Notes under the pieces: model-generated
The model's database searches: none
The model's input: the letters and a program-made list of their open reading frames with translations, nothing else
Told to the model about the DNA's origin: nothing
Made by a program: the position numbers and the translations under genes
In this document: one piece after another, positions 1 to 64,000 of the stretch
How positions within the stretch are numbered: the stretch's first letter is position 1
Layout of the letters: each line of letters starts with the position of its first letter
Assembly (NCBI RefSeq): GCF_001182895.1
Contig: NZ_LFQR01000004.1
Span: 124,001-188,000, forward strand
DNA from: Frateuria defendens
Lineage (GTDB): Bacteria; Pseudomonadota; Gammaproteobacteria; Xanthomonadales; Rhodanobacteraceae
Length of the DNA stretch: 64,000 bases
Reading direction: 5' to 3'

Positions 1-1562
1 TCACCGGCACGCCGATGAACGTGGACGGCGGCGTCGCGCAGCGCTGCGCCGGACCGCATTTCCCGCTGGTGCTGGCCAACGTGTACAGCGCCCGCGACGG
101 CCAGCCGATCTTCCCGCCGTGGACGGTGATCACCAAGACCGTCGCGGCCTACACGCCCGACGGCAGCAAGCTCGAAGTGCCGCTGAAGATCGGCCTGATC
201 GGCTTCACCCCGCCGCCGATCCTGCAGTGGGACCGGCAGAACCTCGCCGGCAAGGTCACCGTGAGCGGCGTGGTGGAGGCGGCGAAACGCTACCTGCCGC
301 CGCTTCAGGCCCAGCACCCGGACCTGATCGTGGCCGTGCTGCACGGCGGCCTCGACACCCACCCCTACGACGGCGGCATGGAGAACGGCGGCTGGTACCT
401 CGCCGGCCTGCCCGGCATCGACGCGCTGCTGCTCGGCCACGCCCACACCGAATTCCCCGGCCCGCACTACGCCGGCCTGAAGGACGTGGACGCCACGCGC
501 GGCTTCGTGCGCGGCACGCCGGCGGTGATGGGCGGCTTCTTCGGCAAGGACCTCGGCGTGATCAAGCTGGCGCTGGAACGCCACGGCGGCCGCTGGACGG
601 TGGACAAGGCCGACACCCACAGCGAGGTGCGCCCGATCTGCCCGAAGAAGAACGACTGCGTACCGGCCGACCCCGCCATCGCGCCGCTGGTGGCCCCGGC
701 GCACCGGGCGGCGATGGCCTATGTCGACACGCCCATCGGCGAGAGCGCGCTGCGCCTGTCCAGCTACTTCGCCGACGAAGGCGACAGCAGCGCGCTGGCC
801 GCCGTCAACGCGGCGCAGGCCGACTACGTGCGGCGCGAGTTGCCCAAGTTCCACCCGGAGCTGGCCGGCATGCCGGTGCTCTCGGCCGCCGCCGCCTTCC
901 GCACCGGCTTCGGCGGCCCGGAGGACTACACCGACGTGCCGCCCGGCCCGCTCACCCTGCGCAACGCGGCCGACCTGTACTTCTATCCGAACACGCTGAG
1001 CGCGGTGAAGGTGGACGGCGCCGGGCTCCGCGCCTGGCTGGAGAAGGCCGCCGAGCGCTTCAACCGCCTCGACCCCGCGCAGGCCGGCGAGCAGCCGCTG
1101 ATCGGCAAGGACCTGCCCGGCTACAACTTCGACCAGTTGCAAGGCGCGGGCCTGGCCTACGTGATCGACCCCAGCCGGCCGGCCGGTGCGCGCATCACCG
1201 CGCTCACCTGGCAGGGCCGGCCGGTGCCGGCGGCGCAGACCTTCGTGGTCGCCACCAACAACTACCGCGCCAGCGGCGGCGGCAACTTCCCGGGCCTCGA
1301 CGGCCGCAACGTCGTGCTGGCCGCGCCCGACGGCGCGCGCGAGATCCTGGCCGCCTGGCTCAAGCGCCAGGGCCGCCTCGACGCCGCCGCCCTGCCCCCG
1401 CGCGCCTGGCGCTTCGCGCCGCTGAAGACCCGCGGCCCGGTGGTCTTCACCAGCGCCAGCGGCAAGCAGGCCATCGCCCGCGCGGCCGGCCTCGAAGGCA
1501 TCCGCCAGCTGCGTGACCACGGCGACGGCACCGCCACCTACGCGATCGACCTTTCGCGCTGA
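1..1562 (+). CDS. cpdB: CpdB-type 2',3'-cyclic-nucleotide 2'-phosphodiesterase/3'-nucleotidase (3' part)
   Basis: The 5' end lies outside the window; about 519 residues are visible, in the frame starting at base 3. The family hydrolyses 2',3'-cyclic nucleotides and 3'-nucleotides in the periplasm for nucleoside and phosphate salvage. The visible part has the end of the metallophosphatase domain, including a GHAHTEFPG metal-binding motif, and then the complete 5'-nucleotidase C-terminal domain, where the stretches YPNTLSAVKVDG and ATNNYRASGGGNFPG match the substrate-pocket segments typical of CpdB. The signal peptide and the first metal motifs (DxH, NHE) would be upstream and cannot be checked. 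Family assignment is firm; substrate preference is by family only. Confidence 0.88.
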   Translation, partial: TGTPMNVDGGVAQRCAGPHFPLVLANVYSARDGQPIFPPWTVITKTVAAYTPDGSKLEVPLKIGLIGFTPPPILQWDRQNLAGKVTVSGVVEAAKRYLPPLQAQHPDLIVAVLHGGLDTHPYDGGMENGGWYLAGLPGIDALLLGHAHTEFPGPHYAGLKDVDATRGFVRGTPAVMGGFFGKDLGVIKLALERHGGRWTVDKADTHSEVRPICPKKNDCVPADPAIAPLVAPAHRAAMAYVDTPIGESALRLSSYFADEGDSSALAAVNAAQADYVRRELPKFHPELAGMPVLSAAAAFRTGFGGPEDYTDVPPGPLTLRNAADLYFYPNTLSAVKVDGAGLRAWLEKAAERFNRLDPAQAGEQPLIGKDLPGYNFDQLQGAGLAYVIDPSRPAGARITALTWQGRPVPAAQTFVVATNNYRASGGGNFPGLDGRNVVLAAPDGAREILAAWLKRQGRLDAAALPPRAWRFAPLKTRGPVVFTSASGKQAIARAAGLEGIRQLRDHGDGTATYAIDLSR

Positions 1563-1841
1563 GCCTCGCCAGGGCCGGCCGGGGCATCCTCGGGCGGCCC
1601 CGAAAAAAATTTTCCGGCGGAGGTAGGGGGGTAGGCGGGGTCCCGCGTTTTACTGGTCAGGGAGATGCGTACCGCATCCGTTTTTACCGGGTCGATCCCT
1701 GCTCGACCCGGGCCCCGTGCCAGGACGTGCCGGACCAAAGCCTTCCGCAAGGATGCGGAAGCACCCACTTCCATGTCCGCGTTACATGCCGTTACGTTAT
1801 CGTGGCAGCATCTAGACCGGGCAGCACACGGCGGTAGTGCA
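1563..1841. other. Intergenic region with two perfect stem-loops before the sigma factor gene
   Basis: This 279-base stretch has no gene. It has an A/T tract (GAAAAAAATTTTCC at about 1602-1615) followed by a G-rich segment, then two perfect 8-bp hairpins: CGGGTCGA/TCGACCCG (1688-1695/1703-1710) and CTTCCGCA/TGCGGAAG (1742-1749/1754-1761, loop AGGA). They may form a structured leader of the sigma operon. No classical Fur box is visible. An in-frame ATG at 1665 could extend the sigma factor across the hairpins, but the extension is not sigma-like. Confidence 0.4.
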
Positions 1842-2411
1842 ATGGAATGGGGTACGGCCGAGCGCGACGACTCCGCGCTCCCATCGAGCAACCAGCGGGA
1901 ATTCGAAGCGTTCGTGCGCGGGCAACGCGAGACGCTGGTGGGCTTTCTGCGCCGGCGCTTGCCCTCGGAAGACGATGCCCAGGACATCGCGCAGGAAAGC
2001 CTGGTGCGCCTGATGCGCTACCGCGGCCAGCCGCCGGAAGCGTGGACGGCGCTGCTGTACCGCATCGCGCTCAATGCCATCAACGACCGCGCGCGCCGCG
2101 CCCTCACGCACCACGACGCGCGCCACGTCAGCCTCGACGACGGCATGGCCGAACTGATGTCGCCGGAGCCGACGCAGGAGCAGCGGCTGGCCACGCAACA
2201 GCAACTGGCCCTGCTGCAACGCGCCCTGCTGGCCTTGCCGACGCGCTGCCGCGAGGTGTACCTGCTGAACCGTATCGAAGGCCTGAGCTACACGGAAATC
2301 GCCCGCCACTGCGGCATCAGCGTAAAGGCGGTGGAAAAGCACATCGGCAAGGCGCTCGCACTGTTGCGGCGGAGCCTGGCCGCCACGGACACGGAGACGT
2401 CACGGCCATGA
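1842..2411 (+). CDS. ECF-family RNA polymerase sigma factor (FecI-like)
   Basis: A 189-residue sigma factor with sigma-70 region 2 at about residues 20-85 (FLRRRLPSEDDAQDIAQES, the core-binding and -10-recognition helices) and region 4 at about 128-180 (LPTRCREVYLLNRIEGLSY then TEIARHCGISVKAVEKHI, the -35 helix-turn-helix). Region 3 is absent, as in ECF factors. It should redirect RNA polymerase to the adjacent receptor gene when released by the FecR-like partner. The start at 1842 is chosen because earlier in-frame residues (from ATG 1665) do not resemble the family; the RBS is weak. The stop overlaps the next start (ATGA), so the two are translationally coupled. The inducing signal cannot be read from the sequence. 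Confidence 0.9.
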   Translation: MEWGTAERDDSALPSSNQREFEAFVRGQRETLVGFLRRRLPSEDDAQDIAQESLVRLMRYRGQPPEAWTALLYRIALNAINDRARRALTHHDARHVSLDDGMAELMSPEPTQEQRLATQQQLALLQRALLALPTRCREVYLLNRIEGLSYTEIARHCGISVKAVEKHIGKALALLRRSLAATDTETSRP

Positions 2412-3409
2412 ATGCCCCCTCGCTCGATACCTCACCCCGCCTTCCCGATAGCGCCGAAGCCTGGCTGGCGCGCCTGCATGCGCCCGATTGCAGCACGCAG
2501 GACCGCGCCGCCTTCGAACACTGGCACGCCGCCAGCCCCGAGCACGCGCGGGCCTACGCCGAGGTCGAGCGCCTGCATGCCAGTGCCGCCCTGCTGGCCG
2601 GCGATCCCCTGCTGCGCGCCGCGGCGCGCGCGGCCGCCCGCCGCGGCGCACGGCGGCGCCGGCTCGCCTGGCTGGTGCCCTCGGCGGCGGTCGCCGCCGG
2701 CGCGTTGCTGGCGCTCGGCCTGCTGCAGCGCCCGCGCGATCCCGCGCCGGTCGCGCAGCATTTCGCCAGCGGTACCGAGGTGCTCGAGGTCGCCCTCGGC
2801 GACGGCACGCAGCTCAAGCTCGACGCCGACGCCGCGCTGACGGTGCGCCTCGGCACGGACCGGCGCGAGGTGCAGTTGGAACGCGGCCGCGCCGAATTCC
2901 ACGTGGCCCACGACGCGCGGCGGCCGTTCGCGGTGCAGGCCGGCACCAGCCTGGTCCGCGACCTCGGCACCGTGTTCCAGGTCAGCCGCGCCAGCGACGG
3001 CGTCACCGTGGGCCTGCTCGAAGGCCAGGTAGCGGTCAGCGGCGGCCAGGGCGGGCAGGCCTGGAGCCGCCCGCTGCAACCGGCGCAGCAGCTGCACGTC
3101 GACCCGCACGGCAAGGCCGGCGCCGTGGCGCCGCTGGATCTGGCCGCCGCGCAAGGCTGGCCCGCGGGCGAGCTGGTGTTCCGCGAGCGCGCGCTGGGCG
3201 ACCTGGTCGAAGACATGAACCGCTATGCCTCGACCAAGCTGCGCCTGGGCGATGCGTCCCTGTCCACGATCCGCGTCAGCGGCAGCTTCCATGCCGGCGA
3301 CCAGGAGGCCCTGGCGCGCGCGCTGGAACACGGCTGGCAACTGCGCGCGGTGCGCACCGATCCGGCCATCATCCTGCTCTTGCCACCCCATACCGCAGGA
3401 CGGCGCTGA
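2408..3409 (+). CDS. FecR-like transmembrane anti-sigma factor
   Basis: 333 residues. The N-terminal cytoplasmic part (about 12-60, AEAWLARLHAPDCSTQDRAA) is the DUF4880/FecR N-domain that binds the sigma factor. A single membrane segment spans about 86-106 after the basic stretch RRGARRRR. The periplasmic FecR domain follows (about 120-235, with DGTQLKLDADAAL and RDLGTVFQV). The C-terminal 75 residues (GELVFRERALGDLVEDMNRY onward) form an STN/DUF4974-like module of the kind that contacts the receptor signalling domain. The start overlaps the sigma factor stop by four bases. The architecture is that of a regulator relaying receptor occupancy to FecI-type sigma factors. Confidence 0.87.
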   Translation: MNAPSLDTSPRLPDSAEAWLARLHAPDCSTQDRAAFEHWHAASPEHARAYAEVERLHASAALLAGDPLLRAAARAAARRGARRRRLAWLVPSAAVAAGALLALGLLQRPRDPAPVAQHFASGTEVLEVALGDGTQLKLDADAALTVRLGTDRREVQLERGRAEFHVAHDARRPFAVQAGTSLVRDLGTVFQVSRASDGVTVGLLEGQVAVSGGQGGQAWSRPLQPAQQLHVDPHGKAGAVAPLDLAAAQGWPAGELVFRERALGDLVEDMNRYASTKLRLGDASLSTIRVSGSFHAGDQEALARALEHGWQLRAVRTDPAIILLLPPHTAGRR

Positions 3410-3415
3410 CGACAC

Positions 3416-6269
<2,854 letters not shown>

Positions 6270-6271
<2 letters not shown>

Positions 6272-6432
6272 AGCCTGTCAACGTCTTGCCGTTGACGTGG
6301 CTTGGCGCCTCTCCCTGCTTGCAGGGGGAGGCGGGGAGGGGGTGAAGTCTGGCCTCGAGGCAAGGGTTTACTCTTCCCCAACCCTCCCCTGCACGCAGGG
6401 GAGGGTACAGGTGAGACTTTGAACAGGCTCTT
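6270..6432. repeat. Dispersed palindromic repeat, copy 1 (TTAGAGCCTG element)
   Basis: It begins with AGAGCCTGTCAACGTCTTGC directly on the receptor stop codon and ends with AGACTTTGAACAGGCTCTT, so the ends are imperfect inverted repeats. Read as reverse complement, it matches the 94-base element at 33713-33806 along both flanks (CTTGCCGTTGACG, GGCTTGG, CCCTCCCCTGC); copy 1 carries roughly 60-70 extra internal bases. Internal palindromes are CCTCTCCCTGCTTGCAGGG and CCCTCCCCTGCACGCAGGGG. It may end transcription of the receptor operon. It has no coding content. Confidence 0.75.
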
Positions 6433-6454
6433 GGAGCCTGGACTTCGCTCCGGG

Positions 6455-6484
6455 TTGACAAGCCCCGCCGCGCCTGCTTATCGT
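6455..6484 (+). promoter_or_regulatory. Predicted sigma-70 promoter of the threonine operon
   Basis: A perfect -35 hexamer TTGACA (6455-6460), an 18-base spacer, and TATCGT (6479-6484, 4 of 6 matches, preceded by TGCT). Transcription would start near 6491, about 74 bases ahead of the threonine leader peptide. This is inferred from the motifs only. Confidence 0.55.
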
Positions 6485-6564
6485 CGGCGTCTATGTCGCC
6501 GCATTCGCCAGCCCGCATGCCTTTCGCCCCGGTTCTCGCCGGGCGGCTGCCGTTGGCCGCCGAC

Positions 6565-6642
6565 ATGGCTCTCACCCTCGCGACCACCACCATTTCCATT
6601 ACCACCACGACTCCGTCGGGGTGGGTGTCGGTGCGCGACTAG
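6565..6642 (+). CDS. thrL: thr operon leader peptide
   Basis: A 25-codon ORF (ATG 6565, TAG 6640) that starts MALTLATTTISITTTTPSG and ends WVSVRD. Eight of the first 16 residues are threonine and two are isoleucine, packed in one block exactly as in the enterobacterial threonine leader. It sits between a good promoter and a terminator-like hairpin, 97 bases before the homoserine dehydrogenase gene. Ribosome stalling at the Thr/Ile codons when charged tRNAs are scarce would favour read-through. It is too short for normal gene calling. Assignment rests on composition and position, which are hard to get by chance. Confidence 0.85.
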   Translation: MALTLATTTISITTTTPSGWVSVRD

Positions 6643-6658
6643 GTTTCACGAACGCAAC

Positions 6659-6682
6659 GGCCCGCCCTCGACGAGGCGGGCC
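6659..6682 (+). terminator. Attenuator hairpin of the threonine operon
   Basis: GGCCCGCC (6659-6666) pairs perfectly with GGCGGGCC (6675-6682), loop CTCGACGA, starting 17 bases after the leader stop codon. There is no clear T-run after it, so it is a weak or atypical intrinsic terminator. Position after a Thr/Ile leader supports attenuation; the competing antiterminator pairing was not worked out. Confidence 0.6.
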
Positions 6683-6738
6683 GGCCTGCGACTCCCCGGT
6701 ACCGCCAGCGAGCAAGGGCCTCAACTCGGAGGCTCCAC

Positions 6739-7893
6739 ATGGACATCGCTGCATCGCCCCTCGCCGAACCGCCGCTGCGGCGCCGGCCCTCGCTGGCCGC
6801 CGCTCCCGCCGCGGCGCCGGTCCGCCGCCTCGCGGTGGGCCTGGTCGGCCCGGGCCGCGTCGGCGGCGCCCTGCTCGAGCAGCTGCGCCAGGCGCAGGAA
6901 CGGCTCGCCCGCGATGGCGGGCTGGAGCTGCTGCTCTGCGGCGTGGCCGCCAGCCGCCGCATGTGGCTGGACTGCGACGACCCCGAACTCAACGCCCGCC
7001 ACGACGGCGCCCAGACCTGGCGCCCCACCGACCTCGACGCCTTCGCCGCCCACGTGCGCGGCAGCGACGGCCGCCACGCCCTGCTGATCGACTGCAGCGC
7101 CAGCGACTCGGTGGCCGCGCACTACCCCCGCTGGCTCGCCGCCGGCGTGCACGTGGTGACGCCCAACAAGCTCGCCGCCAGCGGCCCGCTGGCGCGCTGG
7201 CAGGCGATCCGCGCCGCCCGCGCCGGCGGCGGCCGGCTACGCTACGAGGCCACGGTGTGCGCCGGGCTGCCGGTGGTGCAGACGCTGCGCGACCTGCTCG
7301 ACACCGGCGACGAGTTGCTCGGCATCGAGGGCATGTTCTCCGGCACCCTGGCCTGGCTGTGCAACCGCCACGACGGTGCCCAGCCCTTCTCCGCCCTGCT
7401 GCGCGAGGCGCATGCGCTGGGCTACACCGAGCCCGACCCGCGCGACGACCTTTCCGGCATCGACGTGGCGCGCAAGCTGGTGATCCTGGCCCGCGAGGCC
7501 GGCCTGCCGCTGTCGCTGGACGACGTGGACGTGGACAGCCTGGTGCCGCCCGCGCTCGCCGGCCTGCCGCTGGAAGCGTGCATGGCGCGCCTGGACGAGT
7601 TCGACGCGCCCATGGCCGCCCACCTCGCCGAGGCCCGCGCCCACGGCGGCGTGCTGCGCCACGTGGCGCGCCTGGACCGCGACGGCCGCGCCAGCGTGAA
7701 GCTGGCCGTGCTGCCGGCCAGCCACGCCTTCGCGCACACCCGCCTCACCGACAACGTGGTGCAGTTCACCACGCGCCGCTATTGTGACAACCCCCTCCTG
7801 GTGCAAGGGCCCGGCGCGGGCCCCGACGTCACCGCCGCCGGCGTGTTCGCCGATCTGCTGCGCATCGCCGAAGCGCTGGAACCCAACGCATGA
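6739..7893 (+). CDS. Homoserine dehydrogenase, ThrA-type but without aspartokinase domain
   Basis: 384 residues; reduces aspartate semialdehyde to homoserine with NAD(P)H. The Rossmann motif is [16 protein letters not shown] (GPGRVG at 37-42), the catalytic-domain motif VTPNKLA lies at 140-146 (Lys144), and [13 protein letters not shown] and [16 protein letters not shown] (231-246) are the family signature. The C-terminus ([19 protein letters not shown]) closely resembles the end of bifunctional ThrA, yet there is no kinase domain upstream and no ACT domain. The first 30 residues are Ala/Pro/Arg-rich and look like a linker. GGAGG at 6728-6732 gives ideal spacing to the ATG. First gene of an attenuated operon with thrB and thrC. 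Confidence 0.92.
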
Positions 7894-8882
7894 ATGCCCA
7901 ATGGCTGGAACCCCTACGCATGACCCAACCGCACGCCGCCCAGCGCGCCCTGGCCTTCGCCCCTGCCGGCGTGGGCAACGTGGGCGTGGGCTTCGACATC
8001 CTCGGCCACGGCCTGGCCGGCGCCGGCGATCGCGCCGAGGTGCGCCGCATCGCCGAGCCGGTGGTGCGCATCGCCGGCATCCACGGCACCGTGGTCGACC
8101 TGCCCACCGACCCCACCCACAACACCGCCGGCGCCGCGCTGCTGGCGCTGCGCAAGGCGCTGGGCCTGAGCCACGGCTTCGAGCTGGTGCTGCACAAGGG
8201 CATCGCGCTCGGCTCCGGCATGGCCGGCTCGGCCGCCTCCTGCGTGGCCGCGCTGGTGGCCGCCAACGCACTGCTGCCCACGCCGCTCGCGCTGGAGGAT
8301 CTCTACAGCTTCGCCCTCGACGGCGAGGCGGTGGCCAGCGGCGGCCGCCACGGCGACAACATCGGGCCGATGCTGCTCGGCGGGCTGGTGCTTTCCACCG
8401 CCACGCGGCTGGTGCCGATTCCCGTGCCGGCGCACTGGCATTGCGCGCTGGTGCACCCGCACTGCGTGCTGGAGACGCGCCAGGCGCGCGCCGCGCTGGC
8501 CGGCCACTACCAGCTCGGGGAATTCGTGGCGCAGAGCGCCAACCTCGCGCTGGTGCTGGCCGGCTGCTACCGCGGCGAGGCCGCGCTGGTGCGCGAGGGC
8601 CTGAAGGACGTGCTGGTGGAACCGCGCCGCGCCCCGCTGGTGCCGCAGTTCGCCCAGGTGAAGCAGGCCGCGCTCGACCACGGCGCGCTCGGCGCCAGCA
8701 TCTCCGGCGCCGGCCCCAGCGTGTTCGGCTGGTTCGAGCATGCGGCCGAAGCCCGCGCCGCCGCCGAAGCGATGCGTGCCGCCTTCGCCGCGGGCGGGCT
8801 GGACAGCGACGTCTTCGTCTCCCCCATCGCCGGCCCCGCCGCGCACCTGCTCGAAGTGGACGGCCGCGAGGTGCGCGCATGA
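7890..8882 (+). CDS. thrB: Homoserine kinase
   Basis: 330 residues; phosphorylates homoserine to O-phosphohomoserine for ThrC. GHMP-kinase fold: N-terminal [15 protein letters not shown], the ATP-binding glycine loop [11 protein letters not shown] (107-117), and the C-terminal [12 protein letters not shown] motif. The start at 7890 overlaps the upstream stop (ATGA). A second ATG at 7920 gives 320 residues and is equally family-like. The two starts sit in a near-duplicated segment (CTGGAACCC..ACGCATGA at 7878 and 7906), so the upstream one may be a recent duplication. It overlaps thrC by four bases. Confidence 0.93.
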
Positions 8883-10210
8883 GCGCGGCCGTGCGTTACC
8901 TGAGCACCCGCGGCGGCGCGCCCGCGGCAGGCCTGTCGCAGGCGATCGCCGCCGGCCTCGCGCCCGACGGCGGTCTCTACGTGCCCGAGCAGCTGCCGCA
9001 GCACGATCCGGCCGCGTTCGCTCCCGCCGGCTCCCTCGCCGACACCGCCGCCACGCTGCTGGCGCCGTTCTTCGCCGGCGACCCGCTGGCCGCCGAGCTG
9101 CCGGCGATCTGCGCCGAGGCGTTGGACTTCCCGGTACCGCTGCGCCCGCTGACGCGCCCCGACGCGCAGGTGCTGGAGCTGTTCCACGGCCCCACCGCCG
9201 CCTTCAAGGACGTCGGCGCGCGCTTCCTCGCCGCCTGCATGCGCCGGCTGCCGCGCGCGGACGGCCGCCCGCTCACCATCCTGGTCGCCACCTCCGGCGA
9301 CACCGGCGCCGCGGTGGGCGCCGCCTTCCACCACCAGCCGGGCGTGGAGGTGGTGATCCTCTACCCCGACGGCCGCGTGTCGCCGCGCCAGGCGCACCAG
9401 CTCGGCAGCTTCGGCGACAACGTGCAGGCGCTGGCCGTGGCCGGCCGCTTCGACGACTGCCAGCGCATGGTGAAGGCCGCGCTCAACGACGCCGCGCTGC
9501 AGGCCGGGCGTCCGCTCAGCTCCGCCAACAGCATCAGCCTCGGCCGCCTGCTGCCGCAGATGAGCTACTACGCGCACGCCGCGCTCGGTTGGTGGCGCGA
9601 GCACGGCACGCCGCTCGACTTCATCGTGCCCACCGGCAACCTCGGCAACGCGCTGGCCGCCGTGTGGGTGCGCGCGATGGGCCTGCCGGTGGGCCGCGTG
9701 ATGCTCGCCTGCAACGCCAACGCCACCCTGCCGGAATTCTTCGCCGGCCAGGACTACGCCCCGCGCGAGGCGCTGGCCACCATCGCCAACGCCATGGACG
9801 TGGGCGCGCCGAGCAACTTCGAGCGCCTGCGCTGGACCTACCCCGACGCCACCGAACTGCGCCGGGTGCTGAGCGCCCGGAGCGTGGACGACGCCACCAT
9901 CCGCGCCACCGTGCTGCGCCACGCCGCCGACGAGGGTGAGCTGTTCTGCCCGCACACCGCCACCGCGCTCCACCTGCTCGACCAACTGCCGCCACGCACC
10001 GACGGCGGCGCCTGGGCGGTGGTCGCCACCGCCCACCCGGCCAAGTTCGAGACCGTGCTGGAACCACTGCTCGGCCGTCCGGTGCCGGTGCCGCCATCGC
10101 TGGCGGCGATGCTGGCCCGCCCCGCCCGGGCCGCGCCGCTGGCGGCCGAAGACGAGGCCTTGCGCACGTGGCTGCGCGCGCCGGCGGAGCGGCTCAGCCT
10201 CAGCGCCTGA
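8879..10210 (+). CDS. thrC: Threonine synthase
   Basis: 443 residues; PLP enzyme converting O-phosphohomoserine to threonine. N-terminal YLSTRGGAP is the typical threonine-synthase opening, the PLP lysine is Lys110 in [14 protein letters not shown], and the phosphate-binding loop is [10 protein letters not shown] (136-145). STGNLGN-type loop is present as [12 protein letters not shown]. Start overlaps thrB (ATGA). It is the last gene of the threonine operon and is convergent with the aldolase-like gene; the 65 bases between them show no clear terminator. Its product feeds IlvA in the superoperon downstream. Confidence 0.95.
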
Positions 10211-10275
10211 GGCTCGGCGCGGCGGCACGCCCCGCTTCCTCGCCGGGCCTGATTGGCACCGCGTCCAGTCAACCT

Positions 10276-11457
10276 TCATGCACGACGCGCTGCGGCGCCC
10301 GTGCCCGCGAAGACCTCGGCAATGGCCGCGACCGGCCTGCGCAAGAGGGTCTCGTTGATGGTTATCTGCAATTCGCCGTGCTGGATCGGGCCGATCACGA
10401 TGCCGGCCTCCTTCAGCCGCGCCGCCAACCCCTGCTGGACGCGCCCGTCCAGTTTCAGGAAGGCGATGTTGGTGCCGTGCGGCACGCGGCGGACCTCGAT
10501 GCCGGGCACCTTGTCCAGCAGGTCAAGCAACGCCGTTCCCGCCTGCCGGGCCCTGGCGAACCGCGCCTCGAAACCGTCGAGGGAGGCCGACGCAATCAGC
10601 GCGGCCATCCAGCCATGGAAAATCGTGCCGCCCAGGATGTGCCGCAGGTCGCGCGCCTTGGCGGCGAACGAGGCGTCGCCAGCGAGGAGGGCGCCGAAAG
10701 GCGCGCCGAGATACTTGTAGAGCGACACGTAGACCGTGTCGAAGCAGGCGCCATAGCGGCGCAGGTCGAAGCCCGCGCCATCGCTCATCAGGAGGAGTCG
10801 CGCGCCGTCGAGGTGCATCCCGGCCCCGTTCTGCCTGGCGAGCGCCGAGATTTTCCTCACGGTATCGAGCGGCAGGGCCGCGCCATCGAGCCGCCGGACC
10901 GGGCTTTCCAGCGAAATCGCGCCGATCTCGACCGGATAGGCATCCTCGGTGGTCTGCTGGAACGCCTCGGCGACGGCCCGGTACAGATCGTCCGTCACGC
11001 CGCCCTCGAGCGGCACGGGGTTGATCCCGCTCAGGATGGAAACGGCATCGCTTTCATCCCGGTAGACATGGCTCTCCTGCTGCAATAGGAGATGCCTGCG
11101 CTCCCCGCACAGCAGGCGGATGGCGACCTGATTCGCCATCGTGCCGGTGGGAAAGAAGACCGCGGCCTGCTTGCCGACCCGCCCGGCGAACTGCGCCTCG
11201 AGCCTCTCGACGGCACCTTCGGCCAGATAGAAATCGCCGACATCGGTTTGTGCGGCCAGGAGCTTCCCGAGTTCGACCGGGTAATGGCCGATCCGGACGG
11301 GCACGTTGTCGCCGATCAGGGCGACCAGTCGATCGAAAGCCGCCGGGTCCGACGTGGGCGAGTCCGCCGCATGAGCCAGCCGCAAGGGAAAGCCGGCGGC
11401 GGACAGGGACAACGAGGCGAGAGGAATCGAACGGATGAACTCACGACGGCTCACCAT
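10276..11457 (-). CDS. PLP-dependent threonine aldolase-like lyase with Tat-type signal peptide
   Basis: 393 residues. Starts MVSRREFIRS followed by a hydrophobic run and AHAA, a twin-arginine signal (consensus SRRxF). The rest is the beta-eliminating lyase/threonine aldolase fold: FFPTGTMANQVAIR, HLDGAR (215-220) and the PLP lysine Lys248 in SLYKYLGAPFGALL. Family members split L-threonine or allo-threonine into glycine and acetaldehyde. ATG 11457 has GGAGG upstream; an ATG at 11472 would add five residues. Export of such an enzyme is unusual, because most threonine aldolases are cytosolic. Base composition looks somewhat less GC-rich than the flanks, which may reflect transfer. Substrate is not provable here. 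Confidence 0.8.
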   Translation of the reverse strand: MVSRREFIRSIPLASLSLSAAGFPLRLAHAADSPTSDPAAFDRLVALIGDNVPVRIGHYPVELGKLLAAQTDVGDFYLAEGAVERLEAQFAGRVGKQAAVFFPTGTMANQVAIRLLCGERRHLLLQQESHVYRDESDAVSILSGINPVPLEGGVTDDLYRAVAEAFQQTTEDAYPVEIGAISLESPVRRLDGAALPLDTVRKISALARQNGAGMHLDGARLLLMSDGAGFDLRRYGACFDTVYVSLYKYLGAPFGALLAGDASFAAKARDLRHILGGTIFHGWMAALIASASLDGFEARFARARQAGTALLDLLDKVPGIEVRRVPHGTNIAFLKLDGRVQQGLAARLKEAGIVIGPIQHGELQITINETLLRRPVAAIAEVFAGTGAAARRA

Positions 11458-11567
11458 GGCGCTCGCCTCCATTCTCCGACGGGAGAACGGATGCTAGAGG
11501 CCGCACCCGCAGCCCCGCAGTGCCAGGAGTCATGGGGCTACGTGACCGCCATGCCATTCTGCCCGAT

Positions 11568-11600
11568 GGCCGGGGACGCCGCATGCCCCGGTCCCCGGCC
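11568..11600 (-). terminator. Hairpin downstream of the isochorismatase-like gene
   Basis: GGCCGGGGAC (11568-11577) and GTCCCCGGCC (11591-11600) form a perfect 10-bp stem, 48 bases past the stop of the minus-strand hydrolase gene. No T-run follows on the minus strand, so it may act as a weak or Rho-assisted terminator. Confidence 0.45.
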
Positions 11601-11647
11601 TGGCCCCATCGCCGACGCCAGCCCGAAACCGGCGGACGGCCGGCCGT

Positions 11648-12223
11648 TTACGCCAGCAGATCGAGGATCGCCTCGGTGGAGCGCACCCGACCCAGCCGCG
11701 GGAAGATGTGCGCCAGCGCGAAGCCATGCTGCTCCGCATTCGCCGCGCTCATCGCGTCCTCGGCGAACACCACGCCGTAGCCGTGTTCCCACGCGGCACG
11801 GGCGGTGGATTCCACGCCGATGTTGGTGGAGATGCCGCCCAGCACGATCTGCGCGACGCCCCGGCGGCGCAGTTGCAGGTCGAGCTCGGTGCCGTAGAAG
11901 GCGCCCCACTGGCGCTTGGTGATGTGGATGTCGCGCTCGCCCGCCGCCAGCTCGTCGGCGTAGTCCCACCAGTTCGCCGGCAGGCCGTCGGGCGGCAATG
12001 CCGCGGGGCGGTCCACCGGCTGCTTGAGCGCATCGCCGAAGCCGGCCGACCAGCCCACCCGCACCAGCACCACCGGCGCGCCGGCCTCGCGAAAGCGGGC
12101 GGCCAGGCGGCCGGCGCGGGCGAACACGTCGGCGGCGGCATGCGGACCGCCGGCGAAGGGTGCGATACCCTTCTGCAGGTCGATCAGCACCAGCGCGGTG
12201 TCGCGTGCATCGAGCTTTTCCAC
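11648..12223 (-). CDS. Isochorismatase-fold (cysteine hydrolase superfamily) hydrolase
   Basis: 191 residues from a GTG start, chosen because CGGAG lies 7-8 bases upstream and the family begins here ([11 protein letters not shown]). Asp15 and Lys103 ([10 protein letters not shown]) are at the positions of the family's catalytic Asp and Lys. The nucleophile position in the [12 protein letters not shown] segment holds Gly136 instead of Cys, a variant seen in isochorismatase-type rather than nicotinamidase-type members. Reaction unknown. It is divergent from a TetR-family gene with a 54-base shared control region, so that regulator probably controls it. Confidence 0.8.
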
Positions 12224-12242
12224 GTCTTTCTCCGTTTTCTGG

Positions 12243-12264
12243 AAAGTGAGCCCACCCTCGCTTT
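12243..12264. promoter_or_regulatory. Candidate operator between hydrolase and TetR-family gene
   Basis: AAAGTGAG (12243-12250) and CTCGCTTT (12257-12264) form an inverted repeat with 7 of 8 matches and a 6-base spacer, a typical size for TetR operators. It lies in the 54-base divergent gap, where it could affect both genes. Confidence 0.5.
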
Positions 12265-12277
12265 GGAGTTTATGAGG

Positions 12278-12904
12278 ATGTCCTCGCAAAACACAAGCGC
12301 CGCCCGGCGCGTTCCGCAGCGCCGGCGCGGTCACGAGCGCGTCGCCGCCCTGCTCGACGCCGCCGACGCCTGCTTCGCCGAGAGCGGCTACGACGCCGCC
12401 ACCATGACCGCCATCGCCGCCCGCGCAGGCGCCGCGATCGGCTCGCTGTACCAGTTCTTCCCGACCAAGGAGGCGGTGGCCGAGGCGCTGCTGGCGCAGC
12501 ACACGCAGACCCTGCTCGCCCGCCTCGCCGCGCTGCGCGGGCGCCTGGCCGGCGGCGATCTCGACCAGGTCGCCGCCGGGCTGGTGGGCTTTCTGGCCGA
12601 TTTCCGCCGCCGCCATCCGGCCTACGTGGTGCTGCTCGAATCGACCGGCTTCGCCGACCGGCGCGGCGACGCCATCCGCCAGCAGCTGCGCGCGGAACTC
12701 TCGGCCCTGCTGGCCGAGCACCTGCCGGCGCACCCCGCCCCCGTCCTGCGCGCCGCGACCCTGGTGGTGCAGCAGCTGATGAAGGCCGCCGTGGCCCTGC
12801 AGGCGCAGGCCCCCGCCGCCGACCGCCGCGTCGCGCGGGCCGAACTGGAACGGGCGTTGCGGCTCTACCTGCACGACCTCGCGCACCGCCCCGCTGGGGA
12901 CTGA
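12278..12904 (+). CDS. TetR/AcrR-family transcriptional regulator
   Basis: 208 residues. DNA-binding domain at about residues 15-65: [20 protein letters not shown], then [20 protein letters not shown] and [11 protein letters not shown], the classical TetR helix-turn-helix. The C-terminal ligand/dimerisation half is unremarkable. ATG 12278 is preferred because GGAG lies nine bases upstream; ATG 12272 has it too close. Likely autoregulated and a repressor of the divergent isochorismatase-like gene. Ligand unknown. Confidence 0.88.
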
Positions 12905-12988
12905 CGGCGGCGGCGCGCGGCAATCCGGACGGCCAGACGTCCATACGCGGGCGACTGCACGGCATGCACGCGATTTCAGACGAAACTG

Positions 12989-13017
12989 TTGACAGGCCCG
13001 AACGACCTGCTTTACGG
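12989..13017 (+). promoter_or_regulatory. Predicted promoter of the leu-ilv superoperon
   Basis: A perfect TTGACA (12989-12994) and a weaker TTTACG/TTACGG hexamer at 13011-13017 with 16-17 bases between. Transcription would begin near or just ahead of the leader peptide start at 13026. No other promoter-like site is evident ahead of leuA. Confidence 0.5.
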
Positions 13018-13025
13018 TCGATGGC

Positions 13026-13163
13026 ATGTCGCATCGCACCAGCCAGCGCCGCATCGCCGAAAGCAGCCGTCTCCTGACGGTCGCCGGCCTGCGCTCGCTG
13101 CGCGGCACCCTCCTTCTTGCCCTCGTACTCGTACTCCTTATTACCAACGGAGGTGCGGGCTGA
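13026..13163 (+). CDS. leu-ilv superoperon leader peptide
   Basis: A 45-codon ORF starting MSHRTSQRR and ending NGGAG. Its distal part is [13 protein letters not shown]: seven leucines, two valines and an isoleucine in 13 residues, using Leu codons CTC/CTT that are rarer than CTG in this genome. It lies between the promoter and a textbook intrinsic terminator, 110 bases before leuA. Such a leader senses Leu (and Val/Ile) tRNA charging and gates transcription of the whole cluster. No RBS of note is visible. The assignment follows from composition, codon choice and position. Confidence 0.83.
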
Positions 13164-13206
13164 GGCGTATCCAGGTGTAGCTGAAAAACACCCAGATAAC
13201 CCGAAG

Positions 13207-13243
13207 AACCCCGCACCCGGAAACGGATGCGGGGTTTCTTTTT
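13207..13243 (+). terminator. Attenuator terminator of the leu-ilv superoperon
   Basis: AACCCCGCA (13207-13215) pairs with TGCGGGGTT (13228-13236); inside it CCG/CGG closes a GAAA tetraloop. TCTTTTT follows. This is a strong intrinsic terminator placed 43 bases after the Leu-rich leader stop and 31 bases before the leuA start, where it can only serve attenuation. Confidence 0.88.
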
Positions 13244-13273
13244 GCCTCGTCAACGCACCCAACGGAGCCAGAC

Positions 13274-14890
13274 ATGAACCGAGAAACCCCGCCCCAGCAC
13301 GACGTAGCCGCCGCCGACGACGCGGCCGGCCACGTACGCATCTTCGACACCACCCTGCGCGACGGCGAGCAGGCGCCCGGCTTCTCGATGGACCGGCGCG
13401 CCAAGCTGCGCATGGCGCAGGCGCTCGAGGCGCTGGGCGTGGACGTGCTCGAAGCGGGCTTCCCGCAGGCCTCCCCGGACGATTTCGCCGCCGTGGCGGA
13501 GATCGCCCGCACTCTGAAGACCACCACCGTGTGCGGCCTGGCGCGCTGCCAGCGCGGCGACATCGAGTCCGCCGGCCGGGCCCTGGAAGAGGCGCATCGC
13601 TCGCGCATCCACGTGTTCCTGTCCACCAGCCCGCTGCACCGCGAGCACAAGCTGCGCATGAGCAAGCAGCAGGTGATCGACACCGCCGTGACCGGCGTCG
13701 AGCTGGCGCGCGGGCTGTGCCACGAGGTGGAGTTCTCGGCCGAGGACGCGCTGCGCACTGAGCCCGAATTCCTGGTCGAGGTGTTCAGCGCCGCCGTGGC
13801 CGCCGGCGCCACCACGCTGAACGCCCCGGACACGGTGGGCTACACCACCCCGGCCGAGATCGCCGAGCTGTTCGCCTACCTGCGCCGCCACGTCGCGGGC
13901 GCGGACAAGGTGGTGTTCTCCAGCCACTGCCACGACGACCTGGGGCTGGCGGTGGCCAACAGCCTGGCCGCGGTGGGCGCCGGCGCGCGCCAGGTGGAGT
14001 GCACCATCAACGGCATCGGCGAGCGCGCGGGCAACGCGGCGCTGGAGGAGATCGTGATGGCGCTGAAGGTGCGCGGCGCCTACTTCAACGCCGACACCCG
14101 CATCGACACCCGCAAGCTCTACCCCACCTCGCGCCTGCTGACCCAGCTGACCGGCCAGGCGGTGCCGCGCAACAAGGCCATCGTGGGCGAGAACGCCTTC
14201 GCGCACGAGTCGGGCATCCACCAGCACGGCATGCTCAAGCACCGCGGCACCTACGAGATCATGCGCCCGCAGGACGTGGGCATCGGCGAGACGCGCCTGG
14301 TGCTGGGCAAGCACTCCGGCCGCGCCGCGCTGCGCGCGCGCCTGGAAACGCTGGGCCACACGCCCGACGAGACGGCCATGGACGGCATCTTCGCCCGCTT
14401 CAAGGCGCTGGCCGACAAGAAGCGCGAAGTGCACGACGAGGACCTGGAAGCGCTGGCCCTGGGCCTGGACCCGGAAGCCACCGGCCCGTGGCGAATCGTG
14501 CAGCTGACCACCAACACCCACCTGGGCGGCGCCTCCGCCTCGGTCGCACTGGCCCACGCCGACGGCCGCGAGGCCGCCGAGGCGGCGCTGGGCGACGGCC
14601 CGGTGGACGCGGTGCTGCGCGCCATCGAGCGCGCCACCGGCCACCCGCTGGAGCTGACCGATTTCAACGTGCGCGCCATGAGCGCCGGCGGCGACGCCCA
14701 GGGCCAGGCCCGCCTCGCCGTGCAGCACGACGGCCGCAGCTGGAACGGCCACGCCGCCAGCACCGACATCGTCGAGGCCACCGCGCAGGCCGCGCTGGCC
14801 ATCGTCAACCGCATCGAGCGCCAGACGCCCGCCGCCGGCGCCTCCCCACGCGACACGCAACCCTTCGAGACCCAAGGAGCCTCCGCATGA
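13274..14890 (+). CDS. leuA: 2-isopropylmalate synthase
   Basis: 538 residues; condenses acetyl-CoA with 2-ketoisovalerate, the first step to leucine. The catalytic TIM barrel starts at [14 protein letters not shown] (23-36), carries [15 protein letters not shown] with the metal-binding HxH and the family motif [20 protein letters not shown], then a linker and a C-terminal LeuA regulatory domain (about 400-520), so feedback by leucine is expected. ACGGAG precedes the ATG. First structural gene after the attenuator; its stop overlaps the ilvE start. Confidence 0.96.
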
Positions 14891-15855
14891 GCAACACGCC
14901 CTTCCTCTGGCACAACGGCCGCATCAAGCCCTGGGCCGAGGCCACCGTGCACGTGAGCGCGCACGCGCTGCACTACGGCTCCTCGGTGTTCGAGGGCGAG
15001 CGCGTGTACGCCACCCCGCGCGGCCCGGCCTACTTCCGCCTGGCCGAGCACACCCGCCGGCTGTTCGAGTCGGCCAAGGTGTACGAGATCGCCATCCCCT
15101 ACACCGAGGCGGAGATCAACGCCGCCTGCCTGGAAGTGATCCGCGCCAACAAGATGGCCTCCGCCTACGTGCGCCCGATCGTGTTCCGCGGCGCCGGCGG
15201 CCTGGGCGTGCTGGCGAAGGAAGGCTCGCCGGTGGACGTGACCATCATGGCGCTGGAATGGGGCGCCTACCTCGGCGAGGCGGCCGAGCGCGGCGCCGAC
15301 GTGTGCGTGTCCTCCTGGAACCGCGCCGCACCCAACACCTTCCCGAGCTGGGCCAAGGCCGGCGGCAATTACCTCTCCAGCCAGCTGATCGGGCAGGAGG
15401 CGCGCCGCGGCGGCTACGACGAGGGCATCGCGCTGGGCTACAACGGCCTGCTGAGCGAGGGCGCCGGCGAGAACCTGTTCCTGGTCAAGCGCGGCAAGCT
15501 GCTGACCCCGACCTCCAGCGCCGGCATCCTGGCCGGCATCACCCGCGACACGGTGATCGAGCTGGCCCATGACTTGGGGTTGCCGGTGGAGGAGCGCGAC
15601 CTGCCGCGCGAGGCGCTGTACACCGCCGACGAGGTGTTCATGACCGGCACCGCCGCCGAGATCACCCCGGTGCGCTCGGTGGACCGCAAGAGCGTGGGCA
15701 ACGGCCAGCCCGGCCCGATCACCCGCGCACTGCGCGAGGCCTTCTTCGGCCTGTTCGACGGCCGCACCCGCGACCGCTGGGGCTGGTTGACGCCGGTATC
15801 GACGGCGGTCGTCCATGACCGCGAAGGTTCACCCTATGCGGAGGCTTCGGCATGA
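14887..15855 (+). CDS. ilvE: Branched-chain amino acid aminotransferase
   Basis: 322 residues; class IV PLP aminotransferase that makes Leu, Ile and Val from their keto acids with glutamate. The [11 protein letters not shown] segment (27-37) and [13 protein letters not shown], with PLP lysine Lys157, match IlvE. Normal IlvE proteins end near the GWLTPV motif; this one runs on about 17 residues ([18 protein letters not shown]). Start overlaps leuA and stop overlaps leuC by ATGA. Its place inside a leu operon puts the shared last step under the same attenuator. Confidence 0.95.
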
Positions 15856-17282
15856 CGGCCCCACGCACCATGACCCCACGCACACTCTTTGAAAAACTGT
15901 GGGACGCGCACCAGGTCGCGCCCGAGACGCCCGACACGCCGGCGATCCTGTACATCGACCTGCACCTGGTGCACGAGGTCACCTCGCCGCAGGCCTTCGA
16001 CGAGCTGCGCACGCGCGGCCTCAAGCTGCGCCGCACCGACCGCACCCTGGCCACGCTGGACCACTCCACCCCCACCCTGCCCGCCGGCCCCGACGGCGAG
16101 CGCCCCTACGCCACCCCGGCGGCGAAGGCGCAGGTGGCGCAACTGGAAACCAACTGCCGCGAGTTCGGTGTCGAACTGCACGGCTGGGACAGCGCCGACC
16201 GCGGCATCGTGCACGTGATCGGCCCGGAGCTGGGCGCCACCCGCCCCGGCATGACCATCGTCTGCGGCGACAGCCACACCTCCACCCATGGTGCCTTCGG
16301 CGCGCTGGCCTTCGGCATCGGCACCACCGAGGTGGGCCATGTGATGGCCACGCAGTGCCTGCTGCAGAGGAAGCCCAAGACGCTGGCGATCCGCGTCGAC
16401 GGCGCGCTGCCGGCCGGCGTGGGCGCCAAGGACCTGGTGCTGCACATCATCGGCCAGATCGGCGTCGACGGCGGCACCGGCCACGTCATCGAGTACCTGG
16501 GGCCGGCCGTCGAGGCGCTGTCGATGGAAGAGCGCATGACGGTGTGCAACATGTCGATCGAGGCCGGCGCCCGCGCGGGCCTGATCGCCCCGGACGAAAC
16601 CACCTTCGCCTGGCTGAAGGGCCGCCCGCGCGCGCCGCAGGGCCAGGCGTGGGACGCGGCGGTGGCCGCTTGGCAGACGCTCAAGAGCGACGAGGGCGCG
16701 CGCTACGACCGCGAGGTGCGCATCGACGCCAGCCAGATCCGCCCCACCGTCACCTACGGCACCCATCCCGGCATGGCGATCGCCCTGGACGCGCCGGTGC
16801 CCGCCGCCCGCAACGCGGTGGAGCAGCGCGCGCTGGACTACATGCAGAGCGAGGCCGGCCGCCCGATGCAGGGCACGCCGGTGGACGTGGTGTTCGTCGG
16901 CAGCTGCACCAACTCGCGCCTGAGCGACCTGCGCGAGGCCGCGCGCGTGCTGCGCGGCCGCCACGTGGCCGCGGGCGTGCGCATGCTGGTGGTGCCCGGC
17001 TCCGAGGCGGTGCGCCGCGACGCCGAGGCCGAGGGCCTGCACGAGGTGTTCCGCGCCGCCGGCGCCGAATGGCGCGTGCCGGGCTGCTCCATGTGCATCG
17101 CCATGAACGGCGACCTGGCGCAGCCGGGCCAGTTGGTGGTGTCCACCTCCAACCGCAATTTCGAAGGCCGCCAGGGCAAGGGCGCGCGCACCGTGCTGGC
17201 GAGCCCCGCCACCGCCGCCGCCTCCGCCGTGGCCGGCCGCATCGCCGACCCGCGCGCGTACCTGACGGAGGCCGCCGCATGA
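15852..17282 (+). CDS. leuC: 3-isopropylmalate dehydratase, large subunit
   Basis: 476 residues; with LeuD isomerises 2- to 3-isopropylmalate. Aconitase-type [4Fe-4S] ligands are Cys352 (VGSCTNSR) and Cys412/Cys415 ([10 protein letters not shown]). [20 protein letters not shown] is the substrate-binding signature. The ATG at 15852 overlaps the ilvE stop; a second ATG at 15870 ([14 protein letters not shown]) matches the usual LeuC N-terminus better and is a realistic alternative. Immediately followed by leuD, again with ATGA overlap. Confidence 0.95.
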
Positions 17283-17866
17283 AGCCCGTGACCCGCATCC
17301 ATTCGCGCACCGCCGTGCTGGCGGACGAGAACATCGACACCGACCGCATCATCCCGGCGCGCTTCCTCACCACCACCAGCCGCGAAGGGCTGGGCAAGCT
17401 GTGCTTCAACGACTGGCGCTACCTGCCCGACGGCGCGGACAACCCCGACTTCCCGCTCAACCGGCCCGAAGCGGCGGGCTGCGCCATCGTGGTGGCCGGG
17501 CGCAACTTCGGCTGCGGCTCCTCGCGCGAGCATGCGCCATGGGCGCTGCTCGACTTTGGGCTCCAGGCGGTGCTGTGCAGCGAGATCGCGGACATCTTCC
17601 GCAACAACGCGCTGAAGAACGGCCTGCTGGCGATCGTGGTGGACCCGGCCGAGCACCGCTGGCTGCTCGACCACCCCGGCGTGGAGCTGGCCATCGACGT
17701 CGCCGGCCAGTTCGTCGAGCTGCCCGACGGCGGCCGCATCAAGTTCCAGCTGGAGCCGTTCGCGCGGCACTGCCTGCTGGAAGGCGTCGACCAGCTCGGC
17801 TTCCTGCTGCAGCGCGCCGACGCCATCACCCAATACGAACACCAGCATGAGGAGAAGGCGGCATGA
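17279..17866 (+). CDS. leuD: 3-isopropylmalate dehydratase, small subunit
   Basis: 195 residues. Contains [31 protein letters not shown] (the swivel-domain substrate loop) and [12 protein letters not shown], all diagnostic of LeuD. Forms the heterodimer with LeuC. Overlaps leuC and leuB by four bases each, so subunit ratios are set by translational coupling. Length is normal. Confidence 0.96.
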
Positions 17867-18960
17867 AAGCCCGCATCGTCACCCTGCCCGGCGATGGCGT
17901 CGGCCCGGAAGTCACCGCCGTCGCGGTCGCCGTGCTGAAGGCCGTGGCCCAGCGCTTCGAGCACACGTTCCAGTTCGACGAACAGCCGATCGGCGGCATC
18001 GCCATCGACACCCACGGCGAGCCGCTGCCGCCGGCCACGCTGGAAGCCTGCCGGGGCGCCGACGCGGTGCTGCTGGGCGCGGTGGGCGGCCCGAAGTGGT
18101 CCGACCCCAACGCGCCGGTGCGCCCCGAGCAGGGCCTGCTGGCCCTGCGCGCCGCGCTCGGCGTCTACGCCAACCTGCGCCCGCTGCAGGTGCACCCGGC
18201 GCTGGCGGCGCTGTCGCCGCTCAAGAACGAGAAGCTCAAGCACGTGGACGTGCTGTTCGTGCGCGAGCTGACCGGCGGCGCCTACTTCGGCGCCAAGACC
18301 CGCACCAGCGATGCCGCCACCGACGAGTGCAAGTACACCGTGGCCGAGATCGAGCGCGTGGCGCGCCGCGCCTTCGAGCTGGCGCGCGGGCGCCGCGGGC
18401 ACGTCACCTCAGTGGACAAGGCCAACGTGCTGGAGACCTCGCGCCTGTGGCGCAACACCGTCACCCGCATCGCCGCCGAATACCCGGACGTGAAACTGGA
18501 GCACCAGCTGGTCGATTCGATGGCGATGCTGCTCCTGACCCAGCCGGGCCGCTACGACGTGGTGGTCACCGAGAACCTGTTCGGCGACATCCTCACCGAC
18601 GAGGCCGCCGCGCTGGCCGGCTCGCTGGGCCTCTTGCCCTCCGCCTCGCTGGGCGAGGGCAAGGCCGGGCTGTACGAGCCCATCCACGGCTCGGCGCCGG
18701 ACATCGCGGGGCAAGGCGTGGCCAACCCGGTCGGCACCCTCCTCTCCGCCGCCCTGCTGCTGCGCCACTCGCTGGGTCTGGACGACGAGGCCGCGGCGGT
18801 CGAGGCCGCGGTGGAGGAAGTGCTGCGCGAAGGCCCGCACACCCGCGACCTGGGCGGCGACGCCGGCACCGCGGCGGTGCGCGACGCCGTGCTGCACGCA
18901 CTGGCGATGCAGGCGCACCGCAGCAACGTCTACGTCGAGGGGGCCCGCGTCCATGGCTGA
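17863..18960 (+). CDS. leuB: 3-isopropylmalate dehydrogenase
   Basis: 365 residues; NAD-dependent oxidative decarboxylation of 3-isopropylmalate. [10 protein letters not shown] (N-terminus), [13 protein letters not shown], and the NAD-site region [21 protein letters not shown] identify LeuB rather than isocitrate or tartrate dehydrogenase. Start overlaps leuD by ATGA. The 3' end overlaps ilvD by eight bases. Last of the four dedicated leucine genes. Confidence 0.96.
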
Positions 18961-20694
18961 GCGGGCGCCCCGGCGCAGCGACCTGATCAAGGCGGGGCCG
19001 GACCGCGCGCCGGCCCGCGCCATGCTGCGCGCCACCGGCCTGGACGACGACGCCATCGCCAGGCCCCTGGTGGCGGTGGTGCACACCTGGTCCAACGTCT
19101 CCCCGTGCAACCTCAACCTGCGCGAGCTGGCCGAACAGGTGGCCGCGGGCGTGCGCGCGGCCGGCGGCACGCCGGTGGAGTTCAACACGATTGCCGTGAC
19201 CGATGGGATCGCCATGGGCACGCCGGGCATGCGCGCCTCGCTGATCAGCCGCGAGGTGATCGCCGACTCGATCGAGCTGGCGGTGGACGGCCACTGCCTG
19301 GACGCGATGGTGGTGCTGTGCGGCTGCGACAAGACCATCCCCGCCGCCGCGATGGCGCTGGCGCGGCTGGACATCCCGGGCGTGGCGCTCTACGGCGGCA
19401 CCATCGCGCACGGCATGCACGACGGCCACCCGATCACCATCCAGCAGGTGTTCGAGGCGGTGGGCGCGCACGGCGCGGGCAAGATCGGCGACGCGGAACT
19501 GGCCGCGGTGGAGCGCGACGCCTGCCCCGGCGCCGGCGCCTGCGGCGGCCAGTTCACCGCCAACACCATGGCGATGGTGCTCTCCACCCTGGGCCTGTCG
19601 CCGCTGGGCTTCAACGACATCCCCGCCACCCACCCGGCCAAGGGCCACGCGGCCTACCGCTGCGGCGAGCTGGCGATGGAATGCCTGAACGCGGACCGCC
19701 GGCCGAGCCAGCTGCTCTCGCGCACCGCCTTCCGCAACGCCGCGCGCATGGTGGCGGCCACCGCCGGCTCCACCAACGCCGTGCTGCACCTGCTGGCGAT
19801 CGCCCGCGAGGCGGGCGTGGAATGGTCGCTGGAAGACTTCCAGCCCGCCTCCGAGCACACCCCGGTGATCGCGGACCTCTTGCCCGGCGGCCGCTACACC
19901 GCGGTGGAGCTGTTCGGCGCCGGCGGCAGCGCGCGCGTGGCGCAGGAGCTGATCGCCGCCGGCATGCTGGAGGACACGCCCACCGTCACCGGCAAGAGCC
20001 TGTTCGAGGAAGCCGCCGCCGCGCCGCGCGCCGCCGCGCAGGATGTGGTGCATCCGGTCGGCGACCCGCTCAAGCCGCGCGGCGGCTACTCCATCCTCTA
20101 CGGCAACCTCGCGCCGGAGGGCTGCATCCTCAAGCTCGCCGGCAAGGGCGCCACCCACTTCGAAGGCCGCGCCCGCGTGTTCGAGAGCGAGGAGCAGGCG
20201 TTCGCCGCGGTGCAGGCCGGCCGCATCGGCAAGGGCGACGTAGTGGTGATCCGCAACGAAGGCCCCGCCGGCGGCCCCGGCATGCGCGAGATGCTCGGCG
20301 TCACCGCCGCGCTGATCGGCCGCGGCCTGGGCGACGAGGTGGCGCTGATCACCGACGGGCGCTTCTCCGGCGCCACCCATGGCTTCATGGTCGGCCACAT
20401 CGCGCCGGAGGCGGCGCGCGGCGGCCCGATCGCCCTGCTGGAGGAAGGCGACCGCATCGTGATCGACGCGGCCGGCCGGCAGCTCGCCACCGACGCCGAC
20501 CTCGACGCGCGACGCGGGCACTGGCAGCCGCCGGCACCCAAGGTCACCCACGGCGCGCTGGCCAAGTACGCGCGCCTGGTCGGCTCGGCCTCCGACGGCG
20601 CCACCACCCAACCGTCCGCCTCAACCCATACAGCCGTCCAGACGGCCAACATCACCACCCCCACGACCGCCAAGGTCATCGCAGGAGTCACCGT

Positions 20695-20698
<4 letters not shown>
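18953..20698 (+). CDS. ilvD: Dihydroxy-acid dehydratase
   Basis: 581 residues; dehydrates dihydroxyisovalerate and dihydroxymethylvalerate. Fe-S cysteines are in [16 protein letters not shown] and [38 protein letters not shown] is the C-terminal signature. The family normally ends near [15 protein letters not shown]. Here about 28 Thr/Ala/Val-rich residues follow ([20 protein letters not shown] and on), which looks like former intergenic sequence read through and contains a GTCCAGACGG repeat motif. Overlaps leuB by eight bases and ilvC by ATGA. Confidence 0.95.
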
Positions 20699-21708
<1,010 letters not shown>

Positions 21709-21713
21709 CGGTC

Positions 21714-21747
21714 GCCGTCCGCGTCCCCGGAGCGGGGCGCGGACGGC
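21714..21747 (+). other. Strong stem-loop between ilvC and ilvG
   Basis: GCCGTCCGCG pairs perfectly with CGCGGACGGC, with CCCC/GGGG continuing inside (21714-21747). It begins five bases after the ilvC stop and has no T-run. It may protect the 3' end of upstream mRNA, cause partial termination, or set a processing point in the superoperon. This is the only real gap (about 145 bases) in the ten-gene cluster. Confidence 0.55.
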
Positions 21748-21852
21748 CCGCTTTGCAGCAAGCCGCTTGAAGCGAAGCACTGGATCTTCTCCAAGCACAC
21801 CCGGCGCGGGGCAACGCCCGCGCGCCGGACGATTTCCAAGGAACCCCATGTC

Positions 21853-23730
21853 GTGAACGCACAGCTGACGGAACCCAAGACGAAACCCGCCCCGGCGCCC
21901 GCCGGCGCCACCCGCCACCCGCTCGCCGGCCACGCCCTGAGCGGCGCCGAGGTGGTGGTGCAGGTGTTCGCCGACGAGGGCGTGGAGGTGCTGTTCGGCT
22001 ACTCCGGCGGCGCCATCCTGCCGGTATACGACGCGGTGTTCCGCCACAACGCCACACACGCCGGCGCGGACGGCCGCGAGCCGATGCCGCTGATCGTGCC
22101 GGCCAACGAGCAGGGCGCCGGCTTCATGGCGGCGGGCTACGCACGCGCCTCCGGCAAGGTCGGCGTGGCGGTGGTCACCTCCGGCCCCGGCGCCACCAAC
22201 ATGGTCACGCCGGTGCGCGACTCGATGGCCGACTCGATCCCGATGGTGGTGGTGTGCGGCCAGGTGCCCACCGGCGCCATCGGCAGCGACGCCTTCCAGG
22301 AGGCGCCGATCAGCAACATCATGAGCGCCTGCGCCAAGCACGTGTTCCTGGTCACCGAGCCCGAGCGGCTGGAGGCCACCCTGCGCACCGCCTTCACCCT
22401 GGCCCGCAGCGGCCGGCCGGGGCCGGTGGTGGTGGACATCCCCAAGGACGTGCAGAACGCGGCGCTGGCCTTCGCCGGCGAGGGCGAGCTGCCCCTGCCC
22501 GGCTACCGCGCGCGCCTCGCCGCGGTGGAGCGCGGCGCGCTCACCGACGAGGACTGCGCGGCCTTCTTCGCGGCGCTCAAGCAGGCCAGGCGCCCGCTGA
22601 TCTACGCCGGCGGCGGCGTGATCGCGGCCGGTGCGGCCGAGGCGCTGCGCGACTTCGTGGACGCCTTCGGCCTGCCGGTGACCACCACCCTGATGGGCCT
22701 GGGCGCCTTCGACACCACCGACCCGCTGGCGCTGCACATGCTCGGCATGCACGGCACCGCCTACGCCAACTACGCGGTGGAGGACTGCGACTTCCTGCTG
22801 GCGCTGGGCGCGCGCTTCGACGACCGTGTGGCCGGCCTGCCGGAAGCCTTCGCGCCGCTGGCGCGCTTCATCGCCCAGGTGGACATCGACCCGGCCGAGG
22901 TAGGCAAGGTGAAGCCCGTGCAGTGGCACCACGTGGGCCCGCTCAAGCGCGCGCTGGAACGGCTCGCCGCCTACGGCCGCGCGCACGGCGTGGCGCTGGA
23001 ACTGGGCGACTGGCACGCCCACGTGGCCGCGCTCAAGCGCGACCACGCGATGAACTACGACCGCGACAGCGCGCTGATCCAGCCCTACGCGGTGCTGGAG
23101 GAGATCGACCGCCTCACCGGCGGCCGCGCGGTGATCAGCACGGGCGTGGGCCAGCACCAGATGTGGGCGGCGCAGTACCTGAACTTCCGCGCGCCGCGGC
23201 AGTGGCTCACCTCCGGCTCCATGGGCACCATGGGCTTCGGCCTGCCGGCGGCGATCGGCGCGCAGTTCGCCCGCCCCGACGCGCTGGTGATCGACGTGGA
23301 CGGCGACGCCAGCATCCGCATGAACATCGGCGAGCTGGAAACCGTCACCACCTACGGCCTGCCGCTCAAGGTGCTGGTGCTCAACAACGTGGGCGACGGC
23401 ATGGTGCGGCAGTGGCAGAAGCTGTTCTTCAAGGGCCGCTTCATGGCCTCGGACAAGAGCCTGCACCGCAAGGACTTCATCAAGGCCGCCGAGGCCGACG
23501 GCTTCGCCTGGGCGCGCCGGCTGGAGCGCAAGGAGGACCTGGCCGCCACCGTGGCCGACTTCCTCGCCTTCGAGGGCCCGGCCTTCCTCGAGGTGATGAT
23601 CGACCCCGACGCCGGCGTCTACCCGATGGTGGGCCCGGGCGCGAGCTACGCGCAGATGATCACCGGCGAGCACATCGCCTCGCGCAGCGCGCCGGTGCCG
23701 ACCGACGCCGGCCCGGCGGCGATGTTCTGA
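21853..23730 (+). CDS. ilvG: Acetolactate synthase, large subunit
   Basis: 625 residues from a GTG start; ThDP/FAD enzyme that makes acetolactate and acetohydroxybutyrate. [33 protein letters not shown] (ThDP glutamate), [28 protein letters not shown] and [20 protein letters not shown] are family hallmarks. The ThDP loop reads [12 protein letters not shown], where common forms have LGM or QGM. AAGGA is well spaced for an ATG at 21848, but that ATG opens only Met-Ser-stop, and its TGA overlaps the GTG. The first 25 residues are Pro/Ala-rich. It is followed by the small subunit gene eight bases on. Confidence 0.94.
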
Positions 23731-23738
23731 GGCCGTCC

Positions 23739-24005
23739 ATGACGATGAGTACAGCCATGAAACACACCCTCTCCATCCTGCTGCAGAACGAGGCCGGCGC
23801 GCTGGTGCGCGTGGCCGGGCTGTTCGCCGCGCGCGGGCACAACATCGACGCGCTCAGCGTGGTCGCCACCGACGACCCGGCCGTCTCCCGCCTCACCCTG
23901 GTGGTGCACGGCGACGACGCGCGGCTGGCGCAGATCCTCAGCCAGACGCGCCGCCTGGTCGACGTGCTGACGGTGGAGCACACCGCCACCGACGAGGCCA
24001 CGTGA
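23739..24005 (+). CDS. ilvM: Acetolactate synthase, short regulatory subunit
   Basis: 88 residues with one ACT domain (about 8-80: [39 protein letters not shown]). This matches the N-terminal half of IlvH/IlvN; the usual C-terminal half is missing, so in size it resembles IlvM. It should bind IlvG and give activity and valine control. In-frame ATGs at 23739, 23745 and 23757 are all possible starts; the first is given. The stop overlaps the ilvA GTG start. Confidence 0.88.
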
Positions 24006-25570
24006 ACGCGCGACTGGCCGACGACGACACCGCCACCGCGCCGCCCGGCGCGGCCGAGCTGCTGCGCCGCGCGCAGGCCGCGCCGGTGTACGAGGTCGCG
24101 GCCGAGTCGCCGCTGGAAGCCGCGCCGCTGCTCGCCGCGCGGCTGGGCCGCCCGGTGCTGCTCAAGCGCGAGGACCGCCAGCAGGTGTTCTCCTTCAAGC
24201 TGCGCGGCGCCTACGCGAAGATGGCCGCGCTGGACGCCGCCCAGCGCGAGCGCGGCGTGGTGGCCGCCTCCGCCGGCAATCACGCGCAGGGCGTGGCGCT
24301 GGCCGCGGCGAAGCTCGGCATCCGCGCCCGCATCGTGATGCCGGTGACGGCGCCGCAGGTGAAGGTGGACGCGGTGCGCCGCTTCGGCGGCGCGAGGGTC
24401 GAGGTGGTGCTGGCCGGCGACTCCTACAGCGAGGCGCAGGCCGCCGCCGCGCGCATCGAGGCCGAGCGCGGCGCGGTGTTCGTGCACCCCTTCGACGACC
24501 CCGACGTGATCGCCGGCCAGGCCACCGTGGCGCTGGAACTGCTGCGCCAGCACCCGGGGCCGCTGGAGGCCGTGTTCGTGCCGGTGGGCGGCGGCGGCCT
24601 GATCGCCGGCATGGCGGCGGTGCTCAAGACGCTGCGGCCGGAAGTGAAGGTGATCGGCGTGGAGACCGTCGACGCCGACGCCATGGCGCGCTCGCTGGAA
24701 GCGGGCGCGCGCGTGACGCTGGAAGAAGTGGGCCTGTTCGCCGACGGCACCGCGGTGAAGCAGGTGGGCGCGCTCAGCTTCGCGCTGTGCCGCGCCCACG
24801 TGGACGCCATGCTGCGGGTGGACACCGATGCGCTGTGCGCCGCCATGCGCGACCTCTACCAGGAGACGCGCAGCGTACCCGAGCCCTCCGGCGCGCTGGC
24901 GCTGGCCGGCCTCAAGCAGTACGCCGCGGCGCACCCGGGCGGCGGCGCGCTGGCCGCGGTGGTCTCCGGCGCCAACATGAACTTCGACCGCCTGCGCTTC
25001 GTGGCCGAGCGCGCCGAGGTAGGCGAGCAGCGCGAGGCGGTGTTCGCCGTCACCATTCCCGAGCAGCGCGGCAGCTTCCGCCGCTTCTGCGCCGTGCTCG
25101 GCCAGCGCGCGATCACCGAGTTCAACTACCGCATCGCCGACGCGCAGCAGGCGCACCTCTTCGTCGGCGTGCAGACCACCGACGCGGCCGAGCGCGAGGC
25201 GCTGATCGCCGCCTTGCGCGCGCACGACTTCGCCGTGCTGGATTTGACCGGCGACGAGCTGGCCAAGCTGCACCTGCGCCACCTGGTCGGCGGCCGCTCG
25301 CCGCTGGCGCAGGACGAGTTGCTCTACCGCTTCGAATTCCCCGAGCGCCCCGGCGCGCTGGTGCGCTTCCTCGATGACCTGCACCCGGACTGGAACGTGA
25401 GCCTGTTCCACTACCGCAACCACGGCGCCGACACCGGCCGCATCCTGGTCGGCCTGCAGGTGCCGCCGGCCGAGCGCGCGTTGTTCCAGCGCTTCCTCGA
25501 CACCCTGGGCTACCCCTACCGCGACGAGAGCGAGCACCCGGCCTACCGGCTGCTGCTGTGCCAGAACTAG
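24002..25570 (+). CDS. ilvA: Threonine deaminase (biosynthetic)
   Basis: 522 residues from GTG, overlapping ilvM by GTGA. Converts threonine to 2-ketobutyrate, the entry step to isoleucine. PLP lysine is Lys66 in [25 protein letters not shown] and [12 protein letters not shown] are the phosphate and cofactor loops. The C-terminal third (about 340-515) has two ACT-like threonine-dehydratase regulatory domains, so isoleucine feedback is expected. Last gene of the superoperon, ended by a perfect palindrome before the convergent diguanylate cyclase gene. Confidence 0.95.
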
Positions 25571-25595
25571 CGGCGCCAAAAGGAGCACGCTTTCT

Positions 25596-25618
25596 CCCTC
25601 TCCCCGGCGGGGAGAGGG
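25596..25618. terminator. CTCTCCCC/GGGGAGAG palindrome between convergent genes
   Basis: CCCTCTCCCC (25596-25605) and GGGGAGAGGG (25609-25618) with loop GGC. It lies between ilvA (+) and the diguanylate cyclase gene (-), so it can act on both strands. The same core recurs at 31367-31387 and, with variation, at 37770-37885, each time between convergent genes. Confidence 0.6.
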
Positions 25619-25649
25619 TGCAGAGCCGGGCCCGGGCGCGCCGCGCGCG

Positions 25650-26777
25650 TCAGAACAGGTCCACGCTGCCCGCTGCCACGCTGTCGCCCAGCACGCCCTC
25701 GGCGATCAGGCGGCGGTAGTGGCACACGCGGTTGCGGCCGCTGTTCTTGGCGTAGTAGAGCGCCTTGTCGGCGCGGTCGAGCACGGTGGCCGGGTAGTCC
25801 TGCGGCTCCACGCCCACGTAGCCGATGCTGACGGTGACGCAGCCGATCTGCGGGAACACGTAGGAGGCCACGCGCGTGCGGAAGCGCTCCAGCGCAGCAT
25901 GCGCCGCGGCCTCGTCGGCGGCCAGCAGCAGCACCACGAATTCCTCGCCGCCGAAGCGGAACAGCACGTCGTCCTGGCGGAAGCAGGCGCGCATCTTCTG
26001 CGCGATCAGCAGGATCACCTCGTCGCCGTAGAGGTGGCCGTAGGTGTCGTTGATGCGCTTGAAGTGGTCGATGTCCAGCAGCGCCAGCCACAGCGTGCCG
26101 CGCCGTGCCAGGCGCGCCTCCGGGGCCGGCGGCAGGCAGCGGGGGCCGATGAGGCCGCGGGCGGCGCGGCCGAGCTGGCGCTGCAGCTGCCGCTCGAAGG
26201 TGCGCCGGTTGTACAGGCCGGTGAGCTTGTCGCGCTCGCTCTCGTTGATCAGGCCGATGTAGTTGGCGTAGATGCGCGCGAAGCCGTCCACCACCAGCAG
26301 CAGCGCGTCCAGCGGATGCGCGCTTTCCAGCAGCAGCGCGCCGATCGCCGCGCCGTCGCGGTGGATCGGCACCAGCAGGCGGTAGTCGCCGTCGGGGCCG
26401 CGCGTGGCGCGGGTCGTGAGCTGGCCCACGCCCTGCCGCAGCAGCTGCAGCAGCGGGTCTTCCTCGTCGGGCTCCACTGCGGCGATGGCGTGGCCGCCGT
26501 CCTGCCCGTAGTCGCAGCGCACCAGGCTCTCCGGCCCGCTGTGCTCGCTCGCCCGCTTGTACAGCGACACGCGCCGCGCGCCGGCCAGCTCGGCGAGCGT
26601 GAGGGTGAGGCTGTGGTCCAGCGCGTCGATGTCGCGGTGGTGGGTGAACTGCGCCACCGAGTCGAGCAGCAGGTACTGCGGCAGCTCGTCGTGGCCGTCC
26701 GCCGCCGGCTTGCCGGCGGGTACGGTCGCGCGCTCGTCCAGCGGGCGGACAGGATCGGTGGTCACGGCAACTCCCAT
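25650..26777 (-). CDS. Diguanylate cyclase with N-terminal GAF-like domain
   Basis: 375 residues; makes cyclic di-GMP from GTP. Residues about 40-175 resemble a GAF sensor domain (DYRLLVPIHRDGAAIGALLL). The GGDEF domain begins at DKLTGLYNRR (183-192), with metal-binding LDIDHFKRINDTYGH and the active-site loop FGGEEF (276-280). An RxxD inhibitory site (RQDD, 267-270) lies five residues before the loop, so product inhibition is expected. No membrane segment. A GTG at 26765 with GGGAG upstream is an alternative start that removes four residues. The signal sensed is unknown. Confidence 0.92.
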   Translation of the reverse strand: MGVAVTTDPVRPLDERATVPAGKPAADGHDELPQYLLLDSVAQFTHHRDIDALDHSLTLTLAELAGARRVSLYKRASEHSGPESLVRCDYGQDGGHAIAAVEPDEEDPLLQLLRQGVGQLTTRATRGPDGDYRLLVPIHRDGAAIGALLLESAHPLDALLLVVDGFARIYANYIGLINESERDKLTGLYNRRTFERQLQRQLGRAARGLIGPRCLPPAPEARLARRGTLWLALLDIDHFKRINDTYGHLYGDEVILLIAQKMRACFRQDDVLFRFGGEEFVVLLLAADEAAAHAALERFRTRVASYVFPQIGCVTVSIGYVGVEPQDYPATVLDRADKALYYAKNSGRNRVCHYRRLIAEGVLGDSVAAGSVDLF

Positions 26778-26880
26778 GCGTTGCGGCGGGCTTCGGGCGG
26801 CGCGCCGGACAAGGCGGCGCCGATGCGGTCGCTTCAGGGTGTTCTATCGGCCGTGCGGGGCGGGACTTTAGCGGCGCGGT

Positions 26881-27228
26881 TCAATCCTCGACCACGTCGA
26901 GCTCGAACACGTGGTTGTCGTAGTCGTCGAAATAGAGCGCGCTGTCGCCGCGCGCATAGACGTAGCCGAGCCCCATCGCCTCCAGCCGCCGCGCGCAGGC
27001 GCGCTGCTCGTGCCGGCTCACCGCGAAGGCGATGTGGTCGCCGTTGCGCGTGGCCGGCGGCTCGCCCGCCACCAGGATCAGGCAGATGCCGCCGCCGAGC
27101 TGCACCTCGGTGTCGTGGTCGCCGGTGCCGCTGTGCACCACCGCGTCGTCGAACACGCGGGCGAACAGCTGCCCGCTGCGGGCGGGGTCGCGCACCACCA
27201 GCGCGATGTGGTCGAGGGCCTTGGGCAT
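26881..27228 (-). CDS. VOC-family (glyoxalase/bleomycin-resistance fold) protein
   Basis: 115 residues forming one vicinal-oxygen-chelate module pair: LDHIALVVRDPARSGQLFARV at the start, HIAFAVSRHEQRACARRLEAMG in the middle, and YFDDYDNHVFEL at the end, with His and Glu in metal-ligand positions. The start at 27228 (MPKALDHIAL) is chosen on family likeness; the reading frame extends upstream to 27312 with non-family residues. No operon partner. The family covers lyases, dioxygenases and drug-binding proteins, so no reaction is assigned. Confidence 0.8.
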   Translation of the reverse strand: MPKALDHIALVVRDPARSGQLFARVFDDAVVHSGTGDHDTEVQLGGGICLILVAGEPPATRNGDHIAFAVSRHEQRACARRLEAMGLGYVYARGDSALYFDDYDNHVFELDVVED

Positions 27229-27344
27229 GGCAAGGGACCGGCGACGTGGCGGGAGTGCCGGGCGCATGATTGCACCGGCCGCGTCGCCGTGCCGCGACGG
27301 CGATCGCGCCATGCCGCCATGGTCGCCGCGCTAAACTGGCCACC

Positions 27345-28373
27345 ATGGCGCCTTCCTCCCGCAACCGGCCGCATCGTCGGCGTACTCCCGTGGCCAGCCC
27401 GGCCGTTCGCCCGCGCGCGGCCCGCCCGCCGGCGGCGCCGGCCACCCAGCCCGCCGACAGCTCCGGCCGCGCCGGCCGCGTGCTCGACGCGCTGCTGCGC
27501 GCGCTGCCCGCACGCCATCGCGCCAAGGCCCGCGACTACCTGGTGCTGACCCGCATGGACCGCCCGGTGGGCGCGCTGCTGCTGCTGTGGCCGACCTGGT
27601 GGGCGCTGTGGCTGGCGGCCGGCGACTTCCCGCCGTGGGGGCCGCTGGTGATCTTCACCCTCGGCGTGTTCGCCATGCGCGCGGCCGGCTGCGCCATCAA
27701 CGACTACGCCGACCGCAAGCTCGACCCGCAGGTGGCGCGCACCGCCGGGCGGCCGATCGCCGCGGGGCGGGTGACGCCGCGCGAGGCGCTGGTGGTGTTC
27801 GCCGCGCTGCTCGCCTTCGCCTTCGTGCTGGTGCTGTTCACCAACCGGCTCACCATCGAGCTCTCCTTCGCCGGCGCCGCGCTGGCCGCGGCCTACCCCT
27901 TCACCAAGCGCTACACCTACCTGCCGCAGGTGGTGCTGGGCGCGGCCTTCGGCTGGGCCATCCCGATGGCCTTCGCGGCGGTGTCGAACACGGTGCCGCC
28001 GCTGGGCTGGCTGCTGTTCATCGCCAACATCCTGTGGTCGGTGGTGTACGACACCATGTACGCGATGGTGGACCGCGAGGACGACCTCAAGGCCGGCGCC
28101 AAGTCCACCGCCATCCTGTTCGGCGACGCGGACCTGCCCATCCTCGGCATCCTCGCCGCCACCTTCCTGTTGGCAATGCTGTTCGCCGGCCAGCGCGCCC
28201 AGCTCGGCTGGCCGTACTGGCTCAGCGTAGCCGGCGCCGCCGCGATGTTCGGCTGGCAGCTGTGGTCGATCCGCCACCGCGCGCGCGAGGCCTGCCTGGC
28301 CGCGTTCCGCCACAACAACTGGGTCGGCCTGGTGCTGTGGGCGGGCATCGTGGTGGCGCTGGCGGTGCGCTGA
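27345..28373 (+). CDS. ubiA: 4-hydroxybenzoate polyprenyltransferase
   Basis: 342 residues; inner-membrane enzyme that prenylates 4-hydroxybenzoate in ubiquinone synthesis. Motifs: YLVLTRMDRPVGALLLLWPT, the first Asp-rich motif NDYADRKLD, and YDTMYAMVDREDDLKAG, the second. About eight membrane segments follow each other to the end. The first 45 or so residues are basic and Pro/Ala-rich and not family-like; a GTG at 27480 would give 297 residues, the normal length, so the given ATG may be too far upstream. The C-terminus RHNNWVGLVLWAGI is typical. Confidence 0.92.
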   Translation: MAPSSRNRPHRRRTPVASPAVRPRAARPPAAPATQPADSSGRAGRVLDALLRALPARHRAKARDYLVLTRMDRPVGALLLLWPTWWALWLAAGDFPPWGPLVIFTLGVFAMRAAGCAINDYADRKLDPQVARTAGRPIAAGRVTPREALVVFAALLAFAFVLVLFTNRLTIELSFAGAALAAAYPFTKRYTYLPQVVLGAAFGWAIPMAFAAVSNTVPPLGWLLFIANILWSVVYDTMYAMVDREDDLKAGAKSTAILFGDADLPILGILAATFLLAMLFAGQRAQLGWPYWLSVAGAAAMFGWQLWSIRHRAREACLAAFRHNNWVGLVLWAGIVVALAVR

Positions 28374-28450
28374 GGCGCCGTCCCCTGCCTCACGGATTCG
28401 GCCGTCCAGACGCCTGCGGCCGCTCCCGCCCCGACGCATGCGTCACTGGC

Positions 28451-28843
28451 GTGACGGCGCTGTCGATGCCGGCCATCCTCGAGGGCATTCGCGCCGGCCA
28501 TGTCTTCATCGACACCGAGGGCAGCCGCGACCGCCTGCTGGAGCTGGAGGCCGGGCTTGGCGCGCAGCACGCCACGATGGGCGACGCCCTGCGCGCCGGA
28601 GCGGGCGAGCGCGTGCACGTCACCGTGCACGCGGCCCACGTCGCCGGCGCGCGGCTTGCGCTGTGGCTGGACGGCCGGCCGCTGGCGGCGGCCATCGACA
28701 CGCGCCTCGACGGCGAGGACGTGCGGCGCGGCTTCGACTGGACCGGCGACGGCCGCCCGCACTGGCTGCGCGCGGAGGTGCTCGATGCCGTAGGCAAGCC
28801 GCTGCTGATCGGCAACCCGGTCTACGTGAACCCGCTGCGCTGA
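28451..28843 (+). pseudogene. C-terminal remnant of a CehA/McbA-type PHP-domain phosphoesterase
   Basis: About 130 residues in frame from a GTG at 28451: MPAILEGIRAGHVFIDTEGS, then a beta-rich stretch, DWTGDGRPHWLRAEVLDAVG and NPVYVNPLR. These are the features of the C-terminal domain of CehA/McbA-family PHP proteins, where an A/SILxGIRAG-HVF helix follows the catalytic domain. The metal-binding PHP domain (His/Asp-rich, usually several hundred residues) is missing; upstream sequence runs straight into ubiA. I read it as a deletion remnant. A short functional protein cannot be excluded, but there is no RBS or ATG of quality. Confidence 0.55.
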
Positions 28844-28878
28844 TCGCCAACCGTGGCGGCCATGCGTCATGCAGAACC

Positions 28879-28963
28879 TGTAAGGAGCGCACCTTGCGCG
28901 CGCGACAAGCCCACGCAGCGGTGTCGCCGCCACGCCCCGGTCGCGCACAAAGCGCGCTCCTAC
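28879..28963. repeat. REP-like palindromic unit 1
   Basis: Begins TGTAAGGAGCGCACCTTGCG and ends AAAGCGCGCTCCTAC; the two ends are imperfect inverted repeats around GACAAGCCCACGCAGCGG. It is about 85 bases and nearly repeats at 29011-29092. The GTAGGAGCGCGC-type end is reminiscent of REP elements of Pseudomonas and relatives. Confidence 0.75.
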
Positions 28964-29010
28964 GGAAGACGCCCGACCCTCTCGCCGATACATCACCGCA
29001 ACGCCCAGAC

Positions 29011-29092
29011 TTGTGGAGCGCGCCTCGCGCGCGACAAGCCTACGCAGCGGCGTCGCCGTCGCTCCCCGGTCGCGCGCAAGGCGCGCTCCTAC
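29011..29092. repeat. REP-like palindromic unit 2
   Basis: Begins TTGTGGAGCGCGCCTCGCGC and ends AAGGCGCGCTCCTAC. It is a direct repeat of the unit at 28879-28963 with about 80% identity by eye and shares CCTACGCAGCGG and CCCCGGTCGCGC. The pair fills the gap between the PHP remnant and the convergent glycosyltransferase gene. Confidence 0.75.
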
Positions 29093-29125
29093 AAAAAACG
29101 CCGGATCATCTCGACGGCGCAATGC

Positions 29126-29893
29126 CTACGGCTTGTAGCCGCGCTCCAGCAGCCACAGCTTCACGAACTTGCGCCGCACGTACTCGATGCGCACCAGCGC
29201 ATAGAGCAACCCGCGCCAGCCATCGAGGAAGCCGCCGCGCAGCACGTAGCCGCGCACGAAGCGCCACGCCGGGTTGAGCAGGATCTTGCCCAGCGTGGCG
29301 CGCTTGCCGGCCGCGTGCAGGTGCTCGGCCATCATCTGTGCGTAGCGCTCCTGCTTGGCGAGCTGCTCGGACAGCGAGCGATAGGGGTGGTGTTCGAGGT
29401 CGCCGGCGAGCGGCTTCACCGGCCCGTCCACGCTCACCGCCTCGTGGATCTCGCGCCCGCCGCGCCAGCCGCCGCGGCGGCGGTCGAACAGGCGCAGCAC
29501 GCGGTCCGGGTAGGCGTTGCCGTGGCGCAGGAAGCGGCCGAAGTATTCGCTCAGCCGCGCGCAGCGGTAGCCGGCCGCACCCTCGAAGCCGCCGGCGCAG
29601 GCCGCCTCGATGCTGGCGCGCAGCGCCGGCGTCACGCGCTCGTCCGCGTCCAGGCACAGCACCCAGTCGTGCCGCGCCTGCGCCACCGCGAACGCCTTCT
29701 GGCTGCGGAAGCCCTCGAAGGCCCGCGGGATCACCCGCGCGCCCGCCACCGCCGCGCGCGCGGCGGTGTCGTCGGTGGAGCCGGAGTCGACCACCACCAC
29801 GTCCTCGCAGAAGGCGAGCGAGGCGAGGCAGGCGTCGATGCGGTCGGCCTCGTTGAAGGTGATGATGCAGGCGGAGATCGGCAGGCGATTCAT
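29126..29893 (-). CDS. Glycosyltransferase family 2 protein (LPS-core WaaE/KdtX-like)
   Basis: 255 residues. GT-A fold with ISACIITFNEADRIDACLAS at the start, VVVDSGSTDDTAARA, and the DxD-type LDADERVTPALRA. The C-terminal KILLNPAWRFVRGYVLRGGFLDGWRG stretch matches the WaaE/KdtX branch that adds sugars to LPS inner core, but the acceptor and donor are inferred only. It is divergent from a glycerophosphotransferase-like gene with a 333-base gap, which suggests a shared envelope-glycan role. No good RBS before the ATG. Confidence 0.85.
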   Translation of the reverse strand: MNRLPISACIITFNEADRIDACLASLAFCEDVVVVDSGSTDDTAARAAVAGARVIPRAFEGFRSQKAFAVAQARHDWVLCLDADERVTPALRASIEAACAGGFEGAAGYRCARLSEYFGRFLRHGNAYPDRVLRLFDRRRGGWRGGREIHEAVSVDGPVKPLAGDLEHHPYRSLSEQLAKQERYAQMMAEHLHAAGKRATLGKILLNPAWRFVRGYVLRGGFLDGWRGLLYALVRIEYVRRKFVKLWLLERGYKP

Positions 29894-30226
29894 CGGCGGG
29901 TGGGAAGCGGAAGGGGCGCCGGCCGGCACGCATGGGCGCGCACGGCTCGGGACGAGCGCAGCAGTGTACGTCACGCCAGCCGGTGCCGCGGCATGAGCCG
30001 GCAGGCGCGCGATCCGCCTGCCGTTCTCGATGGCGGCACGCACTGGCCGACGATGGGTGGTTGGTGGTTGGCGGCAGTGTGGCGGCTGCAGTTCCGCTTC
30101 TTCCTGCGCCGAGACGCCGGGGCGCGTCGCGCACCTTCTGTTGCCATCCGCAGCTTTCCGGTCCGTGGCGCCGGCCCGGCCCGGTGCCTGCTGCATAATG
30201 CCGGTTTGCCCCCTCCCGACGCCACG
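29894..30226. promoter_or_regulatory. Divergent control region between two envelope-glycan genes
   Basis: 333 bases with no supported gene. A CATAAT -10-like hexamer at 30194-30199 sits 28 bases ahead of the plus-strand start, without a convincing -35. A GGTGGTTGGTGGTTGG run lies near 30055-30070. Nothing else stands out. Confidence 0.35.
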
Positions 30227-31273
30227 ATGCACGCCTGCCTGCTGTTCGCCACCGAGTTGTACGCCCTGCCGATCCTGCGCCCGCTGGCCGCCGCCGCGGC
30301 GCGCCAGGGCCTGCGCGTGGGCTGGGTGGTGCCCGAGGCAGTCGCCGCCTATCTGCACGCGGACGAGCCCCGGCTGCGCTCGCTGCGCGAAGTGAAGCGG
30401 CTCGCGCCCGACGCCGTGTTCTGCGCCGCCAACTGGGTGGCGCCGGCGCTGCCCGGCGCCAAGGTGCAGGTGTTCCACGGCTTCAACGCCGAGAAGCGCG
30501 AGCCCGACCGCGGCCACTTCCGCCTGCGCGGCTTCTTCGATCTCTACTGCACGCAGGGACCGTCCACCACCGCGCCGTTCCGCGAGCTGGCCGCGCAGCA
30601 CCGCTACTTCGCGGTGGAGGAAACCGGCTGGCCCAAGCTCGACCCGCTGTTCGCCGGCGACGGTGTGGCCGCCGCCGCGCTGCGTCCCGGCGATGCGCGG
30701 CCGGTGGCGATGTACGCCTCTACCTTCACCGAATCCTTGAGCTCCGCCCGCGCGATGCTGGAGCCGCTGCGCGAACTCACCGCGCGCGCCGACCGCTACT
30801 GGCTGCTCACGCTGCACCCCAAGTGCGACCCGGCGCTGATCGCCGCCTACCGCGAGCTGGAAGGCCCGCACGCGCGCTTCCTTGAATCGGACCGCCTGCT
30901 CGACATGCTGCGCGCCGCCGACGTGATGGTGTGCGACACCTCCTCCGCCATCGACGAGTTCGCGGTGCAGTTGAAACCCGTGGTGACGATCCGCAACCGC
31001 CGCCCCAAGCCCTTCATGCTCGACGTGCAGGGCCCGGCCGAGGTGGACGCCGCCATCGACCGCGCCCTGGCCCGCCCCGACGCCCTGATGGTCGCCCTGC
31101 GCGCCCACGCCGACGCCATCCACCCGCTGCGCGACGGCCACGCCAGCGAGCGCGTGCTCGCCGCCACGCAGACGCTGCTCGACGGCGGCTACGGCAAGCT
31201 CGCGCGCAAGCCGCTCAACCTGTGGCGGCGCTGGCAGGCGCGGGGGGAGCTGCGGGCGCTGCTGCCGGGTTGA
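30227..31273 (+). CDS. CDP-glycerol glycerophosphotransferase-like protein
   Basis: 348 residues. Resembles the TagB/TagF-type glycerophosphotransferase fold: VQVFHGFNAEKREPDRGHF (the HG..xxK loop), FDLYCTQGPSTTAPF, ETGWPKLDPLF, MYASTFTESLSSARAML, LTLHPKCDP and DVMVCDTSSAIDEFAVQLKPVVTI. Such enzymes transfer glycerol-phosphate-like groups; in Gram-negatives they modify LPS core or surface polysaccharides. No signal peptide or membrane helix. Divergent from a GT2 gene. A CDP-glycerol synthetase is not in the window, so the donor is unproven. Confidence 0.75.
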   Translation: MHACLLFATELYALPILRPLAAAAARQGLRVGWVVPEAVAAYLHADEPRLRSLREVKRLAPDAVFCAANWVAPALPGAKVQVFHGFNAEKREPDRGHFRLRGFFDLYCTQGPSTTAPFRELAAQHRYFAVEETGWPKLDPLFAGDGVAAAALRPGDARPVAMYASTFTESLSSARAMLEPLRELTARADRYWLLTLHPKCDPALIAAYRELEGPHARFLESDRLLDMLRAADVMVCDTSSAIDEFAVQLKPVVTIRNRRPKPFMLDVQGPAEVDAAIDRALARPDALMVALRAHADAIHPLRDGHASERVLAATQTLLDGGYGKLARKPLNLWRRWQARGELRALLPG

Positions 31274-31610
31274 GTGGTTCGCGCGCTTCCGAAGCAAACT
31301 GACCTCTTCGGCTCGTAGACATCTTCATCTGTGCAAAGAAGCACTGCGAGAGCACACGCTCTGCTTCCTCTCCCCGCTGGGGAGAGGACCGAGGTGAGGG
31401 GCGGGTGCTCGCCGGAACGCTCGCTCGAAGCGAGGCCATCGCAGCCGTGCCCCTCACCCCAACCCTCTCCTCGCTCCTCAAAGCCGGCGCCATCCATGGC
31501 GCCTCCCCGCGTGCCCCGGCGGGGAGAGGGAGCAGTTTGCGGCGAGCTTTGAGCGTGCGCGCTCTGCATTCTTCCCACCCAAGCACCGGCCAAAACCATC
31601 CCGCGCAGGA
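31274..31610. repeat. Composite palindromic repeat between convergent genes
   Basis: This 337-base gap holds CCTCTCCCC-GCT-GGGGAGAGG (31367-31387) and CTCCCCGC/GCGGGGAG (31503-31510/31519-31526), separated by GAGGGGCGGGTG..CCCCTCACCCC segments that can also pair. The arrangement looks like one dispersed element of about 165 bases with CTCTCCCC ends. The neighbours (glycerophosphotransferase-like, comF) converge on it, so it may terminate both. No coding content. Confidence 0.65.
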
Positions 31611-32336
31611 CTACCGCCCGCCCCCCGGCACCGGCGCCCGCGCCAGCGCCCACACGTCCACCCGCGCCACGCCCGCGCGCCGGAGCACGCGCGCGCACTC
31701 GGCCAGCGTGGCGCCGGTGGTCAGCACGTCGTCCAGCAACGCCACGTGCGCGGGGAGCGCCAAGCCCTCGCGCAGGGCGAAGGCGCCGCGCACGTTGCGG
31801 CGGCGCGCGAGGGCGTCGAGTTCGGTCTGCGCCGCGGTGATGCGCACGCGGCGCAAGGCGTCGGCCTGCGCGGGCACGCCGAACGCCTGCGCCAGCGGCC
31901 GCGCCAGTTCCAGCGCCTGGTTGTAGCCGCGCTCGCGCAGGCGGCGCGCGTGCAGCGGCACCGGCAGGATCAGCTGCGGCAGGTCGATGGGGCGAGGCGC
32001 CTCGCGCCACAGCGCGGCCAGCGTGCGGCCCGATGCGAGGTCGCCGCCGAACTTGTAGCGGCGCTCCAGCCGATCCAGCGGCCAGGCGTAGCGGAACGGC
32101 GCCCAGGCCGCCGCCCACGGCGGCGCATGGCGCTGGCAGCGGCCGCACAACACGGCCGGCGTCGGCAAGGGCAAGGCGCAACGCGCACAGCAGCTGGCGT
32201 TGCGCGGCAACTCGGCGGCGCAGGCCGCGCACAGGTCGAGGCCTTCCGCGCCGGCGGCGCCGCACAGCAGGCAGCGCCATGGCAGCAACCAGGCGTGGAG
32301 CCGGGAGAGGCTGCGGCGCAGCGCGTCCTTGCGCAT
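31611..32336 (-). CDS. comF: ComF-family phosphoribosyltransferase-like protein
   Basis: 241 residues. The N-terminus has a zinc-binding set of cysteines (CLLC, CAAC, CCARC, CGRC between about 22 and 70). The C-terminal half is a type I phosphoribosyltransferase fold: PVPLHARRLRERGYNQALELA and the PRPP loop VALLDDVLTTGATLAE. ComF is needed for uptake of single-stranded DNA in naturally competent bacteria; its direct substrate is unknown. Frequently sits near bioB-bioF in this group, as here. Confidence 0.92.
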   Translation of the reverse strand: MRKDALRRSLSRLHAWLLPWRCLLCGAAGAEGLDLCAACAAELPRNASCCARCALPLPTPAVLCGRCQRHAPPWAAAWAPFRYAWPLDRLERRYKFGGDLASGRTLAALWREAPRPIDLPQLILPVPLHARRLRERGYNQALELARPLAQAFGVPAQADALRRVRITAAQTELDALARRRNVRGAFALREGLALPAHVALLDDVLTTGATLAECARVLRRAGVARVDVWALARAPVPGGGR

Positions 32337-32348
32337 GGGCGGCGGGGG

Positions 32349-32558
32349 TCAGTCTTGCGGCGGCTTGAACAGCGCCGCGTCGAGGATCGACCACAGATGG
32401 ATGATCCAGCCCAGCCAGACGATCCACAGCACGGCGGCGAGCACGAACATCACGATCGCCTTCAGCAGCCGTCCCTGCACCAGCTGGCCGAGACCGGGAA
32501 TGAAGAAGCTGCAAATGGCGGCGAGCACGTTGCCGCCGCTGCCCTGACCTGCGCTCAT
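32349..32558 (-). CDS. Small two-helix membrane protein
   Basis: 69 residues: a short Gly/Ser-rich head, then VLAAICSFFIPGLGQLVQG and LLKAIVMFVLAAVLWIVWLG as two membrane segments, ending ALFKPPQD. The FFIPGLGQLxxGR motif is shared with TM2-type and related small membrane proteins of unknown role. Start at 32558 follows from the first residues of that motif. It is 12 bases upstream of comF on the same strand and may be co-transcribed. Confidence 0.7.
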   Translation of the reverse strand: MSAGQGSGGNVLAAICSFFIPGLGQLVQGRLLKAIVMFVLAAVLWIVWLGWIIHLWSILDAALFKPPQD

Positions 32559-32615
32559 GGACCCGCTCCGTGGAAGTGTGGAGAGCCGATGGTAGCGGCT
32601 CGGCATCCTTCGTAT

Positions 32616-32651
32616 CGCGTCAACCATTCGCCATGAACTCAAGTTGACACG
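32616..32651 (+). promoter_or_regulatory. Candidate BirA-type operator and -35 of the biotin genes
   Basis: CGCGTCAAC (32616-32624) and GTTGACACG (32643-32651) form an inverted repeat with 8 of 9 matches and an 18-base spacer. The right arm contains a TTGACA -35 hexamer (32645-32650); a weak CACACT -10 follows at 32667-32672. The layout resembles BirA operators (TTGTAAACC and its inverse), but the arm sequence differs, so the regulator is inferred. Confidence 0.45.
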
Positions 32652-32706
32652 ATGACAGGGCGCTTCCACACTGCGCGGCGTTCGCATCGCACCCTGGAGC
32701 CACCCC

Positions 32707-33714
32707 ATGTCCGCCGCCGCCCTCCGCCACGACTGGACGCGCGAGGAAGTCGCCGCGCTGTTCGCACTGCCGTTCAACGAGCTGCTGCACCGCGCGCACT
32801 CGGTGCACCGCGCGCACCACGATCCGAATGCGGTGCAGGTCTCCACCCTGCTCTCGATCAAGACCGGCGGCTGCCCGGAGGACTGCGCCTACTGTCCCCA
32901 GGCGCAGCGCTACCAGACCGGCGTGCAGGCCGAGAAGCTGATGAGCGTGGAGGTCGTGGTGGCGCGCGCGCAGGCGGCCAAGGACGCCGGCGCCAGCCGC
33001 TTCTGCATGGGCGCCGCCTGGCGCGCCCCGAAGGACCGCGACGTGGCCAAGGTGGCCGAGATCGTCGGCGCGGTGAAGGCGCTGGGCCTGGAAACCTGCG
33101 CCACGCTGGGCATGCTGACCGGCGAGCAGGCCGCCACGCTCAAGGGCGCGGGGCTGGACTACTACAACCACAACCTGGACACCGCGCCGGAGTTCTACGG
33201 CGAGATCATCCACACCCGCGGGTTCCAGGACCGCCTGGACACGCTGGAACACGTGCGCGGGGCGGGCCTGAAGACCTGCTGCGGCGGCATCGTGGGCATG
33301 GGCGAGACGCGCGCGCAGCGCGCCGGCCTGCTGCAGACGCTGGCCAACCTGCCCGAGCACCCCGAGTCGGTGCCGGTGAACCAGCTGGTGCAGGTGCCCG
33401 GCACGCCGCTGCACGGCACCAAGGCGCTGGACCCGTTCGAGTTCGTGCGCACCATCGCGGTGGCGCGCATCCTGATGCCGGCCTCGATGGTGCGCCTCTC
33501 CGCCGGCCGCCAGCAGATGGACGACGCGGTGCAGGCGCTGTGCTTCTTCGCCGGCGCCAACTCGATCTTCTACGGCGAGAAGCTGCTCACCACCGGCAAC
33601 CCGGACGTGGAAGCCGACCGCGCGCTGTTCCGCCGCCTGGACCTGCATGCGCTGGAAGTGGAAGCCGAGCCGGGCACGGTGCACGCGGACATCCTGGAAC
33701 CCTGCGCGGCTTAG
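32707..33714 (+). CDS. bioB: Biotin synthase
   Basis: 335 residues; radical-SAM enzyme inserting sulfur into dethiobiotin. The SAM-cluster ligands are Cys56, Cys60 and Cys63 ([10 protein letters not shown]), with [13 protein letters not shown] and [17 protein letters not shown] following; the auxiliary [2Fe-2S] ligands fall in the conserved CATLG, TCCGGI and SAGR segments. The stop codon TAG is formed at the edge of a repeat element that separates it from bioF. bioA and bioD are not in the window. Confidence 0.96.
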
Positions 33715-33806
33715 AGCCTGTTCAAAGCCTCTCCCACCTGCACCCTCCCCTGCGTGCAGGGGGAGGAGCCAAGCCGCGTCAACGGCAAGACTTTGAACAA
33801 GCTCTT
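33713..33806. repeat. Dispersed palindromic repeat, copy 2 (TTAGAGCCTG element)
   Basis: Begins AGAGCCTGTTCAAAGCC on the bioB stop codon and ends AGACTTTGAACAAGCTCTT, giving terminal inverted repeats of about 15 bases. Internal hairpin: CCTCCCCTGCGTGCAGGGGGAGG. It is the reverse orientation of the element at 6270-6432. It lies inside the biotin operon, so it may reduce expression of bioF relative to bioB. Confidence 0.75.
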
Positions 33807-33876
33807 AGGCCGCCGGGCTCCTGCAGGCGCGCCCCCTGCCGCACCGCAGACCTGCCGCAACCCGCACGACTTCACG

Positions 33877-35046
<1,170 letters not shown>

Positions 35047-35072
35047 CCCGCGGGCCCCCGCGGTCCGCGGCC

Positions 35073-35078
35073 TATAAT
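35073..35078 (+). promoter_or_regulatory. Consensus -10 hexamer ahead of trhO-bioH-bioC
   Basis: TATAAT at 35073-35078, 27 bases after the bioF stop and about 150 bases ahead of the next start. No matching -35. It suggests trhO, bioH and bioC can be expressed separately from bioB-bioF. The long leader contains an imperfect GC-rich stem near 35098-35130. Confidence 0.4.
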
Positions 35079-35229
35079 GGCGCGACCTGCGCGGCAGGCC
35101 CGCGCCGCACGGGGACGTGCCGGCGGGCATGAACCGGCCCGGCCCCGCGCTCCATCCCTCCCCTCGCCGGGCGACGGCGGCCAGTCCGGCGCCGCCCCCA
35201 TGTCCACGCCACCGTTGCCAAGCCTCCCC

Positions 35230-36027
35230 ATGTCGATCCAGAACCTCGCCGCCTACAAGTTCGTGCAGCTCGACGACCTGCCCGCGCTGCGCGCGCGCAT
35301 CGCCGAACGCTGCGCGGCGCTGGCGCTCAAGGGCACCATCCTGCTCGCGCCGGAGGGCATCAACCTGTTCCTCGCCGGCCCGCGCGCGGCGACCGGGGCG
35401 TTCATGGACTGGCTGCGGCAGGACCCGCGCTTCGCCGGCCTCGCGCCCAAGGTCTCGCTGTCCGACGCGGCACCGTTCGGGCGCATGCGGGTGCGGCTCA
35501 AGCGGGAGATCATCACCATGCGCCACGCGACGATCCGCCCCGAGGGCGGCCGCGCGCCGGCGGTGGACGCGGCCACGCTGCGGCGCTGGCTGGACGCGGG
35601 CCGCGACGACGCCGGCCGCGAGGTGCTGCTGCTGGACACCCGCAACGACTACGAGACGGACGTGGGCCTGTTCGAGGGCGCGGTGGACTATCGCCTGCGC
35701 CGCTTCACCGAGTTCCCCGCCGCCGTGGCCGCCGACCGCGCGCGCTACGTGGGCAAGACGGTGGTGTCCTACTGCACCGGCGGCATCCGCTGCGAGAAGG
35801 CGGTGCTGCACATGCAGGCCCTGGGCATCGAGCACGTCTTCCAGCTCGACGGCGGCATCCTCAAGTACCTGGAGGACACCGACGGCGCGCACTGGCGCGG
35901 CGACTGCTTCGTGTTCGACGGGCGCGGGGCGGTGGATGCGCGGCTGGCGCCCGCGGCGTCGCCCCCGCCGTCGGCGGAGCCCGCCGCACAGGCCGCCTGC
36001 GCCGATGGCGCGGAGACGGCGGCATGA
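35230..36027 (+). CDS. trhO: TrhO-family rhodanese-like tRNA uridine hydroxylase
   Basis: 265 residues. N-terminal ferredoxin-like domain (about 1-100, [28 protein letters not shown]) then a rhodanese domain with the active-site loop [12 protein letters not shown] (Cys182; second Cys188). E. coli TrhO (YceA) uses this chemistry to make 5-hydroxyuridine at position 34 of certain tRNAs. This protein is shorter than YceA and lacks its C-terminal part. ATG 35230 fits the family start; ATG 35200 would add ten residues. It sits between bioF and bioH and overlaps bioH by ATGA, so it is translated with the biotin genes without an obvious link to them. Confidence 0.82.
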
Positions 36028-36797
36028 GCCTGTTCATCGACAGGCTCGGCCACGGCCCGCAGCCGTTGGTGCTGATCCACGGCTGGGCCATGCACGGCGG
36101 CGTGTTCGCGCCGCTGGTGGAGGCGCTGGCCGCGCGCTGCACGCTGTACGTGGTGGACCTGCCCGGCCACGGCCGCTCGCGCGGCAGCCGCCTGCCGCTG
36201 GAGCCGCGCGCCTGCGCCGCGGCCATCGCCGCCGCCACGCCGCCGGCGGTGTGGCTGGGCTGGTCGCTGGGCGGGCTGGTGGCGCTCACCGGTGCCTTGG
36301 AGCAGGCCGACAGCGTGCAAGGGCTCGCCATGCTCTGCGCCACGCCGAAGTTCGTGCGCGGCGAGGACTGGCCCTACGGCAACGACGACGCGCTGGTGCG
36401 CCAGCTCGCCGCCGACCTCGAGAACGACTACCGCGCCACGCTGGAACGCTTCCTGGCGCTGGAGGCGATGGGCAGCGCCGACCCGCGCGCCGAACTGCGC
36501 CGCCTGCGCGAGGACGCCTTCGCCTACGGCGAGCCGGACCCGCGCGTCCTGCAGGAAGGCCTGCGCCTGCTCGAACGCAGCGACCTGCGCGCGCGCCTGC
36601 CGGAACTCACCGTGCCCAACGCCTGGCTGGCCGGCCGCCGCGACCGCCTCACCCATCCGGAGGCGATGCGCTGGTCGGCGGCGCGGTCCAGCGGCGATTT
36701 CCACGAGATCGCCCACGCCGGCCACGCGCCCTTCATCGGCCACGCCGACGCGCTGGCCGAGGCCCTCGCCCCCCTGCTGGAGCGCGTCGCCGCATGA
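36024..36797 (+). CDS. bioH: Pimeloyl-[ACP] methyl ester carboxylesterase
   Basis: 257 residues; alpha/beta hydrolase that removes the methyl group from pimeloyl-ACP methyl ester at the end of the BioC-BioH pathway. Oxyanion segment [12 protein letters not shown], nucleophile Ser81 in GWSLGG, and a C-terminal [11 protein letters not shown] with the catalytic His. Size is the same as E. coli BioH. Start overlaps trhO and stop overlaps bioC (ATGA), which supports the biotin role over a general esterase. Confidence 0.92.
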
Positions 36798-37672
36798 GCG
36801 ACTTCCACCTCGACCGCGCCAGCGTGCGTCGCCACTTCGGTCGCGCCGCCGCCAGCTACGAGCAGCACGACGCCCTGCAGCGCGAAGTGCAGCAAACCCT
36901 GCTCGGACGTCTGGACTTCTATTTGCATACGCCCGCCGTGGTGCTCGACGTCGGCGCCGGCCCCGGCCGCGGCACCGCGCTGCTGCGCAAGCGCTACCCC
37001 AAGGCGCAGGTGATCGCGCTCGACCTCGCGCTGCCGATGCTCAAGGCGGCCGGCCGCCATGCCGGCTGGTTGAAGCCCTTCCAGCGCGTGTGCGCCGAGG
37101 CCACCGCGCTGCCGCTGCCCGACCACAGCGTGGACGTGCTGCACTCCAACCTGTGCTTCCAGTGGATCGACGACCTCGCCGCGCTGTTCGGCGAATGCGC
37201 GCGCGTGCTCAAGCCCGGCGGCTTCCTGGTGTTCTCCACCTTCGGCCCCGACACGCTGCGCGAGCTGCGCGCGGCCTGGGCGGCGGCCGACCAGCACTCG
37301 CACGTGGGCCGCTTCCTCGACATGCACGACGTGGGCGACGCGCTGATCGCCGCCGGCCTGCGCGACCCGGTGCTGGACGTGGACCGCTACACGCTCACCT
37401 ACAGCGAGCCGCGCGCGCTGCTCAAGGAACTCAAGGGCCTGGGCGCCACCCACGCGGACGGCGCGCGCGAACGCGGCCTCACCGGCAAGTCGCACTACCG
37501 ACGCATGCTGGCGGCCTACGAGGGCATGCGCGTGGACGGGCGCATCCCGGCTACCTGGGAAGTGGTGACCGCGCATGCCTGGGGCCCGCCGCCGGGGCAG
37601 TCGCGGCGCGGCGCGGGCGGGGAGATCGCGAGCTTCCCGCTGGACAGCCTGCGCGGCTCGCGCCGGCGCTGA
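36794..37672 (+). CDS. bioC: Malonyl-[ACP] O-methyltransferase
   Basis: 292 residues; methylates malonyl-ACP with SAM to start pimelate assembly on the fatty acid machinery. N-terminal VRRHFGRAAASYEQHDALQ is the BioC signature, motif I is LDVGAGPGRGTALL, and ARVLKPGGFLVFSTFGPDTLRELRAAW follows. The last 30 residues (GPPPGQSRRGAGGEIASFPL) are typical of this lineage. Final gene of the biotin operon; a repeat-rich gap follows. Confidence 0.93.
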   Translation: MSDFHLDRASVRRHFGRAAASYEQHDALQREVQQTLLGRLDFYLHTPAVVLDVGAGPGRGTALLRKRYPKAQVIALDLALPMLKAAGRHAGWLKPFQRVCAEATALPLPDHSVDVLHSNLCFQWIDDLAALFGECARVLKPGGFLVFSTFGPDTLRELRAAWAAADQHSHVGRFLDMHDVGDALIAAGLRDPVLDVDRYTLTYSEPRALLKELKGLGATHADGARERGLTGKSHYRRMLAAYEGMRVDGRIPATWEVVTAHAWGPPPGQSRRGAGGEIASFPLDSLRGSRRR

Positions 37673-38050
37673 GGCCCGCTGCCTGCGCCCTCCCCTGCAG
37701 GCCTGATCAGCGTCGAATCTCGGCCATGGCCCGTGCCCGGGCAAAGGCTGCCGATGCCGCGACGTGAAGCCCCTCTCCCGCCGGGAGAGACGAGGGTTCG
37801 GGCGGAGCGCGGGAGTGATGGCTTGCGCTCCGCCCGAACCCTCATCCGCCTGCCGGCACCTTCTCCCGAGGGGAGAAGGGCTTCGACTTGAGACAGTGAG
37901 GCCAACGCAAGGCACCCGCAAAGGCCCGCCGAGATTCGACGCCAAGCCGACCCGGCAAGCCGGGGAGGCGTTATGCGGCACCCGCGGCAAGCGTTTGAAC
38001 ACGGCCCGAAGGCGCGCGCTCCCGCGGCGGCCGGCTTCCCATGCACGCAC
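37673..38050. repeat. Composite inverted-repeat element between convergent genes
   Basis: This 378-base gap holds a perfect 19-bp inverted repeat, GAGGGTTCGGGCGGAGCGC (37792-37810) with its complement at 37825-37843, loop 14 bases. It is flanked by CCTCTCCCGCCGGGAGAG (about 37771-37788) and TTCTCCCGAGGGGAGAA (about 37861-37877). The whole looks like one mobile-type palindromic element of about 120 bases and can terminate bioC and the convergent hydrolase gene. No coding content supported. Confidence 0.7.
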
Positions 38051-38938
38051 TCATGCCCCGCTGCCGCCGTAGCGGTTGAGTGGCAGGCGCAGGTAGCGCA
38101 CGCCATCGCCCTCCACCGGCGGCAGGCGGCCGCCGCGGAGGTTCACCTGCAACGCCGGCAGCAGCAGCTGCGGCACCGGCAGCGTGGCGTCGCGCGCGGT
38201 GCGCAGGGCGACGAAGGCGGCCCCGGTGGCGCCCTGCCCCACGTGCACGTTGCCCTGCCGCTGCGCGGCGATGCGGGTCTCAGGCATGGGGCCGCGCGTG
38301 GCGGGCGGGTAGTCGTGGCAGAGGAACAGGCGCGTGTCCTCCGGCAGGGCGAGGATCTTCTGGATCGAGGCATACAGCTGCGCGGCGTCGCCGCCGGGGA
38401 AATCGCAGCGCGCCGTGCCGGTGTCGGGCGCCAGCAGGGTGTCGCCCACGAAGGCCGCGTCGCCGATCAGGTAGGTGAGGCCCTCGTCGGTGTGGCCGGG
38501 CGTGGCCATCGCGCGGATGGCCATCGCGCCGACGTGCAGCACGTCGCCGTCCGCGAGCAGCCGGTCGAACTGGCGCCCGTCCGGCACGAACTCCTCGCCC
38601 AGGCCGAACAGCGCCTTGCCGCGCGCCTGCGTGCGGGTGATGCCCGCGCCGATGGCCAGCCGCGCGCCCAGGGCCTCGCGCAGGTGGTCGCCCGCGCTGA
38701 AGTGGTCGGCATGCACGTGCGTCTCCAGCACCCAGGCCACGGTGAGGCGGTGCTCGCGCACGTAGGCCAGCACCGCGTCCACCGCGGCGGTGCCCACCCG
38801 CGCGGCGGCCGGCTCGTAGTCCAGCACGGGGTCGATCACCACCGCGGCGCGGCCTTCGTGCACCACGTAGGTGAAGGTATGGGTATCGGCGTGGAAGAAC
38901 GCCTGGACCTCGTGATGTGGACGGCGGGACGGGGACAT
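38051..38938 (-). CDS. Metallo-beta-lactamase-fold persulfide dioxygenase-like protein
   Basis: 295 residues. The metal motif is ETHVHADHFSAGDHL (THVHADH at 73-79), then ATPGHTDEGLTYLIGD and FVGDTLL, and the HDYPPATRG segment. HDY-P after the core is characteristic of the ETHE1/persulfide dioxygenase branch, which oxidises glutathione persulfide to sulfite with mononuclear iron. The last 70 residues (QRQGNVHVGQGATGAAFVAL) match bacterial members of this branch. No rhodanese or SQR partner adjoins it. A general MBL hydrolase is the alternative. Confidence 0.82.
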   Translation of the reverse strand: MSPSRRPHHEVQAFFHADTHTFTYVVHEGRAAVVIDPVLDYEPAAARVGTAAVDAVLAYVREHRLTVAWVLETHVHADHFSAGDHLREALGARLAIGAGITRTQARGKALFGLGEEFVPDGRQFDRLLADGDVLHVGAMAIRAMATPGHTDEGLTYLIGDAAFVGDTLLAPDTGTARCDFPGGDAAQLYASIQKILALPEDTRLFLCHDYPPATRGPMPETRIAAQRQGNVHVGQGATGAAFVALRTARDATLPVPQLLLPALQVNLRGGRLPPVEGDGVRYLRLPLNRYGGSGA

Positions 38939-39019
38939 GGCCTGGCGCGATAACCCGGGTGTTCCCGATTAGGCCCGCCCGCCCCCGAAGTCAAGCCGGC
39001 CGGACGGGACAGACCGCGC

Positions 39020-39925
39020 TCAATCGGCCAGCGGCGCGGCCGCCGCCAAATCCGCCGGCGGCTTGCGCGCGCCAAGCACGGCGCCGATCGAGGCCGCGAT
39101 GATCGCGGCGATCGCCAGCCACTGGAGCAGGCTCAGCCGCTCGTCGAGGAACAGCAGACCCAGCACCGCGCCGAGCGCGGGCTCGATGCTCAGCAGGATG
39201 CCCACGGTGCGCGCCGGCAGCCGCGTCAGCGCGATCATCTCCAGCGAATAGGGCAGCGCGGAACTCAACACCGCCACGCCGAGCGCGAACGGCAGCGCGG
39301 CCGGCGCGAACAGCGCGGCGCCGGCATGCGCCACGCCCACCGGCACCGCCACCAGCGCGCCGATGGCCGAGCCCAGCGCCACCGCATCGCCGCCGAACGC
39401 GGCGCCGGCGCGGCGGCCGAGCAGGATGTAGGCGGCCCAGCCCACCGCGGCGCCCATCGCATACAGCACGCCGACGGGATCGAGCGCCTGGGCGTGCCCG
39501 CGCCACGGCAGCAGCAGGGCCAGCCCGGCCATCACCAGTGCCACCCACAGCACATCCAGCGCGCGACGCGAGCCGAACAGCGCAATCGCCAGCGGCCCGA
39601 CGAATTCCAGCGCCACCGCGATGCCGAGCGGGATGGTGCGCAGCGCCATGTAGAAGGAAAGGTTCATCAGCCCGAGGGTGAGGCCGTAGCCCCACAGCGC
39701 GCCCCAGCCCTGCCGCCCCGCGAGGCGCCGCCACGGCCGCCGCAGCAGCCACAGGATCAGGGCGCCCAGCCCCAGGCGCATCGCGGTGGCGCCCTGCGCG
39801 CCCACCAGCGGGAACAGCTGCTTGGCCAGCGCGGCGCCGCACTGGAACGAGAGCATGCCCAGCAGCAGCGTGCCGACCGGCAGCAGGGACGAGGCGGCGC
39901 GCTGGGACATGGACGGGGCGACCAT
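39020..39925 (-). CDS. rhtA: Threonine/homoserine exporter, EamA family
   Basis: 301 residues with ten predicted membrane segments in two EamA repeats. Identity with E. coli RhtA is visible throughout: GAALAKQLFPLVGAQGATAMRLGLG, YGLTLGLMNLSFYMALRTIPLG, VALEFVGPLAIALFGSRR and LSSALPYSLEMIALTRLPART. E. coli RhtA exports homoserine and threonine. ATG 39925 is given; ATG 39910 is possible. Single gene, divergent from a BASS transporter. Its presence fits the complete threonine operon in the same window. Confidence 0.88.
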   Translation of the reverse strand: MVAPSMSQRAASSLLPVGTLLLGMLSFQCGAALAKQLFPLVGAQGATAMRLGLGALILWLLRRPWRRLAGRQGWGALWGYGLTLGLMNLSFYMALRTIPLGIAVALEFVGPLAIALFGSRRALDVLWVALVMAGLALLLPWRGHAQALDPVGVLYAMGAAVGWAAYILLGRRAGAAFGGDAVALGSAIGALVAVPVGVAHAGAALFAPAALPFALGVAVLSSALPYSLEMIALTRLPARTVGILLSIEPALGAVLGLLFLDERLSLLQWLAIAAIIAASIGAVLGARKPPADLAAAAPLAD

Positions 39926-40091
39926 TGCGGGCAGGGCGGGCCATCATGCCTGCTAGCCCCGGCAAAACCCAGCGCGCGGCGCCCCCTGCGCGGCCGCTGT
40001 TGGCATCCGCCGGCAACAAGTGCCGCACGGCTCGCAGAAGACCGGGACAGGCCTCTAGACTCGACCGCTTCGCGCCTGGATTCGCTTGCCG

Positions 40092-41039
40092 ATGCACCGA
40101 CTCGCCGCCTTCTCCCGCTTCGTCGGCAACACCTTCATGCTGTGGGTGCTGCTGGCCGCGCTGGCGGGCTACCTCGCCCCCGCCGCGTTCACGCCGCTCA
40201 CGCCATGGATCGGGCCGCTGCTCGGCGTGGTGATGTTCGGCATGGGCCTCACCCTCACCGCGGCCGATTTCGTCGAGCTGCGCCGCCGCCCGTGGGACGT
40301 GGCGCTGGGCACGCTCGGCCATTTCGTGATCATGCCGGGGCTGGCCTGGTTGCTGGTCAAGCTGTTCACCCTGCCGACCGAGCTGGCGGTGGGCGTGCTG
40401 ATCGTGGGCTGCTGCCCCAGCGGCACCGCCTCCAACGTGATGACCTACCTCGCCCACGGCGACGTGGCGCTGTCGGTGGCGATCGCCTCGGTCAGCACCC
40501 TGCTGGCGCCGGTGTTCACGCCGTTCCTGCTGTGGCTGCTCGGGCACAGCTGGGTGCAGGTGGGGGCCGGCGGGCTGGTGCTGTCCATCCTCGGCATCGT
40601 GATCGTGCCGGTGGTGCTGGGCGCGCTGTGCCGGCGCCTGCTGCGCGCGCGGGTCGAGGCCTGCCTGGACGCGCTGCCGCTGGTGTCGGTGGCGACCATC
40701 GTGGTGCTGGTGGCCGCGGTGGTGGCGGCCAGCCACGCACGCCTGGCCAGCGCCGGCTTCACCATCCTCGGCGTGGTGATGCTGCACAACCTGCTCGGCC
40801 TCGCGCTCGGCTACGGCTTCGGCCGCCTGTGCGGCATGCCGGTGGCCAAGCGCAAGTCGCTGGCGCTGGAAGTGGGCATGCAGAACTCCGGCCTCGGCGC
40901 CGCGCTGGCGGTGGCGCACTTCAGCCCGCTGGCGGCGGTGCCCAGCGCGATCTTCTCGGTGTGGCACAACGTGAGCGGGCCGCTCGCGGCCACGCTGTTC
41001 CGGCGCCTGGGCCGGTCCGAGCCGCCGGCCTCGCCCTGA
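40092..41039 (+). CDS. BASS-family sodium-dependent symporter (PanS-like)
   Basis: 315 residues, nine to ten membrane segments. Contains GVVMFGMGLTLTAADF, VGCCPSGTASNVMTYLAHGDVALSVAIASVSTLLAP, and LEVGMQNSGLGAALA, the two discontinuous sodium-binding motifs of the bile acid:sodium symporter family. The CCPSG(T)ASNVMT form is shared with PanS (ketopantoate uptake) proteins, so a keto acid is a plausible substrate but unproven. ATG 40092 is chosen over a TTG at 40086. Confidence 0.85.
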   Translation: MHRLAAFSRFVGNTFMLWVLLAALAGYLAPAAFTPLTPWIGPLLGVVMFGMGLTLTAADFVELRRRPWDVALGTLGHFVIMPGLAWLLVKLFTLPTELAVGVLIVGCCPSGTASNVMTYLAHGDVALSVAIASVSTLLAPVFTPFLLWLLGHSWVQVGAGGLVLSILGIVIVPVVLGALCRRLLRARVEACLDALPLVSVATIVVLVAAVVAASHARLASAGFTILGVVMLHNLLGLALGYGFGRLCGMPVAKRKSLALEVGMQNSGLGAALAVAHFSPLAAVPSAIFSVWHNVSGPLAATLFRRLGRSEPPASP

Positions 41040-41172
41040 GAGGCGCGGGCAGCTCCCCAGGGGACTGCCACCGAGCGCACTTTGCGAGGCACGGCTCCGG
41101 CCGGCCACGCCGCCGAACGGATCATTGCCGATGCGCCAGCCTGCGGCCCGGGTGATGCGGCCCGCCGGCGCG

Positions 41173-41595
41173 TCAGGTCGCGGGCGGGAACCACACGGTC
41201 TGGATCTTGCCCTGGCGCACCTCGTAGACGGCGACCGCCGCCGGCTTGTCCGGCGCGTCCAGCCGGCGCTCCTGGTCGATCACCAGCGGGCCGTTGACGA
41301 TGCGCTTGACGATGTCCACCCCGAAGCCCTTTGGCTTGGTGGCGAGGAAGGCGAAGGTCTGCTTGAGGGCGGGAATGCCCTTGACCACCGGGCGCTTGCC
41401 GGTGAGGTCGACGAGGCTCGCATCGTCGGCGTAGCACGCCGCGAACGCCTCGATGTCGTGGGCGTTGTAGGCGGCCACCTGGGCCGCCACCACCTGCTCC
41501 GGCGTGGCGCCCGCGCCGCCGCAGGCCGCCATGGCCTGCCAGGGCAAGGCCGCCAGGGCGAAGGCACAGCCGATGCCACGGAACGTCGTCGTCAT
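41173..41595 (-). CDS. Exported SnoaL/NTF2-like protein
   Basis: 140 residues. Sec signal peptide at about 1-23 (RGIGCAFALAALPWQAMAA). The mature part is a single NTF2-like domain: TPEQVVAAQVAAYNAHDIEAFAACYADDA and ASLVDLTGKRPVVKGIPALK, as in SgcJ/EcaC/DUF4440 proteins. Such domains bind small hydrophobic ligands or act as isomerases; no specific reaction is visible. Isolated gene. Confidence 0.78.
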   Translation of the reverse strand: MTTTFRGIGCAFALAALPWQAMAACGGAGATPEQVVAAQVAAYNAHDIEAFAACYADDASLVDLTGKRPVVKGIPALKQTFAFLATKPKGFGVDIVKRIVNGPLVIDQERRLDAPDKPAAVAVYEVRQGKIQTVWFPPAT

Positions 41596-41771
41596 GCGGA
41601 TCTCCGGTCGGCGCATCGAAGGGCTCCAACCTAGCGCTATGCGACTGGCCGGCAAAGATGACTTCCGCCACGGATGCCCGCGTCGCGGCACCTTCGACAA
41701 CCGCCACAGGGAACGCGGCCGATCACGGCCGCCTGCCGGCACACCGCCGGGCGATGCCGGCGGCGCGGCGC

Positions 41772-42908
41772 TCAGCCCGCCGGCTCGGCGGCGGCGCCGG
41801 ACCGCGCGGCACGCCCGGCCTCCAGCCGCTCGCGCCAGCACAGGAAGGGCCGCTCCACGCCGTAGTGGAGCAGCGCGCCGCCGAGCAGCACCGCCGCCGC
41901 ATAGACCGCGAAGGCGAGCACGCCCCTGCCCTCCAGCCACGGCCCCAGCGCGCCATGCACCAGGTGCATCACGCCCTTGTGGCAGAGGTAGAGGCTGTAG
42001 GACACCGCCGCGATCCAGCCCGCGCCCGGCACGCGCACCCGGCCCAGCCAGGCCGTGCGCCCCGCGCCCGCCAGCACCAGCAGGGCCAGACCCGCCGCCA
42101 GCAGCGGGTAGCCCACCACGGTGGGCAGGAAATCCAGCCGGTTGCGGAACAGCCACAGCGCCACGGCGGTCACGCCCAGGCCCAGCAGGGAAAGCGGGTT
42201 GGCATGCGCCTGCCAGCGCGCCCACCACGCGGACCGGTACGCCTTCGCCGCCGCCAGCGCCACGCCGGCCAACAGGCCGTCCAGGCGTGTCCAGGTGGGG
42301 TAGTAGATGTCCTCGACGAAGCGCACGCCATAGCCCACGCCGTCCACCTCGCGCAGCGGCGCCATGGCATGCAGCCACACGTAGCCGCGCACCGCCATGC
42401 CCGCCGCCACCGCCAGCGAACACATGGCGAGGAAGCGCGCCAGCGACGGCCGCCGCGTCAGCCACCAGGCCAGCCACGGGAACAGCAGGTAGAAGTGCTC
42501 CTCCACGCACAGCGACCAGGCATGCGAGAAGGCCGGGTTGTGGCGGTAGTCGATCAGGAGGTTGAGGGTGAAGCTCAGGAACTGCCACGGCGCCTCCAGG
42601 CCCGGCGCCTCGCGGAACGCGGGCCACACGTACAGCGCCAGCACCGCCCAGAACGCCGGCAGCACGCGGAAGGCGCGGCGCAGGTAGAACTCGCCCAAGC
42701 CCAGCGGCTCGCCGCGGGCGAGCCGGCCCAGCACCTGCGAACCGATCAGGTAGCCGCTGAGCACGAAGAACAGATCGACCCCGATCCAGCCGTTGCCCTG
42801 CAACCACGCGAAGCGCTCGCCCAGGCCGCCGACCACGAAGGCATGGAACAACATCACCCAGACGATGGCGATCGCGCGCAGCAGGTCGAGGCCGGGGAGT
42901 CGGCGCAT
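41772..42908 (-). CDS. Acyltransferase 3 family membrane O-acyltransferase
   Basis: 378 residues, about ten membrane segments. Starts LPGLDLLRAIAIVWVMLFHAF, with catalytic His22, then GWIGVDLFFVLSGYLIGSQVL, the OafA/YrhL signature. WSLCVEEHFYLLFPW and a C-terminal HYGVERPFL are typical. These proteins acetylate LPS O-antigen, exopolysaccharide or peptidoglycan; the acceptor is unknown. No SGNH domain. GGAAGGA lies six bases ahead of the ATG. A TATAGT -10 for this gene is at 42959-42964. Confidence 0.9.
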   Translation of the reverse strand: MRRLPGLDLLRAIAIVWVMLFHAFVVGGLGERFAWLQGNGWIGVDLFFVLSGYLIGSQVLGRLARGEPLGLGEFYLRRAFRVLPAFWAVLALYVWPAFREAPGLEAPWQFLSFTLNLLIDYRHNPAFSHAWSLCVEEHFYLLFPWLAWWLTRRPSLARFLAMCSLAVAAGMAVRGYVWLHAMAPLREVDGVGYGVRFVEDIYYPTWTRLDGLLAGVALAAAKAYRSAWWARWQAHANPLSLLGLGVTAVALWLFRNRLDFLPTVVGYPLLAAGLALLVLAGAGRTAWLGRVRVPGAGWIAAVSYSLYLCHKGVMHLVHGALGPWLEGRGVLAFAVYAAAVLLGGALLHYGVERPFLCWRERLEAGRAARSGAAAEPAG

Positions 42909-42958
42909 GGGAATCCTTCCAGGGAGGTCGCCGCATCACCCTGACGCGGCGGCGGCCC

Positions 42959-42964
42959 ACTATA
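42959..42964 (-). promoter_or_regulatory. Predicted -10 of the acyltransferase gene
   Basis: TATAGT on the minus strand, about 51 bases upstream of the start codon, with no clear -35. The rest of the 210-base gap to tag holds nothing further that I can name. Confidence 0.35.
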
Positions 42965-43118
42965 GCGAGCACGGAATGATCCGTGCCCTTGGCTATCGGC
43001 CCGCTTCCCGGCAAGGGGCGCCGCCGCAGCGGTTCAGGCCGGTTTCATCGACCTGACGCGCACCCGCACGGCAATCACCGTGGCGGCGTGATGCGCATCA
43101 CGCTCGCGTGTCCGCCGC

Positions 43119-43679
43119 CTAGACCTGGCGATGCCGGAAGCAGCCGGTGAGGTGGTCGTTGACCATCCCGGTGGCCTGCATGAAGGCGTAGCAGATGGTG
43201 CTGCCGACGAAGCGGAAGCCGCGCTTCTTCAGCTCCCGGCTCATGCGGTCGGACAGCGGCGTGGTGGCGGGCACCTCGCTGCGGTCCTTCCAGCGGTGGC
43301 GAACCGGCACGCCGTCGACGAAGGACCACAGGTAGGCATCCAGGCTGCCGTGGGTGCCGATCACGGCCTGCACGACGCGGGCGTTGTCGCGCATGGCGCC
43401 CATCTTCAGGCGGTTGCGGATCAGGCCGGGGTCGGCGAGCAGCCCTTCCAGCTCGGCGTCGTCCATCGCCGCCACGCGGGCGATGTCGAAGTCGTGGAAG
43501 GCCTCGCGGTAGCGCGCGCGCTTGGCCAGCACGGTGCGCCAGGAGAGCCCCGCCTGGGCGCCCTCCAGGCACAGGAACTCGAACAGCGCCCGGTCCTCGT
43601 GCAGCGGCACGCCCCACTCGGTGTCGTGGTAGTCGCGCATCAGCGCGTCGCCGTTGGCGGCCCAGAAGCAGCGCTGCAT
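43119..43679 (-). CDS. tag: DNA-3-methyladenine glycosylase I
   Basis: 186 residues; removes 3-methyladenine from alkylated DNA. RCFWAANGDALMRDYHDTEWG carries the Cys4/His zinc ligands, completed by NDHLTGCF near the C-terminus; LEGAQAGLSWRTVLAKR and FRFVGSTICYAFMQATG are family signatures. Normal length and intact. Divergent from the desaturase-type gene. Confidence 0.95.
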   Translation of the reverse strand: MQRCFWAANGDALMRDYHDTEWGVPLHEDRALFEFLCLEGAQAGLSWRTVLAKRARYREAFHDFDIARVAAMDDAELEGLLADPGLIRNRLKMGAMRDNARVVQAVIGTHGSLDAYLWSFVDGVPVRHRWKDRSEVPATTPLSDRMSRELKKRGFRFVGSTICYAFMQATGMVNDHLTGCFRHRQV

Positions 43680-43804
43680 GGGGCATCTCGTGGTCGGGGC
43701 CGAGCACTGTAGCGCAGCCCGGCGGGCGGGGCTGAAATTGCCATGAAAGGCAGCCCGGCGCAGACTGCCCGCTTCGCCGCAACCGCGACCCGCGCTATCT
43801 CCCC

Positions 43805-44878
43805 ATGCAGTGGTGGTCCGACCTGGTCGACCTGCTCAGCCGGCACGCGGTGCTGCCGCTGCTGGTGTGGCTGCACCTCGACAAGCTGGCGGGCGACCCG
43901 CGCGAGATCGCCGAGTCGGTGATGATCGCGATGCTGCAGATCGCCATCATCGCCGGCATCTTCCGGCCGCTGGAGAGCCTGGTGCCGGCCGAGCGCTGGA
44001 GCGACCGCAGGCTCACCCGCGTGGACATGCAGTACACGCTGATGATGCTGCTCGGCATCTTCCCGCTGTTCTCCTACCTGGTGCTCACGCCGATCAGCCA
44101 CTACTTCGGCGGCGCGGACACGGGGCCCGACGACAGCGCCAGCCAGTCCCCGCTGGGCATCGTGCACTGGTTCCCGGTGCTCGGGCACCACCCGCTGGCG
44201 CTGTTCCTCGTCTACTACGTCATCTACGACCTGGTGTACTACTGGATGCACCGCGTGCAGCACGCGCTGCCCTGGTGGTGGGCGCTGCACTCCATGCACC
44301 ACAGCCAGCGCCAGATGAGCTGCTGGACCAACGACCGCGGCAGCCTGGTGGACGGCTTCATCCAGTCGATGGTGCTGGCGGTGGTGGGCCTGGCGATCGG
44401 CGTGGCGCCCACCGAGTTCGCCTGGCTGATGCTGCTGGGCGAACTGGTGCAGAACTTCTCGCACGCCAACGTGCGCATCGGCTTCGGCCGGCTGTTCGGA
44501 CGGCTGTTCGTGGACCCGAAGTTCCACCGCCTGCACCACATGGTGGTGGACCCGGCGCGGCCGGGCCTGCACAACTGCAACTTCGGCCAGGTGTTCTCGA
44601 TCTGGGACGTGGTCTTCGGCACCGCGCTGTACGGCGAGCCGGTGCGCCCCACCGGCGTGGGCGACCCGGTGGTGGACGCGGACAACCGGCACGGCCTGGT
44701 CGGCCTGCACTGGGCCGCGTTCAGGCGCTTCTGGGGCGCGGTGCGGCGGCCGGCGGGGTGGAAGTTCGGCGAGGTGTCCTTCGGCGAGGGCTACCGGCCG
44801 GTGCCGGTGGAGCACGGCCCGCCGCCGCCCGCCGCGGCCGCGACGGCTGCGCGACAGGAAGCCGCGACGGCCGAATGA
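43805..44878 (+). CDS. Sterol desaturase/fatty acid hydroxylase family membrane protein
   Basis: 357 residues with about five membrane segments and three histidine boxes of the di-iron family: HRVQH, HSMHHSQRQ and HRLHH (in FHRLHHMVVDPA). The family hydroxylates or desaturates sterols, carotenoids, fatty acids or alkylglycerols using O2. The C-terminal tail after about 335 is Pro/Ala-rich and probably not part of the enzyme. Substrate unknown. The stop is 51 bases ahead of the PhnA-like gene. Confidence 0.88.
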   Translation: MQWWSDLVDLLSRHAVLPLLVWLHLDKLAGDPREIAESVMIAMLQIAIIAGIFRPLESLVPAERWSDRRLTRVDMQYTLMMLLGIFPLFSYLVLTPISHYFGGADTGPDDSASQSPLGIVHWFPVLGHHPLALFLVYYVIYDLVYYWMHRVQHALPWWWALHSMHHSQRQMSCWTNDRGSLVDGFIQSMVLAVVGLAIGVAPTEFAWLMLLGELVQNFSHANVRIGFGRLFGRLFVDPKFHRLHHMVVDPARPGLHNCNFGQVFSIWDVVFGTALYGEPVRPTGVGDPVVDADNRHGLVGLHWAAFRRFWGAVRRPAGWKFGEVSFGEGYRPVPVEHGPPPPAAAATAARQEAATAE

Positions 44879-44889
44879 GCCGCGGCGGT

Positions 44890-44895
44890 TATCAT
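44890..44895 (+). promoter_or_regulatory. Predicted -10 of the PhnA-like gene
   Basis: TATCAT at 44890-44895, 35 bases before the ATG at 44930, in GC-rich surroundings. There is no good -35. Confidence 0.35.
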
Positions 44896-44929
44896 CGCCA
44901 CCCCTTCACGCAAAGCACGCAGGCCCGCC

Positions 44930-45142
44930 ATGACGGTCAAGGACAGCAACGGCAACGCCCTCGCCGACGGCGACTCGGTGCAGGTGATCAAGGACCTCAA
45001 GGTCAAGGGCTCCTCGCAGACGCTCAAGCGCGGCAGCGTGTTCAAGTCCATCCGCGTGGACGAGGACAACCCGGAGGAGATCGAGTGCCGCGACGGCCGC
45101 TCCACGCTGGTGCTGAAGACCTGCTTCGTCAAGAAGGTCTGA
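44930..45142 (+). CDS. PhnA/YjdM C-terminal domain protein
   Basis: 70 residues: VKDSNGNALADGDSVQVIKDLKVKGSSQTLKRG and the rest match the C-terminal SH3-like domain of E. coli YjdM (PhnA). The N-terminal zinc ribbon of YjdM is absent, so this is the short form. Despite the historical name, there is no firm evidence that the family degrades phosphonates. Function unknown. Complete, with its own promoter-like -10. Confidence 0.82.
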   Translation: MTVKDSNGNALADGDSVQVIKDLKVKGSSQTLKRGSVFKSIRVDEDNPEEIECRDGRSTLVLKTCFVKKV

Positions 45143-45175
45143 CGCGGAGCCGCAACGCCGCCCCAGCCTGCGCCG

Positions 45176-45215
45176 TGTAGGAGCGCGCCTTGCGCGCGAC
45201 CGCCCACGCAGCGGG
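45176..45215. repeat. REP-like half unit
   Basis: TGTAGGAGCGCGCCTTGCGC and onward to CGCAGCGGG match the left half of the REP units at 28879 and 29011; the right half is missing. It lies between the PhnA-like gene and the convergent dehydratase gene. Confidence 0.65.
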
Positions 45216-45248
45216 AAGGCCGGTGACACGGCGCATCCGGGCGCCCGG

Positions 45249-46228
<980 letters not shown>

Positions 46229-46232
<4 letters not shown>

Positions 46233-47233
46233 GGCGTGAGGATCTCCACGCCGCAGCGGAAGCGCCGCTCGGCGCCGGGTTCGAGCCGGATCGCGTCCGC
46301 GCAGTCGGGCCGGTTGAAGGCGTCGCTCCAGCTCTCCATCGGTTCCAGCGCCACCGAGCGGCGCACGTCGCGGCTTACCGTGTCGGCGGTGAAGGCCAGC
46401 ATCACGCCGCGCTCCTGCCACACCGCGATGGCGAGGCCGGAGGCCGGGTCGCGCAGCCGCGTGCGGGCGCGCCCGTCCGCGTCGCGGGCGAGGCCGGCAT
46501 AGCCGTGGTTGAGTTCGAGCGCGCCGATGGCGTGCGCACGGCGGAAGTCCAGCGCGCCGGCCTCGTCCATCGGCGCGTGCGCGGCGGTGCCGGGCAGCGG
46601 GATGAACTCCGCGTCGGTGCGCACCAGCGTGGCGGCGGGGATGGCCAGCTCCCACGTCTCGATCGGCGTGTCGCCCAGGCGGAAGTACGGATGCCAGCCG
46701 AAGAAGCACGGCGCGGCGGTGTCGCCCACGTTGCGCAGCGTGGCTTCCAGCGCGAGGCCCGCGGCGTCCAGCACGTAGCGCAGGTCGAGATCCAGCGCGA
46801 ACGGGTAGCCGGGGTGCGCCTCCGGGCGGATCGCCCCGGTGGCGAAGCGCGCCCAGGCCGACGCCGCGTCGGCGCCCAGCTCGTCCAGCGCGAAATCCAC
46901 CCCGCGCACGAAGCCGTGCCGCGCCGCGCGCTCGGCGCCGGCGACCCCGGGGGCGAGGTCGTACCCGTGGTCGTCGAAGGCGTAGCGCGCGTCGGCGATG
47001 CGGTTGGCGAACGGCGCCATCACCGCGAAGCGCGAGCTCGGCCGCGCCTCCAGTTCGGCGACGTCGCGGTAGCCGTCGGCGAGATCCACCCGCCGCCCCG
47101 CGTGCGTCGCCTCGATGCCGAGCACGGTGGCGCCGCGCCGCGCGATGCGCACGCGGCGGCCGCGCACGGCGTCTTCCAGCACCGCCAGCTCGTGCGGGCC
47201 CAGCAGGGTCCGCGAGGCGCCGAAACTGCCCAT
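46229..47233 (-). CDS. Aldose 1-epimerase family protein
   Basis: 334 residues. The galactose-mutarotase fold is shown by SSRFAVMAPFANRIADARYAF (substrate-arginine region), AARHGFVRGVDF (catalytic His) and CFFGWHPYF (second His). LEPMESWSDAFN near the C-terminus matches the YeaD/galM group. ATG 47233 with AGGA eight bases ahead is preferred to in-frame ATGs further upstream. Divergent from pepN with a 67-base gap. Exact sugar unknown. Confidence 0.85.
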
Positions 47234-47300
47234 GGGTCTTGTCCTGGCGAAGAAACGACGCATGTTAGCCTGATCGCTCCCTTCCTTCCCCACGCCTCCC

Positions 47301-49943
47301 ATGTCCGCACGCAACGATCAGGCCGCTACCCCGATCCGCCTCGGCGACTACACCCCGCCCGCCTGGCGGGTGGCCGTCGCGGCGCTGACGTTCGACCTCG
47401 GCATCGACGAGACCGAGGTGCACGCGCGCCTCGAACTTGCGCGCGACCCGGCGCAGCACGCGCCGCTGCGGCTCGACGGCGAGGGCCTGGAACTGCTCGC
47501 CATCGCGCTCGACGGCCGCCCGCTCGACGCCCGCGAATACCGCTACGCCGACAACCTGCTCGAAGTGCCCGGCGCCCGCCACGGCAGCGTGCTGGAAACC
47601 CGCGTGCGGCTGAACCCGGCCGCCAACACCGCGCTGGAAGGGCTGTACCTGTCCGGCTCGCGCGAGGCCGGCTTCCTGCTCACGCAGTGCGAGGCCGAGG
47701 GCTTTCGCCACATCACCTTCTTCCCCGACCGGCCCGACGTGCTGGCGGCCTTCACCGTGACGCTGCGCGCCGACCGCGCGCGCTTCCCGGTGCTGCTGGC
47801 CGGCGGCAACCCCGACGGCGTCGGCGCGCTGCCGGACGGGCGCCACTGGGCGCGCTTCGTGGACCCGCACCCCAAGCCCAGCTACCTGTTCGCCCTGGTC
47901 GCCGGCCATCTGGAAAAGCTCGAGCGCGACTACCTCACCGCCGACGGCCGCACGGTGAAGCTGGTGATGTGGTCCGAGGCCAACGTGATCGACAGCTGCC
48001 ACTACGCGCTCGACGCGCTGGAGCGCTCGATGCGCTGGGACGAGGAGGCCTACGGGCGCAACTACGACCTGGACGTGTTCCACGTCGTCGCCACCCACGA
48101 CTTCAACATGGGGGCGATGGAGAACAAGGGCCTCAACATCTTCAACGCCAAGTTCCTGCTGGCCGACCCCGACACCACCACCGACGAGGAATACCGCGCG
48201 GTGGAGGCGGTGGTGGCACACGAGTACTTCCACAACTGGAGCGGCAACCGCGTCACCTGCCGCGACTGGTTCCAGCTCTCGCTCAAGGAAGGCTTTACCG
48301 TGTTCCGCGAGCAGAGTTTCTCGGCCGACATGAACTCCGCGCCGCTCAAGCGCATCGAGGACGTGGCCCTGCTGCGCCGCGCGCAGTTCCCCGAGGACGC
48401 CGGCCCGCTGGCGCACCCGGTGCGCCCGGCCGAGTACCGCGAGATCAACAACTTCTACACCGCCACGGTATACGAGAAGGGCGCCGAGCTGGTGCGCATG
48501 CTGGCCGGCAGGCTGGGCCGCGAGGGCTTCCGCCGCGGCACCGACCTCTACTTCGCGCGCAACGACGGCCGCGCCGCCACCATCGAGGATTTCCTCGCCG
48601 CGCTCGGCGAGGCCAACGGCACCGACCTCTCGCCCTACCTCGCCTGGTACGGCCAGGCCGGCACGCCGCACCTGAAGGCCCGCGGCCACTACGACGCCGC
48701 GCAGCGCCGCTACACGCTCAGCCTCGCCCAGCACACGCCGGCCACGCCCGGGCAGGCGCACAAGCGATCGCTGCCGATTCCGGTGAAGCTCGCGCTGTTC
48801 GACCGCAGCGGGCGCATGCTGCCGCTCAAGATGGACGTCCAGACGTCCGGACACGAGGCCGTGCTGGTGCTCGACCGCGCCGAGCGCTCGTTCGTCTTCC
48901 ACGACCTCGGCGCCGAGCCGGTGCCCTCGCTGCTGCGCGGCTTCTCCGCCCCGGTGGTGCTCGAATGCGACTACGCGCCCCAGGACCTCGCCCTGCTGCT
49001 GCGCCACGACCCCGACGGCTTCAACCGCTGGGAGGCCGGCCAGCAGCTCGCGCTGCGCGCCTATGCCGACCTGCGCGACCGCGGCCACGGCGAGGCGGCG
49101 ACCGCCTGGTGCGACAGCCTGGCGGCGCTGTTCGGCGACGCCGGCCTCGACCCGGCCCTGCTCGCCGACCTGCTCACCCCGCCGGGCGAGATCGAGCTGG
49201 CCGAGCGCGAGCACGAGGTGGACCCCGCGCGCATCCACGCGCTGCGCCAGGCCCTGCAACGCCAGCTGGCCGAGCGCCTGGGCGGCGAGGCGCTGGCGCA
49301 ACGCTATCGCGCACTGGCCGCCGCGCCCTTCGGCCTCGATGCCGCGGCGCAGGCGCAGCGGCGCCTCAAGCGCCGGGTGCTGGAGCTGCTCGCCCTGCTC
49401 GACCCCGCCGCCGCCCAGCCGCTGGCCGCCGCGCAGTACCGCGACGCCATCGGCATGACCGACCGCCTCGCCGCCCTCGCCGTGCTGGTGAAGAGCGAGG
49501 CGCCGCAGGCCGCCGCTGCGCTGGCCGACTACCGCACCCGCTACGCCGGCCATCCGCTGGCGCTGGACAAGTGGTTCACCGTGCAGGCGCAGCTGCCCGG
49601 CGCAGGCGCGCTGGCCCGCGTGCGGGCGCTGCTGGACGACCCGGCCTTCACGCTCAAGAACCCCAACCGCGCCCGCGCCCTGCTCGGCAGCTACGCCAGC
49701 GGCAACCCCAGCGGCTTCCACCGCGCCGACGGCGCCGGCTACCGCCTGCTGGCCGAGCAGCTGCGCCGGCTCGACGCGCTCAACCCGCAGATCGCCGCCC
49801 GCCTGGCCACCGCCTTCAACGGCTGGCAGCGGCTGGAACCGGTGCGGCGCCAGGCCGCGCGCGAGGCGCTGAGCGGCCTGGCCGACGGCGCGCCGCTGTC
49901 GCGCAACCTGGCCGAGATCGTCGGCAACGTGCTGAAGGGCTGA
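47301..49943 (+). CDS. pepN: Aminopeptidase N (M1 zinc metallopeptidase)
   Basis: 880 residues; cytosolic broad-specificity aminopeptidase. The exopeptidase motif GAMEN is at 271-275 and the zinc site HEYFHNW at 307-313 (His307, Glu308, His311), with the third ligand in the following helix (VFREQSFSADMN). C-terminal helical domain DUF3458 (LLALLDPAAAQPLAAAQYRD to the end) is of the E. coli PepN type and full length. Residues near 513 (KMDVQTSGHE) are encoded by the recurrent GGACGTCCAGACGTCC motif, set between beta strands of the linking domain. No signal peptide. Confidence 0.95.
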   Translation: MSARNDQAATPIRLGDYTPPAWRVAVAALTFDLGIDETEVHARLELARDPAQHAPLRLDGEGLELLAIALDGRPLDAREYRYADNLLEVPGARHGSVLETRVRLNPAANTALEGLYLSGSREAGFLLTQCEAEGFRHITFFPDRPDVLAAFTVTLRADRARFPVLLAGGNPDGVGALPDGRHWARFVDPHPKPSYLFALVAGHLEKLERDYLTADGRTVKLVMWSEANVIDSCHYALDALERSMRWDEEAYGRNYDLDVFHVVATHDFNMGAMENKGLNIFNAKFLLADPDTTTDEEYRAVEAVVAHEYFHNWSGNRVTCRDWFQLSLKEGFTVFREQSFSADMNSAPLKRIEDVALLRRAQFPEDAGPLAHPVRPAEYREINNFYTATVYEKGAELVRMLAGRLGREGFRRGTDLYFARNDGRAATIEDFLAALGEANGTDLSPYLAWYGQAGTPHLKARGHYDAAQRRYTLSLAQHTPATPGQAHKRSLPIPVKLALFDRSGRMLPLKMDVQTSGHEAVLVLDRAERSFVFHDLGAEPVPSLLRGFSAPVVLECDYAPQDLALLLRHDPDGFNRWEAGQQLALRAYADLRDRGHGEAATAWCDSLAALFGDAGLDPALLADLLTPPGEIELAEREHEVDPARIHALRQALQRQLAERLGGEALAQRYRALAAAPFGLDAAAQAQRRLKRRVLELLALLDPAAAQPLAAAQYRDAIGMTDRLAALAVLVKSEAPQAAAALADYRTRYAGHPLALDKWFTVQAQLPGAGALARVRALLDDPAFTLKNPNRARALLGSYASGNPSGFHRADGAGYRLLAEQLRRLDALNPQIAARLATAFNGWQRLEPVRRQAAREALSGLADGAPLSRNLAEIVGNVLKG

Positions 49944-50057
49944 GGCACCGCGCGCCCCACCTGCCGCCTTGCAGGCCGGCGGTGCCCGCAGAAACGAAAG
50001 AAGCAAGGCGCGGCGCCGATGGCCCGGCGAGGCGAACCCGGCGTGCGCGCCGCCGCC

Positions 50058-50243
50058 TCAGCGCGGCAGGTGCGCCAGCGCCTCGCACAGGTGGCGCAGG
50101 CGCGATTCCAGCTGCGGCTGCATGCTGCGCCGTTCCCGCTCGCCACGCCCGGCGAGCCGCTCCATCGCCAGCTCGACCCGGCCGATCTCGATCAGGAGGT
50201 CGTGGCGGGGATACTCGGGCGAAAAATCCAGGCTGGAGTCCAT
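50058..50243 (-). CDS. Small hypothetical protein
   Basis: 61 residues, MDSSLDFSPEYPRHDLLIEI at the start, then charged alpha-helical sequence (GRVELAMERLAGRGERERR) and LRHLCEALAHLPR. The start is chosen because a strong GGGAGGG lies ten bases upstream; the frame extends further but without a family. Convergent with pepN. I do not recognise it; the helical, charge-alternating pattern suggests a small cytosolic helical protein. Confidence 0.55.
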   Translation of the reverse strand: MDSSLDFSPEYPRHDLLIEIGRVELAMERLAGRGERERRSMQPQLESRLRHLCEALAHLPR

Positions 50244-50537
50244 GGCCGTTCCCTCCCGGCAGAACGCACGAAAATGTCGAGCAACCGGCATGCCAAAGCG
50301 TGATGCCACGCACGCACGCCTTGTGCGGCTGCGCCAGGAACTGACACACAGCGTCAGCGTGTGCCGCTCACCGGCAAAAAAGCCCATTTCAGTCACTATT
50401 TGTTCACGCATACGCGGCGAAGATCGCATCAACTTCCACGCAAGCGCGAAGTAACGAATTGCCGGTTTCTGGCGCCCGGCAGCACGGTCATCCTGGATTC
50501 CCCCTGTTCCTGAGACCGCCGGGCGCCAGATCTAAAA

Positions 50538-50575
50538 AAAGCGAAACCCCGCATGGCCATGCGGGGTTTCGCTTT
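50538..50575 (-). terminator. 38-bp perfect palindrome, terminator for minus-strand transcripts
   Basis: Arms AAAGCGAAACCCCGCATGG and its exact complement meet without a loop. Seven A bases cover 50534-50540, so a minus-strand RNA ends in a GC-rich stem plus U-run. On the plus strand the stem itself ends in CGCTTT, so it could be weakly bidirectional. Confidence 0.6.
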
Positions 50576-50594
50576 ATGCGGTCCTGAAAAAAGT

Positions 50595-50627
50595 GACGGC
50601 GCCCGGAGTGGAACCCCGGGCGCCGTC
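50595..50627 (-). terminator. Second terminator-like hairpin, minus strand
   Basis: A 12-bp perfect stem GACGGCGCCCGG/CCGGGCGCCGTC, loop of nine, with CTTTTTTCAGG following on the minus strand (complement of 50583-50593). Tandem with the palindrome at 50538-50575. Confidence 0.55.
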
Positions 50628-50821
50628 ATGCTCCCTTTCTCGGCGCGCAACCGAACCCCTGTCAATCCGGTCTCGGCGCGCGGCATGTCGCGCCACCTTT
50701 GCCCGCGAAAGTGCAGGGATGGGGAAGCGAGAACCATGCCAGATCGCCGCGCAATGCCCGTACGGGCCCCGCCGGCGCTACCATAAACCCTTCCGTTCCA
50801 TGCACTTGTTGCGAGACGACG

Positions 50822-52696
<1,875 letters not shown>

Positions 52697-52768
52697 GCGC
52701 CCGTTCGCTTCGCCGCGATGGCGCGTGGCATCATGCAGGCCAACCCATCCCCCCGGAGCCTTCATTCG

Positions 52769-53548
52769 ATGGAAGTCTGGATCGGCCGCGACGGCGAGCG
52801 CCACGGCCCTTACAAGGAAGAAGACGTACGCGCCTGGCTGCGCAGCGGCGAAGTGAGCGGCGAAGACCTCGGCTGGCGCGAGGGCCTGGCCGACTGGCAG
52901 CCGCTGTCGGTGCTGTTCCCCGATGCGGTGGCGGGCGCGCCACCGCCGTTCGCGCCGCCGCCGTCGCCGGGTTCGGCGCCCGCGTGGCCGCAGCATGAGG
53001 ACAACGCCGCGCTCACCGACTACGCCGGTTTCTGGCAGCGCTTCGGCGCCTGGCTGATCGACTACGTCATCCTGCTGGTGCCCTCCTCCATCGTGGGCTA
53101 CGCGATGGGCATCATGCCGGTGATGGAGCGCCTGGTGAGCCAGATGCAGGCCGGCGGCTCGATGGCGAACATGACGGCGGAAGTCTCTTCGCTGCGCCTG
53201 ATCTCCGCCGTGGTGATGCTGATCGGCTATGCCTACTACGTCTTCTTCGAGTGCTCGAAGTGGCAGGCCACGCCGGGCAAGCTGGCGCTCAACCTGCGCG
53301 TCACCGACCTCGACGGCAAGCGGATCACGCCCGGCCGCAGCCTGGCGCGCAACGCGGTGCGGCTGACCAACATCATCACCGGCCTGATCCCCTTCGTCTG
53401 CTACATCGCCGTGGCCTGGACCCGCCGCAAGCAGGGCCTGCACGACCTGCTCGCCAGCACGCTGGTGCTGAACGGCCGCGCCGACCGCGTGCAGGCACCG
53501 CGGCCGGCGCCGTCCGATCGCGGCGGCCACGGCTCCTTCGACGCCTGA
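52769..53548 (+). CDS. GYF-domain plus RDD-domain membrane protein
   Basis: 259 residues. N-terminal GYF_2 domain at 1-50 (WIGRDGERHGPYKEEDVRAWLRSGEV, GWREGLADWQPLSVLF), a Pro-rich linker, then the RDD domain with three to four membrane segments: YAGFWQRFGAWLIDYVILLV, ISAVVMLIGYAYYVFFE and NIITGLIPFVCYIAVAW, with WQATPGKLALNLRV between. RDD proteins are often transport or ion-related. GYF_2 modules bind Pro-rich partners, so it may recruit a partner to the membrane. ATG 52769 chosen on GGAG and domain start. Confidence 0.82.
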   Translation: MEVWIGRDGERHGPYKEEDVRAWLRSGEVSGEDLGWREGLADWQPLSVLFPDAVAGAPPPFAPPPSPGSAPAWPQHEDNAALTDYAGFWQRFGAWLIDYVILLVPSSIVGYAMGIMPVMERLVSQMQAGGSMANMTAEVSSLRLISAVVMLIGYAYYVFFECSKWQATPGKLALNLRVTDLDGKRITPGRSLARNAVRLTNIITGLIPFVCYIAVAWTRRKQGLHDLLASTLVLNGRADRVQAPRPAPSDRGGHGSFDA

Positions 53549-53555
53549 CCTCTGC

Positions 53556-53583
53556 GCCGCGGCCGGCCCACGCCGGCCGCGGC
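53556..53583 (+). terminator. GC-rich hairpin after the RDD gene
   Basis: GCCGCGGCCGGC (53556-53567) and GCCGGCCGCGGC (53572-53583), loop CCAC. It starts eight bases after the stop. No T-run, so Rho-independent termination would be weak. Confidence 0.45.
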
Positions 53584-53687
53584 CCCTTCGCGCGACGCAC
53601 CCGACACCGCGGCGCCCCGTGCGCGCCGCCGGCATCGGCACGACCGCCATGCGACCTCGCCACCCGATGAGGGCCCGGGCGGGGGCT

Positions 53688-53696
53688 TGCTATCAT
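53688..53696 (+). promoter_or_regulatory. Extended -10 promoter of tex
   Basis: TGCTATCAT at 53688-53696, an extended -10 (TGn TATCAT), 52 bases before the tex start. No clear -35, as is usual for extended -10 promoters. Confidence 0.45.
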
Positions 53697-53748
53697 CATT
53701 GGCCCGCCAGCCCGGCACTGCCGGCAGCCAAGGAACCGATACCACCCC

Positions 53749-56088
53749 ATGCTCAGCATCGAACAACGCATCGCCCAGGACATCGCCGCCAAGCCCGACC
53801 AGGTGCACGCGGCCGTGGCACTGCTCGACGAAGGCGCCACCGTGCCGTTCATCGCCCGCTACCGCAAGGAAGCCACCGGCGGCCTCGACGACACCCAGCT
53901 GCGCCTGCTGGAAGAGCGCCTGCGCTACCTGCGCGAGCTGGAGGACCGCCGCGCCGCGATCCTCGCCAGCGTGGAGGAACAGGGCAAGCTCACCGAGTCG
54001 CTGAAGGCCGAGCTGCTGGAGGCCGACACCAAGGCGCGCCTGGAAGACCTCTACCTGCCCTACAAGCCCAAGCGCCGCACCAAGGCGCAGATCGCCCGCG
54101 AGGCGGGGCTGGAACCGCTGGCGCAGGGCCTGCGCGAAGACCCGACGCAGACGCCGGAGGCTTTCGCCGAAGGCTTCGTCGACGCCGAAAAGGGCGTACC
54201 CGACGTCAAGGCCGCGCTGGACGGCGCTCGCGCCATCCTGATGGAGGCCATCGCCGAGGACGCCGCCCTGGTCGGCGAACTGCGCGACTGGCTGTGGGAC
54301 AAGGGCCAGATCCACGCCAAGGTGGTGGCGGGCAAGGAGCAGGAAGGCGCCAAGTTCCGCGACTACTTCGACCACGCCGAGGCCATCGCCAAGATCCCCT
54401 CGCACCGCCTGCTGGCGCTGATGCGCGCGCGCAACGAGGGCGTGATCGAGCTCGATCTCTCGCCCGGCGCCGACCCCGAGCTGGGCCATGCCGAAGGCGA
54501 GGGCCGCGTGGCCGCGCACGCCGGCCTGTGCGACCAGGGCCGCGCCGCCGATGCCTGGCTGCGCGAGACGGTGCGCCTGACCTGGCGCGTGAAGCTGCAC
54601 CTGCACCTCACGCTCGACCTCTTCGGCCGCGTGCGCGAAGGCGCCGAGGACGAAGCCATCCGCGTGTTCGGCGACAACCTCAAGGACCTGATGCTGGCCG
54701 CGCCGGCCGGCGCCAGGACGGTGATGGGCCTGGACCCGGGCATCCGCACCGGCGTCAAGGTGGCGGTGGTCGATGCCACCGGCAAGCTGCTCGCCACCGA
54801 CACCGTCTACCCGCACGAGCCGCGGCGGCAGTGGAACGAGTCGCTGGCCGCGCTCGCCAGGCTGTGCGTGCAGCACGGCGTGGACCTGATCGCCATCGGC
54901 AACGGCACCGCCTCGCGCGAGACCGACAAGCTGGCCGGCGAGCTGATCAAGCTCGTGTCGCAGAAGATCGGGCCCGACGCCAAGCTGGCGAAGATCGTGG
55001 TGAGCGAGGCCGGCGCCTCGGTGTACTCGGCCTCCGAGCTCGCCGCCAAGGAATTCCCGGACCTCGACGTCAGCCTGCGCGGCGCCGTCTCCATCGCCCG
55101 CCGCCTGCAGGATCCGCTGGCCGAGCTGGTGAAGATCGAGCCCAAGGCGATCGGCGTGGGCCAGTACCAGCACGACGTGAACCAGGTGAAGCTGGCGCGC
55201 GCGCTCGACGCCCGCGTGGAGGACTGCGTGAACGCGGTAGGCGTGGACGTCAACACCGCCTCCGCCGCGCTGCTCGCGCGCGTGGCAGGCCTGTCCTCTT
55301 CCGTGGCGGAGAACGTGATCAAGCACCGCGACGCCCATGGCCCGTTCGCCAACCGCAAGGCGCTGCTCAAGGTGCCGCGGCTGGGCGAGAAGGCCTTCGA
55401 GCAATGCGCCGGCTTCCTGCGCGTGCCCAACGGCGACAACCCACTGGACGCGAGCGCGGTGCACCCGGAGGCCTACCCGGTGGTGGAGCGCATCATCGCC
55501 CAGTGCGGCCGCGAGGTGAAAAGCCTGATCGGCGACGCCGGCTTCCTGCGCGGCCTCAAGCCCGAACAGTACACCGACGAGCAGTTCGGCCTGCCCACCG
55601 TGCGCGACATTCTCAAGGAACTGGAGAAGCCCGGCCGCGACCCGCGCCCGGCCTTCGTCGCGCCGAGCTTCGCCGAGGGCGTGGAGGACCTGAAGGACCT
55701 CAGGCCCGGCATGATCCTCGAAGGCCGCGTCACCAACGTGGCCGCGTTCGGCGCCTTCGTCGACATCGGCGTGCACCAGGACGGCCTGGTGCACGTCTCG
55801 GCGCTCTCGCACAGCTTCGTCAAGGACCCGCGCGATGCGGTCAAGGCCGGCGACATCGTCAAGGTGAAGGTGATGGAGGTGGACCTGCCGCGCCAGCGCA
55901 TCGGCCTCTCCATGCGCCTGGACGACGAGCCCGGCCAGGCGCGCGGCGGCAAGCCGGGCGCGGGCAACGAGGCGCGCGGCCCGCGCGAGGGCCGCGGCGG
56001 ACGCGGCGGCTTCGGCGCGCCGAAGCCCTCGGCGCCGCCGGCCAACAGCGCCTTCGCCGATGCGCTGAAGAACGCGCTCAAGCGCTGA
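53749..56088 (+). CDS. tex: Tex family transcription accessory/RNA-binding protein
   Basis: 779 residues. Domains in order: Tex N-terminal helical domain (about 1-200, [26 protein letters not shown]), YqgF/RNase H-like (about 325-450, [21 protein letters not shown]), helix-hairpin-helix repeats (about 490-570, [20 protein letters not shown]), and a C-terminal S1 domain (about 650-725, [22 protein letters not shown]). A disordered Gly/Arg-rich tail ends it. Tex binds nucleic acid and helps expression of some virulence genes; exact role in this organism unknown. Length is normal. Confidence 0.95.
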
Positions 56089-56312
56089 ACCCCGCACGCG
56101 CGCCGCAGGGGCGGCGCGCGTCGATCCGCCGAAGCGCTTGCTGGAACTCCTCCTCGCACGGCGAGCCGGGCGCCCGCGTCGGACGAGGGCGAGACCTCGC
56201 CGTACCGGCCGCGCGGCCGTACCGCCGGCGATGCAGCGCAGCATGCGTTGGCGTACGGATATCGCTACCGTAACGCTCCTATTACAAACCTCCCGGACAG
56301 GAGCGTCACGCC

Positions 56313-58172
56313 ATGCCCCGCACCCATCTCGCCGGCGCCATCGCCGCCGCCCTGCTGTTCAGCGCCACCGCCAGCGCCACCGACTTCAGCAAGGTGGTGA
56401 TCATCGGCGACAGCCTGAGCGACGCCGGCAACATCTCGCTCGCCACCGCGCCGAGCCTCCAGCCGCCGCTGCACTTCACCACCAACCCGGGCCAGACCGC
56501 CCCCGAGCTGGTGGCCGCGGGGCTGGGCCTTCCGGTCGCGCCGTCGCTCGCCGGCGGCACCGACTTCGCCTTCGGCGGCGCCGGCCTGGTGCACAACTCG
56601 CCGGGCACGCCGGCCTCCGTGCCGCTGCTGACGCAGCAGTTGCAACTGGCCCTCGCCGCCGGCGGCGGTCGCGCCGACGCCGGGGCGCTGTACCAGGTGT
56701 GGGGCGGCGCCAACGACATCTTCTACCTCACCGCCACCTCCACCAACCCGAACGTGCTGGCGGCGGGCGCGGCCACCGCGGCGCAGACCGAGGTCGGCCT
56801 GCTGACCCGGCTGCAGGCGGCCGGCGCCAAGTACGTGGTGGTCTACACCCTGCCCGACATCGGCAAGACGCCCGCGGCGCTGGCCGGCGGAGCGAATGCG
56901 TCGGCCGGCGCCACCCAGCTCTCGGTGATCTACAACAGCACGCTCAACACCGGCCTCGCGCAGCTGAGCGGCAACGGCCTCAACGTGATCCCGGTGAACA
57001 CCTACTCGCTGCTCAACGAGGTGATCGCCAACCCCGCCGCCTACGGCTTCAGCAACGTGACGGTACCGGCCTGCGGCCTGGCCGCCAGCTCGGTGCGCTG
57101 CGGCCCGCAGGGCTCGGGCCTGCCCTACACCTACGCGCCGGGCACCGACCAGAGCTACCTGTTCGCCGACGGCGTGCACCCGACCGCCGCCACCCACCGC
57201 CTGCTCTCGCAGGTGGTGCTGGCGGAACTGGCCGCGCCGGGGCAGGTGTCGCTGCTCGGCGAGGCGCCGCTGGCCGCCACCGCCGCGCAGTACCGCGCGG
57301 TGCGCAACGAGATGCTCGCCGACGGCGAGGGCAGCGACACCCGCCTGTTCGCCACCGTCGACTACGGCCACCAGCGCTTCGACGCCACCGACAGCTCGCC
57401 CAAGGCCACCAGCGACAACGTCAACCTGAGCGTGGGCGCCGACGTGCGCGCGGGCGAGCATGTCTCGCTCGGCGTGATGCTCGGCCTCGGCCAGCAGCGC
57501 GCCGACTTCGCCCACGGCGCCGGCAGCTACAAGATGCAGGACATCACCGGCCTGGGCTACGCCTTCTACCACAACGGCGGCGGCTACGTGGGCGGCTTCG
57601 CCAGCTTCGGCCAGTCCGACTTCACCGACATCGACCGCCACATTCAGCTCGGCTCGATGCGCCGCACGGAGAGCGGCAAGGCCGACGGCACCCACCTGGG
57701 CGGCGGCGTGGAAGGCGGCTGGTGGTTCCGCTTCGACGACGGCCTGCGCACCGGCCCGTTCGCCCACGTGGAATGGCAGACGGTGAAGGTCAACGGCTAC
57801 AACGAGAGCGGCAACGACAGCACCGCGATGTGGTTCGGCCGCCAGCAGCGCGACGCGCTGATCTCGATGCTGGGCTGGCGCCTGCAGGGCCAGTGGCAGG
57901 CCGGCGGCACCGTGCTCTCGCCCTACGCCGAAATCGCCTGGAACCACGACAGCAAGGCCGACCCGCGCGAGGTCACCGCCGGCCTGGTCGGCGTGAACGG
58001 CAGCTTCGCGCTCACCGGCTACGCCCCGGACAAGACCTGGGGCAGCGCCAACCTCGGCCTGTCGGCGCAGTTCACCCCGAACTTCTCCGGCTGGATCACC
58101 GTCGGCGGCCGCTTCAGCGACGACAGCCAGAAGGACAACAACGTGAACCTGGGCGTGAAATACGCCTTCTGA
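56313..58172 (+). CDS. Autotransporter GDSL-family esterase (EstA-like)
   Basis: 619 residues. Sec signal peptide to about residue 22 (AAALLFSATASA), then a SGNH/GDSL hydrolase passenger: nucleophile Ser34 in IIGDSLSDAGN, GGANDIFYL, and catalytic Asp286 and His289 in FADGVHPTAA. From about residue 345 a 12-strand autotransporter beta-barrel (LFATVDYGHQRFDATDS to the end) finishes with KYAF, with the C-terminal Phe needed for Bam assembly. It is a type Va surface esterase like Pseudomonas EstA. AGGAG lies ahead of the ATG. Ended by a strong bidirectional terminator. Confidence 0.93.
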   Translation: MPRTHLAGAIAAALLFSATASATDFSKVVIIGDSLSDAGNISLATAPSLQPPLHFTTNPGQTAPELVAAGLGLPVAPSLAGGTDFAFGGAGLVHNSPGTPASVPLLTQQLQLALAAGGGRADAGALYQVWGGANDIFYLTATSTNPNVLAAGAATAAQTEVGLLTRLQAAGAKYVVVYTLPDIGKTPAALAGGANASAGATQLSVIYNSTLNTGLAQLSGNGLNVIPVNTYSLLNEVIANPAAYGFSNVTVPACGLAASSVRCGPQGSGLPYTYAPGTDQSYLFADGVHPTAATHRLLSQVVLAELAAPGQVSLLGEAPLAATAAQYRAVRNEMLADGEGSDTRLFATVDYGHQRFDATDSSPKATSDNVNLSVGADVRAGEHVSLGVMLGLGQQRADFAHGAGSYKMQDITGLGYAFYHNGGGYVGGFASFGQSDFTDIDRHIQLGSMRRTESGKADGTHLGGGVEGGWWFRFDDGLRTGPFAHVEWQTVKVNGYNESGNDSTAMWFGRQQRDALISMLGWRLQGQWQAGGTVLSPYAEIAWNHDSKADPREVTAGLVGVNGSFALTGYAPDKTWGSANLGLSAQFTPNFSGWITVGGRFSDDSQKDNNVNLGVKYAF

Positions 58173-58192
58173 GCGCCCCGTCGCCCGCCAGC

Positions 58193-58222
58193 AAAAAGGC
58201 CGCCCGGGGGCGGCCTTTTTGT
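58193..58222. terminator. Bidirectional intrinsic terminator
   Basis: AAAAAGGCCGCC (58193-58204), loop CGGG, GGCGGCCTTTTT (58209-58220). A T-run on each strand serves both the esterase gene (+) and the convergent lipoprotein gene (-). The recurrent GGACGTCCAGACGTCC motif follows at 58225-58240. Confidence 0.85.
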
Positions 58223-58252
58223 TTGGACGTCCAGACGTCCGTATCGGCGAAC

Positions 58253-59101
58253 TTACTTGGCCTTGCCGCCGGCCAGCCCGTAGAGGGTCTGCGCCTGCTG
58301 CTTGAGCGCAGCGGCGGCATCGTCGCCCAGCACGTCGGTCTTGCCGTCGGCCTCGGACTGCTTGAGCAGCAGCTGGCCGTTGTCGTCCCAGCCGGCGCGC
58401 ACGGTGGAGCTCGGCTTGGCGCTCTGGCTGGCCTTCTTCTGCTGCACCACCACCCACGGCTTGCCGTCCTTGTAGGCGTAGTCGGTGCTGGTGAAGCCCT
58501 TGTTGCCGTAGTCCGCCTGCTCGCGGATGAAGCGCACCTCGTTGTTGGCGCGGAACACCTGCCAGGCGCGCGAGACGTCCTTCTCCAGCTTCGAGCCGTT
58601 GCTGATCTTCATGCCGCCGATCTGCTTCTGCAGGCCCTGGAAGTCGGCCAGCTCCTTCTCGGCCGGGGTCTGCTCGGCCACCAGCTGGATCGACACCTGG
58701 TTCGAGGCGCCCTTGGTCAGCACCGGCGCCTGCAGCGGCATGCTGTAGTGGCGGTCGCCGTCGGTGAGGTCGGCCTTGATCACGTAGAGGTCGTCCGCCT
58801 TCACCTCGGCCGGGTTGAAGTCGAGCTCGAACGAGACCGGGAACTGCGTGGCCGGCTCGATCGTCTTGCTGGCCAGCGGCGCGGCGCCCTGCGCCGACAC
58901 GTCGACCAGGTTCACCACCAGCTTGGCGGCGGAGGAAGGCTGGCCGCCACCGCGCACGCTGACCGTGCCAGTCACCTTGTTGCCCGCGGCCTGGGTGGAC
59001 GAGGCACCTTCCTGCGCATCCTGCGATGTCGAACCCGAACCGTTGCAGCCGGCAAGAGCCAGTGCGGCAACGGACACCATCGTGCAAACGAACCTGCGCA
59101 T
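58253..59101 (-). CDS. YbaY-family lipoprotein
   Basis: 282 residues. Lipoprotein signal peptide with lipobox LAGC (Cys19), then a Ser/Gly/Gln linker. Residues about 42-140 form a YbaY/YscW-like beta domain (VTGTVSVRG, LVVNLVDVSAQGAAPLASKT, PVSFELDFNPAEV, LYVIKADLTDGDRHYSM). The remaining half has Lys-rich helices and a beta-rich region (DYAYKDGKPWVVVQQKK) not assigned. GAGG lies seven bases ahead of the ATG at 59101; upstream in-frame residues are not signal-like. Probably a periplasm-facing outer-membrane lipoprotein of unknown role. Confidence 0.82.
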   Translation of the reverse strand: MRRFVCTMVSVAALALAGCNGSGSTSQDAQEGASSTQAAGNKVTGTVSVRGGGQPSSAAKLVVNLVDVSAQGAAPLASKTIEPATQFPVSFELDFNPAEVKADDLYVIKADLTDGDRHYSMPLQAPVLTKGASNQVSIQLVAEQTPAEKELADFQGLQKQIGGMKISNGSKLEKDVSRAWQVFRANNEVRFIREQADYGNKGFTSTDYAYKDGKPWVVVQQKKASQSAKPSSTVRAGWDDNGQLLLKQSEADGKTDVLGDDAAAALKQQAQTLYGLAGGKAK

Positions 59102-59181
59102 GAGGAAACCTCTTTCCGGATAGGTAATGCGGTCATGAAAAGCAGGCGCCAGGCGCCAGGGCTTTCCGGAGGGGAACATCA

Positions 59182-59211
59182 AGAATAGCGGAAAGAATTA
59201 TTACGACGCAA
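59182..59211 (-). promoter_or_regulatory. Predicted promoter of the lipoprotein gene
   Basis: On the minus strand: TTGCGT (59211-59206), 18 bases, TATTCT (59187-59182), about 80 bases upstream of the start. The region is unusually AT-rich for the window, which supports promoter function. Confidence 0.4.
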
Positions 59212-59796
59212 AAAGTCAAGCCTGGCTGCGACATTCTAGCCCCGCGTGCCGTGGCGGCTTCGTTTTTCCCGAAACCCGGCGCTCCGTTCGTCGACACCGA
59301 TGGTATCGATGCGCCGCCCGTTTGGCGCGGGCCTTCTCGAACTATGTCGAACAGCCGACGCGGACCCGGCATGGGCGCCGCCCGCGGCATGCCCGAAATG
59401 CTTTATCCGTTCTGCATGCGGCGGATTTCGGTATGCCTCGCCGGTGGCCAGCTGCACCGAAAAGCCGGTGCGGCGGGCAATGAAAAACGCCCGAAGCCGC
59501 CCGGCATGCGGCATTAAGCCACACTCCTGTCCAGCCGCTCCGCGGCCGAGCCGGCGCCAAACCGCAGCGGCACGCCCACCGGCGCTTCCGGGAAATGGCA
59601 CCGCAAGCCGCGCGGCGACGGCAACCTTAGCTGCGTTAAGTCGAATTTAATGCGACATCGCAAGTTGTCCCGGGTACTGTCAACCGCAGTGACGTTCTTG
59701 CGTTTGCAAAAGCCTGGCGTAAGGCAAAGCGTCCACACTGTGCATGGACGCCAAAAGCCCCGGCGTCGCCCTGAGACGTTCCCCCAGGAGCTCCAC
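59212..59796. other. Non-coding region upstream of the CI-type regulator
   Basis: About 585 bases with no supported gene and lower GC than average. An ORF at 59251-59517 has no RBS and no family-like content. GCGTTAA (59633-59639) and TTAATGC (59647-59653) form a 7-base inverted repeat with one mismatch and could be an operator for the adjacent regulator. No tRNA-like fold or clear terminator is seen. Confidence 0.35.
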
Positions 59797-60387
59797 ATGG
59801 ATCTTTCCCCGTACAAGACCTCCCCGGAGGCGGCCGCTGGCGGCGGCTCCTTTTCCGACCGCATCCGGCTGCTGATCCAGCGGGTGGGCAGCGCCACGGA
59901 AATCGCCCGCCTGTGCGGCTTTTCCGAAGGCGTGGTGCGCAGCTGGCGCGACGGCAACACCGACCCTTCGCGGGCACGCTGCCTCAAGCTGGCGCGCACG
60001 CTGGGCATCTCCCTGGTGTGGCTGGTGGCCGGCGAAGGCTCGATGCTGCAGCGCGACCTCGACACCGGCGCCGACGAAACCGGCAGCGAGCTGGTGACCA
60101 CCTCCCGCCTGCGCTCCTCCGGCCGCACCGGCGAGACGGCCGCCGCCGCATCCTTCACCACCTCGGGTGGCGTGGCCGGCATGGACCCGGACCGCCTGAG
60201 CGCCGCGATGCGCATCCTGCAGTCCGAGCTCGAACTGGCGGGCAGCCCGCTGCCGCTGGCCGAAAGCTCCGACCTGCTGAGCGAGCTGTACGAGATCCTC
60301 GGCCCCGGCAACCAGGTCGATGCCATCGCCATGCTGCGCTTCAACCAGCGCCTGGCGGAACGGATCGGCCGCAGCCAGGCGGCGTGA
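59797..60387 (+). CDS. CI-type helix-turn-helix regulator
   Basis: 196 residues. The N-terminal domain (about 18-80: FSDRIRLLIQRVGSATEIAR, LCGFSEGVVRSWRDG, LKLARTLGISLVWLVAGEG) is the phage CI repressor-type HTH. The C-terminal half has no S24/LexA peptidase motif; it is Ser/Thr/Gly-rich and then helical (LSAAMRILQSELELAG, NQRLAERIGR). So it would not self-cleave like lambda CI. AGGAG sits six bases ahead of the ATG. No phage genes nearby. It may be autoregulated through the inverted repeat upstream. Confidence 0.8.
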   Translation: MDLSPYKTSPEAAAGGGSFSDRIRLLIQRVGSATEIARLCGFSEGVVRSWRDGNTDPSRARCLKLARTLGISLVWLVAGEGSMLQRDLDTGADETGSELVTTSRLRSSGRTGETAAAASFTTSGGVAGMDPDRLSAAMRILQSELELAGSPLPLAESSDLLSELYEILGPGNQVDAIAMLRFNQRLAERIGRSQAA

Positions 60388-60393
60388 ACGCCT

Positions 60394-60421
60394 CCGGCGG
60401 CTGGGCTTCGCCAGCCGCCGG
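60394..60421. terminator. Hairpin between convergent regulator and glyS
   Basis: CCGGCGGCTGG (60394-60404), loop GCTTCG, CCAGCCGCCGG (60411-60421), perfect 11 bp, in a 66-base convergent gap. No T-run on either side. Confidence 0.5.
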
Positions 60422-60453
60422 GCGTGGGCCAACCGGCCGAACGCGCGCGGCGA

Positions 60454-62609
60454 CTACAGCCGCGCGATGTCCGCCACGGCGGTGAACTGGGCCTTCAGCT
60501 GGCCGAGCAGGGCCAGGCGGTTCGCCCGCACGGCAGGGTCTTCCGCGTTCACCAGCACGTTGTCGAAGAAGGCGTCCACCGGCGCCTGCAGCCTGGCGAG
60601 GCGAGTCAGCACGGCCGCGTAATCGCCCGCCGCCAGCGCGGCGGCCGTGTCGGCCTGCGCCGCGGCCAGCGCGGCGGCCAGGGCATGCTCGGCCTCGGCC
60701 TCGAAGTGGGCCGGCTCCACCACGGCGCCCAGCGGCGCGCCGCCTTCCTCCTGCTGCTTGCGCAGGATGTTCGCCACGCGCTTGTTCGCCGCGGCCAGGC
60801 TGGCCGCCTCCGGCTGGCGGCCGAATTCGGCCACGGCGCGCAGGCGGCGGTCGAAATCGAGCAGGCTCGCCGGCACCACCGCCAGCACCGCCTCGAACTG
60901 CTCGGCGGTAAAGCCCTGCTCGGCGTAGTAGCCGCGCAGGCGGTCCAGCACGAAGTCGTAGAGTTCGGCCGCCAGCGCGGCGCGGCGCGGGCCGGCGTCG
61001 AAGGCCGGCGGCTTGCCGTCCTTGCCGGCGCTCTTGCCGGGCTTGGCGAGGCCGGCCGCCAAGGCCGTCTCCGGCAGCAGCTCCAGCGCTTCGGCGAACA
61101 GCGCGCGCAGGTCGAGGCCGAGTTCACCCTCGACCAGGGTGCGCGCCAGGCCCAGCGCGGCGCGGCGCAGCGCAAACGGGTCCTTGTTGCCGGAAGGCTT
61201 GAGGCCCACCGCGAAGATGCCCGCCAGCGTGTCCAGCCGCTCGGCCGCCGCCAGCACCTGACCGACCTTGCCGGCGGCGATGGCGTCGCCCGCGAAGCGC
61301 GGCTGGTAGTAGCTGTCCAGCGCGTCGGCCACCTCCGGCGCCTCGCCGTGGTGCTGCGCGTAGTAGCGGCCCATCACGCCCTGCAACTCGGGGAATTCGC
61401 CCACCATGCGGGTGAGCAGGTCGCACTTGGCGAGCGCGGCGGCGCGGGTGGCGGCACCGGCATCCACGCCCACGCGGTTGGCCACCACGCGCGCCAGCTC
61501 CGCCACGCGCACGCTCTTGTCCCACACGCTGCCCAGCGCCTGCTGGTAGGTGACGTGCTTGAGCGCGTCCTGATAGTCCGCCAGCGGCGTCTTGAGGTCC
61601 TCGTCCCAGAAGAACTTGGCGTCCGCGAAGCGCGGGCGGATCACCCGCTCGTAGCCCTTGCGGATCTCCGCCGGGTCGCGGCTCTCGATGTTGGCGAGGC
61701 CGATGAAGTGCTCGGTGAGCTGGCCTTGGGCGTCGAACACCGGCACGAACTTCTGGTTGGTCTCCATGGTGGTGACCAGCGCCTCCGGCGGCACCGCCAG
61801 GAAGGCGCGCTCGAACGCGCAGGCGATCGCCACCGGCCATTCGGTGAGGTTGGCGATCTCCTCCAGCAGCGCCTCGTCCAGCCGCGGCGTGCCGCCGGTC
61901 GCCGCGGCGACGCGCGCCACTTCCCCGCGCACGCGCTCGCGGCGCTCGGCCGGATCGGCCAGCACCTTGGCCGCGCGCAGCGCGTCCAGCCAGCTGTCGG
62001 CGTCGGCCACGTGCACCGGCTGCGGATGCATGAAGCGGTGGCCGCGCGACATGCGTCCGCTCTTGAGGCCCAGCAGCTCGCCCTCGACGATCTCGGCGCC
62101 GTGCAGCATCACCAGCCAGTGCGCGGGGCGCACGAAGCTGTAGTCGTGGTCGGCCCAGCGCATCGGCTTGGGGATCGGCAGGCCCTTGAGCGCCTCGGCC
62201 ACGATCTCCGGCAACAGCGCGGCCACCGGCTGGCCCGGCTGCACGCTGCGGTAGACATACCAGGCGCCCTTCTCGGTCTCGAGCTTTTCCAGCTGCTCCA
62301 CCGCCACGCCGCAGGACTGCGCGAAGCCCAGCAGCGCCTTGCTCGGCTGGCCGTCCGGGCCGGTACCGGCGGCGAGCGCGGGGCCGCGCCGCTCGATCGC
62401 CTGCGCCGGCTGCGCCAGCGCCACGCCCGGCACGTAGGCGGCGAGGCGGCGCGGCGAGGCATAGGCGCGCGCGCCGTCCAGCGCAGCGTCGACGCCGCGC
62501 TTGGCGAGGCCGTCGGCAATGCCGCGCAGGAAGGCGCCGGCCAGTTCGTCCAGCGCCTTGGGCGGCAGCTCCTCGGTGCCCAGTTCGATCAACAGCGACT
62601 TGGCGGCGC

Positions 62610-62613
<4 letters not shown>
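60454..62613 (-). CDS. glyS: Glycyl-tRNA synthetase beta subunit
   Basis: 719 residues; with GlyQ charges tRNA-Gly. Starts [19 protein letters not shown], has [28 protein letters not shown], the RSxGHRFMHP-type [32 protein letters not shown] and a C-terminal DALR-type anticodon-binding region ([22 protein letters not shown]). Overlaps glyQ by ATGA, as in most bacteria with the alpha2beta2 enzyme. Full length. Confidence 0.96.
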
Positions 62614-63533
<920 letters not shown>

Positions 63534-63563
63534 AGCTTCCCGTGACCTGGAACAAAGCGCGCT

Positions 63564-63569
63564 AGTATA
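63564..63569 (-). promoter_or_regulatory. Predicted -10 of glyQS
   Basis: TATACT on the minus strand, 30 bases ahead of the glyQ start, within the 103-base divergent gap. No recognisable -35. Confidence 0.45.
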
Positions 63570-63636
63570 GCCCCAGCGGGCTCGTGCTCCGGCCGCTCCC
63601 GGCCGGCCGCATCGCCGCACGGGAGAATCATCCGGG

Positions 63637-64000
63637 ATGGCCGCCTCACCGCAAATCGCCTCCATGCTCGGCCGTCGCGGCCGCCTGGGACTGGACGACC
63701 TGCTCGCCGCCCTGGTGGTCGACGGCTACGTGCTGGCGGAAGACGCCAAGCGGGTACGCATGGGCGCGCGCGCCGGCCGCAGCACGGTGGAGCTGCACCC
63801 GCTGGTGCTGATCGCCAACGCCAAGCTGGACAACCAGCGCGAGCCCGGCCGCCCGCTGCGGCTGGAGGCGCTCACCGAGTGGCTGGCGGCCCAGGCCGGC
63901 CTGGCCTACCTCAAGATCGACCCGATGAAGATCAACGTGGGCGCCGTCACCCAGGTGGTGAGCCACGCCTACGCCCAGCGCCACCGCATCCTGCCGGTGG
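63637..64000 (+). CDS. GspE/PilB-type secretion ATPase (N-terminal part, cut by window end)
   Basis: 121 codons are visible. [21 protein letters not shown] is followed by a region like the MshEN (T2SS protein E N-terminal) domain: [43 protein letters not shown] and ILPV. This pattern is typical of assembly ATPases of type II secretion or type IV pili. The Walker motifs would be beyond the end, so the exact system cannot be named. Divergent from glyQ. Confidence 0.75.

Follow-up and report, generated by a model that had tools for sequence, protein, structure and literature searches.

A predicted Tat-exported PLP enzyme of the threonine aldolase superfamily with altered pocket residues in Frateuria defendens

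Two solved threonine aldolases, the L-allo-threonine aldolase of T. maritima (PDB 1jg8) and the low-specificity enzyme LtaE of E. coli (4lnj), have in common with the enzyme described here the fold and the equivalents of the catalytic lysine, His83, the aspartate and Arg171. Their chains align just past its leader, with 25-26% identity over the fold, but the ENT and GGxRQ motifs and the second carboxylate arginine are replaced in our enzyme. The proteins Lmo0305 of Listeria (3pj0) and 3lws of Exiguobacterium, both 'putative' threonine aldolases by their entry titles, show E-x-P-x-R where canonical enzymes have ENT and S-x-Y-K where they have S-K, as does our enzyme. Two sequences with the motifs of these proteins, L080 and L081, form a long branch of their own.

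To our knowledge, periplasmic PLP enzymes are few, and most are transaminases or racemases. PvdN and PA2531 of P. aeruginosa use PLP. Both are listed as Tat substrates in PMC6085387, as is predicted for the enzyme here, and give a precedent for Tat export of annotated aminotransferases, the table in that source showing the cofactor as 'None predicted'. Their annotated reaction is a different one (PMC6085387).

The window analyzed is a stretch of 64,000 nucleotides of the Frateuria defendens contig NZ_LFQR01000004.1. On its minus strand, positions 10276..11457 (stop included) encode a threonine-aldolase-like PLP enzyme of 393 amino acids with a putative Tat leader; the open reading frame is intact, with the stop at 10276 and an ATG start at 11457. 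A longer frame starting at 11472 is less likely because a Shine-Dalgarno-like GGAGG (11466..11470, minus strand) sits eight bases 5' of the ATG at 11457. Promoter and terminator scans gave no match. PF01212 (Beta_elim_lyase) covers residues 73-334 with 156.1 bits (curated cut-off 27, E 1.6e-45), and the protein scores 620 bits against profile A1, of which it is itself a row. The earlier note's description of a complete PLP enzyme with a Tat-type leader, running from MVSRREFIRS to AHA, thus agrees with what we found.

Base composition had been said to differ from the flanks, which is right but mild: the gene has 67.8% GC, whereas 38 window ORFs, picked by a composition rule and including the gene's own, average 72.9% (sd 2.6). 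Its GC3 is 0.855 (z -0.9), and 8 of the 38 ORFs, some of them probably false frames, are lower. Of the transfer that was to be checked by composition and phylogeny, a recent one from a distant source found no support, as the nearest relatives in the tree belong to the same bacterial family and the composition is only slightly odd.

The predicted structure has a mean pLDDT of 66.8, and by Foldseek and Z scores its best fold matches are threonine aldolases. The Z score was 29.4 to 1jg8, 28.7 to 4lnj and 27.9 to both 3pj0 and 3lws, a comparison that speaks for the families listed and leaves room for others. Five rows went into the model (the window protein, L032 and three relatives from viral contigs, on three of which five loci were found), and it leans to the canonical fold because the added rows look canonical in consensus. 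Such a match tells the architecture of the enzyme, not its activity.

Active-site positions were compared among 24 canonical rows (A4), 48 distinct subfamily members with a Tat-type leader (hereafter the predicted exported set), five leaderless relatives and two Lmo0305-like proteins. PMC4761611 and PMC6411801 supplied the roles of the canonical residues, which were mapped onto the window enzyme by alignment. His130, Asp217, Arg220 and Lys248 are kept in all these sets alike; in the predicted exported set they are present in 48/48 members, as are G105 and G276. Lys248 (codon 10714..10716, minus strand) aligns with the PLP-binding Lys199 of the T. maritima threonine aldolase, and His130 (codon 11068..11070, minus strand) with the PLP-stacking His83, a role described in PMC4761611. 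In E. coli, Arg169 and Arg308 hold the substrate carboxylate (PMC4761611); the first carboxylate arginine is kept as R220 in all 48.

Other positions around the cofactor have changed. The canonical ENT is replaced by the signature E184-S-P-V-R-R189 (10891..10908, minus strand), in which P186, V187, R188 and R189 occur in 48/48 members; position 186 is T in each of the 24 canonical rows. The arginine of GGxRQ, position 280, is likewise present in 24/24 canonical rows and in 0/48 exported ones, 46 of which have Tyr, Phe or Pro. Position 134 is aromatic in 22 of the 24 canonical sequences and D in every exported member, and position 247, S or T throughout the canonical rows, has become Tyr or Trp. 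Lys273 is exchanged for His, Arg or Asp, and Gly283 for Trp in 45 members. Column 364, which holds the second carboxylate arginine in all 17 canonical rows that reach it, is mixed: the six commonest residues, none of them Arg, make up 38 of the 48 entries, the window enzyme having Gln in this sequence alignment, and Arg does occur in a small number of members, L002 and L059 among them. Arg188, Arg189, Asn368 and Arg373 are invariant across the exported set, although gaps in 21/24 canonical rows around 188-189 make residue equivalences there uncertain. Loss of His126 was dropped as a mark of the subfamily, a histidine being found in that column in 1 of 24 canonical-looking sequences.

The splitting of threonine suggested by the earlier note fits these data poorly, in that near-universal canonical residues are replaced by another invariant set. 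It is unlikely that the protein is a true L-threonine, L-allo-threonine or phenylserine aldolase, exported to salvage β-hydroxy amino acids in the periplasm. That reading can draw on the best PDB matches, by sequence and fold, which are L-allo-threonine aldolases, and on the retained equivalents of Lys, His83, Asp and Arg171. It can also draw on PMC4761611: mutations of His83 and His126 in E. coli LtaE are not lethal, and the C. crescentus LTA has an aspartate four residues past the stacking histidine, as the window enzyme does, so that Asp134 alone is no bar to aldolase activity. Set against this, both the second carboxylate arginine and that of GGxRQ are lost. The scores also stay below the named-family cut-offs, at 154.5 bits against 230 for the GntG family PLP-dependent aldolase model NF041359 and 108 bits against the equivalog cut-off of 312 for the LtaE type NF007825 (both NCBIfam), the two families that all 30/30 rows of alignment A3 match. 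Furthermore, the genome already has a separate canonical aldolase elsewhere (L031), which lacks a Tat-like leader. The altered active site suggests instead a substrate other than ordinary threonine, and we consider it rather probable that free threonine is not what the enzyme acts on.

The genomic surroundings were examined for hints of that substrate. As had been pointed out, the gene is convergent with thrC, which ends at 10210 on the plus strand, with an intergenic gap of 65 bp; the thr operon was confirmed to encode homoserine dehydrogenase, GHMP kinase and threonine synthase domains. On the other side, an isochorismatase-type hydrolase (11648-12178, minus strand; NCBIfam PRK11440 over cut-off) is encoded 190 bp upstream on the same strand and is divergent from a TetR-type regulator (12290-12904, plus strand). 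The threonine-operon neighborhood was rejected as a pointer to function because the genes are convergent and hom-thrB-thrC was not recognized beside the relatives at seven other loci (L090, L091, L093, L104, L120, L136 and L137). This survey covered 7 of 39 retrieved stretches and ORFs of at least 180-220 amino acids, with genes recognized mostly by eye and, in four of the seven loci, a Pfam check on a total of five nearby ORFs.

Beyond the operon, a TonB-dependent receptor (3416-6271) has barrel and plug domains over cut-off and an N-terminal STN-like part at 25.5 bits, just under the Pfam cut-off of 28.4. Between it and the homoserine dehydrogenase gene, positions 6313-6406 contain palindromes; the arms 6381-6392 and 6395-6406 pair perfectly, and the segment 6381-6406 overlaps a 48-nt imperfect inverted repeat. 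By eye, a peptide string at the start of an L093 ORF resembles the 6313-6406 region, which may be a family-wide repeat. In L093, a gene beside the relative (8727-9701, minus strand) encodes a metallo-beta-lactamase-fold protein in which an N-terminal arginine pair and a hydrophobic run were seen by eye.

The seven loci have neighbors unlike those of the window gene and, for the most part, unlike one another; among them are an acyltransferase (L093), an AraC-type regulator (L104), an O/P-type porin (L090) and an SbmA/BacA-like transporter (L137). L136 and L137, from one genus, have by eye a convergent downstream gene in common. Across the seven loci no consistent neighbor hinted at the substrate, and we take the gene to be a mostly stand-alone unit.

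These surroundings bear on a further reading, in which the threonine aldolase fold serves another periplasmic reaction, such as racemization, transamination or the PvdN-like tailoring of a secreted metabolite or peptide. A changed pocket is compatible with it, and in PMC6411801 a fungal alanine racemase is said to have threonine-aldolase-like active-site residues; PvdN, an aminotransferase in the pyoverdine pathway, is exported by Tat (PMC6085387). The one neighbor in its favor is in L137, where an SbmA/BacA-like peptide-transporter gene (5119-6078, minus strand, 107 bits) lies directly upstream on the same strand, its end at most a few bases from where the PLP gene starts. We did not build on this link, since such a gene is missing at this place in the congener L136; the link was also unrecognized at the loci of five other relatives. 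No biosynthetic cluster was recognized by eye in the relatives' loci that were read, and we regard such a reaction as doubtful, somewhat more so than an exported true aldolase.

The leader itself has the pattern of a Tat substrate, with twin arginines, then a stretch that is uncharged and moderately hydrophobic, then a signal peptidase site. Residues 1-30, MVSRREFIRSIPLASLSLSAAGFPLRLAHA (11368..11457, minus strand), form the putative signal peptide and are followed by AD; the arginine pair leads into a 16-residue uncharged run and then AHA, with a 13-residue Kyte-Doolittle mean of 1.52. From this we infer cleavage after AHA-30, which would leave residues 31-393 (10276..11367, minus strand) as the mature periplasmic enzyme, a part within which the PDB threonine aldolases align. 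In all 48 members read, RR falls in the first 15 residues and an uncharged run of 13 residues or more is present; AxA is seen at residues 19-48 in 45. In the leader columns of A3 only R4, R5 and F7 are invariant and the remainder varies, in a subfamily where whole-protein identity drops to 35%. The hydrophobic stretch, which the earlier note considered might belong to the folded domain, lies outside it: solved threonine aldolases match from residue ~37-68 onward, the first 35-40 residues being extra, and residues 1-36 of the predicted structure have pLDDT below 50.

Profile models of Tat signals matched weakly. Neither TIGR01409 nor PF10518 matched the window's own leader, even with the threshold at E 10. 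Of ten leaders tested from the 48, three passed a curated cut-off (L004 with TIGR01409 and PF10518, L006 with PF10518, L051 with TIGR01409), the other seven passing none. TatC is encoded in the same genome at 240.6 bits, over cut-off. Judged from sequence, Tat export of the window enzyme is very likely.

Members of the subfamily are patchily distributed, and loss or transfer within the order is therefore likely. Relatives were gathered with profile A1, which includes the leader and nevertheless also retrieved leaderless proteins (six hits in the class of G743); scoring was confined to the four to eight top candidates of each genome, so that all counts are lower bounds. In the bacterial family of Frateuria, at least 27 of 233 genomes and 9 of 26 genera carry a member with an E value of at most 1e-50, all of these scoring above 490 bits. 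The order has members in at least 41/398 genomes and 19/98 genera (E 1e-60), and an even draw of the class in at least 2/369 genomes (E 1e-50). In a draw of 398 genomes of the phylum, three places exceeded 500 bits, the next best score being 163. The class of G743 has members in at least 8/289 genomes at E 1e-60, two with a leader and six without. The 48 members read comprise 27 from the own family (among them that of G521, read through its named copy L032), 18 from a second family of the order, and those of G894 (another family of the class), G1127 and G1009 (the other class).

As to where homologues start, the concern that they begin after the putative signal holds for part of the tree only. 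Close relatives keep the leader, as all 48 members read show, while distant relatives begin near the fold without a Tat-like one; therefore these represent a leaderless branch and not a false leader in the window. Seven relatives with the E[ST]PxRR motif, L113-L118 and L089, lack a Tat-like leader; those aligned, five in number, also have the SLYK, GG...W and N-x-[TS] motifs in common with the exported set. The reading frames of L113, L116 and L117 stay open farther upstream, and in L117 that extension has RR with no uncharged run of 13 after it. L089 of Nitratireductor, named a 'beta-eliminating lyase-related protein' and leaderless unlike the window enzyme, is a long branch in the tree. On its plasmid, this ETPSRR-type enzyme (2459-3505) lies amid peptide ABC-transporter, creatininase-family and glutamine-synthetase-family genes, surroundings that may hint at the kind of substrate used by the sister group.

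With the leader omitted from the tree, the five aligned leaderless rows form one group (100/99) that is nested within the exported set, next to 12 exported members from the second family (100/98). Because the leaderless group nests there, the leader appears to be old and to have been lost or gained at least once more. A single gain was rejected, as the best tree needs two changes with the leaderless group beside those 12 members; these could be a gain plus a loss, or a pair of gains, the root and long branches being unsure. That the leader is unused for export and the enzyme cytosolic is highly improbable, for although same-motif relatives do without a Tat-like leader and the Tat models do not match that of the window, its arginine pair and hydrophobic run are kept in 48/48 members while other leader positions vary, and it lies outside the fold.

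Our preferred reading, to which we give a probability of about 0.6, is an exported PLP enzyme of fold type I, with the threonine aldolase fold, that acts as a lyase on an amino compound other than free L-threonine. The enzyme would fold and bind PLP in the cytoplasm, pass the Tat pore in the folded state, lose its leader after AHA-30 and work in the periplasm. There, Lys248 would form the Schiff base, His130 would stack on the ring and Asp217 would sit on the pyridine nitrogen, while Arg220 would bind an acidic group on the substrate. The reaction would most likely be Cα/Cβ cleavage (retro-aldol) or removal of a β-substituent. The far end of the substrate may be read by the invariant Arg188/Arg189 and Asp134, a role that for the arginines is our guess from the alignment. 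Only tentatively would we go further and propose a periplasmic subfamily of PLP lyases or racemases with its own ExPVRR active site, acting on a secreted, peptide or cell-wall-derived amino compound in an undescribed activity, its leader having undergone one or more gains or losses.

We call this enzyme a new, probably exported variant of the threonine aldolase superfamily; among the titles and abstract openings of listed open-licence PMC papers a Tat-exported threonine aldolase was not recognized, which is not proof of absence. The subfamily, in which canonical residues are missing, would call for caution against automatic naming as 'threonine aldolase'. If the reading is true, a conserved branch of the threonine aldolase fold exported by Tat would mean that C-C lyase reactions on amino compounds also take place outside the cytoplasm.
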